DNA from: Akkermansia muciniphila
Lineage (GTDB): Bacteria > Verrucomicrobiota > Verrucomicrobiia > Limisphaerales > BJHT01
DNA: 64,000 bases
Reading direction: 5' to 3'
NCBI GenBank assembly: GCA_945861535.1
Contig: CAMAUZ010000009.1
Location: 61,610 to 125,609 of the forward strand
Translations under genes and position numbers: made by a program
Part shown: positions 1-64,000 of the stretch, piece by piece
Layout: every line of letters starts with the position of its first letter
Position numbering within the stretch: the first letter of the stretch is position 1
Notes under the pieces: model-generated
Told to the model about the DNA's origin: nothing
Database searches by the model: none
The model's input: the letters and a program-made list of their open reading frames with translations, nothing else

Positions 1-136
1 CAACGCCCCTCTTTCCTGCCCGCGCTGCGATCCTGGGCCGGTCGTACTTCTCCTAGCGGAAGGCCTGCCCCCGGCACCATTGCGGGGGACGAGCCATCCC
101 CGATCCCCCACGGGCCGCGCGGCCCTACCACGGCAA

Positions 137-349
137 TCACGCGTAGTGCGGGGGTTTTGTTTGGTCGGCGTGGATGCGTTCGAGTTCCTGGTTGGCGAGG
201 AGCTCGGTGGTGGTGCGTTGCTGGGTGCGGAGGCGGGTGAGGGTTTTGTCCTGCTCGGCGACTATTCGATTGAGGTCGTCGCAGAGTTTCTCGAGGTGGG
301 CGAGGTGGGATTCCACGCGGACAAGGCGGGCTTCCAAGGATTCGTTCAT
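137..349 (-). CDS. slyX: SlyX family protein
   Basis: A 70-residue protein that is almost entirely a charged heptad-rich coiled coil. It begins with an MNESLEARLVRVE-like helix and ends with the PPHY tail typical of the SlyX family. Length and composition match the family, whose members are small dimeric coiled-coil proteins of uncertain function. It lies on the same strand just downstream of clpB, separated by a palindromic repeat, so co-transcription is possible but not shown. The ATG at 349 is the only good start. The assignment rests on the C-terminal signature and the coiled-coil pattern. Confidence 0.8.
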   Translation of the reverse strand: MNESLEARLVRVESHLAHLEKLCDDLNRIVAEQDKTLTRLRTQQRTTTELLANQELERIHADQTKPPHYA

Positions 350-427
350 GTGCAGGAGAGAATGGGGCAGGCGCGGGGTGGCAGCAAGGTTCCGCCGCCG
401 AAAGGGGCAGGGGAAACCACTGCGGCT

Positions 428-506
428 GGTAGGGCGCGTCTGTCCTCAGCGCGCCGGTTGCGCGTAGGCACGGTCCACGGCGCGCTGAGGACAGACGCGC
501 CCTACC
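428..506. repeat. Long palindrome, family A copy 1
   Basis: Two 28-base arms, essentially perfectly complementary, start GGTAGGGCGCG (428-455) and end CGCGCCCTACC (479-506) around a 23-base centre. A diverged copy lies at 42222-42300. It sits between clpB and slyX and could act as a terminator or RNA stabiliser, but there is no T-tract. Confidence 0.9.
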
Positions 507-519
507 TCACGGCGGGAGG

Positions 520-3126
520 TCAGCCGCGAGCGAAGGCGAGTTCGTCGTCCTTGACCGTGACTTTGATCTGGTCGCCGGGCTTGAAGTCGCCGTTGAGGAG
601 CTTGGTGGCAAGGGGGTCGAGGAGTTTTTCCTGAATGGCGCGCTTGAGAGGGCGCGCGCCGAATTGCGGGTCGTAGCCCTCGCGGGCGATGAGCTTTTTG
701 GCGGCGGCGTTGACGTCGAGGGTGAGGCTTTGCGCAGCGAGGCGCTGACTGACGCGGATGAGTTGGATGTCCACGATGCGGGCGAGTTCGTCCTCGGAGA
801 GGCTGTGGAAGATGATGGTGTCATCGACGCGGTTGAGGAATTCGGGGCGGAAGAGGCGCTTAAGCTCGGCGCGCACGCGGACTTCCATTTCGCGCAGGTT
901 GGCCGCGCTGGTTTTGCCGTCCATGAAGTACTCTTGGATGATCGGCGAGCCGATGTTGGAGGTCATGATGACGATGGTGTTTTTGAAATCGACGGTGCGG
1001 CCCTGGCCGTCGGTGAGGCGGCCGTCATCGAGGACCTGGAGGAGGACGTTGAAGATGTCGTGGTGCGCCTTTTCAATTTCATCGAAGAGCACGACGGAAT
1101 AGGGACGGCGGCGGACGGCTTCGCTGAGCTGGCCGCCTTCCTCGTAGCCGACGTAGCCGGGAGGCGCGCCGACGAGCCGCGAGACGGTGTGCTTCTCCAT
1201 GTACTCGGACATGTCGATGCGGACCATGGCCTGCTCGTCATCGAAGAGAAACATCGCGAGCGCGCGCGCCAGCTCGGTTTTGCCGACGCCGGTGGGGCCG
1301 AGGAAGATGAAGGAGCCGATCGGGCGGTTCGGGTCCTGGAGGCCGGAGCGGGCGCGGCGGACGGCGTTGGAAACGGCGACGATGGCTTCGCGCTGGCCGA
1401 TGACGCGGTCACCGAGGCGGGCTTCCATTTTCACCAGCTTCTCGCGTTCGCCCTCGAGCATCCGCGTGACGGGGATGCCGGTCCACGAGGAGACCACTTT
1501 CGCGATGTCTTCGTCGGTGACTTCCTGGGAAAGGAGGCGTGGGCCGGAGGGTTGTTCGCGGAGGCTTTTCTCGGTGCTGGCGAGTTTGCGCTGCAGTTCG
1601 GGGATGCGGCCGTATTGAATTTCTGACGCGAGGCCGAGGTTGCCTTGGCGGCGGGCTTTCTCGAGATCCGCTTTGGCTTCCTCGACGCGGGCGTTGACGA
1701 TGCTCACGGCGTCGAGGGCGGATTTCTCGTTCTGCCACTGGGCGTTGAGCTGCTTGGATTTTTCTTTGAGGTTGGCGAGGTCGGCGTCGATTTTTTTGAG
1801 GCGTTCCTTGCTGGCGTCATCCTTTTCCTTGGCGAGGGCGGTACGCTCGATTTCGAACTGCATGATCTGGCGGTCGAGCTGGTCGATGGCGGTGGGTTTG
1901 GAGTCGAGCTCCATCTTGAGGCGGGAGGCGGCTTCGTCCATGAGATCGACGGCCTTGTCGGGGAGGAAGCGGTCGGCGATGTAGCGATGCGAGAGCGTGG
2001 CGGCGGCGACGATGGCGGCGTCCTGGATGCGGACGGCGTGGTGGACTTCGTAGCGTTCCTTGAGGCCGCGCAGGATGGCGATCGTGTTCTCGACGGTGGG
2101 TTCGGCGACGAGCACGGGCTGGAAACGGCGTTCGAGGGCGGGGTCTTTCTCGATGTGTTTGCGGAACTCGTCGAGCGTGGTCGCGCCGATGCAACGGAGT
2201 TCGCCGCGGGCGAGCGGGGGTTTGAGCATGTTGCCGGCGTCCATCGAGCCTTCGGCCTTGCCGGCGCCGACGATGGTGTGGAGTTCGTCGATGAAGAGGA
2301 TGATCTGGCCTTCGCTGGCGGTGACTTCTTTGAGGAAGGCCTTGAGGCGGTCCTCGAATTCGCCGCGGTATTTCGCGCCGGCGATCATCGCGCCGAGGTC
2401 CATGGAGACGAGCTTCTTGTTTTTGAGCGACTCGGGGATGTCGCCGCTGATGATGCGGCGGGCGAGGCCCTCGACGATGGCGGTCTTGCCGACGCCAGGT
2501 TCGCCGATGAGGACGGGGTTGTTCTTGGTGCGGCGGGTGAGGACCTGCATGACGCGGCGGATTTCGTCGTCGCGGCCGATGACGGGATCAATCTTGCCGG
2601 CGCGGGCGAGGGCGGTGAGGTCGCGGCCGTATTTTTCGAGGGCTTGGAATTTGCCCTCGGGATTTTCATCGGTGACGCGCTGGTTGCCGCGGAGTTCGAC
2701 GAGGGCTTTGAGGACGAGGTCACGTTTGAGGCCGTGGGCGGCGAGGATTTTCTTAAGGTTCGTACCGCCCTTTTCGAGGATGCCGAGCAATAGATGCTCG
2801 GTGGAGATGAAGTCATCCTTGAGTTTGGCGGCCTCGGCCTGGGCGGTGTCGAGGGCCTGCTTGAGCGCCTGACTTGGGAAGACATCGGAGGAACTGGTGC
2901 CGGAGACTTTCACGCGGCGGCCCAGTTCGGTCTCAAGGTCGGCGGTGAGGCGGGGCAGGGCGACACCGAGCTTTTGGAGGAGCTGAGGAATGAGGCTCTC
3001 GGGCTGCTGCGCGAGGGCGAGCAGGAGGTGGTCGCAATCCATTTCCTGATGCGTGCGGGCGTGGGCGAGTTGCTGCGCGGACTGGAGGGCTTCCTGAGCT
3101 TTGGTGGTGAGTTTTTCAGTTTGCAT
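520..3126 (-). CDS. clpB: ATP-dependent disaggregase ClpB
   Basis: An 868-residue Hsp100 chaperone that works with DnaK to pull proteins out of aggregates in the cytoplasm. The order is complete: double Clp_N repeat (about 1-145), first AAA+ module with Walker A GEPGVGKT near residue 206, a coiled-coil middle domain (about 400-530) that distinguishes ClpB from ClpA/ClpC, second AAA+ module with GPTGVGKT near 607, and the C-terminal small domain. Length matches E. coli ClpB (857). The start is ATG at 3126. No CIRCE or sigma32 site was recognised upstream, where a large palindromic repeat lies. Confidence 0.97.
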
Positions 3127-3402
3127 AAGCAGGAAGATTTCTAGCGAGGCAACGGGGTTTCCTCAAGGCGGGGGTTGGCGGAGATGCAACCGATTTTGGC
3201 CGAAGGGTGAGGGGCCTTTGGTGATTAGCGGTTGGTCTCCCGGCGGTGCCTTCCTTTGCGATTTCAGAACCGGACTATTGGAGGCGGGCCGCTGGGGACC
3301 AAGCAGCCCGGATTAATGACTAAGCGATAAATGTGCAGTTAGGGCCGCGCTCCCACGGCACGGCGATGGCTGAGCCGTGACTATCCAGTCGAGCCGAACC
3401 TT

Positions 3403-3595
3403 GGACCACAGAGACCCGATGAACGGAGAGCGGCGGAGCCGCAACCCAAGCGGGGCGCGGCGTTTACGCCGCTTCACCGTTCGAACGTCGTCGCAGGTCC
3501 GACCATGCCCGCACCGCTCACGCTGAAGCGGCATAAATGCCGCGCTCCTTGGTTGCGGCTCTGCCGCTCTGTGTTCATCGTGTCTCTGTGGTGCT
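3403..3595. repeat. Palindromic repeat, family C copy 1
   Basis: The gap 3127-3766 is filled largely by an imperfect palindrome. The left arm reads roughly GGACCACAGAGAC then GCGGCGGAGCCGCAACC; the right arm is its complement near 3560-3595. A nested hairpin occupies the middle. Related copies are at 9950-10142 and 44795-44926. No gene is seen in this gap. Confidence 0.8.
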
Positions 3596-3721
3596 CCCAT
3601 CGGTTTCCACTGCCGGGTTGCGACTAAGAATTTCTCCTACCCCCACCTCCGGTATTTCCGCAGCCAGGCACCGGGTTACTGCCCATATCCGCCGCCAGCG
3701 GGTCACCCTAATTTGGCCGGC

Positions 3722-3751
3722 TTGAAGCCAATTGCGTGTCGGAAATAAAAC
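3722..3751 (+). promoter_or_regulatory. Candidate sigma70-type promoter for the PocR/AraC gene
   Basis: TTGAAG (3722-3727) and TAAAAC (3746-3751) are separated by 18 bases, a 4/6 match at each element, about 15 bases before the ATG. A purine-rich AAAAAGG precedes the start codon. Weak but well placed. Confidence 0.35.
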
Positions 3752-3766
3752 CCAAAAAGGCAGATC

Positions 3767-4720
3767 ATGGATGCGAACGGACATTTGCTCGAGAGCCTGA
3801 GCCGCTCCGAGATGTTTCAAGACTACGAGCGGGCCTTTGCCGAGACCACCGGCTTGCCGATCACGCTCTGCCACGTCGAGACCTGGCAATTGCCGCTGCA
3901 CGGCAAACGCCATGAGAACCCCTTCTGCGCGCTGCTGGCGGCCAACAGCACCACCTGCGCATCGTGCCTGCAAATGCAGGCGAAACTCACCCAGTCCGCC
4001 GCGCAGGGGCCGTGCACGCTGACGTGCGCCTACGGCCTGAGCGAGACCGCTGTGCCGGTGAAGCTTGGCATGCAGACCATCGGCTTTCTGCAAACCGGGC
4101 AGGTGCTGCGCCAGCCGCCGACCGCGGCGATGTTCCACCGCGCGGTGGCGACAGCCGGGGAATTGGGGGTGGACCTCAATAACGCCCGGGCGCAGGCCGC
4201 CTACTTTGCGTCGCCCGTCGTGTCGCCCCGGAAACTCGCGGCCGCGGCCACCCTGCTGGGCATCTTCGCCGAACATCTCTCGGTGAAGAGCAACCAGATC
4301 GCGCAGCAGACGACCCATGCGGAACCGCCCCTCATCGCCAAAGCCCGGCAGTTCATCCGCGAGCATTACACCGAGGAGCTGTCGCTTGGCCGGGTGGCGG
4401 CGGCGGTCCACACCAGCCTCTACAACCTCTGCAAACTGTTCCGCAAGACGACGGGCATGACCTTCACCGAGTTCGTCGCGCGCACGCGGATCGAGCACGC
4501 GAAGAACCTCCTGCTCAATCCCAACCTGCGCGTGAGCGAGGTCGCCTTTGCGGTCGGGTTCCAGTCGCTCACGCACTTCAACCGGGTGTTCAAGCAGCTT
4601 CTCGGTGAATCGCCGAGCGCGTATCGCGGGCACCTGCCCCGCGGCGTACTGCCGCCGCGGCGCGCGTCCGCACGCCTGCCGGAACCAAAACGACAATGGC
4701 AGCCGAGGCTCACCCCATGA
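3767..4720 (+). CDS. PocR-domain AraC family transcriptional regulator
   Basis: A 317-residue regulator. Residues about 5-165 form a PocR-type sensory domain with a cluster of cysteines (FCALLAANSTTCASCLQMQ and a further C-x3-C) that probably bind a metal or sense redox or a small hydrocarbon, as proposed for the family. Residues about 190-305 are a two-helix-turn-helix AraC DNA-binding domain (IREHYTEELSLGRVA and AFAVGFQSLTHFNRVFKQ). The ATG at 3767 is preceded by an AAGG ribosome site. Its stop overlaps the next start in ATGA. The ligand and targets cannot be read from the sequence. Confidence 0.88.
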   Translation: MDANGHLLESLSRSEMFQDYERAFAETTGLPITLCHVETWQLPLHGKRHENPFCALLAANSTTCASCLQMQAKLTQSAAQGPCTLTCAYGLSETAVPVKLGMQTIGFLQTGQVLRQPPTAAMFHRAVATAGELGVDLNNARAQAAYFASPVVSPRKLAAAATLLGIFAEHLSVKSNQIAQQTTHAEPPLIAKARQFIREHYTEELSLGRVAAAVHTSLYNLCKLFRKTTGMTFTEFVARTRIEHAKNLLLNPNLRVSEVAFAVGFQSLTHFNRVFKQLLGESPSAYRGHLPRGVLPPRRASARLPEPKRQWQPRLTP

Positions 4721-4980
4721 GCGCCGCCAATGCCCGGCACGGCTCCGACCCGCTCCCCTTCTTCCACGGTGCGAACGGGAAACCGCACCACGACGAGATT
4801 GCGCGCTACGCCTACTCCCTCTGGGAACAGGAGGGCCGGCCGCAGCGCCGCGCCCTCGATCATTGGCTGCAAGCCGAGAGCCAGCTCCGGCAGGCGCGCC
4901 AGGACGAGGCCTTCCGCGCGTGGCAGCGGGCGAAGCGCCAACTGCGGCAAACGCCGGAGCGATATCTGCGGTGGGCGTGA
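4717..4980 (+). CDS. DUF2934 domain protein
   Basis: An 87-residue protein whose ATG overlaps the preceding stop (ATGA), so translation is coupled to the AraC-type regulator. Residues about 25-60 carry the DUF2934 pattern: IARYAYSLWEQEGRP followed by HWLQAE. The family is a short helical domain common in proteobacteria and PVC bacteria, with no known function. A longer in-frame start at 4696 exists, but the ATGA overlap is preferred. A second DUF2934 gene lies at 10208-10579 on the other side of the two-component genes. Confidence 0.8.
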   Translation: MSAANARHGSDPLPFFHGANGKPHHDEIARYAYSLWEQEGRPQRRALDHWLQAESQLRQARQDEAFRAWQRAKRQLRQTPERYLRWA

Positions 4981-5131
4981 CAGGCCCGGCTGGAGTTTGG
5001 ACATTTTGCGTCGGGGTACGTTGGTCCCCTAACCCTTCGCGCATTTTGCCGGAGCGCGGCATGGGGCAAGCCGGTTTCTGGCTGGCCGCTGTTTCCGGTA
5101 CCACCCTGTGCGGGCTTCTCCGCCTCTGCTT

Positions 5132-5481
5132 CGTGCCGGAGGCACGTAAGAAATTAGCCGGTGGTGAAGCGCAGCGGAACCACCGGAAAACCCGAACCAC
5201 AGAGCGCTGCGCCCCGGCGGGGCGCGAGAGGCGCGTCCGCGGACGACCCGCCTTGCCACGGCGACGTTTCATCATTGGCCGACTTCCCGGCCCCTTCGCA
5301 ACTCAGTGGTCCCGCGCCAGCCGGGAGGCAGAGCGACGATGGACGCGCCGTGGAGACGAGCGGGGCGGCGCGCTTTCATGGCTCTCGCGCCCCGCCGGGG
5401 CGCAGGGTCGGGTTGGGGCGGTGGGTCCGGTGGTTCCGCTACGCTTCACCACCGGCTAATATCTTACGTGCCTCCGGCACG
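5132..5481. repeat. Large palindrome, family D copy 1
   Basis: The left arm (about 5132-5190) holds CGTGCCGGAGGCACG and a GGTGGTGAAGCGCAGCGGAA segment. The right arm (about 5429-5481) is its reverse complement. The central 240 bases hold further small inverted repeats. A related element is at 20167-20496. No gene is seen in 4981-5732. Confidence 0.85.
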
Positions 5482-5550
5482 ACGCGGAGGCACGGCCGGG
5501 CGCACGGCAGGAACCGAAAGAAAATGTCCAAACTCCAGGCGGGCGTGACG

Positions 5551-5690
5551 CGCCCGGACCGCGACCGGTCCCCGGTCGCAGCGGCTACACGGGGAGTGAG
5601 GCGCGGGACGTTTGCCAGCACCCTCGTGTGACCGGAGCTGCTGCGGGCGGGGGCCGCCCGCGGGCCGGGGGCGACCGGCTCCCATCGGGG
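5551..5690. repeat. GC-rich hairpin repeat, family E copy 1
   Basis: Contains the nested palindromes GCGACCGGTCCCCGGTCGC and GCGGGCGGGGGCCGCCCGC just upstream of the histidine kinase. Copies recur at 9054-9185, inside a gene, and at 23578-23722. Confidence 0.75.
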
Positions 5691-5732
5691 TTGCCAGCGC
5701 GCGACGGCGGGCGCATCGTCGGCCGTATCGCA

Positions 5733-8700
5733 ATGGCAAAATCCCCTTCCGGCAAACCCGTCGTTGCCAAGACGCGGCGCGCGACCGCTGCCATCGCGCA
5801 GCCGGTCGTGGCCCACCCGGCGCGCCGGTCGGCCGCCCCGGCCGTGAACTTCGCGGACGAGAATGCCCGCCTGGTGCATGAGTTGCAAGTCCACCAGATC
5901 GAGTTGGAGACGCAGAACCGCGAGCTGCGCGAGGCTCAGCAACTGCTCGAAATCTCGCGCGACCGCTACGCCGACCTCGTCGATTTCGCGCACGTCGGCT
6001 ATGTCACGCTCGACAAGCAGGAGATCATCCGCGAGCTCAACCTCACCGCCGCCGGCCTGCTCGGGGAGGACCGGTTGCGGCTGGTGGGCACGCCCTTCCG
6101 CCAGCATGTGGTGCCGGAGGATCGGGCCGGATTCCGGGAGCATCTGCGCGCGCTCACGGCCCCGGACCAGCACGCCACCGCCGAGCTGCACCTGGTCCGC
6201 AAACACCGGCCCGCCGTGCCCGTGCTCCTGCAGACCACGCTGGAGGCCGGCACGGAGGCGGGGAGCCGCCGCTACTGCACGACGCTCACCGACCTCACCG
6301 CGCGCCAGCAGGCCGAGGCGGCCCTGCGCGCGCAGGAGGCGCTGCTGCGCTCGATCACCGACCACGCCGAGGACATCATGGCCGTCAAGGATCGGGAAGG
6401 CCGTTACCTGTTCATGAACCCGGCCGGCTGCCGCACCACCGGCTACTCGCCCGCTCAGCTCCTCGGGCGCACCGACCTGGAACTTCACCCCGATCGTGAC
6501 CAGGCGCGGCGCTTCATGGCGGACGACCGGCGGGTCATGGAGTCGGGGCGGCGGGAAATGATCGAGGAGCAGTTCGCCGCGCACAGCGGTGAACGGTGCG
6601 TCCTCCTGACGACCAAAGTGCCGCGCCGGGACGCGCAGGGCCGGGTGGTTGGCGTCATCGTCGTCTGCCGTGACATCACCGAGCGCCAGCGCGCGGAGGC
6701 GGCGCTGCGGGAGAGCGAGGGGCGGCTCCAGACGGTGATCGAAAATCTCGCCGAGGGGCTGGTCATCGCGGACAGCGACGGCCAGTTGCTCTACTGGAAT
6801 CCCGCCAGCCTGGAAATGTGGGGCTTCGCCAGTTCCGCGGAATGCCTGCGGCGGTTGCCCGAGTTCGCCCAGGTCTTTGAATTGACCACGCTGGCTGGTG
6901 TCGTGGTGCCGCTCGAACAGTGGCCGATGTCGCGGGTGCTGCGCGGTGAAACCCTGCGCGACTACGAACTGCGCGTCCGGCGGCTGGACACCGGCGTGGA
7001 ACGGATCTGCAGCTATGCCGGCGCCCCGGTCCGGGACAGCACCGGGCGGCAGCTCGGGTTCATCTCGATCACCGACATCACGGCGCGCCAGCAGGTCGAG
7101 CACGCGCTGCGGGACAGCGAGGAGCGGTTCCGCCAGGTGGTCGAGAACATCGACGAGGTCTTCTGGATGAGCGACGTGGCGAAGAACGAGATGCTCTTCA
7201 TCAGCGCCGGCTACGAGCGGATCTGGGGGCAATCCCGCGCCTCCCTGTATGCGGCGCCGCGGCGGTGGCTGGCGGCGATCCATCCCCAGGACCGCGCCCG
7301 GGTGCTGCAGGCCGCGCTGCTGAAGCAGACCCGCGGCGACTATGACGAGGAGTATCGAATTGTCCGGCCAGACGGGACGCAGCGCTGGATTCATGACCGG
7401 GCGTTCCCGATCCGCGACGCCGCCGGCAAGGTCTATCGGGTCGCGGGCGTGGCCGAGGACATCACCGCGCGCAAACGGGCGGAGCAGCGGCGGCATTTGC
7501 AGTACGAGACGGCCCGGCTGCTGGCCGCCGGCGAGTCACCCGCGGAAACGATGGCCAAATTGCTCCAGGCGGTGGCGACGACCGTGGGCTGGGGCGTGGG
7601 CCAGTTTTGGGAAATGACCGGCACGTCGAAGCAACTGCGGGCGGTGCAGGTCTGGCACGCCCCCGGCCGGCAACTGGATGCCTACGTGAAGCACCTCTTG
7701 ACGCTCACGTTTTCCATCGCCGACGGGTTGCCCGGACGCGTGTTGGCCAGCGGGCGGGCCGAGTGGATTGCCGAGATTTCCCGGCACCCGGACTTCCGGC
7801 TCAAGCGGGAGGCCGCCAGGGCAGGACTGCGCACGGCGCTGGCGTTCCCGATTTTGCTCAGGGAACAACCGCTCGGGGTGATGGCGTTTCTGGCGTCCGA
7901 GATGGCCGAGCCGGACGCGGATCTGTTGCGTCTATTCGCCAGTCTCGGCAGCCAGATCGGGCAATTCATGGAACGCCGGAAAGCCGAGGAAGCCCTGCGC
8001 GAGGCGCACGAGTTCAGCAAGCAGGTCGTGGACGGCGCGGCGGCCGGGATCATCGTGTACGACCGCGAGGGTCGGTTCGTGGTCTGGAACCCGTTTATGG
8101 AGCAGCTCACCGGCTTCCGCGCCGCGGAGTTCCTGGGGCGGCGCACGGTGGAGGTGCTGCCGTTTCTGGGCGAGGTGCATTTTCGGAAAATGTTTCAGCG
8201 CGCCCTGGCCGGGGAAGTGTTTGAGGCCGCTGACATTCCCTTTGATCTCCCCGCCGCCGGGAAGCAGGGCTGGCTGGCGGCGCGCTTCGCTCCGTGGCGC
8301 GATGTGCGGCGCGAGATTGTCGGCGTGATCGTGACCGTCCGCGACATCACCGAGCGCCGGCAACTGGAGGCCGAGTTGCTCGAGATCGCCGACCGCGAGC
8401 AGCGCCGCATCGGGCACGATCTGCACGACGGCCTCGGCCAGCAACTGACGGCGCTGGAGATGAAGTGCTTTTTGCTGCAGGAAGATTTGGCGGCGGCCGA
8501 TCTCGCCGCCCGCCGGGACACGCTCCAGGCGCAGACGCGCCAGATCAGCCAGGCGCTGCAGGAGTGCATCACGGTCACGCGCTCGCTGGCGCATGGTCTC
8601 GCGCCGTCCGTGCTCACGACCGATGGGCTGGTCGGCGCGCTTGAACGCCTGGCCGTGGACACCCGCGTGCCGGGCATACTCGAGTGCCGGCTAGTCAACG

Positions 8701-9014
8701 ACGGCCCGGTGACGATCGTCGATCCCCAGATCGCCAAGCACCTTTATCGCATCGCCCAGGAAGCCGTGAACAACGTCCTCAAGCACGCCCGCGCGCGGCG
8801 TATTGAAATCCACCTCACGCACGCGCCGGGCGCGCTGCACCTGCAAATCAGGGACGACGGCCGCGGCCTGCCCAAACGGCGCAAAGCCCGGCCCGGCATG
8901 GGGCTGGAGGTCATGCGCCACCGCGCCCAGGTGATCGGGGCGTCATTGGAGATTGCTTCGTCACCTGGCCGCGGCGTCACTGTCACCTGCACCCTCCCAT
9001 TGAAAGAATCATGA
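5733..9014 (+). CDS. Multi-PAS/GAF hybrid sensor histidine kinase (NarX/DegS type)
   Basis: A 1093-residue sensor kinase with no membrane segment, so probably cytoplasmic. A short coiled coil (about 45-75) is followed by four PAS domains (about 80-200, 205-325, 331-455, 465-585), a GAF domain (about 590-750), a fifth PAS (about 760-880), a HisKA_3 dimerisation domain with the phospho-acceptor motif HDLHDGLGQ near 895, and a HATPase_c domain (EAVNNVLKHA, DDGRGLP, GMGLEVM). I chose ATG 5733 because the reading frame upstream (from 5628) is only translated repeat. The stop overlaps the next ATG (ATGA), so it is co-translated with its regulator. The ligand is unknown. Confidence 0.92.
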   Translation: MAKSPSGKPVVAKTRRATAAIAQPVVAHPARRSAAPAVNFADENARLVHELQVHQIELETQNRELREAQQLLEISRDRYADLVDFAHVGYVTLDKQEIIRELNLTAAGLLGEDRLRLVGTPFRQHVVPEDRAGFREHLRALTAPDQHATAELHLVRKHRPAVPVLLQTTLEAGTEAGSRRYCTTLTDLTARQQAEAALRAQEALLRSITDHAEDIMAVKDREGRYLFMNPAGCRTTGYSPAQLLGRTDLELHPDRDQARRFMADDRRVMESGRREMIEEQFAAHSGERCVLLTTKVPRRDAQGRVVGVIVVCRDITERQRAEAALRESEGRLQTVIENLAEGLVIADSDGQLLYWNPASLEMWGFASSAECLRRLPEFAQVFELTTLAGVVVPLEQWPMSRVLRGETLRDYELRVRRLDTGVERICSYAGAPVRDSTGRQLGFISITDITARQQVEHALRDSEERFRQVVENIDEVFWMSDVAKNEMLFISAGYERIWGQSRASLYAAPRRWLAAIHPQDRARVLQAALLKQTRGDYDEEYRIVRPDGTQRWIHDRAFPIRDAAGKVYRVAGVAEDITARKRAEQRRHLQYETARLLAAGESPAETMAKLLQAVATTVGWGVGQFWEMTGTSKQLRAVQVWHAPGRQLDAYVKHLLTLTFSIADGLPGRVLASGRAEWIAEISRHPDFRLKREAARAGLRTALAFPILLREQPLGVMAFLASEMAEPDADLLRLFASLGSQIGQFMERRKAEEALREAHEFSKQVVDGAAAGIIVYDREGRFVVWNPFMEQLTGFRAAEFLGRRTVEVLPFLGEVHFRKMFQRALAGEVFEAADIPFDLPAAGKQGWLAARFAPWRDVRREIVGVIVTVRDITERRQLEAELLEIADREQRRIGHDLHDGLGQQLTALEMKCFLLQEDLAAADLAARRDTLQAQTRQISQALQECITVTRSLAHGLAPSVLTTDGLVGALERLAVDTRVPGILECRLVNDGPVTIVDPQIAKHLYRIAQEAVNNVLKHARARRIEIHLTHAPGALHLQIRDDGRGLPKRRKARPGMGLEVMRHRAQVIGASLEIASSPGRGVTVTCTLPLKES

Positions 9015-9925
9015 GCACGCCATCGAAACCATTCCCCCGTAGCGCGTGGACGGCCCCCACCCCCGGCCCGCGGGCGGTCCCCGCCCGCAGCGGCTCCGCC
9101 CCCGCGAACGCGCCGAAAAAATCCGGACGCCTCGCTGCCACCTCTCCCGCTGCGACCCGGGACCGGTTGCGCGCCGCCGCCGTCACTTCACCCGTGAAAC
9201 CCCCGCTGATTCCGCCTCCGTCCCCGCCCTCCCGAGCGCCGGCCAACCCCGTCGGTCCGAACCGCCCCGCCAAATACCGGGTGCTGTTGGTGGACGACCA
9301 TCCGATGACCCGCGAGGGCCTGGCCGCCATCGTCAACCGGCAGCCGGACCTGGAGGTTTGTTGCGAGGCGAGCAATCCCGCCGAGGCGATGTCCGCCCTG
9401 CCCAAAGCGCGGCCGGACCTGCTGGTGACCGACATGAGCATGCCGGGCCGCAGCGGCATCGAGTTTCTCAAGGATGTTCACGCCATGATGCCCGCCCTGC
9501 CCATCCTCGTGCTGTCGATGCACGACGAACTGCTCTACGCGGAACGGGCGTTACGCGCGGGCGCGCGCGCTTACCTGATGAAAGACGCCGGCTCCGCCAA
9601 GGTGCTCGAGGCCATCCGCCAGGTGTTGAGCGGTCAGGCGTATGTCAGTTCGCAAATGTCCGCGCGGCTGCTCGACGGCATGACCGGCCACCGCCCGCGC
9701 GGCTCGACCTCGCCGATTGAAAAACTCTCCGACCGCGAGTTTGAAGTCTTCCAACTCCTCGGCGGCGGCAAGAGCACCAAGGAAATCGCGTACGCGCTGC
9801 ACCTGAGTCCCAAGACCGTGGATGTCCATCGCGGGCGCATCAAGGACAAGCTCCAGCTCAAGACCGCCACCGCCCTGCTCCATCACGCCGTGCGCTGGGT
9901 CGAGACCCAGACGACGCGGGGTTAA
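9011..9925 (+). CDS. NarL/FixJ family response regulator with repeat-derived N-terminal extension
   Basis: A 304-residue partner of the upstream kinase. The receiver domain begins near residue 88 (RVLLVDDHPMTREG), the phospho-acceptor is Asp141 in VTDMSMPG, the conserved Lys is in YLMKDAG, and a LuxR-type helix-turn-helix closes the protein (LSDREFEVFQLLGGGKSTKE). The first ~85 residues are a Pro/Ala/Arg-rich segment encoded largely by a copy of dispersed repeat family E, without similarity to any domain. The ATG at 9011 overlaps the kinase stop. A GTG at 9194 would give a normal-length regulator, so the true start is open. Confidence 0.9.
   Translation: MSTPSKPFPRSAWTAPTPGPRAVPARSGSAPANAPKKSGRLAATSPAATRDRLRAAAVTSPVKPPLIPPPSPPSRAPANPVGPNRPAKYRVLLVDDHPMTREGLAAIVNRQPDLEVCCEASNPAEAMSALPKARPDLLVTDMSMPGRSGIEFLKDVHAMMPALPILVLSMHDELLYAERALRAGARAYLMKDAGSAKVLEAIRQVLSGQAYVSSQMSARLLDGMTGHRPRGSTSPIEKLSDREFEVFQLLGGGKSTKEIAYALHLSPKTVDVHRGRIKDKLQLKTATALLHHAVRWVETQTTRG
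9054..9185. repeat. Family E repeat inside a reading frame
   Basis: The segment carries CCCGCGGGCGGTCCCCGCCC, then a second palindromic half near 9155-9180, in the same order as the intergenic copy at 23578-23722. It keeps the reading frame of the response regulator open. Confidence 0.75.
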
Positions 9926-9949
9926 GCCGTGCCTGTGCAATCGAGCCGA

Positions 9950-10142
9950 GGTCTGTGACCACAGCGACACGATGAGCACAGGGCGGCGGAGCCGCAACTC
10001 GAGGAGCGCGGCGGTGTGTGCGGAGCACCAGCCGCAGCAGGTTGACCGCACGGGAAGCGTCTGATTCCTAAGGGCGCTCGCGACGTTTCGGGGCTGCTGC
10101 GGCTGGTCCTCGGCGCACACAGCCGCGCTCCTTGAGTTGCGG
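9950..10142. repeat. Palindromic repeat, family C copy 2
   Basis: The left arm shares GACCACAGCGACACGATGA and GCGGCGGAGCCGCAACT with copy 1. The inner arms include GCGCGGCGGTGTGTGCG and its complement. It fills the gap 9926-10207 between two convergent genes. Confidence 0.8.
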
Positions 10143-10207
10143 AACGAGCACTTGGCGCCCCAGCGTTCGGCGGAGCGGAATTGCCGAAAGGCGTTGGGAG
10201 CAACCTG

Positions 10208-10579
10208 TTACCGTGCCGTTTTGGCGGTCACCCGGTTCACGGGGCGGGCGGACCCGCTCATTTGCACGGCGGCCGGCTTGGTCGCGGCGGAGCGGGTGAA
10301 GGTGGTCGTCGGTTGGGGGGCGCTGGTGGCGGACTTGGTGGACTTGGCGGCGCGGGGCGACGACGAGGTGGTGCGGCGCGGCCAGGGCTGGGCGGCGTGC
10401 TCGGCGGCGGCGTTGGCCTGGGCGAGGCGTTGTTCCTGCAGCGTGGTTTCGGCCAGCAGCCAGTAGTGCATTTCCCGATCGGCTGGGCGGCCGTCCTTTT
10501 CCCAGGTGAGGAAAGCTTTGGTGGCGATTTCATCGCGCGTGGGTTCCTGAAAGAACGAGGCGAGCTTGGTGGCGGTCAT
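10208..10579 (-). CDS. DUF2934 domain protein with Ala/Thr/Pro-rich tail
   Basis: A 123-residue protein. Residues about 13-50 have the DUF2934 pattern (RDEIATKAFLTWEKDGRP, then HYWLLAE). The last ~60 residues are a low-complexity, basic, Ala/Thr/Ser/Pro-rich tail that may bind nucleic acid or be disordered. ATG 10579 starts immediately before the domain. It faces the two-component genes and is the second member of this family within 6 kb. Function unknown. Confidence 0.75.
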   Translation of the reverse strand: MTATKLASFFQEPTRDEIATKAFLTWEKDGRPADREMHYWLLAETTLQEQRLAQANAAAEHAAQPWPRRTTSSSPRAAKSTKSATSAPQPTTTFTRSAATKPAAVQMSGSARPVNRVTAKTAR

Positions 10580-10850
10580 TTGGTTGGTTTTTAGTATCGG
10601 TTCATGTGCGCTGCACCCTCCGCTTGGCAATGCCTGTCCCGGTCAGTTTCCCGGACGCGGTTCCGTTAGGGACGCGTCCGCCGATTGTCGGTTTGGGGGA
10701 TTTCCTTCCGTGCGGATTCTGCGCGGAGAAGCGCAACGCGCGGCAGTGGGTAGAGGAACCGGGAAATGGAGTAAAGGGAAAACCGCGGAAATCGCCGAGA
10801 TGGGGCGCATCTCAGTTTCTGGCAGACGGTCTGGCTCCCGCACCGCGCAT

Positions 10851-10962
10851 GTGGGGCAGGCATCCTTGCCTGCCAGTTCACGGGGCATCCCTGCCCCGCC
10901 GTCGGCCGTTGGGAACGGGCGGCAGGATGCCGCCCGAACTGGCAGGCTGGAAGCCTGCCCCA
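10851..10962. repeat. Palindromic repeat, family F copy 1
   Basis: Within the gene-poor gap 10580-11268, arms GTGGGGCAGGCATCCTTGCC and GGCTGGAAGCCTGCCCCAC bracket smaller nested repeats (GGGGCATCCCTGCCCC, GCGGCAGGATGCCGCC). A short relative is at 54275-54323. The rest of the gap holds nothing convincing. Confidence 0.8.
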
Positions 10963-11268
10963 CCGCACCGGAACCTCCGCACGCCTTGGCCTCTTTACGG
11001 GACGGCGCCAACGCGCACCGATCGTTGCAAGAAACTGAGAGGCGCCCTCGGCGATGAGCCGAGTTTCGCTCCTCGGGATTGGGGCAGCGGATACCATCGT
11101 GGGTATCCGCAGTCCGGTCTTTGGGACGCGGAAGCGTGCGGTGGAACTCCGGGGTGGCAGCTCCGCCGGGCAGTTGCGCGGGACCGGAAAAGCCTCGGAC
11201 GGGGGGTAGGGAAAACCCTTAGCGAGGCAGGTTGTAGCTTCCCACTGTGCCTCCGCGCGAACCACGGC

Positions 11269-11814
11269 ATGCTCGCCCCCATGCAACACCCCACGCTGGA
11301 AAACCGGCAGACCGACGATGGCGAATTCGACGTCCGCGATCAGTTCCATGCAGTCATTCTCTATGACCGGGCCGAAGCGGGGCGACGCACGCTGGGCCAA
11401 CTGCGCCACGTGACGAACTCGCTGGCCGAAGATCTCGAGCTGCAGATCCGCCTGTGGCGTTTGGATGTGCTCGGGGACAACACCACTGACACGACCGCCG
11501 CCGAAGACCTTGCCGCCGCCGACCTGCTGGTGCTCGCGTTGGATGACGACGGCAGTCTGCGCGACCGCGGCCGGGAGCGATTGCAGGGGGTGGTTCAGCA
11601 GTTGCGCGGTCCGGGGACGACCGTGGCCATCCTGACGGGCGGCACCGCCGCCCACGCACCGTCCCAGTTCGATTTCCTGCACGATTTCGCCACGGAGGCT
11701 GGCGTTGGGTTCCTGTTCCCGTCGGCCGGCCAAATGCCCGCGGGAACTCAACCCGCTTTCCCCATCCCCACCCAGCACCGTGCTGCCGCGCCACCTCCGG
11801 CGATGCTCGCATGA
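11269..11814 (+). CDS. Hypothetical protein upstream of a receiver protein
   Basis: A 181-residue protein with no recognised family. It has an alpha/beta pattern (FHAVILYDRAEAGRRTLGQL, LVLALDDDGSL, TTVAILTGG) reminiscent of a Rossmann-like or receiver-like fold, but lacks the phospho-acceptor context. It precedes a receiver-only protein by about 50 bases, so the two may form a signalling operon. A second in-frame ATG at 11281 is equally possible. The open frame continues upstream into repeat DNA, which I exclude. Confidence 0.55.
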   Translation: MLAPMQHPTLENRQTDDGEFDVRDQFHAVILYDRAEAGRRTLGQLRHVTNSLAEDLELQIRLWRLDVLGDNTTDTTAAEDLAAADLLVLALDDDGSLRDRGRERLQGVVQQLRGPGTTVAILTGGTAAHAPSQFDFLHDFATEAGVGFLFPSAGQMPAGTQPAFPIPTQHRAAAPPPAMLA

Positions 11815-11865
11815 CGGTTGAACAGCATCCCTTCGCCCGTGCCGGGAAGTGGAAACCCACCACCA

Positions 11866-12390
11866 ATGAAGCCGACTGTGTCCTGCCGGGAACCTGTTTC
11901 CCGTCCTCCCGTCCCAACCGCCGGTGCGCGCGGGCCGACCCGCATCCTTTACGCCGAGGCCGATGCTCTCCTCCGGAACCTCGGCAGGCTGGTCCTGCTC
12001 CGGTCGGGCTATCTTGTGGACACGGTAGAGGATGGTGCGGAAGCCTGGGTGGCCTTGAACGAGGTCAGCTACCACCTGCTCATCACCGATCACGACATGC
12101 CCCATCTCACCGGGCTGGAACTCATCACCCAGGTGCGCCGCGCCGGAATGCGCCTGCCCATCGTGATGACTTCGGGATCTTTCAGCCCGTTGGACAACCT
12201 GCCCGTTGCGGGCGCGGGACTCGCCGTGTTCCTGCCCAAGCCCTTTACGTCGGAGTTGCTGGTCGCGACCGTCGCACAGTTGCTGCCCACGGCGAACAGC
12301 CTGCGCTCCGGCGATGGCGCGTGGATCTCCGCATGGGCGCACGCCCCTGTTCTCTCCCAACCCTGCCCGCATGGCGGCATCAACGAGTGA
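11866..12390 (+). CDS. Receiver-only response regulator (CheY-like)
   Basis: A 174-residue protein consisting of one receiver domain plus short tails. Visible are the acidic start (RILYAEAD), the phospho-acceptor Asp75 in LLITDHDMP, the Thr/Ser switch (IVMTSGS) and the conserved Lys in VFLPKPF. No output domain follows. The ATG at 11866 is chosen; a TTG at 11818 would add 16 residues. It may serve the orphan kinase at 5.7-9 kb or a kinase elsewhere. Confidence 0.82.
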   Translation: MKPTVSCREPVSRPPVPTAGARGPTRILYAEADALLRNLGRLVLLRSGYLVDTVEDGAEAWVALNEVSYHLLITDHDMPHLTGLELITQVRRAGMRLPIVMTSGSFSPLDNLPVAGAGLAVFLPKPFTSELLVATVAQLLPTANSLRSGDGAWISAWAHAPVLSQPCPHGGINE

Positions 12391-12817
12391 ACCTATAACT
12401 GACTGGAATCTGCGGAGAAACCCTGTCACTCCAGAACCCGAGCAATGGGATCGACCCGGCACTCAAACCAGCTTCCTAATGACCGATCCATCCAATGCTC
12501 TCCGCGGCCGCAAAGCTTTTCCCGTGTCGGGCGACAGCCCCGTGACCGCTCACCAGTAAATTGACTGACAATACCCGAGGTTACTCGTTCCCGGTTTCCG
12601 CCCGCACGGTGCCGCCGGCGAAAGGCACGCGAGCAGCGAAGAGAAAACACAACCTGATGGCCAACCCGCATGAGCACGCAGAATTCTTCAAGCACATAGA
12701 CATGGGGTAAATGCGTAAAGGCTTGCACTCTTCAACGCGGTGGCAACAGTCAGGCGGGAGGTGGCAGGAATGCCAGCTTACCAAGCGTAGCGTGTGGTTT
12801 GGCGGTGTGGTACTGAT
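12391..12817. other. Gene-poor gap before the epimerase
   Basis: A 427-base stretch with no family match and no strong palindrome. A 50-codon open frame from a TTG near 12560 to a TAA at 12711 ends in HAEFFKHIDMG; it has no ribosome site and no recognised relatives. It could be a decayed gene end. Confidence 0.4.
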
Positions 12818-13753
12818 ATGAAATATGTTGTAACGGGCGGGGCGGGTTTCATTGGGCGGGAGGTGGTCAGATAGTTGTTGTCGGCGGGACACTCGGTGTC
12901 CATTTACGATGACTTTTCATTCGGCCGCGAGGCCAACATCAAGGAGTTTGCCCGGCATTCCCAATTGCAGGTGATCCAGGGCAAGGTGGAGGATTTCACG
13001 GCGTTGCACGCGTGTGTGCTGAGTCTCCGGCCGGACGTGGTGATCCACCTCGCGGCCTTGCATTTCATCCCTTATTGCAACCGTCATCCGCTCCAGACCA
13101 TCCGCATCAATGTCGAGGGTACTTACTCGGTGTTCGACAGTTGTGAGCAGGCCGGCGTGCCCAAGGTGGTGATGGCTTCGACCGGCGCGATCTATCCCAG
13201 TGATGAAAACGAGCTGCTGGAGAGCGGCGCCGCGCAGCCCGTGGACGTGTATGGCTGCTCGAAGCATCTGGACGAAGGCATCGCCGAGTATTTCGCGCGC
13301 CGGGGCCGGACCCGGGTCATGGCCATCCGGTTCTTCAATTGCTACGGTCCCTACGAGACCAACGAGCATCTTATCCCCGAGATCATCAAGCAGTTGAAAC
13401 TGCAACCCCACCTTGAACTGGGCAATCTCAAGACCAAGCGAGACTACATCTATGTCGCCGACATGGCGCGGGGGATCATCCTGCTCTCCCAAACCGAACG
13501 CGCGAAGCCGTATGAGGTGGTCAATCTCGGCACCGGCCTTGAGTACTCCGGCGAAGAGTTGGTGCGTTCAATCGGCCGTAATCTCGGGCGGGAGATAGAG
13601 ATTCGCGTGGACCAGGCGCGGTTTCGCCCGTCGGATAAGATGCACCAGCGGGCTTCGACCCGGCGGCTGCGGGAACTGACTGACTGGACGCCGCAGATCG
13701 GCATCGAGGAAGGTCTCCGGCTTCTCCTCCAACACGAAGGGATGATGTCATGA
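12818..13753 (+). pseudogene. NAD-dependent nucleotide-sugar epimerase, interrupted by an in-frame TAG
   Basis: The frame from ATG 12818 encodes an extended SDR enzyme of about 311 codons: the dinucleotide motif TGGAGFIG at residues 5-12, substrate region SSTGAIYP-like (MASTGAIYP), the catalytic YxxxK as YGCSK, and a C-terminal NDP-sugar domain. Codon 19 is TAG (12872-12874), in the same frame and between two conserved parts of the Rossmann fold. A restart at TTG 12875 would lose the NAD motif. Either the gene is a recent pseudogene, the codon is read through, or the base is a sequencing error (CAG to TAG). It overlaps the next gene by ATGA. Likely role: sugar-nucleotide supply for surface polysaccharide. 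Confidence 0.85.
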
Positions 13754-14946
13754 AAATCGCGCTCGTCACTGAATTGTTTCCGCCCAGCTTTGGCGGACAG
13801 GAAATTCGCTTCCAAGAGTTCGCCGAGGAGTTCGCCCGCCTCGGTCACGCGGTGGATGTCTTTACCATCGATCACACCGGTAAGCTGCCCGCCGAGGAGA
13901 TAATCAACCGCGTGCGAATCTTCCGAACCTACCGCGATGCGAACTACTATAAGAAGGGATTTCTGGGCCGGCCGGTGCGCTCCATCCTGGGATTCACCTG
14001 GTCGCTGCTCGGGCGGCTCAAAGGCTATGATGGCATAGTCTATAATCAGTTCCCCGTACTGCCATCGCTGCTCTCGCGATGGATGGTGTCGCGGGGGACG
14101 GTGCGGGTGCTGGACTTTGTCGAGTATCGGCTGTCACTGCTGTGGCGGGTGATTAACTGGCTGCTGCTGCGCACGGTGGACCATGTGGTGTGCATCAGTG
14201 GTTCGGTGCAGGCGCTGGTGGCGGCCAACCTCGGGCGCGACGACCGCCTGAGTGTCATTCCTAGTTCGGTGTTCACGTCGCGCTTCCGCTCGAATGGCAA
14301 GCAACACATGGTGTTCCTCGGGCGGTTGGAGGCTCACAAGCATCCTGAGCACGCCATCGCCGCCGTCCTGGCGTTCAATCGCCTTTATGGCAAGGACGCG
14401 GAAATTCATCTTGTCGGTGGCGGGGGGATGCTGGAGGAGCTGAAGGTCCGGCACGCGCAGGATCGGAACGTGGTCTTTCATGGGTTCGTGAGTGACGAAC
14501 AGAAGCTGGCGGTGCTGGCGAAGGCGCGCATTTTCATCCTGCCGTCGGAACGGGAAGGATTGCCCAAATCTATTATTGAGTGCATGGCCTGCGGCGTGCC
14601 GACGGTGACTACCGACTATCCCCAAAACGGTGGAAAGGACTTCGTCCATTCCACCGGCGTGGGCGTGGTGGCGAAGCCCGAACCGGAGGCGCCGGCCAAA
14701 GCCATCGCCGAGATCGAACACAACTATGCGGGCTTCGAAGCGAGATGCCTGGAGCTGCTGCCAGACTACGATGTTCCGGCCAATGCCCGACGTTACCTAA
14801 GCTATCTGACCTCCCGCCGATTGCGCCCGCTGTCCAGCGGGGTGCCTCCGGCGCCACGACCGACGCAAGCTTTGTCCATTCGCGTCGTCGCCCGGCCCGG
14901 CGCGGCAGTCACTCCCCTTGCGGTTGACGAAACCAAGTCCGGATGA
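13750..14946 (+). CDS. Glycosyltransferase family 4 protein
   Basis: A 398-residue GT-B glycosyltransferase. The N-terminal half opens with MKIALVTELFPPSFGGQE, typical of GT4 enzymes. The C-terminal half has MVFLGRLEAHKHPEHAI, the donor-binding FILPSEREGLPKSIIECMA (the EGLPKSIIE motif) and GVPTVTT. It probably adds a sugar to an exopolysaccharide or O-antigen on the cytoplasmic side. Its ATG overlaps the epimerase stop (ATGA), so the interrupted epimerase and this enzyme form one unit. The C-terminal ~35 residues are Pro/Ala-rich. Confidence 0.9.
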   Translation: MKIALVTELFPPSFGGQEIRFQEFAEEFARLGHAVDVFTIDHTGKLPAEEIINRVRIFRTYRDANYYKKGFLGRPVRSILGFTWSLLGRLKGYDGIVYNQFPVLPSLLSRWMVSRGTVRVLDFVEYRLSLLWRVINWLLLRTVDHVVCISGSVQALVAANLGRDDRLSVIPSSVFTSRFRSNGKQHMVFLGRLEAHKHPEHAIAAVLAFNRLYGKDAEIHLVGGGGMLEELKVRHAQDRNVVFHGFVSDEQKLAVLAKARIFILPSEREGLPKSIIECMACGVPTVTTDYPQNGGKDFVHSTGVGVVAKPEPEAPAKAIAEIEHNYAGFEARCLELLPDYDVPANARRYLSYLTSRRLRPLSSGVPPAPRPTQALSIRVVARPGAAVTPLAVDETKSG

Positions 14947-15082
14947 CTCATCGTCTCCAACTCAGTCCCCGGGAGTTCACCGCCAGCGCGCGGGGAAAGG
15001 GTGGGAGGCTGCCGATCTATGATGGCCTACGTGGTGGGAAAGCCATGAGTTGGCCAAATCAGAAAAACTGGCGGGGCATCCT

Positions 15083-15263
15083 CTTGTAGGAGTCGAGGTA
15101 ACGAGACTCTCACCTTCTTCGTCGAGAGGCAGGTCCAACCCCCCCCAAGGCGCGTTTTGCAACCAAGTTCTGATCCCACACGCCCTGCCCAAGGCGGCCC
15201 CCGAGACTCAGACCGCTACTCGCGCAGAAAAGGTCAGAGTCTCGTTACCTCGACTCCTACAAG
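15083..15263. repeat. Palindromic repeat, family G copy 1
   Basis: Arms of about 28 bases beginning CTTGTAGGAGTCGAGGTAAC (15083-15110) and ending GTTACCTCGACTCCTACAAG (15236-15263) are nearly perfect complements. The same family is at 56595-56757. The gap 14947-15432 holds no gene. Confidence 0.9.
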
Positions 15264-15432
15264 GGTGGGCGCTCCGTCCGCCAACGTAGTCGCCTCCTTC
15301 TCTCGGGGACGTTGGCCCCAGCCTGCGCCGTTTCGGCGCTCGGGTTCGCCTTTCGTCGTCTCCTGGCGGGGATTCGCAGCCGCTGCGGACGCGGACCGCC
15401 CGCGCGCCACACCGAGCGCCCACTCCGCGGCC

Positions 15433-16938
15433 CTACTTCGGAATCTGGTTCAGCGTGTAATAAGCCGCATCGTGAACCAGTCGCTTTCCCTCTGGCGACC
15501 GCACGCCGGGGAGGTGTAACTCATGCACATGCCCTTCCTGCAAGCCATCCACTACCAAACGCACACTCCGGCCATCCGCCGCCACCGTTGCTGACTTGAT
15601 CGTCGGCTTGGTGCCGTCCACCTCGGGGCTGCCGTAGCTGCTTTGGTAAATGTAGGTGTAGGTCTCCATTTGATAACTCGCCGGGGAACTCGCGGAACCG
15701 GAATCCACCGCTGAGGTGAAGGCCAGTTCGAAGCCGTCGGGGCGGGCGCGCATTTCGGAAATCTCGAAGGGCTTCTTGCCGGTCCACACGAGGCGTTGCA
15801 GTGAGAAGGGTTTGCCGCCGCGCGCGCCCCAGCCGCGGTCTGAGCCGCCGACAAACAGTGAGCCATCGGGTGTCATCTCCAGACTTAGGCTTCCGGAATC
15901 AAAGCCCGCGCGGAAGGGGAAGCATGCACCTTGGTAGCGACCGTTCACCTTCTCCAACTGCACGCGCATCACCGTGCTGTGTGTCTGGTCGCCGACGAAG
16001 AGTTGGTTCTGGAAAATGCCGAACTTACCGCCGGTCGTGTCACACGCGATGCCGCTCGCGGACTGCCCCATCTTACGATACGGAAAAATAATCGGCGGCG
16101 GCATGAGCTGCGGAATCTTCTTCGCCTCGATGTGCATCCGGCTGCCGCTCTTCGGCTCTTCCGGCTGCTTCCCGAGCGCGTCGGTGAGTTTGTACCATTT
16201 GTTGCCCTGCGGGTTTCCCTGAAACGTTCCCGGCTCCAGATGCTTCAGCGCGCACGCGCCGTTCCACGGCCCCTGATTGTCCGTGTAAAACATGTCGCCC
16301 ACCGCATTGGCACCGATGCCGCCCGGCGAACGCACGCCGCTGCACGTCGGCGTCACCTTGCCATCGTGCGAGACGCGCAGGCTCCAGCCGCGATAGGGAT
16401 TCTCGCTCGTGAAAGACCCGGTCAGGCACAGGACGGTCCAGATGTTGCCGTCCTTGTCGAACTTCGAGCCGAACGCGTACTCGTGATAGTCCCCGTTGAT
16501 CCCCCACGGATCCGCGATGGTCTCGAACACATCCGCGCGGCCCTTGCCCTTCGTATCCTTCATGCGCGTCACCTCGCAGCGCTGCACGCAATACAGCCAG
16601 CCCTCGCGAATCGTGAGGCCCAGGATTTCATGCAGCCCGCTCGCATAGAGATTGAACTTCACGTTCTCCGGCGGATTCGCGAACGCGCCCTCGACCATGT
16701 AGATCTCGCCGAGGCGCGTCGCCACCGCGAGCTTGCCGTCCGGCATTAGTTGCAGCGCGCTCGCCTCCAGCGTGATCCCCTTCGGAATCGGCAACGTGAC
16801 GATCTGGTAATAGTCGCTCTCGGGCGGCGCGGTCTCAGCCGCGCGCACAATGTCCAGCGTCCCGACCACCGCGCCCGCCAGGCACGCGGTGAACCAATGC
16901 CCGAGCCGCAGCCAGCTTTTTGATTTCGTTGTCTTCAT
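15433..16938 (-). CDS. Secreted beta-propeller protein of the PVC membrane-dehydrogenase type
   Basis: A 501-residue protein with an N-terminal signal segment (hydrophobic stretch around residues 12-35). It is a sorbosone/glucose dehydrogenase-like six-bladed propeller: [51 protein letters not shown] and [16 protein letters not shown] are blade motifs. ATG 16938 gives MKTTKSK before the signal. It lies 8 bases downstream of the five-haem gene on the same strand, so the two probably form an operon in which the propeller oxidises a substrate and passes electrons to haems. Substrate unknown. Confidence 0.8.
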
Positions 16939-16946
16939 GAAAATCC

Positions 16947-19799
16947 TTACCACTTGAATTCCTCGACCAGTTTCGCCGCGCCGCCGCCGAACTTCACCGG
17001 CACGAGCACTTCCTGCTTGCCGCCCGACTCGCGCAGCACCGCCTTGCCCTCGCCCGTCACGCGCAGCTTCAGTCGTTCATCCACCAAGAAGCTCCCGTCC
17101 GCCTGCGCCACGATCTTCGCGCCCACCGCCGCGCGGAACCAGAGGTTCGCCACTGGCGTCGCGGCCTTGAGCGTCAGCGTGCGTTGCAAGAACGGATCGT
17201 CCTCGCCCGCGACCGCCGACGGGAAATCCTCGATCTCCACCGACTTGAACGAATAGCGGAACGTCGGCCGCTGCTGCTCATCCAGTCGGTACCCGCGCAT
17301 CTGGAACTCCGCCTTCTTCCCGGCGTCGGTCGGCCACGCCGCCTTCTCATCCGCGAGCACCGCAAACTCCGGTCCCGCCGGCAGCTTGAGCACATTCCCG
17401 CCCAGCGGCTTCTCGAAGCCCACGCCGCGCCCCGTGCGATGCCGCGCCGCGTCGATGAACGCCCCCTGCCAGATCAGCGCCAACCGCACGTCGTTTGCAT
17501 CGAACGCCAGATTCGCCTTCTCGGGATAGCCCACGCCGATCGCCCGCGAACCCGCGCCGTCGATGAAGTTCCGGTAAATCACCGCCTCGTTCGTCACCAC
17601 GACCTCCATCTTGCCCTGCACCAAACCCGTCGGCAGGTCCGTGAAATTTTTCCGCGCCAGATACATCCACAGCGCGTCGATCTGCTTCTCGGTGTTGCCC
17701 GCGAGGATGTCCTTGTTCACCGCTTTTCCCTCCGGCCAGAACGGCGGCATCCGCGTCCCCGGCCGCAGCGACGCCGGATCAAGCAGATACCGGCGGAACC
17801 AGTCCCACTTCAACCGCTGCCCCGTTGTCGCGAGATCGAGTGCCGGGACGCCCAGCGATTTGTTCCCCGCAAAATTGTGACACGCGATGCACGACAGCCC
17901 CGTCGTTCCCACCAGCCGCCGCCCGTGCTTCGCGGCCTCCGCCGCGCCCGGCGCAAACCCGTTCGGCTGCGGCGGCGCATCGACCCGCGCGTCCGCCGAC
18001 TCAAACGCCACCGGGAGATGCCCCACGTTCGCCGCGCCAAATTGCGGCATCCGCGTCGCCATGTAGGGCCGCACCGCGCCCCCTTCGGTGAGCACGGTCT
18101 TCATCCACGACGCCTGCAATTTCGCGCCCACCGCATGCAACGTCGGCGGCATCCGGCCTTCATCGCCCAGGTCCACCTCGCCGTTCACGCCGAAATAATC
18201 CGCGCGGGCCGTCCCCGGACCGCCCTGCCCGTCGCGGGCATGGCACGAAAAACAATTGAACGTCGCCAGTGTCCGCCCGACTTGCTCCTTGTGCCCGAGC
18301 GGCTGGCTCAAGGCCGCGCGTTTGGCGAGCGTCGCGCGCATCGCCGCGCGCTGGCTCGCCGTAAGATAAAACTGCGGCAGCCCCGGCGGCACCTGATCGG
18401 CCACGCAACTCTTCGCCGCCGCCGGATTGAGCGATGCGAAATCACGCGCCGAGAGCAAACCATCCGTCGGCACGCCCTTGACCTGGTGGCACGAGAAACA
18501 GTTCAGCGACACGAACAGTTCTTTCCCGCGCGCCACCTTCGCGTCATCGACCGCGAACTTCGTCTCGCCCAGCGGCAGCATCGGCCGGCCGAGATGCGAG
18601 AGGGCCTTCGCCGGAATCTCCTGCTTCGCCACGCCCGGCCCCTCGTAGGACACCTTCAACTCAAAACCCGCGCCGCCATTGAAAAACGTCACCAGAATCG
18701 GATGATCGCCCGCCGGCAGCTTGATCGTCCCCTTGCGTTCCTGCGCCGCATGCACCCCGCCGTTGTCCACGACCTTTGTGTCACCGATGTAGAGAAACGA
18801 ACCGTCATCGGACGAAGTGAAAAACGTGTAATCACCCGCCTTCGCCAACGTGATCACGCCCGAGAATTTCAGGCCGAAATTGTCCTTCCGCTTCGCCGGT
18901 GTCACCACGAACCGCTCGACCGACCCGCTCGCCACGGGCTTGTCCTTGTCGAACTTGATCTTCGCGCCGTCGCCCGCCTCGAAGTACTCATACTTCAATC
19001 CCGCCGCCCGCACCGGCGCGCCCCCCGCGTCTGTCGCGGTCAACTGTGCGCGCTGGAGATACATCGCAATCGCCGTCGCCTCCGACTCGTTCAGGTTCAT
19101 TGCCGGCATGCGCCCCGAGGGCCGCACCTTCAGCGGATTCATCAGGAATTTCGCCAGCTCCGACACCGTGGTCTTGCGCGCCTGATTGCCGAGCGGCACC
19201 GAAACCAGTTTCAGCGCCTCGAGATCGGGCGCTGCTCCGGCCGCGGCCGGCGGCGCTTCTTGCGGCGCATGACACGCCACGCAACCGACCGAATGGAACA
19301 ACTGCTTCCCCCGCTGCACGACAAACAAATCCCCCGTGGGCGCCGCTGCCGCCGCCGGTGCCGGCATGATCGACGTGAGGAAATGCGTGAGCGCCTCGAC
19401 CGCCTCCGCCTTCTCGCCCGCGGCCATTCCGTGCAGCACATCCGGCATCGTCGTGCCCGGCTTGTCGCCGTGCGGATTGGTGAGGAAATCGCGCAGATAC
19501 TGCGGCGTGATCCGCAGCCCGCCCTCGCCGAGCGTCGGCGGACGCTTCGACGCGAGGCGCTGCTTCACCGGGTTCGCCGCCGCGTGGCAACCGACGCAGT
19601 TCAGTTCCGCGAGCAACAGTTCACCCGCGTCCACGCCTGCGACCTTCTCCGGCAGCAGGCCAAGAATGACGCCCGTGGGCTGATTCTGCCCGCGCGCGGA
19701 AACGGCGGGCAGCCACGCCACCAACCCCACGAGCAGGCCGGCGACGAGACGAACGGAAAGCGGCGACCGGCGGGTCGCGGAAGAAAAGCAGGTTCGCAT
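16947..19799 (-). CDS. Five-haem c-type cytochrome with PA14 domain
   Basis: A 950-residue exported protein (signal peptide about 1-33, ending VSARGQ). Five CxxCH haem sites are visible: CVGCH near 68, CVACH near 173, CFSCH near 434, CFSCH near 516 and CIACH near 637. Between the second and third lies a PA14 carbohydrate-binding-type domain (about 265-400, with [14 protein letters not shown]). The C-terminal ~250 residues form a beta-rich domain without haem sites. ATG 19799 is chosen because it starts the signal peptide; the longer open frame upstream is not credible. Multi-haem plus PA14 proteins paired with propeller dehydrogenases are characteristic of planctomycetes and verrucomicrobia. 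Confidence 0.85.
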
Positions 19800-20166
19800 G
19801 ATGACAGCAGAGAGCAGGTTTATTGAGCCACGCGCGTGTGGGTCACACTGGCAGCGGGCGTGCCCGGACGCTGCGTCATCCGCGCCGACACGGGCAAGGA
19901 TGAATTTCGGCGCGCAGCCACACTCCGGGGAAGCGCCGCTCGGTCTGCTCCCCTTTCTGCGTCCTTCCAAACTCTGGGGTATTCTGATCAGCGCGCCGGC
20001 CTAGGACCGGCTCCACAAAACACCGCAGAGCTTGGAAAGGCGCAGAGAACTTAACCAACGCGCGCCGTTCTCAGTGCCTCAACACTTCCCTGCCCCGCGC
20101 CGAGCTTTCCGTGACGTCGGGCGCTGCATGGATGATCCCAAACTGACAGCGACGACCGGGTGTTCG

Positions 20167-20496
20167 TCCCGGAGGGACACCGCAGGAAATTAGCCGGGGG
20201 CAAGACCGCGCCAGCGGTTGCCGCCCCCGGTTAGCGCGTGGAATGGAGTCGTGCCCCAGCGGGGCATCGAAGAAGATTCCCGTGTCACCAAACGCGAGGT
20301 GTCTGGCGAATTGCCCGTTGTCCTCAAACAGTCGGCGAACCCATACGCAGTTATGCCGCCATCGCCGCCGATCAAGCTTTGGTTCGATTTCTTCGATGCC
20401 CCGCTGGGGCATGGAGCAACTTTGGAAGTTTACCGGGGGCTGCGTCCGCTGACGCGGCCTTGCCCCCGGCTAATTTCCTGTGGTGTCCCTCCGGGA
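20167..20496. repeat. Large palindrome, family D copy 2
   Basis: Left arm TCCCGGAGGGACACCGCAGG with AAATTAGCCGGGGGCAAG; the right arm (about 20459-20496) is the complement. An inner pair, GCCCCAGCGGGGCATCGAAG and its complement, sits around 20250 and 20395. It occupies the 818-base gap 19800-20617, in which I find no gene. A dispersed CATTCG-rich segment lies at 20535-20575. Confidence 0.85.
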
Positions 20497-20617
20497 CGGG
20501 AAGAGCGTCTTCGCGCAGATCCGCCCTTCCCGTTCGTCATTCGCCATTCATCATTTGTCACTCCTCTCTCCGGTGCCCGTCTTGACGCTGCGGAGGGGGA
20601 ACCCCATTCTCCGCCGC

Positions 20618-21862
20618 ATGAAAATCCAACCGTTTCACTTCGCACTCGTCTTCCTCGCCACCGCCCTGATTTCACGGGCGTCCGATAGCTGGCCTGAGTT
20701 CCGCGGCCCGACCGGCCAGGGCATCTCGGCGCTCAAACAACTGCCCACTGAATGGAGCACCAACAAGAACATCGCGTGGCGGCAGGAGATTCCCGGCGCC
20801 GGTTGGTCCTCGCCCGTGTTGCATAACGGCCGCCTCTATCTCACCTCCGCCGTGAAGCCGGCCGACGCCGCCAAACAATCGCTGCGCACGCTCTGCCTCG
20901 ATTCCAGCACCGGCAAAATCATCTGGAACACCGAGGTGTTTCAGGACGACGTCTCGAAAGGCCACGGTAAAAACAGCCAGGCCAGCCCGACGCCAATCCT
21001 CGCCGCCGATCGCCTTTACGTGCATTTCGGCCACCAAGGCACCGCCTGCCTCGACCTCGCCGGCAAGGTGCTCTGGAAAAACAACGAGCTTCGTTACTCG
21101 CCCGTCCACGGCAACGGCGGCTCGCCCGCGCTCGCCGGTCAGGCGCTGATTTTCAGCGCTGACGGTGGCAAAGACCCGTTCATCGCCGCCCTGGACCGCG
21201 ACACCGGCAAGCTGCTCTGGAAAACCAAACGCGAGACCACCGCCAAGAAACAATTTTCATTTAGCACGCCGCTCGTCATCGAGGTGAACGGCAAACAGCA
21301 GGTCATCAGCCCCGGCAGTGGCGCGGTCTGCGCGTTTGATCCCAAGGACGGCAAGGAACTCTGGCGCGTGCGCTACGGCGAAGGCTACTCCGTCATCCCG
21401 CGCCCCGTCTTTGGCCACGGTCTGCTCTTCCTCGGCTCGGGCTACGACCAGCCGTGGGTGTACGCCATCCGCCCCGATGGCAGCGGCGATGTCACCGACA
21501 CGCACGTCGCGTGGAAGCTGAGCAAAGGCGCGCCGAATACGCCGTCGCTCGTGCTCGCGGGTGACGAGGTTTATTTTGTGTCCGATGCCGGGGTCGCCAG
21601 TTGCGCCGACGCCAAGACCGGCAAAGTCCACTGGCAGGAACGCGTGGGGGCCGGCTGCTCCGCGTCGCCGATTTACGCGGATGGAAAAATCTACATCCAG
21701 GACGAAGCCGGCCTCGGCGTGGTCTTGGCGGCGGGCAAGGAATTCAAGGTCCTGTCGAAAAACCCGCTTGGCGAACGCACCCTCGCCTCCTACGCCGTGG
21801 GCGATGGGGCGCTGTTCATCCGCTCCGCCAAAAATCTCTATCGCATCCAGGCCGCGAACTGA
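20618..21862 (+). CDS. Secreted PQQ-like beta-propeller repeat protein
   Basis: A 414-residue protein with a signal peptide (MKIQPFHFALVFLATALISR). It has repeated PQQ-type tryptophan-docking blades: NIAWRQEIPGAGWSSPV, TGKIIWNTEVF, LAGKVLWKNNEL, TGKLLWKTKRE, DGKELWRVRYG and TGKVHWQERVG. The opening WPEFRGPTGQG is the hallmark of a large PVC family of BamB-like periplasmic or outer-membrane proteins. ATG 20618 is chosen from the signal peptide. Whether it binds PQQ or is structural is unknown. Confidence 0.85.
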   Translation: MKIQPFHFALVFLATALISRASDSWPEFRGPTGQGISALKQLPTEWSTNKNIAWRQEIPGAGWSSPVLHNGRLYLTSAVKPADAAKQSLRTLCLDSSTGKIIWNTEVFQDDVSKGHGKNSQASPTPILAADRLYVHFGHQGTACLDLAGKVLWKNNELRYSPVHGNGGSPALAGQALIFSADGGKDPFIAALDRDTGKLLWKTKRETTAKKQFSFSTPLVIEVNGKQQVISPGSGAVCAFDPKDGKELWRVRYGEGYSVIPRPVFGHGLLFLGSGYDQPWVYAIRPDGSGDVTDTHVAWKLSKGAPNTPSLVLAGDEVYFVSDAGVASCADAKTGKVHWQERVGAGCSASPIYADGKIYIQDEAGLGVVLAAGKEFKVLSKNPLGERTLASYAVGDGALFIRSAKNLYRIQAAN

Positions 21863-21919
21863 GCCGCGCTGTTCAGCCCGCGCCCCCCTCATTCACACGC
21901 AACCCAACCCTCTGACACC

Positions 21920-22123
21920 ATGGCCACCTACACTTACGAAACCATCCCCGCCAATCCGAAGCAGAAACCCCGCCGCCTCGAGCTGCAGCAGAAGATGACC
22001 GAACCGGCGCTCACGAAAGACCCCACGACCGGCGAACCCATCCGCCGCGTCATCACCGGCGGCACCGGCAACATCTATCGCGGCACGAGCATCCTCTCGA
22101 TGAACGTGAAGCGGAAACACTGA
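21920..22123 (+). CDS. Small FmdB-like protein lacking the zinc ribbon cysteines
   Basis: A 67-residue protein that follows the layout of FmdB/zinc-ribbon regulatory proteins: MATYTYETIP at the start (compare MPTYEYRC), an acidic and glutamine central helix, then GEPIRRVITGGTGNIYRG (compare VRRLIGGGAG). All metal-binding cysteines are absent; there is no Cys in the protein. Either it has lost zinc binding or it is a convergent small protein. It follows the PQQ-like gene by 57 bases. Confidence 0.55.
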   Translation: MATYTYETIPANPKQKPRRLELQQKMTEPALTKDPTTGEPIRRVITGGTGNIYRGTSILSMNVKRKH

Positions 22124-22138
22124 GACGCGGCGGGGGAT

Positions 22139-22742
22139 GAAGCTCAAAGCTCAAAGCTTAAAGCTCAAAGAAAGTTTCAAGCACCAAGCGCCATCGGAAC
22201 CAGTCTGGTTCTTGGACATCAGGCGCGGGCACCTTGCGCGCCGCGCGTGAATTCCGATGGGTATCCGAGGACACCACCCATGAGCATCCAGAGAGTCGTT
22301 CCCAACATTCAGACTGACCGCTTCGACGAGAGCCGCCGGTTCTACAAGGAGTTCCTTGGTTTCGAGATCGCCATGGACATGGGGTGGATCGTGACGTTTG
22401 CCTCCGCCAGCAATCCCACGGCCCAGATCACGCTTCTTGCGCCCTCGGATTCCGCAATCCCGCATCCGCAGATGTCCATCGAGGTCGCCGATGTGGATGC
22501 CGTTCACGCCCAAGCCGTCGCGCGCGGCCTTCCGATTGCCTACCCGCTGACCGACGAGCCGTGGGGCGTCCGCCGCTTCTTTGTCACCGATCCGAATGGC
22601 GTGGTTATCAATGTGATGAGCCATCGCAAATGACGCGGCCGAATTTGCTCCGATGAACCCGGTGCCAGTAACCAAGCGGCCGCTGGTCTTGAAGCTTGGA
22701 GCCTTTGAACTTCCCTTGAGCTTTGAGCTTTAAGCTTGGAGC
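22139..22742. repeat. Inverted AAGCTCAAAG repeats flanking the VOC gene (family H copy 1)
   Basis: Reiterated AAGCTCAAAGCTCAAAGC at 22139-22172 is mirrored by TTGAGCTTTGAGCTTTAAGC at about 22716-22742, so the two arms bracket one complete gene. Same-family inverted pairs are at 41033-41275, with no gene inside, and a single arm is at 61346-61375. Confidence 0.8.
22280..22633 (+). CDS. VOC family (glyoxalase/bleomycin resistance-like) protein
   Basis: A 117-residue single-module vicinal oxygen chelate protein: N-terminal strand VVPNIQTDRFDESRRFYKEF, LGFEIAMDMGW, and C-terminal VRRFFVTDPNGVVINVMSH, the typical end of a beta-alpha-beta-beta-beta pair. Such proteins are usually dimers acting in detoxification or binding small molecules. 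ATG 22280 starts just before the first strand. The gene sits alone between inverted family H repeats, unlike its neighbours. The substrate cannot be predicted. Confidence 0.85.
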   Translation: MSIQRVVPNIQTDRFDESRRFYKEFLGFEIAMDMGWIVTFASASNPTAQITLLAPSDSAIPHPQMSIEVADVDAVHAQAVARGLPIAYPLTDEPWGVRRFFVTDPNGVVINVMSHRK

Positions 22743-22771
22743 TTCCCGCGCCGGTCTCCGCCAAACACCCC

Positions 22772-23560
22772 ATGCAACGTCTGGGCAAAAACCAAGGCGG
22801 TTATTTCGGCGAGACCGTCGCCATCAGCGACGTGCTCCAACACATCGTCGCCACCGCCACCCGGCACGGCTGGCGGCTGGAAAATTTCCTCCAGACCGAC
22901 ACGCTCACACTTCCCGCCCTCCACCGCCGCAGCGCCACGGCGACCCGCCGCATTTACATTTCCGCCGGCATCCACGGCGACGAGCCGGCGGGACCGGCGG
23001 CGATTTTGCAGTTGCTGGAGCAAAACGACTGGCCCTCCGACGCCGACCTTTGGCTGTGCCCGTGCCTCAACCCCGCGGGCTTCGCTCTCAACCGCCGAGA
23101 GAACAACACCGGCATCGACCTCAATCGCGAATACCACGCGCCCACCGCCACCGAAGTCCAGGCCCACATTCGCTGGCTCGACGGCCAGCCTGACTTCGAC
23201 CTTGCCCTCTGCCTGCACGAAGACTGGGAATCCCACGGCTTCTACCTCTACGAATTGAACCCCGACGGACTCCCCTCCCTCGCCGAAAAGATCATCGCCG
23301 CCGTCGCCCCCGTCTGCCCCATCGACCTCTCGCCCGTGATCGAAACCCGCCCCGCCCACGGCGGCATCGTGCGCCCCGACGTCGATCCCCTTTCGCGTCC
23401 GCAATGGCCGGAAGCGTTCTACCTGCTGCAACATAAGACGCGCCTTTCCTACACGCTCGAAGCGCCCTCCGACTTCCCTCTCGCCACTCGCACCGCCGCG
23501 CTCGCCACCGCGGTGAAAGCCGCGCTACAGGCGTTCACCGTCCACCGCGAAGAGTTGTAA
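22772..23560 (+). CDS. M14 family zinc carboxypeptidase/deacylase
   Basis: A 262-residue protein with the zinc site of the M14 (succinylglutamate desuccinylase/MpaA-like) group: ISAGIHGDEPAG supplies the first His and Glu, ALCLHEDWESHG the second His, and NTGIDLNREYH the substrate-binding Asn-Arg. ETRPAHGG and YTLEAPSD (the catalytic Glu region) follow. No signal peptide is seen, so it is likely cytoplasmic, perhaps in murein peptide recycling. ATG 22772 is chosen; the longer frame upstream runs into family H repeat. Confidence 0.85.
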   Translation: MQRLGKNQGGYFGETVAISDVLQHIVATATRHGWRLENFLQTDTLTLPALHRRSATATRRIYISAGIHGDEPAGPAAILQLLEQNDWPSDADLWLCPCLNPAGFALNRRENNTGIDLNREYHAPTATEVQAHIRWLDGQPDFDLALCLHEDWESHGFYLYELNPDGLPSLAEKIIAAVAPVCPIDLSPVIETRPAHGGIVRPDVDPLSRPQWPEAFYLLQHKTRLSYTLEAPSDFPLATRTAALATAVKAALQAFTVHREEL

Positions 23561-23577
23561 GCGGCGCCGATGGAGAA

Positions 23578-23722
23578 GCTGCCGCCGCCCCGGTGCGCGG
23601 GCGGTCCCCGCCCGCAGCGCGTCCACATGGCGAGAGTCGTTGGTTCCTTCTTTCGCTCCCCTTGCTCTTCACGCGCTGCGACCGGGGACCGGTCGCGCTC
23701 CGCTGGGGCGCGGCTCCACCGC
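23578..23722. repeat. Family E repeat copy 3
   Basis: GCGGGCGGTCCCCGCCCGC near 23590 and GCGACCGGGGACCGGTCGCG near 23678 form a two-hairpin element in the same order as the in-gene copy at 9054-9185. It lies between two convergent genes. Confidence 0.75.
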
Positions 23723-23751
23723 GGTCGCCGGGTTGATGTCCCTTCTCCTCT

Positions 23752-24297
23752 CTACCCACCCACCACTCGCCGCGCGCCGTGGAAATTGTTCCGGTAATAA
23801 CTCTCCTTGATCGAATTGAACGTCACCCCGCGCGAACTGCTGGCGTGGGTGAAATACGAGCTGCCGACATACACGCCCACATGCGTGATCGTGCTGCTGT
23901 TGGGCGAACGGAAGAAGACCAGGTCGCCCGGCCGCAGGTCGTCCTGCGAGACTCCGCGACCCAGATGAAACTGGTCCTGCGACGTGCGCGGCAGGTTCAC
24001 GCCCGCCACCCGCCGGTACAGCACCGTGGTGAATCCGGAGCAGTCGAAACCATTGGCATCATTGCCTCCAAAGCGGTACGGCGTGCCATACCAACGCTCG
24101 GCCTCCGTCTTCCACGGACTGGGCGGCGCGGTGATCTGCATCACGGGCTGGCGCGGACCGGGCGGCCGCGCGGCGAGCGCGAGCGACGGCTCGGAAGCCA
24201 CCCGGCGCGCCGGCGCACGCCGCGCCGGCCGCACCGTTTCGCAACCCGTCACGACGAAGCTCACCGCGATCAGCCCCAATAGCAGCAACCGCCGCAA
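23752..24297 (-). CDS. NlpC/P60 family lipoprotein endopeptidase
   Basis: A 181-residue predicted lipoprotein that cleaves peptidoglycan stem peptides. A lipobox (AVSFVVTGC) follows a leucine-rich signal. The NlpC/P60 domain has the catalytic Cys in NGFDCSGFT, the His in ITHVGVYVG and a polar third residue in FTHASSS. I propose the TTG at 24297 because it begins directly before the signal (LRRLLLLGL). The frame continues upstream to 24624 but only by reading through family B repeat DNA. If the longer frame were used, the lipobox would be internal and non-functional. Confidence 0.82.
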   Translation of the reverse strand: MRRLLLLGLIAVSFVVTGCETVRPARRAPARRVASEPSLALAARPPGPRQPVMQITAPPSPWKTEAERWYGTPYRFGGNDANGFDCSGFTTVLYRRVAGVNLPRTSQDQFHLGRGVSQDDLRPGDLVFFRSPNSSTITHVGVYVGSSYFTHASSSRGVTFNSIKESYYRNNFHGARRVVGG

Positions 24298-24353
24298 CTG
24301 CGTTCCGCCTGCGCGAACGGCGAAATAACCACACGCGAACGCCAAAATCCGAC

Positions 24354-24500
24354 GGGGAGCGCACGCGGCCCGCGTGCCGTTTTGGGCGGCCCGCCCAAAA
24401 CCTCGTTCCCCGGTCTGGCATTTCTTCCGCGAGAAAAAGTTAGTGGGACGAAGTTTTCGGCGGGCCGCCGAAAACAGCACGCCAGCGGCGTGCGCTCCCC
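24354..24500. repeat. 147-bp palindromic repeat, family B copy 1
   Basis: Bounded by GGGGAGCGCACGCGG and GGCGTGCGCTCCCC. It contains two strong inner hairpins, TTTTGGGCGGCCCGCCCAAAA and TTTTCGGCGGGCCGCCGAAAA. A copy of exactly the same length and high identity is at 39101-39247. Confidence 0.95.
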
Positions 24501-24631
24501 AGACGGCCGGGCTGCGCCCGACGCCAACTTTGGAGTTCGGGCGGAACCCGGTGGAATCGAAAACCACCCGGCAATCACTGGATATTTCTGCGCGCATTGC
24601 CGCGCATCGTTGGCGAATCCGCAAAGACCCG

Positions 24632-27600
24632 TCAACGGAGGATGATGGCGTCGCCCACCCCGAGATCGAGCGTCACCACGGTCTTGTCGCCCTCGCGCCG
24701 CAGCGTCGCCTTGCCGCCCGAAGCCAGCTCGACTTTCGCCGTCGGCACCGGCACGGAGAGCGTGACCTGCAAGCCCGCGAGCGCCTTGCCGCTCCAGTTC
24801 GAGAGCACCACCGCCGTGCCCGATTTCGCCTCGAGCACGCTCGCATCAACGAGCGGATTCGAGCACGTCACCGACCGCGCCACGTCCCGCGCGGGCAGGC
24901 CGATCAGCGCCGCCGTGGCCGCGTGAAACTCGGTGGGAATGAAATGCGCCATCGCGTCATCCGTGCTGCCGCGATCCACCGGCCGCTTGGGAATCGCGGG
25001 CTTCGCGTAGCTCAAGCCCGGCAGAAACGCGCAGTAGATCGCACGCCCGGCCCCGGCGGTCTTCATCGTGATGGCCGGCGATTGATCGCCGAACTTCCCG
25101 ACCACCTGCGCCCCCGACGCGGTGATCCGGCTGATCGCGCCGAAGACCGGGATGTACTGATTTCCGGTCGGCGAGATCCACGTCACGTTCTCGAGCGCGG
25201 TCGCGAACGGCAGGTCCTGTTTCTCCAACGCAATCGGCTGGTTCGTCGCCACCACGAGGCTGCTCTGCTGCACGCCGAACAGATTCTGCAACACAATGTT
25301 CGGCTCGTTGAACTCATCGCGCATCCCCGCGCCCGCCGACGCGAAGAGCTGGCCGCCCGCCTCGACCCATTTCGCCAGCGCCTGCGCCGCCGGGCGGCTC
25401 ACGTTCGGATCCGCGAGATAGAGCACCTTGTAGCCGGCCAGCGTGCCCTTCAGCGCATCGGCCTCGTCCACGATGTCGAGCTGCAACTGCTGGTGCCGCG
25501 CGGCGAGATACAGCGAGCGTTTGTTCGGTCCGAACGGCCCCGAGTGGTTGTGCCACACGTCGCCGGTCTCGCTGTACCACAGCGCCGCGTTGCCCGCGCG
25601 CGGCCGCCCGTCCTGCACGATGTCCTCGAAGCGGGTGAGTTCGTGGAGACCCTGCTTCACCTCGAGAAACATCTCCGGCAACGAGACGTGATTCTCCGTG
25701 TAGGCGGCCTGCACGGGCCGGAACTCGAACAGATTCACAATCGTCATCCCGTGCCCGAGCGCGCCGTAGAAGAGCCGCCGCCAACTGTTCGGCGTGTTTC
25801 CCGGCCAATGCGGCATCACGTAGAAATGGCTCTCACGCTTCGGATGATAGCGGTTCGCCGCGCGCGCCAGATCGAGCAGGATGAACGTCGCCTGCTGCGA
25901 CACGATGGGCACCTGCCAGGTGTAATCCTCGCTCCACGGCATCGTCATGCCGTTCTCGCGAAACAGCGAAATCCACTGATGCGCCGTGCCGAGATACGAG
26001 GCCGCGCCGTGATGCGGCGAAAAGTTCGCGCCGGTGTCCGCGTTTGGGAGGGCCTTTTTGATCAGGTCCGTGCGCTGTTTCAGATTCTCGATGCCGTACT
26101 GAAACCCATAGAGCTGCGAGAAATAATGCTGCCGCGGACTCTTCGTCGCCGCGTCGCGTGCCCGGGTGAGTTCGACCTTTGCCCAGTCGCCGCCCGCGCC
26201 CGGCACGATCTCCTCGGGCCGCAGCCCGCGCGCCTTCGCCCACTCGCGAAACGCGGCGTGCCCCGCCGCATTCACCGGCGGCGCGGCCAGTCCGATTTCG
26301 TCCCCGAGACTCACCGTGCGGATCGCGGCGAGGTCCGTGCCCGCGGCCTTCAGCCCCTCGAAATGCGCCGCGAGCTTGTCCGTCCAAACGCCGCGCACGT
26401 CGATGTATTCGGCGTTCGAGCGCCCGATGCCTTTCCCCTTCTTGGACCGCACCACGAGGCTGAACTGCTGGCTGAAATCATCGCGCGCCTGGCTGAATTT
26501 CGCGTCGTCGGGCCGTTCCTCAAACGTGTAGCCGTAGATGATCGTGCGCTGCGGCGGCTGCCCGGCCACGGGTTTTTGTTTCAGGAATCCGAGCAGATCG
26601 TAGAGCACCTGGTCGCTCGTGCGAATGCGCCGCGAGTAGCGCGTGTTCCCGTCGTAGGCCAGCTCGAACGACGCCGCCGTGCTGGGAAAACTCGCGATGG
26701 ATTGGATTTCCCCGGCGGCGCTTTTCACGCCGAATTCCAGCACGTAATCCAGCGCCTCCGTCTTCTCCGCAGACGCCGCGGCGACGCGCCATTGCCCGTC
26801 GTTCATCGTGTCCAGCAGGCTGCCCACTTCCTCCCAGCCGGTGGTCTGTCCCGGATCGGCCACGATCGTCCGCGGCTTCCACGCGCGCTGATGCACCCAA
26901 TACGGCGAATGCTCCGTGCCATTGCCGAGCTTCACCGTCACGGCCGCGCGGGCATTGCGATTTTTGAGTTTGAGAAACACATCGCCCGACTGCGTGAGCA
27001 AGCCGTCGAGGGGCAGATAGCCTTCCTTCTTGATCCGCGCCTTCACGTCGGCCTCGTCCATCGTCAGCAGGATCGCATCGACGTTGCGACGCGCGGCCGG
27101 CTCGGGCTGCGCCTCGGCGATCAGCGTCACCCGCGCGCGGCCCGGTTGCAGCTCGGCGAACGCGTCGTCACCTTCCCACACGGTGTTTTCCACCGCGCCC
27201 CAGTTCCAACCGACCTCCGGTTTCACGCCGCTGTGGAAGGCCCACACCTTCGGCTGCTCGCGCCCGCCATACGGCCGGTCCAGCCGCACCTGCCCGGCCT
27301 GTTCGACGCGAATGCGGAACCGCGTTTCGAAGCGGTAACACGCCTCATAGCGCGCCAGCACCAGATAACGCCCGGCCTTGGCCACCTCCATCTCGATGGT
27401 CGCCTCCGTGCGCTTGCATTGTTCCGGCGCGCCGAGAAACGCCTTCCGGCTGAGGAACGTGATCGCAAAGGTCGCGGCGTAATAATTCTCGCCCCAGTTT
27501 CCCGGTCGCCACCCGACCTCCTCCGGCTTGCCCACTTGGAATTCCTCCGCCTCCAACAAAATGCTCCCGTCCGGCTGCGCGAGCACCGGCGCCGCGCCGC

Positions 27601-27763
27601 GATAGCCCGGCGCCCGCGCCGCCATCTGCTCGAACTCCGCCGCGCCGAGCGACGTGGAAAGCAGCACCGCCACCACGGCGCAGGCGCTCAGAAACGGGCG
27701 CAGGAAGCGGTGGAGAAAGGGCGGGAGGCAGCGGGGGGACACAGAAAATGACAGGGATTTCAT
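24632..27763 (-). CDS. Large secreted GH42-like (beta-galactosidase-type) protein
   Basis: A 1043-residue exported protein (signal peptide through STSLGAAE). An N-terminal carbohydrate-binding-like module (LEAEEF...) precedes a TIM-barrel-like middle region. SLGDEIGL and MPWSEDYTW are plausible acid/base and nucleophile glutamates. A trimerisation-type domain follows (ALWYSETGDVW, GYKVLYLADPN, WVEAGGQLFASAGAG) as in GH42 enzymes, then a C-terminal beta-sandwich. Identity to GH42 is inferred from domain order, not from a close match. ATG 27763 is taken from the signal peptide. Confidence 0.7.
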   Translation of the reverse strand: MKSLSFSVSPRCLPPFLHRFLRPFLSACAVVAVLLSTSLGAAEFEQMAARAPGYRGAAPVLAQPDGSILLEAEEFQVGKPEEVGWRPGNWGENYYAATFAITFLSRKAFLGAPEQCKRTEATIEMEVAKAGRYLVLARYEACYRFETRFRIRVEQAGQVRLDRPYGGREQPKVWAFHSGVKPEVGWNWGAVENTVWEGDDAFAELQPGRARVTLIAEAQPEPAARRNVDAILLTMDEADVKARIKKEGYLPLDGLLTQSGDVFLKLKNRNARAAVTVKLGNGTEHSPYWVHQRAWKPRTIVADPGQTTGWEEVGSLLDTMNDGQWRVAAASAEKTEALDYVLEFGVKSAAGEIQSIASFPSTAASFELAYDGNTRYSRRIRTSDQVLYDLLGFLKQKPVAGQPPQRTIIYGYTFEERPDDAKFSQARDDFSQQFSLVVRSKKGKGIGRSNAEYIDVRGVWTDKLAAHFEGLKAAGTDLAAIRTVSLGDEIGLAAPPVNAAGHAAFREWAKARGLRPEEIVPGAGGDWAKVELTRARDAATKSPRQHYFSQLYGFQYGIENLKQRTDLIKKALPNADTGANFSPHHGAASYLGTAHQWISLFRENGMTMPWSEDYTWQVPIVSQQATFILLDLARAANRYHPKRESHFYVMPHWPGNTPNSWRRLFYGALGHGMTIVNLFEFRPVQAAYTENHVSLPEMFLEVKQGLHELTRFEDIVQDGRPRAGNAALWYSETGDVWHNHSGPFGPNKRSLYLAARHQQLQLDIVDEADALKGTLAGYKVLYLADPNVSRPAAQALAKWVEAGGQLFASAGAGMRDEFNEPNIVLQNLFGVQQSSLVVATNQPIALEKQDLPFATALENVTWISPTGNQYIPVFGAISRITASGAQVVGKFGDQSPAITMKTAGAGRAIYCAFLPGLSYAKPAIPKRPVDRGSTDDAMAHFIPTEFHAATAALIGLPARDVARSVTCSNPLVDASVLEAKSGTAVVLSNWSGKALAGLQVTLSVPVPTAKVELASGGKATLRREGDKTVVTLDLGVGDAIILR

Positions 27764-28131
27764 GGTGGGTTTTGGGTGCAATGGCCACGTCGGACGGCAC
27801 CTGATGCGGGTTTCTTCGTGCGCAAAAAAAGCGCTGGAACGTCCCGCGTACGCTTCCCAAAACGAGCGGCCGCGTGCTGGAGATGCGGGAGGAGACCCCG
27901 TGAGTAGCGCTGAAAATGGAGGCAACGCGCGCACCCTCCCTCGCGTCCGCTTCGTGCCTCCGGCACGCGCCCACTGGCCACCTGATTCGCCCCGGCGCAC
28001 CGACCACGTCGCGAGCCACCGCACTCCATAATGCCTGCCTCCCCGCACCGGCTTTTAATCACACCCCCGCTCATCGCACGATCCCCTGCGAGGTTGCGCC
28101 ACGGGGCGCGGGTCCGTAACGTCGCCGCAAC
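27764..28131. other. Gap without a recognised gene
   Basis: 368 bases between divergent genes. Long frames exist on both strands but read as Arg/Pro-rich shadows. It must hold promoters for both neighbours; I recognise no clear -35/-10 pair. Confidence 0.4.
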
Positions 28132-29097
28132 GTGAGCGCACTGACTTCTTATACCTGCACGCTGACGCCGGAACAGGGCGCGGCGCTGGAGGCGTATTTG
28201 CGGGACGAGGGCTTCGAATTGCGCACGGTGCCGTATGCGCGGATTGCCGGGCAGAAGCCCAAGGTGAACGTGGTGCTCTATCAAAGCGGCAAGCTGGTGG
28301 TGCAGGGCAAGGAGACGCAGGAGTTCGTCGAGTTCACGTTGGAGCCGCAAATTCTCCAACAGGCGCGGCTGGGCTACGAGGCGGTGCTGAATCCCGAACT
28401 GCTGCTGCCGCGACTGGGCATTGATGAAAGCGGCAAGGGGGATTTTTTCGGGCCGTTGTGCATCGCGGGCGTGTATGTGAACGCGGCGGTGATCGAAGCG
28501 TGGAAGGACTCCGGGATTCGTGACTCGAAAAACATCTCGAGCGACAAGCGCATGGCGGAACTGGCGGAGCTGATCCGCGACACGCCGGGCTGCGTGTGCG
28601 ACGTGGTGGTGATCGGCAATCCCGCCTACAACCGGCTCTACAAAACGATGCGCAGCGTCAACGCGATGCTGGCGTGGGGCCATGCGCGCGTGATCGAGAA
28701 TCTCCTGAAGCAACGGGCGCGGATGAACCCGCTGCCGGTGCGCGCGATCAGCGATCAGTTCGCGCAGGATAAGCGGACGGTGGAGCGGGCGCTGATGGAC
28801 CTGGGCCGCGAGATTGAACTGGTGCAGCGACACAAGGCCGAGGCGGACGTGGCGGTGGCGGCGGCGTCGATCCTGGCGCGGCACGCGTTCGTGACGCAGC
28901 TCGGGGCGCTCGGGAAGAAGTTCGGGCAGGTGTTTCCGAAAGGCGCATCGGCGGCGGTGGATCAGGTGGCAAAGACGTTTTTCGAGCAACGGGGCGTGGG
29001 TGAATTGGAGCAGGTGGCGAAGCTGCATTTCCGCACGGCGCTGCGGGCGCAGGGCCTGCCGGAACCGCCGAAGGTCGAGTGGCGGAAGAAGGTGTGA
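28132..29097 (+). CDS. rnhC: Ribonuclease HIII
   Basis: A 321-residue nuclease that cuts RNA in RNA/DNA hybrids. The N-terminal ~90 residues form the TBP-like substrate-binding domain found only in RNase HIII. The catalytic domain opens with IDESGKGDFFGPL (the DEGK-type acidic site with Ser before Gly, typical of HIII), continues with DSKNIS and ends with HKAEADVAVAAASILAR. Length matches the family. The start is GTG 28132. RNase HIII in a Gram-negative is consistent with PVC and related phyla. Confidence 0.93.
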   Translation: MSALTSYTCTLTPEQGAALEAYLRDEGFELRTVPYARIAGQKPKVNVVLYQSGKLVVQGKETQEFVEFTLEPQILQQARLGYEAVLNPELLLPRLGIDESGKGDFFGPLCIAGVYVNAAVIEAWKDSGIRDSKNISSDKRMAELAELIRDTPGCVCDVVVIGNPAYNRLYKTMRSVNAMLAWGHARVIENLLKQRARMNPLPVRAISDQFAQDKRTVERALMDLGREIELVQRHKAEADVAVAAASILARHAFVTQLGALGKKFGQVFPKGASAAVDQVAKTFFEQRGVGELEQVAKLHFRTALRAQGLPEPPKVEWRKKV

Positions 29098-29196
29098 GCG
29101 GATGAGGGTGTGGGCGTGGGCGTGAGGGAGCGCCGCGGGACGGAGCGAACGAGAGCACGGAAGCCGGGGTGCGGGTAGGAAACGGGTGAAGATTTT

Positions 29197-30399
29197 ATGA
29201 GCACGACATTGAATTATCTGGGCGCGGTTTTTCTGGTGATCACGGCCGTGGTTTTGCTGGCCGGGTTGGGCTGGCGACGGCTGGCGGCGGGCGGATTGAT
29301 CGCGCTGTTCGCGGCGGTGGGCGCGGGCGTGGTGTTCGGGGCGTTGGCGTACCGGTTCGCGCTGTGGTTCAACCCGACGGTCGGACATGGAACGGGCGCG
29401 GTGCTGGCGGGCTTCGGCGTCGGGGCCGTCGCGGCGCTCATCGTGCTGGTGCTGACGCTGGTGTGGCTGGTGCGGACCAATCGTGTGGCGCTGGAGCGGG
29501 CGGCGGTGTCGCGTCTCTGGCTGCTGCTCGGGGCCGGGGGCGTGGTCGTGGTCGGCCTCTGGGCGGCAAAGCTCGTCGTGAAGGCCAATCCCTCGCTGGC
29601 TTCGACCGATCAACTGGCCCGGTCCTTTGCCGAGACGACGCGCCCGGATCTCGAAGACGAACTGGTGCGCCGCCGGCAGGACGCCGTGCCGAGCATCCTC
29701 GAGGTGTTGGAGAATCGCGCCACGCTCGCGACGGAGGAGGATGAGCGCGTCGAGCCGGCGCAACTGGCGCAACTGACCCGCGTGCTGGGCAAGATCGGCG
29801 GGCCGGAGGCCCTCGAGGCGTTGAAGAAACTGCTGGCTGACGATCCGCTGCCCGAGGTGCGCGTGGCGGCGGCGCTCGCCCTCGCCGAGCATCATGATGC
29901 CTCCGGGCTGCCGCTGATTGTCGAACAGCTCGAACAACGCCGCGATCCCGATTGGCGGCAGCAGCAGCCCGCCATGCTCCGCGCGCTCGGGGAACTCAAG
30001 GCCACCAATCACATCGGCGTGATTCGCGCGGCGCTGGCCCCGAGCACCAACGGCCCCGCCGGTTCGGTCCCGAGCTTTCTGCGCCTCCGCGCCGGCGTCA
30101 CGGCGCTGGCGGCGATCAACACCGACGAGGCGTGGGCCGTCATCGGCGAGCTGGCGGTCAGCCCCGCGAAGACGCGGCGGACGCTGGTGATGGGTGCATT
30201 GGAGCACTGCCCCGGGCCGCGCGCGACGCCGCTGCTGCTGGCGGCGCTGAACGATCCCGAACCGACGGTGCGCGACGCGGCCTACGTGTCCCTGTTGCGC
30301 AGCGAGCCGAAGGTCAAGGGCGCGCTGGAGAACAAATGGAGCGAGGCCAACGCGCAGAAGGTGCGCGAGCTGTTGAAGCCACCGTCCGTCGCGCCGTGA
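29197..30399 (+). CDS. Membrane protein with HEAT repeats
   Basis: A 400-residue protein. Four hydrophobic helices fill residues about 1-135. The rest is a helical-repeat domain of HEAT/PBS-lyase type: EALEALKKLLADDPLPEVRV, AALALAEHHDA, LVMGALEHCPGPRATPLLLAALNDPEPTVRDAAYVSL. HEAT repeats usually bind proteins. The repeat domain is probably cytoplasmic or periplasmic depending on helix number. No enzymatic motif. ATG 29197 lies 99 bases after rnhC on the same strand. Confidence 0.8.
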   Translation: MSTTLNYLGAVFLVITAVVLLAGLGWRRLAAGGLIALFAAVGAGVVFGALAYRFALWFNPTVGHGTGAVLAGFGVGAVAALIVLVLTLVWLVRTNRVALERAAVSRLWLLLGAGGVVVVGLWAAKLVVKANPSLASTDQLARSFAETTRPDLEDELVRRRQDAVPSILEVLENRATLATEEDERVEPAQLAQLTRVLGKIGGPEALEALKKLLADDPLPEVRVAAALALAEHHDASGLPLIVEQLEQRRDPDWRQQQPAMLRALGELKATNHIGVIRAALAPSTNGPAGSVPSFLRLRAGVTALAAINTDEAWAVIGELAVSPAKTRRTLVMGALEHCPGPRATPLLLAALNDPEPTVRDAAYVSLLRSEPKVKGALENKWSEANAQKVRELLKPPSVAP

Positions 30400-30814
30400 G
30401 GGACGACCGCCTTGCCATGATACGGCCCGAACGCGGCGAGCTGCGCCGGATTTTGGCAGGCGAATGAGGGCAGACGAATGGGGAGCGGATTTGGCGGACC
30501 ATTGGTCCGGCGGCAGAACGGGGGGTGCTTCGGAAGCTTCCACCGCTGATTTGGGATGCGTGTTGCGAGCGTAAACTGCGGAGATCTCCCGCAGATTCAG
30601 GCCGGCCACGGATGTGGGATCGGAGATGTTTTTTTTGGATTTTCTTGCCGCAACCGGCCGGCGGCGGGAACCGAGGCGGATCGGAACACCCCAAAGGTCG
30701 GAAGGGCGCAGCGCGAGGCTGTGCCGGGAGCGATGGGGGCCGCGCCTGCCGTCGGCGGTCGCTCGCCAATCGGTTCGGGACGCGCACTTTTCGCTGCGGA
30801 CGTGGAGGCGGCGG

Positions 30815-30843
30815 TTGACTTGTGGTGAGCCAGTCCCTAAAAG
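30815..30843 (+). promoter_or_regulatory. Promoter of recA
   Basis: TTGACT (30815-30820), 17-base spacer, TAAAAG (30838-30843), then a short leader with GGAG about 7 bases before the recA ATG. I see no TGTTC-N4-GAACA or CTG-N10-CAG LexA-type site overlapping it. The rest of the gap 30400-30814 shows nothing convincing. Confidence 0.6.
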
Positions 30844-30873
30844 CCTGCGAACATTTTTTTACGGAGAATCATT

Positions 30874-31977
30874 ATGCCGCCCAAAACCACCGAGAAGCTC
30901 GCCGTTGCCGACAAAGCCACTTCCGAAGCCGCCAAACTGAGTGCCGCGCGGTCGCGTGATTTGGAGGAGGCGATCTCGTCGATTCAGAAATCGTTTGGCG
31001 AGGGGAGCATCATGCGACTCGGGGATGCGCGGGCCAACCGGCACATCGAGGTGATCCCGACGAGTGCGCTGGCGTTGGATTTGGCGCTGGGTGTCGGCGG
31101 GCTGCCGCGCGGGCGGGTGATCGAGATTTTCGGGCCGGAATCGTCGGGCAAGACGACGCTGATGTTGCATGTGATCGCCAATGCGCAGAAGGCGGGCGGG
31201 ACGGCGGCATTTATCGATGCGGAGCACGCGCTGGATCCGGGTTACGCGAAGAAGCTCGGGGTGAATCTGGATGATCTGCTGGTGTCGCAGCCGGACAGCG
31301 GCGAGGAGGCGCTGACGATTTGCGAGACGCTGGCGCGGTCGAATGCGCTGGATGTGATCGTGGTGGATTCGGTGGCGGCGTTGGTGCCCAAGGCGGAGCT
31401 CGAGGGCGAGATGGGCATGGCGACGATGGGCATGCAGGCGCGGCTGATGAGCCAGGCATTGCGGAAGCTCACGGCGATTTTGAACAAGTCCAAGACGACG
31501 TGCATTTTCACGAATCAGTTGCGCGAGAAGGTGGGCGTGATGTTTGGCAATCCGGAGACGACGCCCGGCGGGAAGGCGCTGAAATTTTACGCGAGCGTGC
31601 GGTTGGACATCCGCCGCAAGGACACGCTGAAGGACGCGGCGGGCAACGCGACGGGCAATCACGTGAAGGTGAAGGTGGTGAAGAACAAGGTGGCACCGCC
31701 GTTTGTCGAGGCGGAGTTCGACATCATTTACAACCACGGGATCAACAAGGAAGGCAGCATTCTTGAGGTCGGCATCGAGGACGGCGTGGTGGAGAAGAAG
31801 GGCGCGTGGTTGCAGTTCGCCGGTGAGTTGATCGGGCAGGGGAAGGACGCGGCGCAAAAGGCGATGGCGGAGAAGCCGGAGCTCGCGGCGAAGATCGTCG
31901 AGGCGATCCTGGCCAAGCGGGCGGCGGCGTTGGTGGTGGCGGAGAAACCGGTGGTGGCGGAGAAGGCGGAGAAGTAG
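30874..31977 (+). CDS. recA: Recombinase RecA
   Basis: A 367-residue recombinase for strand exchange and SOS induction. The N-terminal helix precedes a core with Walker [22 protein letters not shown] ([11 protein letters not shown]), Walker [16 protein letters not shown], and the L2-region residues leading to [19 protein letters not shown]. The C-terminal tail is Ala/Glu/Lys-rich. ATG 30874 follows GGAG. Full length and intact. Confidence 0.98.
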
Positions 31978-31997
31978 GAGCGGGGGCGGGGTTTTTA

Positions 31998-32120
31998 GCC
32001 GCAAAGAACGCAAAGAAACGCAAAAAAGGGGACGGGCCGGGAGGGATGGGATGCGGACCGGGTTACGCCTTGGGCCAGGGTTCTGGGGCGTTTCTGTTTT
32101 GCGCCGCTTTGCGTTTCTTC
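31998..32120. repeat. Inverted GCCGCAAAGAACGCAAAG repeat (family K copy 1)
   Basis: AGCCGCAAAGAACGCAAAGA at 31998 onward is mirrored near 32100-32120 by GCGCCGCTTTGCGTTTCTTC. It lies between the convergent recA and carbonic-anhydrase-like genes. A larger version is at 62085-62425. Confidence 0.65.
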
Positions 32121-32155
32121 CGGCAATTCCGTTTCCGAGTTGGCGCGCGGCGCGC

Positions 32156-32710
32156 TTACGACGGCAGCGGTTGGCCGACGTTGATGCCGTGTTTCAGGCA
32201 GTAGGCGCCGTTGGTGACGTATTTGTCGGCCCAGTGTTTGAGGCCGGCGCGTTGTTCGGGCGTGAGGGTTTTTACCACTTTGGCGGGGGAACCAAGGACG
32301 AGGGATCCCGGTGGCGCGATGAAGTTTTGGGTGACGAGGGCGTTGGCCCCGACGATGCACTGGGCGCCGATTTGGGCACCGTCGAGGATGGTCGCGCCCA
32401 TGCCGATGAGGCATTCGTCGCCGACGGTGCAGGCGTGGACGATGGCGGAGTGACCGACGGTGACCCAGTTGCCGATGAGGCAGGCGAAATCGTCGGCGAG
32501 ATGGACCACGGCGTTGTCCTGGATGTTGGAGTGGTGGCCGACGACGATGCGGTTGATGTCGCCACGGAGGATGGCGTTGTACCACACGCTGGAGTAATCG
32601 CCGAGGGACACGTCGCCGAGGACGACGGCAGTCTTGGCGAGATAAACGCCGGTGCCTAAGGTTGGCGGTTTGCGAAGGAACGTCTCCAATTGCTGCTCAA
32701 GCTTGTTCAT
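32156..32710 (-). CDS. Gamma-carbonic anhydrase-like hexapeptide protein (YrdA/PaaY type)
   Basis: A 184-residue left-handed beta-helix protein built of hexapeptide repeats (VVLGDVSLGDYSSVWYNAIL, IVVGHHSNIQDNAVVHLA, VTVGHSAIVHACTVGD, CLIGMGATILDGAQIG). Three histidines placed as in gamma-class carbonic anhydrases (the H of DNAVVHL and the two in TVGHSAIVH) suggest a trimer with an interfacial metal. True anhydrase activity is unproven for many YrdA-like proteins. ATG 32710. Confidence 0.85.
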   Translation of the reverse strand: MNKLEQQLETFLRKPPTLGTGVYLAKTAVVLGDVSLGDYSSVWYNAILRGDINRIVVGHHSNIQDNAVVHLADDFACLIGNWVTVGHSAIVHACTVGDECLIGMGATILDGAQIGAQCIVGANALVTQNFIAPPGSLVLGSPAKVVKTLTPEQRAGLKHWADKYVTNGAYCLKHGINVGQPLPS

Positions 32711-32806
32711 GCCGGAGAGTTAATCGCAGGGCGGACGGTTGGAAATAGAAAACCCGCCCGGACTGGAGTCCGGACGGGCCGAGAGGGACCTGGTTGGGGG
32801 CCGAAG

Positions 32807-33241
32807 TTACCAACAACCCCGACCAAAACCACGGCGCCCGAAGCCACCGCCGTAGCCAAATCCGAAACCGATCGAGACGACGGGCGGTGCGCAATACATC
32901 GGTGGCGCAACGTAATACCGCGGTGCCGGTGCGTAATAGACGGGCGGCGCGTAATAAGTCACCACCGGTGCGGGAACATACTGAACCGCCGGGTATTGTA
33001 CCGTTGGCGGCGGCGCGTAATAGGTGGGCGCGGGCGGTTGATAAACCATCGGCGGCGGGCCGGCGGGCGCGGCATAAACCGGCGCGTAGGCGGGCTGCGT
33101 CGCCGCCGCAACCACCGAGAAAGCCGCCAATCCGGCGAGCACCTTGCCCGCCGTCGCCCATTCGCGATCGCCCGCCCGGGTGTCAGTGACGGCGGCCGCT
33201 GCCACCGCCACTGTTGTCAGAATCAGAGTTAATTTTTTCAT
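32807..33241 (-). CDS. Small exported Pro/Tyr-rich protein
   Basis: A 144-residue protein with a signal peptide (MKKLTLILTTVAVAAAAV). It has a region of irregular repeats of YAPP/YYAPP/PAPVVTYYAPP type (about 45-125) and a Gly/Phe/Arg-rich end (GFGFGYGGGFGRRGFGRG). Such sequences occur in exported, low-complexity surface or matrix proteins of PVC bacteria; no function is known. ATG 33241 marks the signal start. Confidence 0.65.
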   Translation of the reverse strand: MKKLTLILTTVAVAAAAVTDTRAGDREWATAGKVLAGLAAFSVVAAATQPAYAPVYAAPAGPPPMVYQPPAPTYYAPPPTVQYPAVQYVPAPVVTYYAPPVYYAPAPRYYVAPPMYCAPPVVSIGFGFGYGGGFGRRGFGRGCW

Positions 33242-33333
33242 AAGGTCAGATTGTTGAACTGTCGGCGGTGCGACGGTTTCGGTTGCCACCTATTCAGCGC
33301 GCGCCTATAAGCAAGCTGGCCAGCAGGCCAGCC

Positions 33334-34269
33334 ATGACTTCCGATCCCGGCCACCACCAACCCGGCGGTTTCAAACACCGCCGCATCCCGCGGTCGTTCA
33401 AGGAACTGACACCGACCAACGCCTTCAATCCGCGCACCTTTTTTCACGAGATGGTGTGGAAGGCGTTGCTCACCAAGCGGGCCGGCCACCACAAGCGTCC
33501 GGCGTTTCCGACGCTCACGAAGGGGCAGGTGGCGCTGACGTGGATCGGCCATGCGTCGTTCCTCGTGCAGTTCACGGATTTGAACGTGCTGATCGATCCG
33601 AATTTTGCGAACTGGATCTTCCTGCTGAAACGGATCAAGCACTCGGGTCTCAAGATCAAGGACTTGCCCCCGATTGACCTGGTGTTATTGACCCACGCGC
33701 ACTTCGATCATTTTCACAAACCGAGCATCCGCAAGCTGCCCGCACCCAAGATCGGTGTCATGCCGTGGGGCATGGGCGAACTGGCGCGCGGGTTGGGATT
33801 CGAGCGGATCATCGAGTTGAAATGGTGGGAAAGTTTCTCGCACGGAGACTGGAAAGTGACCCTGACGCCCTGCCAGCACTGGGGCGCGCGGATGCTGCAT
33901 GACCATCACCGGGGCTATGGCGGCTTCGTGCTGGAGCACCAGGGACGTACCGTGTACCACGCGGGCGACAGCGGGTATTACGAAGGTTTCAAGGAGATTG
34001 GTCAGCGCCTTGCCCCGGAGATCGCGCTGCTGCCGATTGGCGCCTATTACCCGGAATCGTTTCGCAATGTTCACATGGGGCCGGACGAGGCGATCAAGGT
34101 GTTCCGCGATGTCCGGGCGCGCTGGCTGGTGCCGATGCACTACGGCACCTTCAAGCTCTCGTTTGAGGATGTGGAAGAGCCGCCGCGGTGGTTGAACGAG
34201 ATCGCGGCGCGTGACGGATTAACCGAGCACATCCGCATTCTCGAAGAGGGTGTGCCGTCAGTGTTTTGA
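33334..34269 (+). CDS. MBL-fold hydrolase, NAPE-PLD/UlaG-like
   Basis: A 311-residue metallo-beta-lactamase-fold protein. The metal site is clear: LLTHAHFDHFH (HxHxDH), TPCQHWGAR, YHAGDSGYYEGF and WLVPMHYGTFKL. The order matches N-acyl phosphatidylethanolamine phospholipase D-like and UlaG-like proteins, which hydrolyse phosphodiesters or lactones in the cytoplasm. ATG 33334 is chosen over 33268, which would add a short basic segment. Confidence 0.88.
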   Translation: MTSDPGHHQPGGFKHRRIPRSFKELTPTNAFNPRTFFHEMVWKALLTKRAGHHKRPAFPTLTKGQVALTWIGHASFLVQFTDLNVLIDPNFANWIFLLKRIKHSGLKIKDLPPIDLVLLTHAHFDHFHKPSIRKLPAPKIGVMPWGMGELARGLGFERIIELKWWESFSHGDWKVTLTPCQHWGARMLHDHHRGYGGFVLEHQGRTVYHAGDSGYYEGFKEIGQRLAPEIALLPIGAYYPESFRNVHMGPDEAIKVFRDVRARWLVPMHYGTFKLSFEDVEEPPRWLNEIAARDGLTEHIRILEEGVPSVF

Positions 34270-34409
34270 TCCTTGGAGGGTTGATAAATGGTGGAAATCT
34301 CAGGCGGTTGAACGACCGCTGGGAGCCTTCTGCCACGGGCTTTGCTCTTCCTTTTGCCGGCCACACCTAGCTTTTCCGATGCGTTCCCGGAAAAAATCTA
34401 AAAAAACTG

Positions 34410-34438
34410 TTGTCAATCCCCCGGCCCCTACCTAGGCT
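34410..34438 (+). promoter_or_regulatory. Candidate promoter of the porin gene
   Basis: TTGTCA (34410-34415), 17 bases, TAGGCT (34433-34438). The long leader of over 100 bases before the ATG is AT-richer than the surroundings. The -10 match is weak. Confidence 0.35.
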
Positions 34439-34550
34439 CACCCGCTAATGCACCGTTTTGGTGCTCGGGTAAATCGTCTGTTACCCAACTAAAACGAACA
34501 GTCACGACCGGTAAACCAGTAAACAAACACCGTAGCAGGAACTAACTGTA

Positions 34551-35714
34551 ATGAAGATCAATAAATGGACACTCGGGCTGGCCGCCGCTGGCGTGGTCAG
34601 CTTTGGAGCCGTAGCACAAGCAGAAGAAGCCAAGGAATCCCTCAAGACCGCCATCGCTTCCACGACCATCAGTGGTTATGTGAATACGTCGGTCCACTAT
34701 AACCCCAAGCAAAATCTGGCCCCCGGGTATGCGATTGGCGCGGGCAAGCAAAACGGCTTCAACCTCGACGTGGTCAACGTGACCCTCGAAAAGGCCCTTG
34801 GCGAAGGAGAGTGGGCGGCTGGTTACAAGGCGGAAGTGCTCTTTGGACCGGATGCGAATCAGCTCGGGGTGAACTCGGCTGGTACCGCCACCAGCGATCT
34901 CGGCATCAAGCAGGCCTATGTGAACCTCCGCATACCGGTGGGCAACGGTCTCGAAACCAAGCTCGGTGTGTTCGATGCGTTGATTGGCACTGAGACCTTC
35001 AATGCCGGCAGCAACCCGAACTATACCCGTGCATGGTCCTACACCATCGAACCCTTCCAGCACACCGGTCTGCAGGCCAGCTATCGCTTCTGCGAATGGA
35101 TGAGCCTGTCGGCGGCCTTGGCAAACACCACCACCTCGGTGATTAATGGTCGTCCGGGCGGTGCGGGCGGCAACCGGGGCAACATCTCCCACACTGCCCT
35201 TGTCAGCCTGACGGCTCCTAAGAGCACTGGATCGTTGGCGGGTGCCACCCTCAACTTCGGCTACCTCGGTGGTCGTGCGAATGGCGCTGGCGCGCCTTCG
35301 GCTTACAACCTGTATGCCGGTGCCTCCATTCCGTTGCCTGTCACCGGGCTTTCGCTCGGCTTGGCCTATGACAAGCGCATCGTGCCGAACGTTGGTGCGG
35401 CAAAGAACAACGACGACGATGTGTACGGTCTCTACCTCTCCTATCGTGCGACCAAGAAGCTGACGCTCAATCTGCGTGGCGAATATGCTGACTTGAACTC
35501 CGGTGCGGCAGCCGTTAGGGCAGGCACTGAGGTTTTGGCCGGAACGCTTACCGCGGACTATGCCTTGTGGGTGAATGTCATCACTCGGCTGGAGTATCGC
35601 ATCGATCACGATCTCTCGGGCAATCGAGGCATTTTCAATGCACCGGCCGCTGCTGCCGCCCAAAAGTTCAACAACTCCCATCTGCTCGCTCTGAACGTCA
35701 TCTACAAGTTCTAA
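34551..35714 (+). CDS. Outer-membrane beta-barrel porin (BBP2-like)
   Basis: A 387-residue outer-membrane protein: signal peptide (MKINKWTLGLAAAGVVSFGA, cleaved after AQA), alternating beta strands throughout (ISGYVNTSVHYNPK, GLQASYRFCEWMSLSAALA, LRGEYADLNSG) and a terminal Phe (LLALNVIYKF) as needed for Bam-dependent insertion. It most resembles the putative beta-barrel porin-2 group. Codon use is plainer and GC slightly lower than neighbours, in keeping with high expression. A strong terminator follows 20 bases after the stop. Confidence 0.85.
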   Translation: MKINKWTLGLAAAGVVSFGAVAQAEEAKESLKTAIASTTISGYVNTSVHYNPKQNLAPGYAIGAGKQNGFNLDVVNVTLEKALGEGEWAAGYKAEVLFGPDANQLGVNSAGTATSDLGIKQAYVNLRIPVGNGLETKLGVFDALIGTETFNAGSNPNYTRAWSYTIEPFQHTGLQASYRFCEWMSLSAALANTTTSVINGRPGGAGGNRGNISHTALVSLTAPKSTGSLAGATLNFGYLGGRANGAGAPSAYNLYAGASIPLPVTGLSLGLAYDKRIVPNVGAAKNNDDDVYGLYLSYRATKKLTLNLRGEYADLNSGAAAVRAGTEVLAGTLTADYALWVNVITRLEYRIDHDLSGNRGIFNAPAAAAAQKFNNSHLLALNVIYKF

Positions 35715-35734
35715 GCAAGCTTAGAATATTCCAG

Positions 35735-35766
35735 CCCCTTCCGGCCAGTCCGGAAGGGGTTTTTTG
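35735..35766 (+). terminator. Rho-independent terminator of the porin gene
   Basis: A perfect 10-bp stem CCCCTTCCGG/CCGGAAGGGG with loop CCAGT, followed by a run of T. It ends the porin transcript; the convergent lpxA ends about 50 bases beyond. Confidence 0.95.
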
Positions 35767-35819
35767 CTTTCTACCTTGATCTGTCCCGCGGCACCCAACC
35801 TGCCTTCATCACTACCCGG

Positions 35820-36617
35820 TCAGTCCTCCCCATCCCGCAGATTTCCCACTTCGGCACAGACTCCGCGCTTGCTCTCTTTAACGAAGTTAAGGACGGCCAG
35901 TGACGCCTCGCTCGTGAATTCCGTGTGCGCCAGAGTTAGCGCCGCTTTCAGTGAGTGACCGCTGCGGAATAAGGCGTGATAGAGCCGCCTCAATTCCAGC
36001 CGCTGTTCGCTGGTAAATCCCGCCCGCCGGAGTCCGATGGTGTTCAAGCCACAGATGCCGTTGTCGCCGCGGGCAATGGTGTAGGGCGGAAGATCCTTGC
36101 TGATGGCCGAGCCACCCTGCATCAGCGCCAGCGTGCCCACCCGCACGAACTGATGCAGCAGACAGTTGCCCGAGATGAACACCCGATCCTCTACCGTGAC
36201 ATGCCCGCCGAGCAGCGCCCCGTTGGCGAGGATTACATGGTTTCCAATCACCGAGTTATGCCCGACATGACTGTGCGCCATCAGGAAATTGTGCGAACCA
36301 ATCACCGTGTCCTCCGCCAGTTTGTTCGAGCGATGGACGGTCACATGTTCCCGAAATACATTGCCCGCGCCGACGCGCAGTCGGGTCGGCTCGCCGTGAT
36401 ATTTCAAGTCTTGCGGCGCATCCCCGATCACACAGCCGGTGTGAAACTGATTGCCCGCGCCAATGCTCGTGTTCCCGGTCAGATGCACCTGCGGCCCGAT
36501 GCGGCAATCCGCGCCCACCACCACCGCCGCGTCGATCACCGCGTATGGACCGACACTGACACTCGGGTGAACCTGCGCGTCGGGATGAATGATCGCCGTG
36601 GGATGAATCAGTGACAT
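35820..36617 (-). CDS. lpxA: Acyl-ACP--UDP-N-acetylglucosamine O-acyltransferase
   Basis: A 265-residue cytoplasmic trimeric enzyme for the first step of lipid A synthesis. The left-handed beta-helix is visible as hexapeptide repeats (IHPTAIIHPDAQVHPSVSVG onward). Catalytic-region motifs are MAHSHVGHNSVIGNHV and ISGNCLLHQFVRVGT, and the C-terminal helical part is RRAGFTSEQRLELRRLYHAL. Length fits LpxA. It shows that the organism makes LPS. It stands alone, without lpxD, fabZ or lpxB beside it. Confidence 0.95.
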   Translation of the reverse strand: MSLIHPTAIIHPDAQVHPSVSVGPYAVIDAAVVVGADCRIGPQVHLTGNTSIGAGNQFHTGCVIGDAPQDLKYHGEPTRLRVGAGNVFREHVTVHRSNKLAEDTVIGSHNFLMAHSHVGHNSVIGNHVILANGALLGGHVTVEDRVFISGNCLLHQFVRVGTLALMQGGSAISKDLPPYTIARGDNGICGLNTIGLRRAGFTSEQRLELRRLYHALFRSGHSLKAALTLAHTEFTSEASLAVLNFVKESKRGVCAEVGNLRDGED

Positions 36618-36705
36618 GGCCGGGTTTGGGTTAGGTGGTAATCGTGGCAGCGGCGGGTTAGCCCGGATATTTTACATTCCCTTCGCAGGCGCGCACCGCG
36701 CGCCC

Positions 36706-36827
36706 TGTAGCGTAGGTTTCCAAACCTGCTGTGTCGCCGACTTCGAAGTCGGCAGGGTGTCGGCCCCGCCGCACGCCCCGCGTGTTTTGAAACCCGCGAT
36801 ACAGCAGGCTTGGAAGCCCGCGCTACA
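36706..36827. repeat. Palindromic repeat, family F copy 2
   Basis: TGTAGCGTAGGTTTCCAAAC pairs with CTTGGAAGCCCGCGCTACA about 100 bases on; a small inner repeat, GCCGACTTCGAAGTCGGC, is a perfect palindrome. It lies between lpxA and radC. Confidence 0.8.
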
Positions 36828-36849
36828 AGAGGAGTGTGAAAAATTCGGG

Positions 36850-37656
36850 TTAGGCATAGAAATGCCCCAGTTCCCGCAGCGACGCATAATCCTTCGGGCG
36901 CTCCGTCGTCGCCTTGCCGAGGATGATGTGATCCACCACCTCGATCTTCATCAACTGCCCGGCGCGAATCATGTCGCGCGTCACGCGGATGTCCGCTTCG
37001 GACGGCGTGGGATCGCCGCTCGGGTGATTATGTGCCAGCACAATCGCCGCGGCGTTTGCGGCCAGCGCACAGCGAAACACCTCGCGCGGATGCGCGATCG
37101 TCGTGTCCAGCGTGCCCTGCGAAATGCGCTCGACCCGGATCAACCGCTTCCGCGTGTTCAGCAGCACCACCTGGAAATGCTCGACATCCAGCAGCCGGTT
37201 CTCCTCCCGCAGCAGGTCCGCGATCCGCTCCGGCGTGTCCACCAGCGGCAGTTCGTGCCGCAGTTCCGTGACCATCCGCCGCGCCAGCGTGAACGCCGCC
37301 TGCAACGCCACCGCCTTGTCGCGCCCGATGCCCTTCACCCGCGTCAGTTCCCGCCACGACGCCCCCGCCAGATTCCCCAGCGTCCCGAACTTCGCCAGCA
37401 GCTCCTGCGCGATGGCAATCGCCGATTTCCCCTTCATCCCGGTCCGCAGCAAAATTGCAATCAACTCCGCGTTCGACAGCCCTTCCGGTCCGTGCGCCGC
37501 CAGCCGCTCCCGCGGCCGTTCCTGCGCCGGCAAATCCACGATGCGAATGTTGGAAATTCCCGGCAACCCCGCCGCCGCGTCCGGCCTCCCCGCGCCGTCC
37601 GCGCCCACCAGGCGCGCCTCTTGAATTGTCCCCTCCCCAGTTTCCTTCCGTTCCAT
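36850..37656 (-). CDS. radC: RadC family protein (JAB/MPN metalloprotein)
   Basis: A 268-residue protein. A helix-hairpin-helix region (about 65-140: LSNAELIAILLRTG, ITRVKGIG-like LTRVKGIGRDKA) is followed by the JAMM metal motif HNHPSGDPTPSEAD near 205-218. The function is debated (DNA repair or branch processing); the motif set is diagnostic of RadC. ATG 37656 begins MERKETGE; the much longer frame upstream to 38373 is an Arg/Gly/Ala-rich shadow of hflX. It lies 17 bases downstream of hflX on the same strand, so they are probably co-transcribed. Confidence 0.93.
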   Translation of the reverse strand: MERKETGEGTIQEARLVGADGAGRPDAAAGLPGISNIRIVDLPAQERPRERLAAHGPEGLSNAELIAILLRTGMKGKSAIAIAQELLAKFGTLGNLAGASWRELTRVKGIGRDKAVALQAAFTLARRMVTELRHELPLVDTPERIADLLREENRLLDVEHFQVVLLNTRKRLIRVERISQGTLDTTIAHPREVFRCALAANAAAIVLAHNHPSGDPTPSEADIRVTRDMIRAGQLMKIEVVDHIILGKATTERPKDYASLRELGHFYA

Positions 37657-37673
37657 AAAATCCGCGCCTCCCC

Positions 37674-38984
37674 TCACGCCTCCGGCTTCTCCTCCGCCTC
37701 CTCCGCCTTCGCCAGAAACGGTGTGAACTCCGTCACCAAATGCGGCGGCACGCGCACCTTGAACCGCGCCACCGGCCCGTCGTAATCCTTCTCCATCACC
37801 TGCCCGAACGCGTGCAGCCGCGCGATCAGCGCCGCCGCCTCGTGCGGAATCGCCAGCTCCATGAACTGCCGCATCGGCCGCAGCATCCCGCCCAGCTCGC
37901 CCTTCAGCTCCTCGAACCCCGCGCCCGTCCGCGCCGAGATGCACACCGTGTTCGGGAAGCGGCTCAGAAACCGCGTCACCAGCTCGTCCCCCAGCAGCTT
38001 GTCCACCTTGTTCAACACCATCAGCGTCGGCTTCCGCGCCGCGCCGATTTCCTCCAGCACCTCGTTCACCGCGACGATCTGCTCCTCCGCCTGCGGATGG
38101 CTCAGGTCCACGACATGCAGCAGCAAATCCGCGTGCACCACTTCCTCGAGCGTCGCCTTGAACGCCTCGACCAGCCGGTGCGGCAGCTTGCGGATGAAAC
38201 CCACCGTGTCGGACATCAACACGTTCTGATTGTCCGGCAAATGCAGCCGCCGGGTCGTCGGGTCCAGCGTGGCGAACAGCCGGTCCTCCGCCAATACCCG
38301 CGCGCCCGTCAACGCGTTCAGCAACGTCGATTTCCCCGCGTTCGTGTAGCCCACGATCGACGCCAGCGGCCAATGGCTGCGCTGCCGCCCCTCGCGCTGC
38401 GTCAGCCTATGACGCCGCACCAGTTCGAGCTCCTCCTTCATCTTGTCGATGCGTTCCTGCACGCGCCGACGGTCGCTTTCGAGCTGCGTCTCGCCCTCGC
38501 CGCCGCGCATCCCGATGCCGCCCTTCTGCCGCGACAGATGGCTCCAGAACCGCGTCAGCCGCGGCAGCAAATGTTCAAGCTGCGCCAGCTCGACCTGCAG
38601 CTTCCCCTCCCGCGTCCGCGCCCGCAGCGCAAAGATGTCGAGAATCAGACTGGTCCGGTCCAGCACCTTGCAGTTGAAAATCGCCTCCAGATTCCGCGCC
38701 TGCATCCCGGACAACTCATCATCGAACACCACCGTGTCCACCTTCGCCGCCGCGCACGTCTTCGCGAACTCCTCCGCCTTCCCTGAGCCGATGAAAGTGG
38801 CCGGCAGCGGTGCCTCGAGCCGCTGCGTTCCGTCCCCCACCACCTCGCCGCCCGCCGTGTTCGCCAGCTCCGCCAGCTCATCCAGCGAATCCCGCACCTG
38901 CCACGCCTCCTGCGCTTTCAGTTCGGCCCCAACGAGAAAAACCCGCTCCGGCGCCTGCCGTTTGGTCGTGATGTACGCTTTCAA
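37674..38984 (-). CDS. hflX: Ribosome-splitting GTPase HflX
   Basis: A 436-residue Obg-HflX GTPase that dissociates stalled ribosomes. The N-terminal domain has VVFDDELSGMQARNLE and RTREGKLQVELAQL, followed by a coiled-coil stretch with GMRGGEGETQLESDRR. The G domain carries G1 VGYTNAGKST, G3 DTVGFIRKLP and G4 NKVD. Complete. It is the probable first gene of an operon with radC. Confidence 0.96.
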   Translation of the reverse strand: MKAYITTKRQAPERVFLVGAELKAQEAWQVRDSLDELAELANTAGGEVVGDGTQRLEAPLPATFIGSGKAEEFAKTCAAAKVDTVVFDDELSGMQARNLEAIFNCKVLDRTSLILDIFALRARTREGKLQVELAQLEHLLPRLTRFWSHLSRQKGGIGMRGGEGETQLESDRRRVQERIDKMKEELELVRRHRLTQREGRQRSHWPLASIVGYTNAGKSTLLNALTGARVLAEDRLFATLDPTTRRLHLPDNQNVLMSDTVGFIRKLPHRLVEAFKATLEEVVHADLLLHVVDLSHPQAEEQIVAVNEVLEEIGAARKPTLMVLNKVDKLLGDELVTRFLSRFPNTVCISARTGAGFEELKGELGGMLRPMRQFMELAIPHEAAALIARLHAFGQVMEKDYDGPVARFKVRVPPHLVTEFTPFLAKAEEAEEKPEA

Positions 38985-39100
38985 ATTTTTCGGGAGGTTA
39001 GGCTAAGAACCGATGTGAAACCACGGATAAACACAGATGGACACATATGGAATCGCTGATAGGGAACCGCCCGTGTTGGTCGCGAAGGTCCGGAAAGAAT

Positions 39101-39247
39101 GGGGAGCGCATGCGGCCCGCATGCCGGTTTGGGCGGCCCGCCCAAACCGTCGTTCCCCAGTCTGCCTTTTCTTCCGGGGAGAAAAGTTTGTGGAACGAAG
39201 TTTTCGGCGGGCCGCCGAAAACAGCACGCCAGCGGCGTTCGCTCCCC
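39101..39247. repeat. 147-bp palindromic repeat, family B copy 2
   Basis: Same ends and the same two inner hairpins (GGGCGGCCCGCCC and TTTTCGGCGGGCCGCCGAAAA) as copy 1 at 24354-24500, and of identical length. Outside it, a CCACGGATAAACACAGATGG-type segment at 39012 is mirrored near 39285, so one palindrome is nested in another. Confidence 0.95.
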
Positions 39248-39263
39248 GAGTCGTTGCGCGTCT

Positions 39264-40283
39264 TCATCCGTGTCCCTCAGTGTCGATCCGCGGTTTCTCC
39301 ATCTCCACCGCCGCTCTTGCGACGATCCGCGCACAAACTTCGTCCGCCGTCTCCGCCTCCCCAATCTCCAGCCACTCCATCCGCATTTGATTGCGAAACC
39401 AGTTCGACTGCCGCCGCGCAAACGCCCACGTCCGCGCCTTCACCAGCGTGATCGTCTCCGCCAGCCCGCGCTCGCCGCGCAGATGCTCGACCACCTGCCG
39501 ATACCCAATCGCCTGCATCGCCGTTCGATTTTGCTCCAGCCCCACCGCCAAGAGAGCCTGCGTCTCTGCCACCAATCCCCGCGCAAACATCTCGCCCACC
39601 CGCTCATCAACCCGCCGCCGCAACACCGCCGCCGGCCGCGTCAGCCCGAACACCGCCTGGCCCGCTTCCGCACCACCAGTTGCACCTGCGCCCGCCCCCC
39701 CACTCGCGCCCGCGCCCGTCCCACCCCCACTCGCCGCCTTCTTCGTCCACTCCGCCCGTTGCTCCGAAAAAGTCCGCCCCGTCAGCCGGATCACCTCCAC
39801 CGCCCGCACCACGCGCCGCGGATTTTTCCGGTCGATCCGCCCAAACGTCTCCGGATCGCGCCGCTCCAGCTCGCCCAGCAACTCCGCCAGCGGCGTAGCC
39901 TCCAACACCGCCCGCAGCGCCGCATCGGTGGGCGGCGATTCCCCGAGACCCTCGAGATACGCCCGGAAATAAAGCCCCGTCCCGCCGCAGAAAACCGGCA
40001 CCTTCCCCCGCGCCCGAATCTCCGCCTCCGCCGCCCGCGCCCGCCGCACGAAGCCCGCCGCGTCGAACTCCTCGCCCAGCTCCACCACATCAATCAAATG
40101 ATGCCGCACCCGCGCCTGCTCCGCTGCCGTGGGCTTCGCCGTCCCGAGATTCAGCCCGCGATACACCTGCATCGAATCCACCGAGACAATCTCCCCGCCC
40201 AGCTCCTCCGCCAACCGCAGCGCCACGGCGGACTTCCCCACTGCCGTCGGCCCCGCGAGAAACACAATGTCCGGTGCCGCCAT
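39264..40283 (-). CDS. miaA: tRNA dimethylallyltransferase
   Basis: A 339-residue enzyme that prenylates A37 of tRNAs reading U-starting codons. The P-loop GPTAVGKSAVALRL is at the start, then EIVSVDSMQVYRGLNLGTAKP, HHLIDVVE, PVFCGGTGLYFRAYLEGL and, near the C-terminus, the tRNA-binding ARRQSNWFRNQ. ATG 40283 precedes the P-loop directly. It follows lspA with only 2 bases between stop and start. The C-terminal end is close to family B repeat. Confidence 0.95.
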   Translation of the reverse strand: MAAPDIVFLAGPTAVGKSAVALRLAEELGGEIVSVDSMQVYRGLNLGTAKPTAAEQARVRHHLIDVVELGEEFDAAGFVRRARAAEAEIRARGKVPVFCGGTGLYFRAYLEGLGESPPTDAALRAVLEATPLAELLGELERRDPETFGRIDRKNPRRVVRAVEVIRLTGRTFSEQRAEWTKKAASGGGTGAGASGGAGAGATGGAEAGQAVFGLTRPAAVLRRRVDERVGEMFARGLVAETQALLAVGLEQNRTAMQAIGYRQVVEHLRGERGLAETITLVKARTWAFARRQSNWFRNQMRMEWLEIGEAETADEVCARIVARAAVEMEKPRIDTEGHG

Positions 40284-40285
40284 CC

Positions 40286-40852
40286 CTATTTGATCGAAGA
40301 TTCCCGCGTTGCCACCCCCGTTTTCCCCGTGGTCCCGGTCGCCTCCGCCGATGGCCCGCGCCGCCCCGCCATCTCCGCCTGCCATGAAATCAAAAACAGC
40401 AGCCCCACCGCGACGCAGATCGCCGAGTCCGCCACATTGAACGCCGGAAACCCGATCTCCCCGCCGCCCCGGCGATGCAGATAAAAGTAGATGAAATCCA
40501 CCACATGCCGGCGGCTGTCCATGAGCCGGTCGATGATGTTCCCCGTGATCCCGCCGAACAGCAACCCCATCGCCACCTGCCCCATCACCGTCCGCGTTTC
40601 GAACTGATCGCGGAAAACAAACAGCGCCAGCAACGCCACCAGCGACACCACCGCCAGCAGCTCGTTGTTGTTATGAAACATGCTCCACGCCGCCCCCGTG
40701 TTGCCCCAATGCACGAACTTGAAAAACCCGTCGATCACCACCCGCTCCTGCGCGTAGCCGAGAAATTTCAGCACCACCAGCTTGGTCAGTTGATCCAGCG
40801 CCAACGTCACGACTGCGATCAAAGCCATCCGCCGATTCGCAGTCAGGGTCAT
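40286..40852 (-). CDS. lspA: Lipoprotein signal peptidase
   Basis: A 188-residue inner-membrane aspartyl protease that cleaves prolipoproteins. Four hydrophobic helices are visible. The catalytic pair is in NIIDRLMD and FNVADSAI, and the conserved NTGAAWSM is present. ATG 40852 gives MTLTANRRM before the first helix; the frame upstream is not credible. The last 40 residues are a polar tail longer than usual. It precedes miaA in the same operon and fits with the predicted lipoprotein at 23752-24297. Confidence 0.93.
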   Translation of the reverse strand: MTLTANRRMALIAVVTLALDQLTKLVVLKFLGYAQERVVIDGFFKFVHWGNTGAAWSMFHNNNELLAVVSLVALLALFVFRDQFETRTVMGQVAMGLLFGGITGNIIDRLMDSRRHVVDFIYFYLHRRGGGEIGFPAFNVADSAICVAVGLLFLISWQAEMAGRRGPSAEATGTTGKTGVATRESSIK

Positions 40853-41032
40853 GATGAAAGCCGCGCCGCCGCCGCCCGCGGGACGGGCCGGGCGAGGAGC
40901 CAGGGGGTGAAAAATTTCAACATCGGCGTGATGGCGCGCGATTAAATCGGCCACCGCCCAAAAGACAAACCCTTTTCCGGCGGGAGCGACGGGACCGGTG
41001 CCGGCCGACGGTGTTGGTGCAGGAGATTGGGA

Positions 41033-41275
41033 TGAAGCTCAAAGCTCAAAGTTCAAAGCTCAAGGGAAACACCAAGCTCCAGGACCACCCAATCACCACG
41101 CGCCACGCCGGGGCGTTGCATTCCTGCGCTCATCCTGCTCATCCGGTGCGATTCCGTTGGTCGTCGCGCCGATCTCGGTCGAGCGCCGGCTCGCAAAACC
41201 GCAGCGCTCGACGCGGGCGGTGGACCTTGACCCTTGGCTCTTCCCTTGAGCTTTGAGCTTTAAGCTTTGAGCTTT
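41033..41275. repeat. Inverted AAGCTCAAAG repeat pair (family H copy 2)
   Basis: GAAGCTCAAAGCTCAAAG at 41033 is mirrored by CTTTGAGCTTTAAGCTTTGA near 41245-41275. The 190 bases between have no gene but carry smaller inverted segments (GAGCGCCGGCTC and similar). Confidence 0.8.
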
Positions 41276-41276
41276 C

Positions 41277-41984
41277 TCATCCCCCGCCGTGCAGCTTCTT
41301 CAACGCCTGCGCATTGTAGCTCCGCGTGGTCCCCTCAATCGACAGCACCTTGAGCGACTGGTTCACGATCTCCACCACCACGCCCGAGTACCCCACGATC
41401 TCGACATGCTCGCCCAGCGCGCACTTGGGAAAATCCGCGCGGCCCGCCAGCACATTGATCAGCTTCACCGGCTGCGAAAAATCCGGCTCTGAGACCACTT
41501 CCCGCCGCGGCACCGGACGCGGCGCCGGCTCCTCTTTCTTGACCACGCGCTCGAACCGTTCGCTCGGCCGTTCGACGATCCGCTCCGGCACTCGCTCGGT
41601 CGCGCGTTCCGTTGGCCGCTCGCTCTGCTGTTCAAAGGACTGCGGCCGCTCCCGTGGCCGCTCCGGCTCCGGGCTGGCCACCAGCGGTTCCACCTTGGCC
41701 GGTGGCGGGCCATACAACATGCGGAGCCGATTGAAATTGAAGCTCTGGCTGATCCCCTCCGGCGAGCGCACCTTGATCGAGTTGTTCACGATGTCTGCCA
41801 CGATCCCCGCGAAGCCGCCGATGTCCACGTATGCCCCCACCGCGCAGCGGGGAAAATCCGGCAGCCCGACAAATTCGGCGATTGGTCTGGGGGGGCTGTT
41901 AAAATCGGGTTCGGTGCTCACGCGTGCTTTGGGAATCGGTGTGGAAACTTCCGGTGGGGTTTCAGGTGTGCTCAGCGACTGCAT
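41277..41984 (-). CDS. Hypothetical protein with two copies of a ~60-residue domain
   Basis: A 235-residue soluble protein. Residues about 35-95 and 170-232 are clear duplicates: each has LPDFPRCAVGAYVDIGGFAG / RADFPKCALGEHVEIVGYSG, then IVNNSIKVRS / IVNQSLKVLS, and ends with a leucine-rich stretch (NRLRMLYGPP / QALKKLHGG). The linker is rich in E, R, P and Q (ERATERVPERIVERPSERFE). The domain looks like a small beta-barrel of KOW/SH3 type and may bind nucleic acid; I know no named family. ATG 41984 is chosen. Confidence 0.65.
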   Translation of the reverse strand: MQSLSTPETPPEVSTPIPKARVSTEPDFNSPPRPIAEFVGLPDFPRCAVGAYVDIGGFAGIVADIVNNSIKVRSPEGISQSFNFNRLRMLYGPPPAKVEPLVASPEPERPRERPQSFEQQSERPTERATERVPERIVERPSERFERVVKKEEPAPRPVPRREVVSEPDFSQPVKLINVLAGRADFPKCALGEHVEIVGYSGVVVEIVNQSLKVLSIEGTTRSYNAQALKKLHGGG

Positions 41985-42067
41985 TGGTCGATCACCTTCG
42001 CGGGTTGGTGTGACGCTGGCCAATGGTTTCTCACAAATTTTTCAACCACCTCCCGAATCGCGATGCC

Positions 42068-42300
42068 GCCTCGGTACCGCAGCCGTCCCGGCTGCGAGTT
42101 CGCAGGGCGTCCCGCCCCGAATTTGCCCGCGCGGCGCGCCGCTGCCCGAACCCGCAGGCCCGGACGCCTGCGGTCCCCGCACGCAGGGAGTGCGAAAAAC
42201 GGTGGCGGATGTCGAGGCGTTGGTAGGGCGTCGCTGTCCTCAGCTCGCCGGTGGGGCGTCCACACCACCCGCGGCGCGCTGAAGACAGCGACGCCCTACC
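42068..42300. repeat. Tandem of two palindromes (families F and A)
   Basis: At about 42070-42180, CCGCAGCCGTCCCGGCTGCG and GCCCGGACGCCTGCGG-type arms resemble family F. At 42222-42300, GGTAGGGCGTCGCTGTCCTC and its complement are a family A copy like that at 428-506. No gene lies in this gap. Confidence 0.85.
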
Positions 42301-42314
42301 GCCCGCGCACCGCA

Positions 42315-42902
42315 CTACCCCCCACCCGTCAAAATCGCCGCCACCACTTCCGCCAACCCATCCACCACCGTTGCGCGCGCCACCTTCTGCGGCTCCTTTT
42401 TCTCCACCTCCGCGCCGTAGCCCGTACGCACGAGAAAGCTCCGCTTCACCCCCGCGTTCCACCCACATTTTAAATCGATCAGTTTGTCCCCGACCATGTA
42501 GCTCTGCGCGAGGTCGATGCCGAACTCGTCCCGCGCATCGAACAAAAACTGCGGCGAGGGTTTGCGCCCGCGGCTCGGTTGCTCCGGTGCTTCGGGCGCA
42601 AAGTAAATCCTCTCGAACCGCACGCCCTCCTGCGCCAGTTCGTCCGTCACGCGCTCGTTCACGCGGTGCATGTCTTCCAGCGTGTAATAGCCGCGCCCGA
42701 TGCCCGACTGGTTGGTGACAATGATGAGCACGAAGCCCGCCTCGCTCAGCCGCCGCAACGCCGCCGCCGCGCCGGGAAAAAAGACCACGTCCTCCGGCCG
42801 GCTCAGGTAATTCTTCTCGACCACCAGCGTGCCGTCGCGATCGAGGAAAACGGCGCGCTTCGTCGGCGTGCCCGCAGGGGGGTGGGACATGGCGTGGCTC
42901 AT
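42315..42902 (-). CDS. gmhB: D-glycero-beta-D-manno-heptose 1,7-bisphosphate 7-phosphatase
   Basis: A 195-residue HAD-family phosphatase for LPS core heptose synthesis. Motif I FLDRDGTLVVE, motif II IIVTNQSGIGRGYY, the squiggle/zinc-loop region FAPEAPEQPSRGRKPSPQ, and motif IV MVGDKLIDLKCG are all in order. The usual zinc-binding cysteine loop of GmhB is replaced here (PEAPEQPSRGRKP has no Cys), as in zinc-independent members. ATG 42902 overlaps the rfaE stop in ATGA. The third and fourth genes of the pathway are not nearby. Confidence 0.9.
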   Translation of the reverse strand: MSHAMSHPPAGTPTKRAVFLDRDGTLVVEKNYLSRPEDVVFFPGAAAALRRLSEAGFVLIIVTNQSGIGRGYYTLEDMHRVNERVTDELAQEGVRFERIYFAPEAPEQPSRGRKPSPQFLFDARDEFGIDLAQSYMVGDKLIDLKCGWNAGVKRSFLVRTGYGAEVEKKEPQKVARATVVDGLAEVVAAILTGGG

Positions 42903-43912
42903 CCCTCGCGCTCGAAACTCGCGAGCAATTCCGCCGGCGTGACCGTCGCCGTGCCAACCTTGCCCACGACCACGCCTGCCGCATGATTGGAAAAAATCGC
43001 CGCCTCGAGCGGCGACGCCCCTGCGACAATCGCCAGCGTGAACGACGCGATGACCGTGTCGCCCGCGCCCGATACCTCGAACACCTCCCGCGCCGCCGTC
43101 GGAATGTGAAACGGCTGCCGGCCGCGCTGACACAGCAGCATCCCTTGGTCGCCGAGCGTGATCAGCAGCACCGCCGGCCTCAGGCCCGTGAGGATTTTTT
43201 CCGCCACCGCCCGCAGCGCGGTGTCCTGCAACGGATCGGCACCCCGCCGGCCGTCAGCCACCCCGGCCAGTTCAAACGCCTCCTTGCGATTGGGCGTGAT
43301 GAGCGAGAGACCTGTGAGATTGAGGTGATGAACCGGCTTCGGATCGAGGCTCAGCCAGATGCCCCGCGCCCGGCAGCGCTGCTTGATTTCGTCCAGCAGC
43401 GGCTGCGTGACGACCCCCTTGCCGTAGTCTCCGATGATCAACGCTTCCGCCTTCGCCAGCCGGTGATCCAGAACTTTGAGCAGCCGTTTCTGCGTCGCCC
43501 GATCCGTGTCCGTCCGCGTCTCGCGGTCCACGCGGGCGACCTGCTGGCGCTGCGCGATGATGCGGGTTTTCTTCGTCGTCATGCGGCCGGGCACCGGCAG
43601 CAGACCGCGGCAATCGACATGATGCTCCGTGAGCAGCGTGTGGAGTTGCTGGCCCGCGGCATCATTGCCGCAGACCCCGAGCAGCTCGGTCGCGGCGTGA
43701 AAGGCCGTGAGGTTCCGCGCGACGTTCGCCGCACCACCGGGCATGAAACTCTCGCGCTCGAACTCGACCACCGGCACCGGCGCCTCGGGCGAGATACGGC
43801 TCACGTTCCCCCAGATAAACTGGTCGAGCATCACGTCACCGAGCACGAGGATGCGAGAGCGGTTGGCGGCCTCGAGCAGTTCTCGAACTCGGGTGAGCGG
43901 GAGAGTTTTCAT
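42899..43912 (-). CDS. rfaE1: D-glycero-beta-D-manno-heptose 7-phosphate kinase (RfaE/HldA type)
   Basis: A 337-residue PfkB-family sugar kinase. Substrate-binding start DVMLDQFIWGNVSRISPEAPVP matches HldE N-terminal domains; MPGGAANVARNL, DYGKGV (in IIGDYGKGVVT) and the catalytic VSGAGDTVIASF are present. It lacks the C-terminal nucleotidyltransferase domain of HldE, so it is the monofunctional form. It is the first gene of the pair with gmhB. ATG 43912 begins MKTLPLTR. Confidence 0.93.
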   Translation of the reverse strand: MKTLPLTRVRELLEAANRSRILVLGDVMLDQFIWGNVSRISPEAPVPVVEFERESFMPGGAANVARNLTAFHAATELLGVCGNDAAGQQLHTLLTEHHVDCRGLLPVPGRMTTKKTRIIAQRQQVARVDRETRTDTDRATQKRLLKVLDHRLAKAEALIIGDYGKGVVTQPLLDEIKQRCRARGIWLSLDPKPVHHLNLTGLSLITPNRKEAFELAGVADGRRGADPLQDTALRAVAEKILTGLRPAVLLITLGDQGMLLCQRGRQPFHIPTAAREVFEVSGAGDTVIASFTLAIVAGASPLEAAIFSNHAAGVVVGKVGTATVTPAELLASFEREG

Positions 43913-43942
43913 CAAAAATCGGCCCAATGGCACTGGCTGAAA

Positions 43943-44725
43943 TCAGTTGAGAAACGCCGTCAGCGGACTCGTCGCGCTCGCCGTGTCCAGTGGCGCGCCG
44001 AGACCAATTTCGTACGCGGCGCGGCCGGCCTCGACCGCCATCTTGAAGGCCATGGCCATGCGGTTCGGATCGCTCGCGATGGCGATGGCGGTGTTCACCA
44101 GCACGGCGTCGGCGCCCAGTTCCATCGCCTCCGCCGCGTGGCTCGGCGCGCCAATGCCGGCATCGATCACGACCGGTACCGTCGCCTGCTCGATGATGAT
44201 GCGAAGCTGGTCGCGGGTCTGCAGTCCGCGATTCGAACCGATGGGTGAACCGAGCGGCATCACCGTCGCGGTGCCGGCGTCCTGCAAGCGTTTCGCGAGC
44301 ACCGGATCGGCGTTGATGTACGGCAGCACGACGAAGCCTTCCTTCACCAAAATCTCCGCAGCCTTGAGCGTCTCGATCGGGTCCGGCAGCAGATAGCGCG
44401 GGTCGGGATGAATCTCGAGCTTCACCCAGTTCGGCAATCCCGCGGCCACCGCCAGACGTGCCAACCGCACGGCCTGCTCGGCGTTCATCGCCCCGCTGGT
44501 GTTCGGCAGCAGTAGATATTTTCTGGAATCAATGAACTCCAAGATGTTTGCGAACGGATCCTTCTTCCCGCTCAAATCCGCGCGCCGCAGCGCCACCGTG
44601 ACGATCTCGGTTCCGCTGGCCGCCAGCCCGTCGCGCATGGCCTCCGGCGAGGGAAACTTGCCCGTCCCCAGCAGCAGCCGCGAGCGAAACGCCCGCCCGG
44701 CAATCGTTAAAAGTCCTTCGGACAT
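43943..44725 (-). CDS. thiG: Thiazole synthase
   Basis: A 260-residue (beta/alpha)8 enzyme joining deoxyxylulose phosphate, dehydroglycine and ThiS-thiocarboxylate in thiamine synthesis. Diagnostic segments: [88 protein letters not shown] and [22 protein letters not shown] 44725. No other thi genes lie in the window. Confidence 0.96.
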
Positions 44726-44794
44726 TGGGCGCGGACGATAGGAGCGCACCGCGCCGTTGTCTAACCCCGATTGCGCGGGACGCGCGCCTGCCCC

Positions 44795-44926
44795 GGAGCG
44801 CGGCTGTGTCGCAGCGACCAACCGCAGCACGGCCCCCGTGGCGAGGGCGGGAATTTGTCCTTGCGCGCCCTTCCCGGCGAAACCGCTGCGGCTGATCCCG
44901 CGCCGCGCGGGACACAGCCGCGCTCC
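44795..44926. repeat. Palindromic repeat, family C copy 3
   Basis: GGAGCGCGGCTGTGTC at 44795 pairs with GACACAGCCGCGCTCC ending 44926, with inner GCTGCGG-type arms. The gap 44726-45005 between divergent genes holds nothing else. Confidence 0.85.
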
Positions 44927-45005
44927 GAGAGCGGCATCCCTTTTTTCAAGGCACTTTTCACGCCGGATTTGCTCGCCCCCGACTCATCCCGCTAAGCTGC
45001 CCCCG

Positions 45006-46166
45006 ATGTATTTCCAACCTCGCGACCCGCCCCATGTCACCCGTTCTCCGCGCCGCCCCGCCTGGCCGGGTGTCCGGCGCATCGCACCGTTGGTTTGTTT
45101 CATTGGAGCGTTGGTCGTCCTCAGCCTCCCCCTCGCTCTCACCTCCGCCGAACCGCCGCCCCTCGAGCCCGTCCGCGTCGCCGCCGACCAGCGCGGCTTT
45201 GTCCTGCACCCGTCCGGCCGTCCCTTTCAACCGTGGGGCTTCAACTACGATCACGACGATCGCGGTCGCCTCCTCGAAGATTACTGGCAAACCGAATGGC
45301 CCACGGTGGCCGAAGATTTTCAGGAAATGAAAGACCTCGGAGCCAATGTCGTGCGCGTGCATCTACAGCTCGGCCGCTTCCTGACCCGCGAACACGAGCC
45401 GGACCGTGCGCAACTGGCGCAATTCCAAAAACTCGTCCGCCTCGCCGAATCGACCGGCCTCCGTCCCGCTGTCACCGGCCTCGGTTGCTACCACAAACAG
45501 GACGTGCCCGCGTGGTACGACACTCTGCCCGTGCCGCGTCGCTGGGCCGTGCAGGCGCGCTTCTGGGAAGCCATCGCCCGCGCGAGCGCGATCTTCTGTT
45601 ACGACCTGATGAACGAGCCGGTGGCCCCCGCCGGAACCGCCGCGAAGGACTGGCTTGGCCCCGCATTCGCCGGCAAACACTTCGTACAACGCATCGCCTT
45701 CGATCTCGCCGGACGCTCGCGCACCGTCGTGGCGCAAGCGTGGATTCGACACCTCACCCGTGCCATCCGCGCCATCGATTCCGCGACGCCCATCACCGTC
45801 GGACTTGTCCCGTGGGGCCTCGATCGTCCCGGCCTCACCTCGGGCTTCGACCCCAAGGCCATCGTCGCCGACCTCGATTTCATCAGCGTTCATCTTTATC
45901 CCGAGGCTGGGAAGGTCGCCGAGGAACTCGCGACGCTGCACGCTTTCGCCGTGGGCAAACCCGTGGTGATCGAAGAGACGTTTCCCCTAAAATGTTCCAG
46001 GCCTGAATTCGCCCGCTTCATCACCGAGTCACGCGCCGTGGCCGCCGGATGGATCGGTTTCTACTGGGGCAAACCGCTGGTAGAATGCCGCCAATCCACA
46101 GCCATCCCCGACGCGCTGATGGCCGGTTGGCTCGAGTTCTTCCAACACCAGCGCCCTGGGAAATGA
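45006..46166 (+). CDS. Secreted GH5-like glycoside hydrolase
   Basis: A 386-residue exported TIM-barrel protein. A hydrophobic signal/anchor (APLVCFIGALVVLSLPLAL) is followed by FQPWGFNYDHDD, GANVVRVHLQLGRFL, the acid/base glutamate in FCYDLMNEPV and the nucleophile glutamate in PVVIEETFPL, spaced as in cellulase-fold (GH5) enzymes. Substrate unknown. ATG 45006; its stop overlaps the next ATG. The longer frame upstream is repeat. Confidence 0.82.
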   Translation: MYFQPRDPPHVTRSPRRPAWPGVRRIAPLVCFIGALVVLSLPLALTSAEPPPLEPVRVAADQRGFVLHPSGRPFQPWGFNYDHDDRGRLLEDYWQTEWPTVAEDFQEMKDLGANVVRVHLQLGRFLTREHEPDRAQLAQFQKLVRLAESTGLRPAVTGLGCYHKQDVPAWYDTLPVPRRWAVQARFWEAIARASAIFCYDLMNEPVAPAGTAAKDWLGPAFAGKHFVQRIAFDLAGRSRTVVAQAWIRHLTRAIRAIDSATPITVGLVPWGLDRPGLTSGFDPKAIVADLDFISVHLYPEAGKVAEELATLHAFAVGKPVVIEETFPLKCSRPEFARFITESRAVAAGWIGFYWGKPLVECRQSTAIPDALMAGWLEFFQHQRPGK

Positions 46167-46546
46167 AACGCCGCAACGTCTTCGAGGAACGCCGCCGCGC
46201 CGCGCGCCAGACCACGCGCGAAGCCGACTACCATCACAGTGTCTATGTCGTGCTCCTCCGCCCCGCGATCGCGCGGGTGCGCAAAGTCCTTCGGGAAAAT
46301 CCCGCCCGCAAACCCACCCAACCCTGCGTCTATGTCGGCATGACCGGCCTCCCGCCCGAGGAACGATTCGCCAATCATAAGAGCGGCATTCAATCCGCCT
46401 GGGCCGTGAAAAAGTTTGGAGTCCGGCTGCTGCCCGAACTCTTCGCGCACCTGAACCCCATGCCCTACGAAGCCGCGCTCGTAATGGAACAAGAACTCGC
46501 CGAAGACCTCCGCCGCCAAGGATACACCGTCACCGGCGGACACTAG
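46163..46546 (+). CDS. GIY-YIG-like protein
   Basis: A 127-residue protein coupled to the preceding gene by ATGA. The first strand SVYVVLL and then CVYVGMTGLPPEERFANH correspond to the GIY and YIG motifs with the downstream Arg and His of GIY-YIG nuclease domains; a Glu-containing helix (EAALVMEQELAEDLRRQGY) follows. It is small and stand-alone. Function could be nuclease or a catalytically diverged relative, since the first Gly is absent. Confidence 0.65.
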   Translation: MKRRNVFEERRRAARQTTREADYHHSVYVVLLRPAIARVRKVLRENPARKPTQPCVYVGMTGLPPEERFANHKSGIQSAWAVKKFGVRLLPELFAHLNPMPYEAALVMEQELAEDLRRQGYTVTGGH

Positions 46547-46630
46547 CCCAACGAGCTTGTCTAAGTTTGTAGCCGCCGAGGTGACGAGGCGGATGTCCTG
46601 CCCCCGAAACTTCCCCAATCCCAACCACGC

Positions 46631-46713
46631 TTTGGGCAAAGGGATGGAGGCAAAGGAATAGATACCGAAATCTTCCCCGTCCTCATTCCTTTGCCTCCAT
46701 TCCTTTGCCCAAA
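46631..46713. repeat. Palindromic repeat, family I
   Basis: TTTGGGCAAAGGGATGGAGG (46631 on) is mirrored by CCTCCATTCCTTTGCCCAAA (ending 46713), separated by about 25 bases. A half-copy (TTGCCCAAAATTCCCC) is at about 61426-61441. Confidence 0.85.
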
Positions 46714-46956
46714 ATTCCCCTGCCCACCTCCCATGCGCCCATCAATACTGCGCCGCTTGCAGTCCCGCCCCCAAGACAGATCGCCAAAACCAGTGTTACC
46801 TTCCCCGCTCCGCCCCGCTCCACACCCAGACACCCTATCCCGAAAAGGACTTACACCCCCCCCACCAATCCCTATTGAAAATTCCGCGCCAGAAACGCAC
46901 TTTTACCAAGTCACTTACACCCCGCCAAAAAATATCGAGATAGTTTTAACAATTTA

Positions 46957-46985
46957 TTGACACAGCCTAAATATCACCGTAGAAA
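46957..46985 (+). promoter_or_regulatory. Promoter upstream of the tRNA array
   Basis: Consensus TTGACA (46957-46962), 17 bases, TAGAAA (46980-46985), set in an AT-rich stretch (46860-46985) unlike the rest of the window. It would start transcription near 46992, leading into the structured leader and array. Confidence 0.6.
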
Positions 46986-46989
46986 TGAC

Positions 46990-47227
46990 GCCAGATTCAA
47001 ACATTGCCTGTATGAACCAATCGAAATCACAACTGACCAGAATGACGGTCGCCTCGGCGATCCGTCAGGACTGGGCGCGTTGTGAACGTGCGTTCAGTCT
47101 GGGGCGCCATATTGGTCGGCCGGGATACCTTACCGGCTCCAATCCGAAGGCTCCCCCAGTAAGCAGGTAACGAAAGAACTCATTTTCGACCAACCCTGCT
47201 TACTGAAAAGTGAGCAGGGTTTTTTAT
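46990..47227 (+). ncRNA. Structured leader RNA with possible attenuator
   Basis: From the predicted start to the terminator the RNA can form a GACTG...CAGTC hairpin (47070-47100), an ATTGG-tcg-GCCGG / CCGGC-t-CCAAT hairpin (47110-47142), and then two mutually exclusive structures: AGTAAGCAGG (47158-47167) can pair with CCTGCTTACT (47195-47204), which is also the left arm of the terminator. A 52-codon frame from ATG 47012 ends at TAA 47168-47170, directly on the antiterminator strand, as a leader peptide would. No family match (not 6S, SRP or T-box by eye). Alternatively it is an independent sRNA. Confidence 0.5.
47192..47227 (+). terminator. Rho-independent terminator before the tRNA array
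   Basis: A 12-bp stem ACCCTGCTTACT / AGTGAGCAGGGT (one T-G pair) with a GAAA tetraloop, followed by TTTTTTATT. Strong and correctly oriented on the plus strand. Confidence 0.95.
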
Positions 47228-47545
47228 TGGTCGGATGACATTTAACCCATGTGAGCACCAGCAACACATACAACCTGAAAGGCCCAGCCCAGTGACGAGC
47301 AGTTTTAAGACATCTACATGATGTCGGTCGCGCCAGAACAGTTTAGCCGGAAGAGAGCCATCGCGCTCCGCCGGTGCGGTGTGTTCATCCATAGTCAAGA
47401 TGGCCGCCCGCGAGACTATGATACGCTTTTACATTCTAAAGGCTTCCTAGAAGGTGTGCCTCCAAACACCGAAAGATCCGCCGTGAACCCGCGGGTTGGC
47501 ATCGTAAGATGACCAAGAGGTGTTTGTTCTTTGTTAGTATGGCAC

Positions 47546-47573
47546 GGGCCGGGGGCGCGAACGCTCCCGGCCC
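47546..47573 (+). other. GC-rich hairpin just upstream of the first tRNA
   Basis: GGGCCGGGGGCG-CGAA-CGCTCCCGGCCC folds into a 12-bp stem with a CGAA loop, followed by TCTTACTTTT. It may be a second terminator or a processing signal, 11 bases before the first tRNA. The stretch 47228-47545 contains smaller hairpins (CAAACACC...GGTGTTTG) but no tRNA I can fold. Confidence 0.65.
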
Positions 47574-47584
47574 TCTTACTTTTC

Positions 47585-47658
47585 GCGGTTGTGATTTAAC
47601 AGCAGAATGGCTCCCCGCCACGGAGTAAGTCCGGGTGCAACTCCCGGCAACCGCACCA
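47585..47658 (+). tRNA. tRNA-Gly (GCC), non-canonical elbow
   Basis: Acceptor GCGGTTG/CAACCGC with A73 and CCA encoded. Anticodon arm GCTCC-CCGCCAC-GGAGT gives anticodon GCC with C33 instead of U33. D loop AACAGC lacks GG. T arm CCGGG-TGCAACT-CCCGG has G55. The D and T loops recall the staphylococcal glycine tRNAs used for cell-wall synthesis. Confidence 0.85.
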
Positions 47659-47666
47659 ATCCCCTT

Positions 47667-47690
47667 GCGACTCCGAGTTGGGAGTCGCCA
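47667..47690 (+). other. CCA-ended microhelix in tRNA spacer
   Basis: A perfect 8-bp hairpin GCGACTCC-GAGTTG-GGAGTCGC whose 3' end reads CGCCA. It resembles a bare acceptor stem. It may instead be a processing or terminator-like hairpin. Confidence 0.5.
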
Positions 47691-47706
47691 CTAACCATCT
47701 TTCAAC

Positions 47707-47780
47707 AGGCCGCGCGCCAGCCTGCGCCACAGAGTCTCCAAAACTCAGTTGTCTTGGGGCAGCACCAAGGCGGCCTGCCA
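47707..47780 (+). tRNA. tRNA-Trp (CCA), non-canonical elbow
   Basis: Acceptor AGGCCGC/GCGGCCT, G73 (as expected for Trp), CCA encoded. Anticodon loop CTCCAAA gives CCA with U33; stem GAGT/ACTC. T arm CTTGG-GGCAGCA-CCAAG has G54 G55. D arm GCGC-CAGCCT-GCGC has no GG in the loop. Confidence 0.75.
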
Positions 47781-47835
47781 TTTTCCATTCTGAAATCTCA
47801 AATCTCCAGTGCCACTTGCAAAACCCGTGCTTGTT

Positions 47836-47924
47836 TATCTTTTACCCACCATCTTTTACCATCTGTATCCCGTCCCCTCGTCCAAGGCCCAGGCAGTTGG
47901 TAAAAGATGAGGGGTAAAAGATGG
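47836..47924. repeat. Inverted ATCTTTTACC repeats inside the tRNA array (family L)
   Basis: TATCTTTTACCCACCATCTT at 47836 is mirrored by GGTAAAAGATGAGGGGTAAA ending 47924. It fills the 200-base gap between tRNA-Trp and tRNA-Ala, where no tRNA is seen. Confidence 0.8.
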
Positions 47925-47984
47925 AACGCCGGAACTGTGAAGCCGAGCTTTTACAAGCGCCTCTCCAATTTGCGATACTCTCCC

Positions 47985-48059
47985 GGGGTCGTGGCAGACA
48001 AGCAATGCACTTGCCCTGCAAGCAAGCCGATGTGGGAGCATTACCCACCGACTCCACCA
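47985..48059 (+). tRNA. tRNA-Ala (TGC), non-canonical elbow
   Basis: Acceptor GGGGTCG/CGACTCC includes the G3-U70 pair that defines alanine tRNAs; A73, CCA encoded. Anticodon arm CTTGC-CCTGCAA-GCAAG gives TGC with C33. D loop GACAAGCAA lacks GG. T arm GTGGG-AGCATTA-CCCAC has A54 G55 C56 and T58, reversing the usual 54-58 pair. Confidence 0.88.
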
Positions 48060-48066
48060 CTTTCAC

Positions 48067-48144
48067 TGCGGGAAACTCGACCAATGCACAGAGAGAAGCC
48101 TCATAAACTTCTACAGGTGGGTGTGACTCCCACTCCCGCTACCA
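48067..48144 (+). tRNA. tRNA-Met (CAT), non-canonical elbow
   Basis: Acceptor TGCGGGA/TCCCGCT leaves a T1-T72 mismatch, as initiator tRNAs have an unpaired 1-72; A73, CCA encoded. Anticodon loop CTCATAA is typical of Met. T arm GTGGG-TGTGACT-CCCAC has G55 but T56. It lacks the three G-C pairs of initiators in the anticodon stem, so initiator identity is uncertain. Confidence 0.78.
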
Positions 48145-48223
48145 CTTTACCGCGGGGCCGATTCCAGGGAATCCCTGCCCCGCGATTCCACCGCCCCGGT
48201 CTGAGCCAAAGACCGGGGCGCAA

Positions 48224-48299
48224 CAGCGCGTAGCGTAGCAGCCAACGCACCCGGCTTGGGACCGGGGGACCGCAGGTGCAACTCCTGCCGCGCTGACCA
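48224..48299 (+). tRNA. tRNA-Pro (TGG), non-canonical elbow
   Basis: Acceptor CAGCGCG/CGCGCTG, A73, CCA encoded. D arm GCGT-AGCAGCCA-ACGC has no GG. Anticodon arm CCCGG-CTTGGGA-CCGGG gives TGG with U33 and G37. T arm GCAGG-TGCAACT-CCTGC has G55. Confidence 0.9.
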
Positions 48300-48308
48300 A
48301 TTTCGTGT

Positions 48309-48384
48309 GCTGCCGTGGCCGAACACATCAGGCATCCACCTTCTAAGTGGACCGATGCGGGTGGAACTCCCGCCGGCAGCACCA
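48309..48384 (+). tRNA. tRNA-Arg (TCT), non-canonical elbow
   Basis: Acceptor GCTGCCG/CGGCAGC, A73, CCA encoded. D arm GCC-GAACACATCA-GGC. Anticodon arm TCCAC-CTTCTAA-GTGGA gives TCT. T arm GCGGG-TGGAACT-CCCGC has G55 G56. First of three arginine tRNAs in the array. Confidence 0.9.
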
Positions 48385-48385
48385 T

Positions 48386-48459
48386 TGCCAGATAGTGTCA
48401 AAGTAGCACGGCGGCCTGTTAAGCCGCTTGTCTTGGTGCGAGTCCAAGTCTGGCAGCCA
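48386..48459 (+). tRNA. tRNA-Asn (GTT), non-canonical elbow
   Basis: Starts two bases after the previous CCA. Acceptor TGCCAGA/TCTGGCA, G73 (expected for Asn), CCA encoded. D arm GTG-TCAAAGTAG-CAC. Anticodon arm GCGGC-CTGTTAA-GCCGC gives GTT. T arm CTTGG-TGCGAGT-CCAAG has G55. Confidence 0.9.
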
Positions 48460-48466
48460 TTTCTCC

Positions 48467-48555
48467 GGGTGCGGTGTCTGGAGCAGACTGTTTCTCTTGA
48501 TAACCCGAGAGTTTGCGGCCTGCAGCCCCGGCGCAGTCCCCTTCCACCCTCACCA
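48467..48555 (+). tRNA. Class II tRNA-like gene, identity unresolved
   Basis: 89 bases, exactly the length of the tRNA-Ser that follows. D arm GTCT-GGAGC-AGAC is clear, a CTCTT...GAGAG anticodon-like stem is present, and the unit ends ACCA. The acceptor (GGGTGCG against CACCCTC) pairs poorly and the T arm is not recognisable. The anticodon could be read as TAA, GAT or TGA depending on register. It may be a decayed or strongly deviant Leu or Ser tRNA. Confidence 0.4.
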
Positions 48556-48561
48556 TTTCAC

Positions 48562-48650
48562 GGAAGGCAGGCAGATATAAGCTGGCTGCACCTGTCCCGA
48601 AAACAGGATCGGCATCGCCGAGGTCGGAGCATTACCGACGCCTTCCGCCA
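48562..48650 (+). tRNA. tRNA-Ser (CGA), class II, non-canonical elbow
   Basis: Acceptor GGAAGGC/GCCTTCC, G73 (expected for Ser), CCA encoded. Anticodon arm CCTGT-CCCGAAA-ACAGG gives CGA with C33. The long variable arm TCGGC-ATC-GCCGA is intact. T arm GTCGG-AGCATTA-CCGAC has A54 G55. Confidence 0.9.
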
Positions 48651-48695
48651 TTTTGACCCCGATTTAACACGCAACCCTCAACCAAAGGCATTCCT

Positions 48696-48851
48696 ATGAA
48701 ACCACCCATCCGTTTCCAAAGTCAGTTGCCGGTGCGCCGCAGCTACAAACCGCGCCGCCCCCTCTGCATCCCGCGGGTGACCCGCGGCACCCTTGTGTTT
48801 CGCCCGGCCAATCGCTTCGGCGAGAAGCCACTGCTCACCATCGTCCCGTAG
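48696..48851 (+). CDS. Possible 51-residue basic protein between tRNAs
   Basis: ATG 48696, preceded by AAAGG at a suitable distance, opens a frame ending at TAG 48849-48851, inside the 5' acceptor region of the next tRNA. The product is basic and Pro/Arg-rich (VRRSYKPRRPLCIPRVTRG). No family recognised. It occupies the only other long spacer in this part of the array. It may be chance. Confidence 0.35.
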   Translation: MKPPIRFQSQLPVRRSYKPRRPLCIPRVTRGTLVFRPANRFGEKPLLTIVP

Positions 48852-48915
48852 CTTAATAGCAGAGCCCTCGCCCGATAAGCGAGAGACCGCGGAGCGTTAC
48901 CGCGCGGGACGACCA
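48842..48915 (+). tRNA. tRNA-Ile (GAT), non-canonical elbow
   Basis: Acceptor CGTCCCG/CGGGACG, A73, CCA encoded. D arm GCT-TAATAGCAG-AGC has no GG. Anticodon arm CTCGC-CCGATAA-GCGAG gives GAT with C33. T arm CGCGG-AGCGTTA-CCGCG has A54 G55 and T58. Confidence 0.9.
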
Positions 48916-48920
48916 TTTAC

Positions 48921-48956
48921 GGGGCGTCGGACTTCGGTCCGGCAGCCCCCTGACCA
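48921..48956 (+). other. UUCG-capped hairpin ending in ACCA
   Basis: GGGGC-gt-CGGAC-TTCG-GTCCG-gca-GCCCC followed by CTGACCA, lying exactly between tRNA-Ile and tRNA-Phe. A minihelix-like or processing element. Confidence 0.55.
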
Positions 48957-48957
48957 T

Positions 48958-49032
48958 CCCCGAGTAGCTGAGACAGATTAGCGCCTCCCTGAAGAGGAGG
49001 AGACGTGGGTGCGATACCTGCCTCGGGGACCA
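48958..49032 (+). tRNA. tRNA-Phe (GAA), non-canonical elbow
   Basis: Acceptor CCCCGAG/CTCGGGG, A73, CCA encoded. D arm GCT-GAGACAGATT-AGC. Anticodon arm CCTCC-CTGAAGA-GGAGG gives GAA with G37. T arm GTGGG-TGCGATA-CCTGC (two wobble pairs) has G55. Confidence 0.9.
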
Positions 49033-49038
49033 TTTCTC

Positions 49039-49116
49039 GTCCGTGAATGCAAAGCAGCTCGCGCAGCCTGCCCTTCAAGCAGGCCGTAGCCGGTGCAAGT
49101 CCGGCCACGGATACCA
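49039..49116 (+). tRNA. tRNA-Glu (TTC), non-canonical elbow
   Basis: Acceptor GTCCGTG/CACGGAT (G1-T72 wobble), A73, CCA encoded. Anticodon arm CCTGC-CCTTCAA-GCAGG gives TTC with C33. D stem TGC/GCA with a long loop lacking GG. T arm GCCGG-TGCAAGT-CCGGC has G55. Confidence 0.88.
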
Positions 49117-49118
49117 AC

Positions 49119-49198
49119 GCTCTCAAGGTGTAACGAGAACCCTGCACGCCGCCCTGCGAAGGCGGAGGTTCGTGGTGCAAATCCACGTGAGAGCACCA
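49119..49198 (+). tRNA. tRNA-Arg (GCG), non-canonical elbow
   Basis: Acceptor GCTCTCA/TGAGAGC, A73, CCA encoded. Anticodon arm CCGCC-CTGCGAA-GGCGG gives GCG; most bacteria read CGC/CGU with ACG modified to inosine, so GCG is unusual. Large D loop. T arm CGTGG-TGCAAAT-CCACG has G55. Confidence 0.88.
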
Positions 49199-49204
49199 AT
49201 TCCA

Positions 49205-49326
49205 ATGGCGAATGGAGAATGCCGAATGACGAATTGCCGGTGCGCTCGCCGACTCCTCGATTGGCGCGCCCCGTCATTCGCAATTCGTCATTCGTCATTC
49301 GTCATTCGTCATTCGTCATTCGTCAC
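49205..49326. repeat. CATTCGT tandem and inverted repeat inside the tRNA array (family J)
   Basis: GAATGACGAATTGCC-type arm near 49222 faces an array of six 7-base CATTCGT units at about 49274-49325. A related fragment is at 20535-20575. It abuts the 5' end of the tRNA-Thr-like gene and may have damaged it. Confidence 0.8.
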
Positions 49327-49330
49327 TCCT

Positions 49331-49403
49331 GTGCCTCAGCAGCTACAGGGCGGGTTTTGTAAACCCGAATTCGTCGGTGCGAGTCCCGGCTTCCTGCGCA
49401 CCA
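49331..49403 (+). tRNA. tRNA-Thr (TGT)-like gene, acceptor poorly paired
   Basis: The anticodon arm CGGGT-TTTGTAA-ACCCG is perfect and gives TGT. A T-arm-like GTCGG-TGCGAGT(C)-CCGGC with G55 follows, and the unit ends GCACCA. The acceptor pairs only in its first four positions (GTGC against GCGC) and the D arm is unclear. The 5' flank is the CATTCGT repeat, so the gene may be truncated or strongly deviant. Confidence 0.5.
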
Positions 49404-49513
49404 ACGAATAATGCGCCACCATGGCCTGTGCGTGCATGGCCCACGATCTAACGTCCCTAGGGAAATCGAACGCGGGCGGCAGCGACCGCATGCCGTCTGC
49501 GCTTTCACTTTCT

Positions 49514-49588
49514 GTCCCGTTGGCCGAGCAGCTCAGGCAATGGTCTGCAAAACCATGCAGGCGGGTGCAACTCCCGCACGGGACTCCA
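49514..49588 (+). tRNA. tRNA-Cys (GCA), non-canonical elbow
   Basis: Acceptor GTCCCGT/ACGGGAC, T73 (the cysteine identity base), CCA encoded. D arm GCC-GAGCAGCTCA-GGC. Anticodon arm ATGGT-CTGCAAA-ACCAT gives GCA. T arm GCGGG-TGCAACT-CCCGC has G55. Confidence 0.92.
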
Positions 49589-49682
49589 CTTTTTCCAAGT
49601 GAATCCGGTCCTCCGGCAGAGACCACGCACGGTCGAACAAAGGGCGGGGCACCGGACTCAGTGCGCTTGGGAGACTGTTTGC

Positions 49683-49758
49683 GCATCCGTGGTGAAATTA
49701 CATTCATACTCCGCTTCGAACGGAGAGTTTGCAGGTGAGAGTCCTGCCGGATGCACCA
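49683..49758 (+). tRNA. tRNA-Arg (TCG), non-canonical elbow
   Basis: Acceptor GCATCCG/CGGATGC, A73, CCA encoded. D arm TGAA-ATTACA-TTCA. Anticodon arm CTCCG-CTTCGAA-CGGAG gives TCG. T arm GCAGG-TGAGAGT-CCTGC has G55 A56. With the GCG tRNA it covers the CGN box. Confidence 0.9.
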
Positions 49759-49827
49759 ATTTGATCGGTTGAGAGTCTCTGGGATGACCAACTAAGTTTT
49801 CTCACCTTCGACTTTCAATCCTTTTCC

Positions 49828-49911
49828 GGGCGTGTGGTTAAACCCGAACAGCAGAGGGTCCAGACTCAGAATCTGGCAGCCTTGGGGGTGCAATTCCCTC
49901 CATGCCCACCA
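49828..49911 (+). tRNA. tRNA-Leu (CAG), non-canonical elbow
   Basis: Acceptor GGGCGTG/CATGCCC (one G-T), A73, CCA encoded. Anticodon arm CCAGA-CTCAGAA-TCTGG gives CAG. D stem ACCC/GGGT lies seven bases after the acceptor rather than two. The variable region is only about 8 bases, short for Leu. T arm GGGGG-TGCAATT-CCCTC has G55. Confidence 0.85.
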
Positions 49912-49915
49912 CTTT

Positions 49916-49972
49916 GCGGCGACTGACTTAAGCGGGTGGATAAATCATCAGTCGAAGGAAGTTGCCGCGCCA
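49916..49972 (+). other. 57-nt CCA-ended tRNA-like minihelix
   Basis: GCGGCGA at the 5' end pairs with TTGCCGC followed by G-CCA, exactly as an acceptor stem with G73. The 39 bases between are too short for a cloverleaf; alternatively CGACTGA pairs with TCAGTCG. It sits between tRNA-Leu and tRNA-Ser. Confidence 0.45.
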
Positions 49973-49980
49973 GCCTATTT

Positions 49981-50068
49981 GGAATGTCAACCGGACGAGC
50001 GAGCCGGGCCTCGGTGCTAACGAGCGCGTGCCTGCGGGCAAGTGGTGCAAGTCCACGACATTCCGCCA
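49981..50068 (+). tRNA. tRNA-Ser (GCT), class II, non-canonical elbow
   Basis: Acceptor GGAATGT/ACATTCC, G73, CCA encoded. D arm CCGG-ACGAGCGAG-CCGG. Anticodon loop GTGCTAA on a CTCG/CGAG stem gives GCT. Variable arm TGCC-TGCG-GGCA. T arm AGTGG-TGCAAGT-CCACG has G55. Confidence 0.88.
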
Positions 50069-50101
50069 CCTTTTGCCCAGGATGCTCTCGTCCTCGTCTG
50101 G

Positions 50102-50761
50102 TTAACAAGACTGCGCTCCCGCCACCTGTTTCAGCGCCCGGAGGAGAAACTCCCGGCGCTGACTCGAGAGTTGCGAGCCGAAGCGCAGGGACTTGGTTCC
50201 GAGTTCGATCTCGATCAGCGGCACATTCCGCTTGTTCTGCTGCCACTTGGTCAGCGAGCGGCGCACCGCTTTGACTTCGCTCCAGCGGAAACGCCGGGTC
50301 CAACCTATCGGCCCGATCCCGGTGAAGACTTCGCCGCGATCCCCTTCCCGTCGCACAGCGATCTTGCCGCAGACAGACATCAATGCGAACGGAATGAGAA
50401 ACAGGCTTCCGATTAGAAACGGCAAACCGAACAGGCATAGCTTCCAATCCCATGCTCCCTTGACAATTTGTGTTCCGTAGATTCCACCCAGTGAGCCACC
50501 TGACCACAACAGCACAAACGGAACCATGAAGAACGCGAGCGCTGAACGTGTTGTGGCACCCACCTCGAAGCCTCCGCCCATCTGCCGCAGCCACGTCCCG
50601 CCCGGTGGACGCGACATATCCATCGGCGGCTCCGCCTGCTCCTGCGAGAGTTCGGCGAAACTGAAGGTCTGCGAACACGACCGGCACAATGCCACGTCGG
50701 TCGCCACATTCACATCTTCCAGCGGAATACCGCGCCGGCACTTCGGACAGGAGATATTCAT
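50102..50761 (-). CDS. Zinc-ribbon membrane protein embedded in the tRNA array
   Basis: A 219-residue protein running against the array. The N-terminus is a zinc-ribbon (MNISCPKCRRGIP ... ALCRSCSQTF, two CxxC). Two hydrophobic helices follow (AFFMVPFVLLWSGGSLGGIY and LCLFGLPFLIGSLFLIPFAL), then a C-terminal domain of mixed strands (RFRWSEVKAVRRSLTKW). ATG 50761 starts at the zinc ribbon. No named family. Its 3' end is 33 bases from the tRNA-Ser CCA end, so it splits the last two tRNAs from the rest. Confidence 0.75.
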   Translation of the reverse strand: MNISCPKCRRGIPLEDVNVATDVALCRSCSQTFSFAELSQEQAEPPMDMSRPPGGTWLRQMGGGFEVGATTRSALAFFMVPFVLLWSGGSLGGIYGTQIVKGAWDWKLCLFGLPFLIGSLFLIPFALMSVCGKIAVRREGDRGEVFTGIGPIGWTRRFRWSEVKAVRRSLTKWQQNKRNVPLIEIELGTKSLRFGSQLSSQRREFLLRALKQVAGAQSC

Positions 50762-50842
50762 AGGTTCATCCTTATCCGCCAGCGAAACCAAGGCGAGCAA
50801 TTCCTCACCGCAAACAGACCACTACGCCGCCACTCATTTTCC

Positions 50843-50916
50843 GGCCTGCAAGCATTAAAGTGATGCATCGGACTTTTAATCCGAGGAACAGGGAGCGTTA
50901 CCCTGGCGGGCCACCA
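50843..50916 (+). tRNA. tRNA-Lys (TTT), non-canonical elbow
   Basis: Acceptor GGCCTGC/GCGGGCC (one T-G), A73, CCA encoded. D arm GCAT-TAAAGTG-ATGC. Anticodon arm TCGGA-CTTTTAA-TCCGA gives TTT. T arm CAGGG-AGCGTTA-CCCTG has A54 G55 and T58. Confidence 0.92.
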
Positions 50917-50921
50917 ACTTC

Positions 50922-50995
50922 AGCCTCGTGGTGTAACAGGAGCATACCGGGCTTTGACCCCGACGGACCCGGTGCGAATCCGGGCGAGGCAGCCA
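50922..50995 (+). tRNA. tRNA-Gln (TTG), non-canonical elbow
   Basis: Acceptor AGCCTCG/CGAGGCA leaves A1-A72 unpaired, which fits the weak 1-72 pair required by GlnRS; G73, CCA encoded. Anticodon arm CGGG-CTTTGAC-CCCG gives TTG. T arm CCCGG-TGCGAAT-CCGGG has G55. Last tRNA of the array. Confidence 0.88.
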
Positions 50996-51045
50996 CTCAC
51001 CGCCATAACCAACAGGAACAAACACCAACCCCGGGAGCCGTGTGC

Positions 51046-51088
51046 TGGTGCGACAGAGTCTTGCCCAAGGTCGCAGACTATCGCACCA
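51046..51088 (+). other. CCA-ended hairpin before the HNH gene
   Basis: TGGTGCGA...TCGCACCA forms an 8-bp stem continued by AGTCT/AGACT, ending CACCA, 25 bases before the HNH gene. It is the fourth such hairpin in the array region. Confidence 0.5.
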
Positions 51089-51112
51089 TCCCTTCGGTCA
51101 CCCTGTTGTTTT

Positions 51113-51697
51113 ATGTCCGACATCCTGAACAAAAACATCGTGCTCGTGCTCAACCGCAACTGGCAGGCGATCAACATCCGCACGCCGGCCGACGCGTTCT
51201 GCCAGATGGCCACGCAGGTCGCCACCGCGTTGGACATCATGGGCGAAGAACAAATCCGCCCGGTCTCCTGGGCCGAGTGGATCACCCTGCCCATCCGCGA
51301 CGGGGACCACGCTGTCCGCACGGTGCGCGGGGAAATACGCGTGCCTGCTGTGATCATCGCGGTGAACTACGCCAAGGTGCCGCAGCAGCGCCCGCGTCTC
51401 TGCGCGCGCTCGATCCGTGAGCGCGATGGCAACCGCTGCCAATACACCGGCCGCGTGCTCCATCCCGACGAGGGCAGCCTCGACCACGTCGTCCCCCGCT
51501 CGCGTGGCGGTGCGGACTCGTGGGAAAACCTCGTCTGGTCCGCCAAGGACGTGAACCAGCGCAAGGCCGACCGTCTCCCGCACGAAGCCGGTCTCCGGCT
51601 GCTCACCATTCCGCGCGCGCCAAAGGAACTGCCGGCCACGGCCTTCATTCGTAACTCGCATGGTATTGCGGCGTGGAAGCTGTTTCTGAAAAGCTGA
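51113..51697 (+). CDS. HNH endonuclease
   Basis: A 194-residue protein. An N-terminal ~95-residue domain (VLVLNRNWQAINIRTPADAF) typical of a bacterial HNH family leads to the nuclease core: RDGNRCQYTG, LDHVVPRSRGG, WENLVWSAKDVNQRKADR, which supply the H-N-H residues. Only one of the usual CxxC cysteines (CQYTG) is present. ATG 51113 follows directly after the array. Similar HNH genes accompany mobile DNA and phage tRNA clusters; here the link to the array is positional. Confidence 0.88.
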   Translation: MSDILNKNIVLVLNRNWQAINIRTPADAFCQMATQVATALDIMGEEQIRPVSWAEWITLPIRDGDHAVRTVRGEIRVPAVIIAVNYAKVPQQRPRLCARSIRERDGNRCQYTGRVLHPDEGSLDHVVPRSRGGADSWENLVWSAKDVNQRKADRLPHEAGLRLLTIPRAPKELPATAFIRNSHGIAAWKLFLKS

Positions 51698-51904
51698 AGT
51701 CACGGGAGGGCGGAGGTAAGGGTTCGCCCTCCCGAATGGTCAGCCACCCCAGCACTCAAGTGCTGGGCTATTCTCGATCGTCGCCGCGGGGCTAAGGCAG
51801 CGCGCACGGATCGCTGTTGGAAACTGAGTTGCGCCCGAATAGCTCACAGTCACCGCCCGCTTGACGCATAGGTGGCTCCAGCGGAGCTTCGTTTCCGTCT
51901 CCAT

Positions 51905-52546
51905 ATGAAAACTAATCTCTACCTCTCTCTTTTTGCTGGCTTCCTTCTTGCGGCGGGCGGGTCATTCGCAGCCGATACCGCGTCGAAGCCGGAGCCGCCG
52001 TTAGATTCGACCTACCGCCTGATCTACTACTCCGTGCTCGAGGGTGCGTTCGAGGACGGGTTGGGCAATGCGGACGTCGATCGTATTCTCCTGACTGGCC
52101 CGGACGGCAAAGGCTTCCAGCATTTCATTTATGCCTGTCCGCTCTGCATGCCGACCATCAATGCGTTGCAGACCTACCGGCAGCGGGCACCGATCTTCGG
52201 CTACAAAATTCACGGCAATCAGGCGGCGGAGAACACTTACGGCCCTGGATTGTCAGCCGAACTCCGCGTGCAACTCCGCAGCCCCGATCAGACCGCCCGT
52301 CTCGGGGTGGTCAACCAACTCGTCAAGCGCTGGGTCGAGCGCCGGCTCGCTTCGCTGCGACTGACACCGGAGGAACGCAAAACTGTTCAGGCGCAACTCG
52401 AGGAGGGCCGCAAGCGCGGCATGGAAATGCTCACGCGATTCAAGGCAGACAATTCCTTCGCGGTCTTCGCCCCCGGCTTCGAGAAGCAGGAGGAATGCGC
52501 TGCGTGTAACGGCGCGGTCGGCATGGGGTTCAAGGTGAAGCCGTAG
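51905..52546 (+). CDS. Exported protein of unknown function
   Basis: A 213-residue protein with a signal peptide (MKTNLYLSLFAGFLLAAGGS). It has two cysteine pairs: YACPLCMPTINAL near residue 83 and EECAACNGAVGMG near the C-terminus, which may bind metal or form disulphides. The middle is helical and charged (LTPEERKTVQAQLEEGRKRG). No family recognised. ATG 51905. The gap before it (51698-51904) holds nothing clear. Confidence 0.65.
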   Translation: MKTNLYLSLFAGFLLAAGGSFAADTASKPEPPLDSTYRLIYYSVLEGAFEDGLGNADVDRILLTGPDGKGFQHFIYACPLCMPTINALQTYRQRAPIFGYKIHGNQAAENTYGPGLSAELRVQLRSPDQTARLGVVNQLVKRWVERRLASLRLTPEERKTVQAQLEEGRKRGMEMLTRFKADNSFAVFAPGFEKQEECAACNGAVGMGFKVKP

Positions 52547-52614
52547 GGCTGAATCGGTGGAGCTCCCCGGACCTTTTCCATTGACCCTCCCGGTCCGCCC
52601 GGTTGAATCGCGCG

Positions 52615-54183
52615 ATGAAATTCACACCCCGACGGGCTCATTCTTTTCCTAAAATCAGCGCCATCGTTTCCGCCACCACTGCCGTGGCTGCCGCGCTGCT
52701 GGCCAGTGCGTGCGCGACGTTCGCGGACGTGAAGCTGCCCGCGATTTTCTCAGATCACATGGTCCTGCAACAGGGCATCCCGCTCACGGTCTGGGGCTGG
52801 GCCGACGACGGCGAGGCGGTCACGGTGAAACTCCAGGGCCAGGAAGCCACTACCACCACGCGCGGCACTAAGTGGTCCGTGAAACTCAAGCCGCTCACCG
52901 CCACCGCCACGCCGACCGTGCTCACGGTCGCGGGCAAGACGCGCGTGCAGCTTCAGGACGTGCTCGTCGGCGAGGTGTGGATTTGCAGCGGGCAGTCGAA
53001 CATGGAGTGGTCGCTGCGCCAGTCGTTCCAGCCGGAGGCGGACATCGCGGCTGCCGCCAATCCGAACATCCGCCTCTTCACCGTCCCGCGGGTCAAGGCC
53101 GACGCGCCGCTGGCGGACATCAAAGGGAGTTGGACCGCCTGCAATCCGGGCAGCGCGGCGGCGTTTTCCGCGGTCGGCTATTATTTCGGACGCGATTTGG
53201 AGAAGGCGGTCAAGGTGCCGGTCGGGCTGATTCACACGTCGTGGGGCGGTTCGCCGGCCGAGGTCTGGATGAGCAACGACGTGCTCGCGGGCAATCCTGA
53301 CTACAAGCGCAACATCCTTGATGGCTACACCGCCGCCCTGGAACGCGCGAAGGACGCCAAGGCGAAGTTCGATGCCGACGCCGCCAAGCTCGCCAGCGAG
53401 GGCAAGAAACCCACCGGTCGTCCGCCCGGCGGCCCCGGCTGGAAACCGTCCGAACTCTACAACGCGATGATCGCGCCGCTCATCCCCTTCGGCATTCGCG
53501 GCGCCATCTGGTATCAGGGCGAATCCAACGCCGGCCGCGCGCACGAATACCGCACGCTCTACGCCGATATGATCACCAACTGGCGGCGCGACTGGGGCGT
53601 CGGTGACTTCACCTTCCTCGGCGTGCAGCTCGCGCCGTTCACCAAGATTTTGCCCGAGCCGGCCGATAGCAATTGGGCGGAACTGCGCGAGGCGCAATGG
53701 CTCGCCACGCAGAAACTCCCGAACGTCGGCATGGCGGTCATCACCGATGTCGGTGAGGAAGTGGACATCCATCCGCGCAAGAAAGGCCCTGTGGGTGCGC
53801 GTCTCGCGCTCGCCGCCCGCACGATCGCGTATCACGAGAAGATCGTTTCCTCCGGTCCCATCTATAAATCGCTGAAGGTGGACGGCAGCCGCGCGCTCCT
53901 CAGTTTCGATCACGTCGGCAGCGGACTCGAGGCGCGAGAGGGCGAACTCAAAGGCTTCGCCGTGTGCGGCGACGACAAAAAGTTTGTCTGGGGCAAGGCG
54001 GAGATTCTCCCCGACAACACCATCGCCGTCAGCAGCCCGGCGGTCGCGAAACCCGTCGCCGTGCGCTTCGGCTGGGCGAATTTCCCGGTCGTGAACCTCT
54101 GGAACAAAGAGGGCCTGCCCGCGTCGCCGTTCCGCACGGATGATTTCCCGATGATCACCGCGCCGAAAGCGGCGGCGAAGTAG
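52615..54183 (+). CDS. Sialate O-acetylesterase family protein
   Basis: A 522-residue exported SGNH-type esterase that removes O-acetyl groups from sugars. Signal segment to about residue 40; an N-terminal beta domain (LPAIFSDHMVLQQGIPLTVWGWA) typical of this family; block I nucleophile in EVWICSGQSNMEW; IWYQGESNA; and the catalytic Asp/His in DVGEEVDIHPRKK. ATG 52615 is used; TTG 52603 is possible. It fits with the glycoside hydrolase genes around it. Confidence 0.92.
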   Translation: MKFTPRRAHSFPKISAIVSATTAVAAALLASACATFADVKLPAIFSDHMVLQQGIPLTVWGWADDGEAVTVKLQGQEATTTTRGTKWSVKLKPLTATATPTVLTVAGKTRVQLQDVLVGEVWICSGQSNMEWSLRQSFQPEADIAAAANPNIRLFTVPRVKADAPLADIKGSWTACNPGSAAAFSAVGYYFGRDLEKAVKVPVGLIHTSWGGSPAEVWMSNDVLAGNPDYKRNILDGYTAALERAKDAKAKFDADAAKLASEGKKPTGRPPGGPGWKPSELYNAMIAPLIPFGIRGAIWYQGESNAGRAHEYRTLYADMITNWRRDWGVGDFTFLGVQLAPFTKILPEPADSNWAELREAQWLATQKLPNVGMAVITDVGEEVDIHPRKKGPVGARLALAARTIAYHEKIVSSGPIYKSLKVDGSRALLSFDHVGSGLEAREGELKGFAVCGDDKKFVWGKAEILPDNTIAVSSPAVAKPVAVRFGWANFPVVNLWNKEGLPASPFRTDDFPMITAPKAAAK

Positions 54184-54274
54184 GGAGCCGGCAACAAATA
54201 AAAGGAGCAACCTCGCTGGGGGTGCAGGTCCGGCTCCCAGCCTGACGGTTCGGGCGGGAAGGCTGAATCAGGAA

Positions 54275-54323
54275 CACGGGGCAGGGATGCCCCGTGAACC
54301 GGCAGGCAAGGATGCCTGCCCCA
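54275..54323. repeat. Palindromic repeat, family F, short copy
   Basis: ACGGGGCAGGGATGCCCCGT and GGCAGGCAAGGATGCCTGCC are two adjacent hairpins matching the arms of the copy at 10851-10962. Confidence 0.8.
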
Positions 54324-54389
54324 CAGGCGCGGCGTGCTCTGGGAGGCGTCCGCTTGACGCGAGGGGGCAAACGGCTAAGGCTGGCGGGC

Positions 54390-56588
54390 ATGAAATCCGT
54401 GTTCGTGCAGGCGTTGGGTGTGGGCTTGATTTGGTTGGGCGCGGTCGGGTTTGGCCGGGCGCAGACGAATCCTTTTCCGCGGCCGTTTCCATTGCTGACG
54501 AAGCCGTTGCCGGCGGGGGCGTTGGTGCCGCGGGAGGGGGCGAGTCCGACGGCGGCAGTCAGGTCGGTGGTGCCGCCGGCGAGCTTCGGCGCGCCGCCGC
54601 AGCGGGGACAGATTCCATCGTTTATTGCGTTGCCGAACATTCCGCCGCCGGATGGGCGGACGTTGTATAACGCGGTGGTGTTGCCGAAGGAGTTTCCACC
54701 GACGAATGAGTTTGTGATGGGCGAGTCGATGGTGGTCCCTTATCTGATGAACCCGCCGCGGGTGATCCCAATTGATGCGGGGCGGCAGTTGTTCGTGGAC
54801 GATTTCCTGATCGACTCGACGACGCTGGTGCGGACGTATCATCGGCCGGAATTGTACTCGAACAATCCGGTGCTGAAGGCGGAGCAGGCGTGGGAGACGG
54901 CGGGGAAGGCGCCGATGGCGATGCCGTTCAGCGACGGGGTGTGGGTGGAACCGTGGTTGTTGCCGGTGCCGACGAATATCACGGTGGCGGACGTGGAGAA
55001 TCTGGGGCTGATCGTGCGGCGGCTGGCGGGGGGAACGAATGCGATCGAGAAGGCGCTGTGGGGCAGGCTGTCGCCGGCGACGCGGACGAGGCTGGAGCCG
55101 TTTGCCAAGACGAATCCACCGCCGGACGCGGTGGCGGCGAAGGCGGCGCTGGCGGCGGAGCTGACGCAGTGGATCAACGGACCGTCGATATTCGATCCGG
55201 GGTTGTTCGGGACGGTGTTTTTGGGGGATCAGACGCAGGCGTGGCTGCGGCAGACGGCGGTGGGGGCGGAGGTGGCGCGGGTGAACCGGTTGTTGCTGGG
55301 GGATGTGTTCGCGCGGGAGTTTCCGCGGCGTCCGCCGGCGATGCGGGCGTGGTATATGGCGGGGTATGGGCGGGGGACGGCGATGGCGACTTCGACGAAT
55401 GGCTTGAACTGGGTGAAGCCGGAGTTCGATGTGCAACCGGGGAGCAACTTGGTGCAGGGGGACACGCGGGATTCCTCGACGGTGTGGCTGGATCACTCGG
55501 AGGCGGACCCGCGGAAGCGTTACAAGATGTTCCGGACGGCGCGGACGAACATTCAGTGGGGTTTGGCGCTGCACTTTTCGGAGGACGGGATTCACTGGGG
55601 GCCGGAGGTGTTGCGGACGGGGCCGACGGGGGATCGCACGACGGTGTTTTACAATCCGTTCAAGCAGAGCTGGGTGTACAGCCTGCGGTCGGACGTGAAG
55701 GGGGCGCGGACGCGGAGTTTCTGGGAGGTGCGTGATCTCTTGGCGGGGCCGCAGTGGAAGACGACGGAGGAGACGCCGCTGTGGGTGGGGGCGGACCGGT
55801 TGGATCCGCAGCGGGCGGATCTCCAGGTGGTGCCGCAGTTGTATAATCTGGATGCGTTTCCGTACGAGAGTTTGATGGTGGGGTTGTTCACGATTTGGCG
55901 GGGGGACAAGAACATCCCGGCGGGGCGTCCGAAGCCGAATGAGATTTGCGTGGGCTTCAGCCGGGACGGGTATCATTGGTCGCGGCCGGACCGGCGGCCG
56001 TTCATCGCGGTGTCGGAGAAGCCGGGGGATTGGAACTGGGGGAATGTGCAGTCGGTCGGGGGCGGGTGTGTGGTGGTGGGGAGGAAGCTGCACTTCTATT
56101 TCAGCGGTCGGGCGGGGGTGGAGGGGAAGCGGGACGCGGGCGGGGCGACGGGGGTGGCGTTCCTGCGGCGGGACGGGTTTGCGTCGATGGATGCGGCGGG
56201 GACGAACGGGGTGTTGACGACGCGGCCGCTGGTGTTCAGCGGGCGGTATTTGTTCTGCAATCTGCGGACGAACTCGCCGGCGGGGCAGATGCAGGTCGAG
56301 ATCTTGGACGAGGCGGGGGCGGTGATCCCGGGATTCGAGCGGAAGAATTCGCTGCCGATGAGCGCGGACACAACGTTGATGCTGGCGAACTGGAACGGGA
56401 AGAAGAACCTGACGGAGCTGATCGGGCGGCCGGTGCGGTTCCGGTTTCATCTGACGGACGCGAGTTTGTTTTCGTTCTGGATGAGCCAACCGCTGAGTGG
56501 GGCGAGCCTGGGGTATATGGGAGCGGGGGGACCGCATTTCCCGGGGCCGATGGATGTGATCGGGAACCGGTCGTATTCGGCGTTTTAG
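54390..56588 (+). CDS. Secreted glycoside-hydrolase-like protein of the PVC five-bladed type
   Basis: A 732-residue exported protein (signal MKSVFVQALGVGLIWLGAVG, cleaved near FGRA). The phrase RQLFVDDFLIDSTTLVRTYH, repeated propeller-like segments (FSEDGIHWGPEVLRTG, CVGFSRDGYHWSRPDRRPFI, RSFWEVRDL) and the C-terminal beta-sandwich (AGQMQVEILDEAGAVIPGF) match a large uncharacterised planctomycete/verrucomicrobial group related to GH32/GH43 furanosidases. Codon use is strongly G-ending (very high GC). Substrate unknown. Confidence 0.75.
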   Translation: MKSVFVQALGVGLIWLGAVGFGRAQTNPFPRPFPLLTKPLPAGALVPREGASPTAAVRSVVPPASFGAPPQRGQIPSFIALPNIPPPDGRTLYNAVVLPKEFPPTNEFVMGESMVVPYLMNPPRVIPIDAGRQLFVDDFLIDSTTLVRTYHRPELYSNNPVLKAEQAWETAGKAPMAMPFSDGVWVEPWLLPVPTNITVADVENLGLIVRRLAGGTNAIEKALWGRLSPATRTRLEPFAKTNPPPDAVAAKAALAAELTQWINGPSIFDPGLFGTVFLGDQTQAWLRQTAVGAEVARVNRLLLGDVFAREFPRRPPAMRAWYMAGYGRGTAMATSTNGLNWVKPEFDVQPGSNLVQGDTRDSSTVWLDHSEADPRKRYKMFRTARTNIQWGLALHFSEDGIHWGPEVLRTGPTGDRTTVFYNPFKQSWVYSLRSDVKGARTRSFWEVRDLLAGPQWKTTEETPLWVGADRLDPQRADLQVVPQLYNLDAFPYESLMVGLFTIWRGDKNIPAGRPKPNEICVGFSRDGYHWSRPDRRPFIAVSEKPGDWNWGNVQSVGGGCVVVGRKLHFYFSGRAGVEGKRDAGGATGVAFLRRDGFASMDAAGTNGVLTTRPLVFSGRYLFCNLRTNSPAGQMQVEILDEAGAVIPGFERKNSLPMSADTTLMLANWNGKKNLTELIGRPVRFRFHLTDASLFSFWMSQPLSGASLGYMGAGGPHFPGPMDVIGNRSYSAF

Positions 56589-56594
56589 GTGAGT

Positions 56595-56757
56595 TTGTAG
56601 GAGACGACGTGAGGAGGCTCTGACCTTTTCCAGCGTCGGAGTTCGGAGTTAGCGGCGGGCAGGCGGGGGGAGTGGGTGCGGTGAGGGTTGGGCGGGACGG
56701 CAGCGTGGATGGGAGCGGGCGGGGGAGAAGTGAGAGTCTCCTCACGTCGTCTCCGAC
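56595..56757. repeat. Palindromic repeat, family G copy 2
   Basis: TTGTAGGAGACGACGTGAGG and its mirror CCTCACGTCGTCTCC near 56740-56755 enclose about 110 bases. It lies between two co-oriented genes. Confidence 0.9.
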
Positions 56758-56778
56758 AGAGGAAAGGGTGACGCATTT

Positions 56779-58827
56779 ATGTTTGGACTAGCACGAATGG
56801 TGGTGGTGGCGCTGGCGGTGGGCGGCGGGTTCGCGGGGCGTGCCGGGGCGGCGGACGCGCGGGCGGTGCCGCATCGGATCAAGGTGGAGCGGACGAAGGA
56901 TTCGGCGGCGACGGCGCGGGTCGGGGTGGCGGCGGTGTGGGGGTGCGGGTTCGATGCGGCGAAGTGCAACGTGGCGGTGTATGCGGGGAGCCAGCAGGTG
57001 GGGTCGCGGATCTTGTGGGCGGCCACGGGGGAGGGCATCCGGGTGGTGTTTGATACGTCGGGAGGGTCGCCGATTTATTACCTGTTTGTCGGGGACATGC
57101 CGTTGCCGGCGGGGCCGAAGTGGGAGCCGCAGGCGGGGGTGACGTTGGAGACGCGGCGGGTGGGGAAAGGTGGGTTCGATACGTGGGAGGATGCGCTGGC
57201 GCTGTGGCAGGGGTCGAAGCCGGTGTTGGGACGGGGGTTGGTGCCCTATGTTTTTCACGGGATTCATCCGTTCGATGCCACGGCGAATTTTGTGGGGAGA
57301 TTCACGGGCTATCTGGTCGCGCCGCAGACCGGGGTGTACGAGTTTACGTCGATGTCAACGGGGCCGTCGTTCCTGCGGGTGGACGGGCGGACGATGATGC
57401 ACCGGCCGAAGGGCGGGGGGATGAACGCGTCGCATGTGCAGGGCGCGGGGAAGATCGAACTGCAGGCAGGGGTGCATCAGGTGGAGTATTCGTGCGCGCA
57501 TTTCGGCGAGGGAACGTGGTACGCGGGCGCGGCTTGGCGGCCGCCGGGGGGGAAACATTTCCAGGTGATCGCGCCGACAAATTTCGTGCCGGTGGGGAGG
57601 TTTGCGGCGACGGAGTTTGCGCCGGCAGAACCGGTGCCGGGGCGCGCCTATTTCGAGTCGCGCAATGTGGAACATAACCAGGTGGATGATCTGATCCTGG
57701 TGAACATGGATTTCAATGTCGTGGGGACCAACGCGGCGCAGACTTACCAGTGGGTCTTCGATGACGCGGCGACGGCGACGGGGGCGAAGGTGCGGCATCC
57801 GTTCCCGCGGGTGGGGATGCGGCAGGTGACGTTGAACGTCCTGGAGAAGGGCGTGAAAGTGGCGTCGCTGACGGACACGATCGCGGTGAAGCCGCAGTGG
57901 GCGCAGCAGGCGGCGTGGAATGACGCGACCTACGCGGAGCAGTCCCGCGATCTGGCGGCGCGGGAGTATGCGGCGACGCCGGTGGCGGATGTGGCGGCGC
58001 TGGTGAAGTTCGCCAATCGCATCGAGGACCGGCCGCTGCTGACGCGGCTGGGGGGATTTGCGCTGAAGCGGCAGGGGGAGTTTGACGCGACGCTGGCGGG
58101 GGCGTTTTTCCAGCTCGCCGGAAACTATGAACACTTCGCGGTGCGGGATTACCCGGCGGCGGAACAGGCTTGGAAGGCGGCGATTGCGCAGGGTGACCCG
58201 ACTTTGCGCGAGCGGGCGAAGCTCCGGCTGGCGGGGCATTACATCAACATTGCGACCCGCGCGGTCGAGGGCCGCAAGCTCTTGGACTCCATTCAAGACA
58301 CCGCGCTGACCGACAACGAGCGCCGCCTGAAAAAAATCATCGGCGGGGACCTGCTGCTGCTGGAGGGCAAGGCCGAGGAGGCACGCCTCGCTTACAAGGC
58401 GATCATCACCGCGCCGCCGGTGAAAGGGGCGGCGGTCCGGCTCGACGCGACCGTGCCGAAGATCGAAAACGCACGGGATTTGATCCGGCGCAAGGAATAC
58501 GACGCGGTGGCGGAGATGATGTGGCAAATCCAGTGGGAGAAGCCGATGGAACGGATGGATTTCGAGACCGGGCTGCCGCAGGTGAAGGCGTTCTATGGCC
58601 GGAAGGAGTTTCCGCTGGCGCGCTCGCGGAGCCTGCAACTGCTGAACGGGACGACGGTGGACAACCAGCGGGCGGAGATGTTGTACCAGCTCGTCGAGAT
58701 TCACCTCGCGCTCGGGCAGACCGACCTGGCGCAGGAGTCGTTCGCCAAGCTCACAAAGCTCTATCCGTACAGCGAGGCGGCCGCGAACGCGAAGTTCAAG
58801 TGGGGGAAGGGCGTGGGGAAGAACTGA
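56779..58827 (+). CDS. Exported PA14 / TPR-repeat protein
   Basis: A 682-residue protein with a signal peptide (MFGLARMVVVALAVGGGFAG). A PA14-like beta domain spans about 140-270 (RFTGYLVAPQTGVYEFTSMS, SFLRVDGRTM), a PKD-like module follows (about 300-370, YQWVFDDAATATG), and the last 300 residues are helical tetratricopeptide-like repeats (YEHFAVRDYPAAEQAWKAAI, ERAKLRLAGHYINIA, MLYQLVEIHLALGQTDLAQE). It likely binds glycans and organises partners at the cell surface. The upstream glycosidase-like gene is co-oriented. Confidence 0.78.
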   Translation: MFGLARMVVVALAVGGGFAGRAGAADARAVPHRIKVERTKDSAATARVGVAAVWGCGFDAAKCNVAVYAGSQQVGSRILWAATGEGIRVVFDTSGGSPIYYLFVGDMPLPAGPKWEPQAGVTLETRRVGKGGFDTWEDALALWQGSKPVLGRGLVPYVFHGIHPFDATANFVGRFTGYLVAPQTGVYEFTSMSTGPSFLRVDGRTMMHRPKGGGMNASHVQGAGKIELQAGVHQVEYSCAHFGEGTWYAGAAWRPPGGKHFQVIAPTNFVPVGRFAATEFAPAEPVPGRAYFESRNVEHNQVDDLILVNMDFNVVGTNAAQTYQWVFDDAATATGAKVRHPFPRVGMRQVTLNVLEKGVKVASLTDTIAVKPQWAQQAAWNDATYAEQSRDLAAREYAATPVADVAALVKFANRIEDRPLLTRLGGFALKRQGEFDATLAGAFFQLAGNYEHFAVRDYPAAEQAWKAAIAQGDPTLRERAKLRLAGHYINIATRAVEGRKLLDSIQDTALTDNERRLKKIIGGDLLLLEGKAEEARLAYKAIITAPPVKGAAVRLDATVPKIENARDLIRRKEYDAVAEMMWQIQWEKPMERMDFETGLPQVKAFYGRKEFPLARSRSLQLLNGTTVDNQRAEMLYQLVEIHLALGQTDLAQESFAKLTKLYPYSEAAANAKFKWGKGVGKN

Positions 58828-59162
58828 GGCGTACTCAGCCACCGGAGGGCGGCGATTGAACTGATGGTGGACGTCGAGAGAGGGGAAAAAGGGGGACGCC
58901 GGGGCATCCGCGGGAGGTGTTCGTCCGCCGAGGCCGCGTATCAGGCCGCCTCACCGCAATATCAGCAAGCGGGATCCAAATTCGTGGGCGAATGAAAGCC
59001 CACTGGCACAACCCGTTGCCATGCACGTAGATATACGCATCGACACCGCCTCCTGAATATGGGAATCTCATTCTCGTCAATAGCACTACCGATGGGAATC
59101 GCCCGGCGCGTTGCCGGTGCATCCTTTGGTTTGGCTAACAACAACAACTCAAAAAGATAAGT
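58828..59162. other. Gap without a recognised gene
   Basis: 335 bases. The last part contains ACTACCGATGGGAATCGCCC and an AT-rich leader with AAAAAGATAAGT before the next ATG. No clear palindrome or promoter pair. Confidence 0.4.
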
Positions 59163-59381
59163 ATGAAGCTCGTTAAATCCCTCGCCGTTCTCGCGTTCGC
59201 CGCCGCCGTCATGGTCAGTGTCGCTGTCGCCGCTGACGAAAAGCCGAAGTTCAAAGACGGCGGCTGCTGCGACAAGGCCCAGAAGGCCGGCAAAGAATGC
59301 GCCCACGAATGTTGCGTTGCCGCGGCCAAAGACAAGAAGGTCTGCGCGAAGTGCAACGCCCCCGCCAAGAAGAAGGCTTAA
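59163..59381 (+). CDS. Small exported cysteine-rich protein
   Basis: A 72-residue protein: signal peptide (MKLVKSLAVLAFAAAVMVSV, ending VAA) and a mature part of about 48 residues with six cysteines in CC, C, CC... spacing (GGCCDKAQKAGKECAHECC, VCAKCN) and many lysines. The pattern suggests metal binding or disulphides, possibly a small copper or zinc protein of the periplasm. A terminator follows. Confidence 0.7.
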   Translation: MKLVKSLAVLAFAAAVMVSVAVAADEKPKFKDGGCCDKAQKAGKECAHECCVAAAKDKKVCAKCNAPAKKKA

Positions 59382-59402
59382 TCTTCTGCTAGTCTAATCC
59401 AG

Positions 59403-59432
59403 GGCGATCCATCGCAAGGTGGGTCGCCTTTT
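59403..59432 (+). terminator. Terminator after the cysteine-rich protein gene
   Basis: An 8-bp stem GGCGATCC/GGGTCGCC (one T-G pair) with a 10-base loop, followed by TTTTGTTTTT. Confidence 0.85.
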
Positions 59433-59490
59433 GTTTTTCCCGCTTTGCCGAGCCTCTGCCCCCCCGCCACGCCCGAACAGCGACCACCCC

Positions 59491-61272
59491 CTACACCCGG
59501 TCTTCCATCAACAACGGCGCGACCTGCCGCGCCAGCGTCGTCGCCTGTCGCAGTATCTCCGCCCCCGAATCGCAGCCCAGGGCGAACTCCGCCAGCTTCA
59601 CCGCGTCGGTCATCTTCATCCGGCGGACGAGAAACTTCACCTGCGGCACCTGGCTCGGCGTGACGCTCAATTCATCTACGCCCAGCCCGAGCAGCAGCGG
59701 CACCAGCGCCGGCTCGCTCGCCATCTCGCCGCACACGCCCACCCAGATGCCGTGCCGCCGCGCCGCGTCCACGGTCATTTTGATCAGGCGCAAAATCGCC
59801 GGATGCGTCGGCTCGTAGAGATGCGCGATTTTTTCGTTCATCCGGTCCACCGCCAGCGAGTACTGGATCAGGTCGTTGGTGCCGATGCTGAAAAACTTCA
59901 CGCGCCGCGCCAGCGCATCGGCCACCAGCACGGCGGAGGGGATTTCAATCATCACGCCCACCTCGAGCTGGCTGTCGAACGCCACGCCCGCCGCCCGCAA
60001 TTCCGCCTTGCACTCCTCCAACATCGCGTTGGCCTGATCCAGCTCGTCGGTGCCTGAGATCATCGGGTACATGATCTTCACGTTGCCCTCGGCGCTGGCG
60101 CGCAGGATCGCGCGGAGCTGTTTGCAAAACAGCGCTTTCTCGGTCAGGCAAAACCGGATCGCCCGCCAGCCGAGGAACGGGTTCAGTTCCTGCTCCAATC
60201 CGAAGTGCTCGACAAATTTGTCCCCGCCAATGTCGAGCGTGCGGATGATCACCGGCTCCGGCTTGAGCGCCGCCGCCACCTGCCGGTAGGCGCGATATTG
60301 CTCCTCTTCATCCGGCATCGTCTCGCGATTGAGAAAGAGAAACTCCGTGCGGAACAGCCCGACCCCATCGGCACCCTGCGCCTTCACCGCCACCGTGTCC
60401 TCGGGCGACTCGATGTTGGCGGACAAAGTCAGCCGCACGCCGTCGAGTGTGATCGCCGGATCGTCCCGGATGGTGCGCAGCTTTTCGTCCAGATTGAGCT
60501 GCTTCTTGGCGAGTTGGCCGTACTCGAACAACGTCTGGTCCGTCGGGTTCACCACCACCACGCCGTTGTAGCCATCCAGCAGAATCTGCGTCCCGTTGCA
60601 CAGATGCTGCGTGATCGTCTTGAGCGCCACCACCGCCGGGATGTGCATCGACCGCGCCAGGATCGCCGTGTGCGACGTCTTGCTGCCGACATCCGTGGCG
60701 AACCCGAGCACGTTGTGCTTGTCCAGCAGCGCGGTCGTGGAAGGCGTCAAGTCATGGCTGACAATGATGCACGGTTCGGAAAGATGCCGCAGGTCCACCG
60801 CCTCGTGCTGGCCGAGCAGGTTGTTCATGATGCGCCCCGTCACATCGCGCATGTCTGCCGCACGCTCGCGCAGGTAATCGTCCTCGATGGCTGCCAGCGC
60901 CTGCAAATATTTGTCCGTCACCTCGCGGAACGCCTGCTCGACATTAACCCTCCGCCGATGCACGGACTTGCTCACCTCGTCGATCAACGTCGAGTCCTCC
61001 AGCACCAGCAGATGCGCGTCGAAAATACTTGCGTCCTGTTCCCCGATCCCCGCCGTCACCTGCCGCTGCACCTCCAGAATCTGCTGCCGCGTCTTGACCA
61101 AGGCCTGATGAAACCGCGCCAGCTCGTGCGCCACCTCACTCTCCAAAATCTCCCGCCGTGGAATCTCGCCCTCCTGCGGCTTGGCGACGACCAAGACCTT
61201 GCCCCGACAGATTCCGGCCGAAACCGGAACGCCGCGGTAAACAATTTCCCCAGTCCGCTTTTGATCGGGCAT
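59491..61272 (-). CDS. ptsI: Phosphoenolpyruvate--protein phosphotransferase (enzyme I)
   Basis: A 593-residue cytoplasmic enzyme that passes phosphate from PEP to HPr. The phospho-His domain has GSKTSHTAILARS (active His near 190). The PEP-binding barrel has GIGLFRTEFLFL-type GVGLFRTEFLFLNR, TLDIGGDK, NPFLGWRAIRFCL, PMISGTDEL, GVMIEIPSA, FSIGTNDLIQYSLAVDR and the catalytic Cys in GVCGEMASEP. Length is close to E. coli EI (575). No HPr or EII gene is beside it, so it may serve regulation or an incomplete PTS. Confidence 0.96.
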   Translation of the reverse strand: MPDQKRTGEIVYRGVPVSAGICRGKVLVVAKPQEGEIPRREILESEVAHELARFHQALVKTRQQILEVQRQVTAGIGEQDASIFDAHLLVLEDSTLIDEVSKSVHRRRVNVEQAFREVTDKYLQALAAIEDDYLRERAADMRDVTGRIMNNLLGQHEAVDLRHLSEPCIIVSHDLTPSTTALLDKHNVLGFATDVGSKTSHTAILARSMHIPAVVALKTITQHLCNGTQILLDGYNGVVVVNPTDQTLFEYGQLAKKQLNLDEKLRTIRDDPAITLDGVRLTLSANIESPEDTVAVKAQGADGVGLFRTEFLFLNRETMPDEEEQYRAYRQVAAALKPEPVIIRTLDIGGDKFVEHFGLEQELNPFLGWRAIRFCLTEKALFCKQLRAILRASAEGNVKIMYPMISGTDELDQANAMLEECKAELRAAGVAFDSQLEVGVMIEIPSAVLVADALARRVKFFSIGTNDLIQYSLAVDRMNEKIAHLYEPTHPAILRLIKMTVDAARRHGIWVGVCGEMASEPALVPLLLGLGVDELSVTPSQVPQVKFLVRRMKMTDAVKLAEFALGCDSGAEILRQATTLARQVAPLLMEDRV

Positions 61273-61345
61273 GATGAATAATTGTTTCCCGCCCCCATTT
61301 TTTGAAAGCAGATTCTTCCCGCCGCCGCCCGCAGGCGGCGAAAGC

Positions 61346-61460
61346 TCAAAGCAGAAAGCTCAAAGCTTCAGATCAGCGCCATGGTACAAGCCCCCAGGTG
61401 GAATACCTCCCCTCCCAAATTCCCTTGCCCAAAATTCCCCTGCCTCATTCCCGCCCATTC
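61346..61460. repeat. Repeat fragments of families H and I
   Basis: GAAAGCTCAAAGCAGAAAGCTC at about 61347 belongs to family H; TTGCCCAAAATTCCCCTGCC at about 61426 to family I. They fill the gap between ptsI and aroK. Confidence 0.65.
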
Positions 61461-61518
61461 CCCGGCTCAATCACAGAATCGGCGTGCCACCCGCGCACTG
61501 ATCCGCTATTCCTCCCCT

Positions 61519-62070
61519 GTGAACGAAGCCACCCCCACCATCCGCAACCTTGCCCTCGTCGGTTTCATGGGCACCGGCAAATCCACCGTCGGCCACCACG
61601 TCGCCGACGACCTCCGCTTCACCTTCCTCGACACCGACGACCTCCTCGAAAAACGCGCCGACAAATCCATCGCCCGCATCTTCGCCGAAGACGGCGAACC
61701 CGTCTTCCGCCAGCTCGAATCCGACCTCGTCCGCGATCTCGAAACCAAAACCAACTGCGTCATCGCCACCGGCGGCGGCCTCATCGTCAACCCCGCCAAC
61801 CTCGCCAGCCTGAAAAAACACGCCCTCGTCATCTGCCTCTGGGCTTCCCCCGAAGCCATCTGGCAGCGCACCCGCCACCAATCCCACCGCCCCCTCCTCA
61901 ACGGCCCCGACCCCCTCCAGACCATCCGCACCCTCCTCGCCGCCCGCGAACCCTACTACCGCCAGGCCGACGTCCTCGTGAACACCGAATACCGCGGTCT
62001 CCGCGAAGTCACCCACCAGATCATCCACCACTTCCACCAAAGCCAGGGCCAACCACACACCCGCCACTGA
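61519..62070 (+). CDS. aroK: Shikimate kinase
   Basis: A 183-residue kinase of the shikimate pathway. P-loop GFMGTGKSTVG, FLDTDDLLEKRADKSIARIF, GEPVFRQLESDL, IATGGGLIVNPAN (the shikimate-binding GGG) and RPLLNGPDPLQTIRTLLAAR are all present. The GTG at 61519 is chosen because it begins directly before the first strand; the open frame to 61381 would add 46 residues of repeat-derived sequence. Confidence 0.93.
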   Translation: MNEATPTIRNLALVGFMGTGKSTVGHHVADDLRFTFLDTDDLLEKRADKSIARIFAEDGEPVFRQLESDLVRDLETKTNCVIATGGGLIVNPANLASLKKHALVICLWASPEAIWQRTRHQSHRPLLNGPDPLQTIRTLLAAREPYYRQADVLVNTEYRGLREVTHQIIHHFHQSQGQPHTRH

Positions 62071-62084
62071 CCCCGCCTCGCGAT

Positions 62085-62425
62085 GGCCGCAAAGAACGCA
62101 AAGAGACGCAAAAAATGGCAATTGCGATGAACCACGAAATGCACGAAATACACGAAAACTGGGGGGCAAAAACAACCGGACAAAAAACTCAACTCTTCCC
62201 CGCCCCTTCCCATTTGGTACCTTTCGTGTCTTTCGTGGTTCCAAGCCCTTTGGCTTCCCTGCCGCCCCCCCCCTCTGTGCGCTTCCCCGCTTTGCGGTGT
62301 TTGGTGGTACGCCTCATCTGCCATTGGCGCACCCAACATCACACCGCAGAGATTGGAAATCCGCAGAGCCGAAACTATCTCTCACCCCCTCCCCTCTTTG
62401 CGTCTCTTTGCGTTCTTCGCGGCCA
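62085..62425. repeat. Nested inverted repeats, family K
   Basis: Outer arms GGCCGCAAAGAACGCAAAGA (62085) and TCTTTGCGTTCTTCGCGGCC (ending 62425). Within them ACCACGAAATGCACGAAAT (62131) faces TTTCGTGTCTTTCGTGGTT (about 62222-62240), a second palindrome inside the first. No gene lies within. Confidence 0.88.
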
Positions 62426-62437
62426 TCCCCCCGGCGC

Positions 62438-63565
62438 ATGAAAGCCGCCCTCCAGCAACGCGCCCGCGAACTCGGCTTCGACCTCTGCCACGTCACCACC
62501 GCCGCCCCGCCCGCCTCCGCCCCGCACCTCACCCGCTGGCTCGACACCGGGCAGCACGGCGAAATGACCTGGCTCGCCCGCAACGCCCACAAACGCATCG
62601 ACCCCGCCCAAATCCTCCCCGGCGCCCGCTCCATCCTCTGCCTCGCCACCACCTACGCCACCCCCACCGACCTCACGCCCGCTCCCTCCCTCCCCCCATC
62701 CCCCTATCCCTCTGTCCCTCCTTCTCCCTCTCTCCCCGTCCCTCCCTCCCCCCGCGGCGCCATCGCCCGCTACGCCCGCTACACCGACTACCACGACCTC
62801 CTCGCCGCCCCGCTCCGCCAACTCACCGCCTACCTCGACCACCTCGGCGGCCCCGGCACCCGCTCCCTCTGGTACGTCGATACCGGCCCCATCCTCGAAC
62901 GCGACCTCGCCCAACGCGCCGGCCTCGGCTTCATCGGCAAACACACCAACCTCATCAGCCGCTCGCTCGGCAACTGGTTTCTCCTCGCTGAAATCCTCAC
63001 CACCCGCGAACTCGAACCCGACACTCCCGAAAAAAACCGCTGCGGCACCTGCACCCGCTGCCTCACCGCCTGCCCGACCCAGGCCATCACCGCCCCGTTC
63101 CAGCTCGATGCCCGGCGCTGCCTCTCCTACCACACCATCGAATTGAAAGGCCCCATCCCCCTCGAATTCCGCCGCGCCCTCGGCAACCGCATCTACGGCT
63201 GCGACGACTGCCTTGCAGCCTGCCCGTGGAACCGCTTCGCCCGCGCCGCCACCCTCCTGCGCCCCCACGCCCGCCCCGACCTCGCCACCCCCGACCTCCT
63301 CGAACTCCTCGCCCTCGACGCCCCCGGCTTCAAAAAACGCTTCGCCGACACCCCCATCCTCCGCACCAAACGCCGCGGCCTCCTCCGCAACGTCTGCGTC
63401 GCCCTCGGCAACACCGGCGATCCCCGCGCCCTCCCCGCCCTCGCCCGCGCCACCACCGACCCCGAACCCCTCATCGCCGAACATGCGACATGGGCCATTG
63501 CGGAAATAGAGAACCGCGGTCGGAGCGCGGGCGTCCCGCCCGCTCACACCGCCTGCCGGACGTGA
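62438..63565 (+). CDS. queG: Epoxyqueuosine reductase QueG with low-complexity insertion
   Basis: A 375-residue cobalamin-dependent enzyme finishing queuosine in tRNA. N-terminal DUF1730 domain (RELGFDLCHVT, RYARYTDYHDLL), cobalamin/4Fe-4S core WYVDTGPILERDLAQRAGLG and GFIGKHTNLI, ferredoxin motifs CGTCTRCLTACP and CDDCLAACPW, and a C-terminal HEAT-like end. Between TYATPTDLT and RGAIARYA about 28 residues of Pro/Ser repeats are inserted (see findings). ATG 62438. Confidence 0.94.
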   Translation: MKAALQQRARELGFDLCHVTTAAPPASAPHLTRWLDTGQHGEMTWLARNAHKRIDPAQILPGARSILCLATTYATPTDLTPAPSLPPSPYPSVPPSPSLPVPPSPRGAIARYARYTDYHDLLAAPLRQLTAYLDHLGGPGTRSLWYVDTGPILERDLAQRAGLGFIGKHTNLISRSLGNWFLLAEILTTRELEPDTPEKNRCGTCTRCLTACPTQAITAPFQLDARRCLSYHTIELKGPIPLEFRRALGNRIYGCDDCLAACPWNRFARAATLLRPHARPDLATPDLLELLALDAPGFKKRFADTPILRTKRRGLLRNVCVALGNTGDPRALPALARATTDPEPLIAEHATWAIAEIENRGRSAGVPPAHTACRT

Positions 63566-63643
63566 AGGTGAACATAGCCGGAGAAATTGAAACGAGTCGT
63601 GGGCAAGAGTTGCGAACCAATTGGAATCAGCAAAAACTCACCT

Positions 63644-63865
63644 ATGAAAACGCTGGCTGGCCAAGAGGAACACTTCCTCACGGATGCAAAAGGCAAACGC
63701 ACTGCGGTCGTGCAGACTTACCAGCAACTTCGCGAAGCCGAGGAGGAATTGGCTGACATCCAGGCCTACGACACCCTGCGTGACCGGGCGTGCGCCGAGA
63801 TCGCCGCCGGTCAGTCCGCCACGCTGGCGACCTACCGTGCCAGCCGTAAACCCAGCGCGAAATGA
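63644..63865 (+). CDS. Putative type II antitoxin
   Basis: A 73-residue protein with the pattern of RelB/Phd-like antitoxins: strand and turn FLTDAKGKRTAVVQTYQQL followed by acidic helix REAEEELADIQAYDTLRDRA. Its stop overlaps the start of a toxin-like frame (ATGA). ATG 63644 is chosen over 63587. Confidence 0.65.
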   Translation: MKTLAGQEEHFLTDAKGKRTAVVQTYQQLREAEEELADIQAYDTLRDRACAEIAAGQSATLATYRASRKPSAK

Positions 63866-63993
63866 GCTATCCAATCATCCCGCCCAAATCGGCCCCGAAG
63901 GAACTGGATCGTCAGCCGGACGACCTCACTCGGCGGATACGGATTCAGTTGCACGTTTTGAAAACGAACTCGGCAGAAACAACGCAAGACTAA
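63862..63993 (+). pseudogene. Truncated RelE/ParE-like toxin
   Basis: The 43-residue frame starts MSYPIIPPKSAPKELDRQPD, recognisable as the first helix of RelE/ParE toxins (KSAxKELxxLP), then departs and stops at TAA 63991. A complete toxin is about 85-95 residues and the catalytic C-terminal half is missing. Either a frameshift/stop has inactivated it or the base sequence is in error; the window ends 7 bases later. Confidence 0.65.
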
Positions 63994-64000
63994 CCATTAT

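What the first reader, a model, noticed from the sequence alone, without database searches (positions are those of the whole stretch)
47585..50995. A tRNA array in which every resolvable tRNA has G at position 55 and almost none has the D-loop GG
I can fold 20 tRNA or tRNA-like genes in 3.4 kb. In all 18 fully foldable ones, and in the Thr-like one, the T loop starts TGC, AGC, GGC, TGT, TGG or TGA: base 55 is G, not U (pseudouridine). In canonical tRNA U55 pairs with G18, and here 16 of 18 D loops also lack the GG dinucleotide, so the two losses are coupled. Yet charging identity elements are kept: G3-U70 in Ala, U73 in Cys, G73 in Ser, Gln, Trp and Asn, an unpaired 1-72 in Gln, and long variable arms in both clear Ser tRNAs. 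CCA is encoded everywhere. Established comparison: staphylococcal glycine tRNAs dedicated to peptidoglycan also lack the normal T-loop and D-loop elements and bind EF-Tu poorly. Inference: this is a selected, chargeable parallel tRNA set, perhaps for non-ribosomal aminoacyl transfer, as decoys against tRNA-cleaving effectors, or for specialised translation. It could be a previously undescribed system.
Basis: partly seen in the sequence, partly recalled or inferred. Interest (0 to 1): 0.96.

Follow-up and report, generated by a model that had tools for sequence, protein, structure and literature searches.

The report
Spare tRNA set with rewired elbow
Besides 43 dispersed tRNA genes, 42 of them of the ordinary kind, this bacterium carries a compact cluster of tRNA genes whose near-universal elbow bases (G18/U55) are swapped, mostly for A18/G55, and which likely serve as a reserve that keeps protein synthesis running when ordinary tRNAs are damaged; the same trait recurs in other Verrucomicrobiota and in viral contigs, and a conserved leader RNA that would switch the cluster on sits in front of it.

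Summary
In detail: 19 intact tRNA genes (plus one degenerate) lie in 47585-50995, and all 19 have G55. The "loss of the D-loop GG" is better described as a swap. In 1,989 unique G55 folds from 280 fetched loci and the window, G55 goes mostly with A18 and G19 is kept; U55 folds keep G18G19. Pair 19-56 covaries in both classes. The set is under selection and looks chargeable (Ala G3:U70 63 of 63). The genome also has 43 dispersed tRNA genes.
The array belongs to a known kind, HNH-linked tRNA arrays, but the known examples that I scanned keep U55/GG almost throughout. What is new: (i) the A18/G55 elbow; (ii) its recurrence in Verrucomicrobiota and in viral contigs, where mixed arrays divide the anticodons between G55 and U55 tRNAs; (iii) linkage in relatives to Ro60, a Y RNA and RtcB; (iv) a conserved, covarying leader RNA followed by a terminator-like hairpin, without an Rfam match.
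Most likely these are translational tRNAs held in reserve, made on demand, less dependent on modification and not recognised by agents that read the T-Psi-C elbow. Translational use rests on inference from sequence; the damage-escape purpose is a hypothesis. No expression data were available.

The parts
47449..47532 (+). Conserved leader RNA (candidate attenuator, no Rfam match found)
   Evidence: Model R1 83.3 bits, E 3.5e-22; covariation in 30 relatives. The 30 training sequences include the congener's copy, not this one.
47546..47573 (+). Intrinsic terminator-like hairpin between leader and first tRNA
   Evidence: 12 pairs then T-rich tail; a like hairpin 10-12 nt before the first tRNA in 8 of 12 arrays that begin with this Gly tRNA, own included; 80 and 107 nt before it in 2, none found in 2
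47585..47658 (+). tRNA-Gly(GCC), G55, A18
47707..47780 (+). tRNA-Trp(CCA), T loop GGCAGCA, G73
   Evidence: letters; fold
47985..48059 (+). tRNA-Ala(TGC), G3:U70, T loop AGCATTA
48067..48144 (+). tRNA with anticodon CAT (Met, or Ile2 after modification), T loop TGTGACT
   Evidence: identical in the congener
48224..48299 (+). tRNA-Pro(TGG), C1:G72
48309..48384 (+). tRNA-Arg(TCT), T loop TGGAACT
48386..48459 (+). tRNA-Asn(GTT), G73
48464..48555 (+). Degenerate tRNA-Pro(CGG) remnant
   Evidence: intact homologues in other arrays; 60% identity to the congener
48562..48650 (+). tRNA-Ser(CGA), long variable arm, G73
   Evidence: identical in the congener
48842..48915 (+). tRNA-Ile(GAT), T loop AGCGTTA
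48958..49032 (+). tRNA-Phe(GAA)
49039..49116 (+). tRNA-Glu(TTC)
49119..49198 (+). tRNA-Arg(GCG), unusual G34 Arg anticodon
49332..49403 (+). tRNA-Thr(TGT), 8-nt T loop, weak acceptor pairing (start approximate)
   Evidence: partial Rfam hit 49332-49390; 93% identity to the congener
49514..49588 (+). tRNA-Cys(GCA), U73
49683..49758 (+). tRNA-Arg(TCG), T loop TGAGAGT
49828..49911 (+). tRNA-Leu(CAG)
49981..50068 (+). tRNA-Ser(GCT), long variable arm, G73
50843..50916 (+). tRNA-Lys(TTT), T loop AGCGTTA
50922..50995 (+). tRNA-Gln(TTG), G73, unpaired 1-72
51113..51697 (+). HNH endonuclease at the 3' border of the array (194 aa)
   Evidence: Pfam HNH_4 and HNH; a member of the cluster in 19 of 22 array genomes examined; homologues beside other tRNA arrays

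Best explanation
The array encodes a second set of tRNAs, with the elbow bases G18/U55 replaced mostly by A18/G55, that is likely charged and used by ribosomes as a reserve when ordinary tRNAs are damaged or in short supply. Shown here: the array, the leader and the terminator-like hairpin, the base swap, its recurrence in relatives and viral contigs, conserved charging elements, and linkage in relatives to HNH, RtcB and Ro60 with a Y RNA. Inferred: the leader RNA and the hairpin hold transcription off until a stress signal permits read-through. The tRNAs would be charged by the ordinary synthetases and enter ribosomes, because the outward 19-56 pair, which the ribosome's L1 stalk and RNase P read, is kept. 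The hidden 18-55 contact would be remade as A18-G55, so the elbow needs no pseudouridine 55 and would not be recognised by enzymes or nucleases that read T-Psi-C. The preference for GCG over ACG in Arg tRNAs, and D loops poorer in U, fit tRNAs that depend less on modification enzymes. RtcB and Ro60/Y RNA in the fuller copies would repair or bind broken RNAs in the same emergency.
For: (1) Base swap: 7-nt D loops show G55 with A18 533, G18 50, C 11, T 3 (n=597), and U55 with G18 194, T 1 (n=195); pair 19-56 covaries in G55 tRNAs (72 of 122 with 56 other than C match; 1000 shuffles 51.0, max 66) and in U55 tRNAs (42 of 47; 21.7, max 30). (2) Charging: Ala G3:U70 63 of 63; Cys U73 93 of 94; Asp G73 77 of 78; Ile A73 120 of 120; Ser long arm 62 of 64; Tyr long arm 34 of 34. 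(3) Translation: in 45 mixed loci (40 viral) G55 and U55 tRNAs share 26 anticodons, against 97.2 +- 7.8 when U55 sets are swapped between loci; T stems resemble those of U55 tRNAs, not the staphylococcal ones; a Glu(CTC) gene outside arrays is A18/G55 in this genome and in 8 loci of the order (loci picked by the G55 pattern, A18 not). (4) Selection: tRNA 1357/1448 against spacer 845/1191 identity to the congener. (5) Control: leader with 360 of 360 cells paired and 46 doubly changed cells against 17.2 +- 2.7; leader in 42 of 50 genomes with at least 3 G55 pattern hits and 13 of 146 others, p=3e-23. (6) Damage context: Ro60 hits of E<1e-20 in 20 of 50 array genomes and 2 of 146 others, p=7e-12; RtcB cluster in the fetched array loci of 16 of 22 genomes (one member tested with Pfam); Y RNA at the start of Ro60 in 5 of 8 Ro60 loci scanned. 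Anabaena: loss of one repressor raises a tRNA array, rtcB and an HNH gene, and the array aids survival under translation inhibitors (PMC10272220, passages). (7) Fewer modification sites: Arg GCG 71 and ACG 9 in G55, 3 and 11 in U55.
Against: No expression, charging or ribosome data. This copy lacks Asp (present in the congener), His, Tyr and Val, has one degenerate gene, and the genome has no Ro60 hit; its only RtcB hit lies on another contig. 235 of 1989 G55 folds contain GG in the D loop. When 56 is A in G55 tRNAs, C19 is as common as U19 (22 and 21 of 47). Some discriminators are mixed: His C73 54 of 85, Phe A73 66 of 101, Gly U73 50 of 133. U33 is less frequent in G55 than in U55 tRNAs (0.861 against 0.935). 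In loci of up to 8 kb from other genomes and in viral loci Ro60 (10 and 2) and RtcB (19 and 2) are much rarer than HNH (41 and 15), and no Y RNA is among the 150 of 166 matches listed for 13 such loci. Leader copies occur without a downstream array in several genomes. The anticodon-division test also fits a simple rule that viral arrays avoid duplicates. The GCG preference is weaker in viral loci (GCG and ACG: G55 9 and 7, U55 3 and 10). No elbow-reading attacker of these bacteria is known to me.
Confidence: 0.5

Rival explanations
1. Mobile-element or phage cargo: the arrays serve phages or plasmids during infection (replacing host tRNAs that are cleaved), and bacterial copies such as this one are captured or decaying elements with no regular cellular role.
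For: 100 stretches of viral contigs carry tandem G55 tRNAs; five viral loci also carry the leader above 59 bits; at least one genome holds two arrays; presence is patchy, 50 of 196 genomes at >=3 hits; the HNH family recurs on plasmids and phages; this copy has lost genes.
Against: tRNA genes are far more conserved than spacers in the two congeners; order and content are similar over many families; of 15 other window ORFs scanned with Pfam 7 matched, none to a phage or plasmid family; many carriers are bacterial genomes, among them records not labelled as metagenome bins, such as Geminisphaera colitermitum TAV2.
Confidence: 0.2
2. Decoys: the array makes chargeable tRNA look-alikes that soak up tRNA-cleaving or tRNA-binding effectors and never serve in translation.
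For: The elbow differs while acceptor and anticodon arms are intact; linkage to RNA repair genes in relatives.
Against: Strong synthetase elements over 20 amino acids and the division of anticodons with U55 tRNAs in mixed arrays are not needed by decoys.
Confidence: 0.15
3. Non-ribosomal donors: the tRNAs feed aminoacyl transferases for cell-wall, lipid or peptide synthesis, as the staphylococcal tRNA-Gly do.
For: Shared G55 and absence of GG with staphylococcal tRNA-Gly.
Against: All 20 amino acids are represented among G55 tRNAs; T stems are not of the weak EF-Tu type; the recurring protein clusters that were identified are HNH, RtcB and Ro60, no transferase; anticodons are kept and divided.
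Confidence: 0.06
4. Codon-bias supplement: extra tRNAs raise decoding capacity for a resident element, and the altered elbow is a lineage quirk without function.
For: Anticodons largely redundant with the chromosome.
Against: The 18/55 swap is coupled, G55 arrays occur with unlike tRNA sequences in other families of the class, and the swap appears singly in a Nostoc plasmid array, so it is not drift of one lineage.
Confidence: 0.08

Closest known systems
tRNA array units of mycobacterial plasmids and phages (PMC5966550, passages; PMC12803027, outline and introduction)
   Same: Dense tRNA clusters with repertoires redundant to the chromosome, often with an HNH endonuclease; considered there a putative antidefence system.
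   Different: In the M. avium pS2b stretch 25 of 26 folds have U55, and the exception is no clear tRNA; phage LinStu 24 of 24 U55. No A18/G55 class; leader not found there (one weak antisense hit in LinStu, 18.7 bits).
Anabaena trn operon and TrcR regulon (PMC10272220, passages)
   Same: Silent second tRNA set; one repressor affects the array, rtcB and an HNH gene; induced by translation inhibitors and helps survival.
   Different: The plasmid array of Nostoc PCC 7524, read in place of the Anabaena one, is 17 of 18 U55, with one A18/G55 tRNA-Ile. Regulation there is by a protein repressor; here a leader RNA with a terminator-like hairpin.
Staphylococcal non-proteinogenic tRNA-Gly (PMC4052509, passages; letters)
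   Same: G55; D loop without GG.
   Different: Gly only; CU/UU at 18-19 (paper), not AG; weak EF-Tu T stem; not part of a multi-isotype G55 array.
Ro60 / Y RNA / RtcB RNA repair and tRNA-rich phages (PMC7824862, passages)
   Same: Ro60 with an adjacent Y RNA, and RtcB, sit inside or beside arrays of relatives; Ro60 homologues occur in 343 phage records, with a tRNA array in LinStu.
   Different: Absent from this window; the tRNAs of LinStu have the ordinary elbow.

Membership tests
tRNA array unit | 20 or more tRNA genes in a dense cluster | tested here: inconclusive
   19 intact plus 1 degenerate in 3.4 kb
tRNA array unit | Repertoire redundant with the chromosome | tested here: met
   43 dispersed tRNA genes, 19 amino acids by anticodon plus Ile if one of the three CAT genes is Ile2; Ile GAT and Ala TGC were not seen outside the array in this 169-contig assembly
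tRNA array unit | HNH endonuclease with the array | tested here: met
   51113-51697; family shared with other arrays
tRNA array unit | Canonical elbow, as in the known examples scanned | tested here: not met
   19 of 19 G55 here; U55 in nearly all tRNAs of the known arrays scanned. I know of no definition that demands it, so this makes a variant, not an outsider
Anabaena trn operon type | Silent, induced by translational stress | not testable with these tools
   leader and hairpin suggest conditional expression only
Anabaena trn operon type | Shared control with rtcB and an HNH gene | tested here: inconclusive
   HNH adjacent here; RtcB adjacent in relatives but on another contig here
Staphylococcal peptidoglycan tRNA-Gly | G18G19 replaced by UU or CU | tested here: not met
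   AG instead
Staphylococcal peptidoglycan tRNA-Gly | Weak EF-Tu pairs A49-U65 and A51-U63 | tested here: not met
Ro60/Y RNA/RtcB RNA repair | Ro60 and Y RNA present | tested here: not met
   no TROVE hit in this genome; Ro60 cluster in 13 of 22 array genomes examined

The most novel reading that the evidence does not exclude
A second, exchangeable tRNA architecture exists in nature: whole sets of tRNAs in which the buried 18-55 contact is recoded from G-Psi to A-G while the outer 19-56 pair is kept, largely independent of modification enzymes, switched on by its own family of leader RNA, tied to Ro60/Y RNA and RtcB, and traded between Verrucomicrobiota and their viruses as an arms-race tool against agents that read the canonical elbow.
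Probability: 0.4. Interest if true: 0.95.

Novelty: new variant of a known kind. Interest (0 to 1): 0.88.

Why it matters
The elbow contact G18-Psi55 is among the most conserved features of tRNA. About two thousand distinct tRNA folds that replace it in a coupled way, while keeping the pair that the ribosome and RNase P touch and the synthetase elements, would separate what the elbow must do for translation from what it does for modification enzymes and other tRNA-binding factors. It would also give the open question of what tRNA arrays are for a testable form: a reserve set that escapes elbow-reading attack. The leader RNA is a candidate new class of regulatory RNA with a clear output, and carriers that appear to be cultured exist.

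Tried and rejected
Plain decay (pseudogenes): rejected, since tRNAs are much more conserved than spacers and identity elements are intact.

Staphylococcal-type donors: rejected as the leading idea on the T stem and D loop. The 13 staphylococcal folds come from six loci: four named so, two (L298, L299) taken as such from their tRNA content, their titles not seen.

Simple loss of the D-loop GG: replaced by the A18-G19 reading after 18/55 and 19/56 were tabulated.

Chance pattern matches: the reversed control pattern reaches 3 per genome in 4 of 196 genomes and never more, so the >=3 class is slightly impure; the >=5 class (38 genomes) gives a like Ro60 association (15 of 38 against 7 of 158, p=1e-7). 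The per-genome counts were copied by hand into the scripts. The Ro60 cut-off E<1e-20 was chosen after seeing the list: at E<=0.001 there are 30 of 196 genomes, and of the 8 weaker ones 4 have three or more G55 hits.

Simple antiterminator pairing with the hairpin stem: not found in the own leader. The MFE closes CAAACACC with GGUGUUUG, and my constrained refold did not separate the two states. The GGUGU:ACACC helix used never varies, so it has no covariation support of its own.

Ascertainment: most loci were fetched because they hold a G55 pattern, so the ratio of G55 to U55 is no measure of prevalence; the D-loop state was not part of that pattern. The fold scan demands paired stems, so the stem pairing of its hits is not independent evidence; A55 and C55 hits (10 and 30, against 1989 G55) show the size of its noise. 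One search used only T loops with 54-58 T-A, A-T or G-G, score 20 or more and D loops of 7-10 nt. Leu variable arms were not parsed reliably.

Viral contigs: accepted as viral on the collection's word; PHROGs matched 6 of 10 proteins tried: methyltransferases, an exonuclease, a helicase loader, an RNA-binding protein and an HNH endonuclease, no structural protein.

Full report
WHAT IS THERE. The stretch 47585-50995 holds 19 intact tRNA genes on the + strand, all with encoded CCA, and one degenerate Pro(CGG) gene at 48464-48555. All 19 have G at position 55: the T loop begins TGC in 11 (Thr among them, with an 8-nt loop), AGC in 4 (Ala, Ser CGA, Ile, Lys), GGC in Trp, TGT in the CAT tRNA, TGG in Arg TCT and TGA in Arg TCG. 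They cover 16 amino acids (CAT counted as Met); Asp, His, Tyr and Val are missing. The genome (7.9 Mb, 169 contigs) has 54 tRNA hits; 11 lie in the array and 43 are dispersed. The 43 cover 19 amino acids by anticodon, and Ile too if one of the three CAT genes is Ile2; canonical Ile(GAT) and Ala(TGC) were not seen and may lie in an rRNA operon missing from the assembly (inference). By the letters, 42 of the 43 have U55; the exception is a Glu(CTC) with T loop TGCGATT.

THE ELBOW IS SWAPPED, NOT LOST. I extracted tRNA-like folds with encoded CCA from the window and loci L041-L320 and counted unique sequences at score 18.5 or more: 1989 with G55, of which 235 have GG in the D loop, and 719 with U55, of which 693 do. 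The commonest G55 D loops are AACAGCA, AATAGCA, AACAGTA; the commonest U55 loops are AATGGTA, AGTGGTA. In 7-nt D loops, where numbering is least ambiguous, G55 goes with A18 in 533 of 597 and U55 with G18 in 194 of 195. Base 19 tends to remain complementary to 56: when 56 is not C, the base after A18 (G55) or G18 (U55) follows it in 72 of 122 and 42 of 47 cases, above all 1000 shuffles; but with 56 = A in G55 tRNAs, C19 is as common as U19 (22 and 21 of 47). The pair 54-58 varies too: TA 1289, AT 257, GG 228, CA 118 of 1989. By the elbow review (PMC4810234, passages), 19-56 is the flat outer face used by the L1 stalk, RNase P and T-boxes, and 18-Psi55 is a single-hydrogen-bond contact inside. 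So the outer face is kept and the inner contact is remade. The geometry of A18-G55 is not known to me.

THEY LOOK CHARGEABLE. In 1919 unique G55 folds of score 19.5 or more: Ala G3:U70 63 of 63; discriminators Cys U 93 of 94, Asp G 77 of 78, Asn G 76 of 78, Ile A 120 of 120, Trp G 32 of 34, Tyr A 34 of 34; long variable arms Ser 62 of 64, Tyr 34 of 34; Pro C1:G72 92 of 98. Weaker: His C73 54 of 85, Gln G73 98 of 122, Phe A73 66 of 101, Gly U73 50 of 133. Four have stop anticodons. Which base is an identity element is recalled knowledge. Against the congener G037, tRNA positions are identical at 1357 of 1448 aligned, spacers at 845 of 1191, HNH at 538 of 585; Ala and Gln have no like counterpart at the same place there (44% and 61%) and are included in the tRNA figure.

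THEY LOOK LIKE TRANSLATION tRNAs. In 45 loci with at least four G55 and four U55 tRNAs (40 viral), the two classes share 26 anticodons; swapping U55 sets between loci gives 97.2 +- 7.8, never below 72 in 2000 trials. A few of these loci have the same tRNA content, and viral arrays may avoid duplicates in general. T-stem pairs 49-65, 50-64 and 51-63 are distributed much as in U55 tRNAs (51-63 differs most: CG 0.27 against 0.10), whereas all 13 staphylococcal G55 tRNA-Gly folds have A-U, U-A, A-U. A Glu(CTC) gene outside arrays is A18/G55 in 8 loci of the order and in this genome; the 8 were picked by the G55 pattern, so only their A18 is informative. Staphylococcus turned up unasked in the tandem-G55 scan, a useful check of the pattern.

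FEWER MODIFICATION SITES. G55 Arg tRNAs use GCG 71 times and ACG 9 times, U55 ones 3 and 11 (Fisher p=6e-7); in viral loci alone the contrast is weaker (9 and 7 against 3 and 10). D loops without U are 31.7% against 13.3%; T54 65% against 93%. That ACG needs TadA is recalled knowledge. TAT for Ile occurs in both classes (23 of 118 and 6 of 23 of the TAT+GAT total), so it does not distinguish them.

HOW WIDE. A G55 T-arm+CCA pattern occurs three or more times in 50 of 196 genomes of the same order and five or more in 38; the order of isotypes is similar over many families. In 288 genomes drawn from the phylum, five or more hits occur in the own genome and in 6 of 93 others of the same class, and in 0 of 194 of other classes; none of the 25-base matches listed for those six equals one of the window. 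One further genome of the class (G410) has 4 hits but 6 control hits. Tandem G55 tRNAs were found in 100 stretches of viral contigs and in at least 114 of species genomes; of the 80 listed, some from the same genome, 61 have verrucomicrobial names, 4 are Staphylococcus, 15 others or unnamed (tally by eye). Most are metagenome bins, so single odd names may be binning errors; records not labelled so include Geminisphaera colitermitum TAV2, Opitutaceae bacterium EW11 and Verrucomicrobium sp. BvORR034 and BvORR106.

NEIGHBOURS. Over 36 array loci from 22 genomes of the order, chosen for their G55 hits, the recurring protein clusters that I identified are an HNH endonuclease (19 genomes), RtcB (16) and Ro60 (13); one member of each was tested with Pfam. 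Another cluster that recurs (14 genomes, about 122 aa) I took for a spurious reading of tRNA genes and did not test. A Ro60 hit of E<1e-20 occurs in 22 of 196 genomes, 20 of them with three or more G55 hits (Fisher p=7e-12). A Y-RNA-like hairpin (RF01656) lies before or at the called start of Ro60 in 5 of 8 Ro60 loci scanned, and one array holds a GOLLD RNA. Beyond the order the repair genes are rarer: in the loci of up to 8 kb, HNH matches in 41, RtcB in 19, Ro60 in 10; in the 100 viral loci 15, 2 and 2; and no Y RNA or GOLLD is among the 150 of 166 Rfam matches listed for 13 such loci. The window has only the HNH; the genome's RtcB is on another contig and it has no Ro60 hit. The HNH family also lies beside known arrays of Nostoc, mycobacterial, Variovorax and Pseudarthrobacter plasmids and of phages. 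Those arrays are U55: 17 of 18, 25 of 26, 21 of 24, 18 of 18; phage Tunturi_5 16 of 17; Xanthomonas phage X1 (found by a DNA match) 31 of 31; LinStu (found by Ro60) 24 of 24. The one Nostoc exception, a tRNA-Ile, has D loop AAAAGTG and T loop GGCAGTA, i.e. A18 with G55. Of the ten regions fetched, L324, L325 and L330 gave no tRNA in that scan, and L327 only 3.

LEADER RNA. Before the first tRNA lies a conserved leader, 47449-47532, followed by an intrinsic terminator-like hairpin at 47546-47573, 11 nt before tRNA-Gly. The core motif occurs 55 times (unique) in the held loci, 126-2469 nt before a G55 T arm. On 30 diverse copies, a three-helix structure is paired in 360 of 360 cells, with 46 doubly changed cells against 17.2 +- 2.7 in shuffles; helix 1 never varies. 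I chose the helices on this same alignment. There is no Rfam match at E<=5 over it. The model finds it in 55 of 196 genomes of the order: 42 of 50 array genomes and 13 of 146 others (p=3e-23). The training copies came from such arrays, so part of this is by construction; 13 of the 196 genomes gave training copies under their own handles. In the phylum sample it is in 9 of 288, all of the own class, one of them weak. In 100 viral loci 5 have it above 59 bits. In the known-array loci L321-L330 it was not found, and in LinStu only one weak antisense match of 18.7 bits. Among extra loci fetched around leaders, 25 of 28 downstream tRNA folds are G55 (some loci overlap), but eight show no tRNA fold after the leader (one has only 47 bases left), four of these with a terminator-like hairpin by the letters; I read them as array loss, which is inference.

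MECHANISM. Shown: second set, base swap, covariation, charging elements, non-redundant use beside U55 tRNAs, leader and hairpin, linkage to RNA repair genes in relatives of the order. Inferred: read-through under stress, use on ribosomes, less dependence on modification, escape from elbow-reading agents. Literature leads: an Anabaena array that rises, with rtcB and an HNH gene, when the repressor TrcR is lost, and is induced by translation inhibitors (PMC10272220, passages); RNA ligases and TROVE proteins in jumbo phages (PMC7824862, passages); a bacterial contact-inhibition nuclease that cuts a tRNA in the T loop between T and Psi (PMC9086364, passages), so elbow-directed attack exists.

NOVELTY IN PRINT. 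Searches for tRNA arrays with T-loop and D-loop, for G55 with T-loop and array, for tRNA array with Verrucomicrobia, and for phage tRNA with T-loop and pseudouridine gave 0, 0, 0 and 1 paper (a review on tRNA modification, seen as listing only). Of 62 papers found with Ro60/TROVE/RtcB/tRNA gene terms 15 were listed, none describing this linkage by title or abstract start. The library holds open-licence papers only.

Noticed in passing
G000:C21:63262-63333 (L038) and L055, L059, L060, L064-L066, L069, L070: A chromosomal tRNA-Glu(CTC) outside any array is itself A18/G55 in this order.
   Followed up: partly
L321:9321 (Nostoc PCC 7524 plasmid): One tRNA-Ile in an otherwise U55 array has the A18/G55 elbow with G54 and G58.
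   Followed up: no
L103:7979-8417: A GOLLD RNA (203.7 bits) lies inside a G55 array of a relative.
   Followed up: no
L078:9240-9310, L083:9113-9183, L085:12943-13011, L087:14206-14275, L095:11190-11269: Y-RNA-like hairpins (RF01656) at the start of Ro60 genes inside G55 arrays.
   Followed up: partly
L342, L343, L346, L348 and L350-L352: Copies of the leader, the first four with a terminator-like hairpin, without a tRNA fold downstream: array loss or another use of the leader.
   Followed up: partly
L150:3523-3882 and L109:7094-7530: tmRNA genes (116.3 and 100.2 bits) in viral contigs with G55 tRNAs.
   Followed up: no
window 47452-47458 and 47517-47522: The leader's AGGUGUG and GAGGUG stretches resemble Shine-Dalgarno sequences, so ribosomes themselves might be sensed (speculation).
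   Followed up: no
window 50102-50800 (-): A 232-aa ORF without a Pfam match interrupts the array between Ser(GCT) and Lys; 84% identical DNA in the congener.
   Followed up: no
window 49283-49325: Short tandem repeat of ATTCGTC in a spacer of the array.
   Followed up: no
genome G000: Canonical tRNA-Ile(GAT) and tRNA-Ala(TGC) were not found outside the array; possibly an unassembled rRNA operon.
   Followed up: partly
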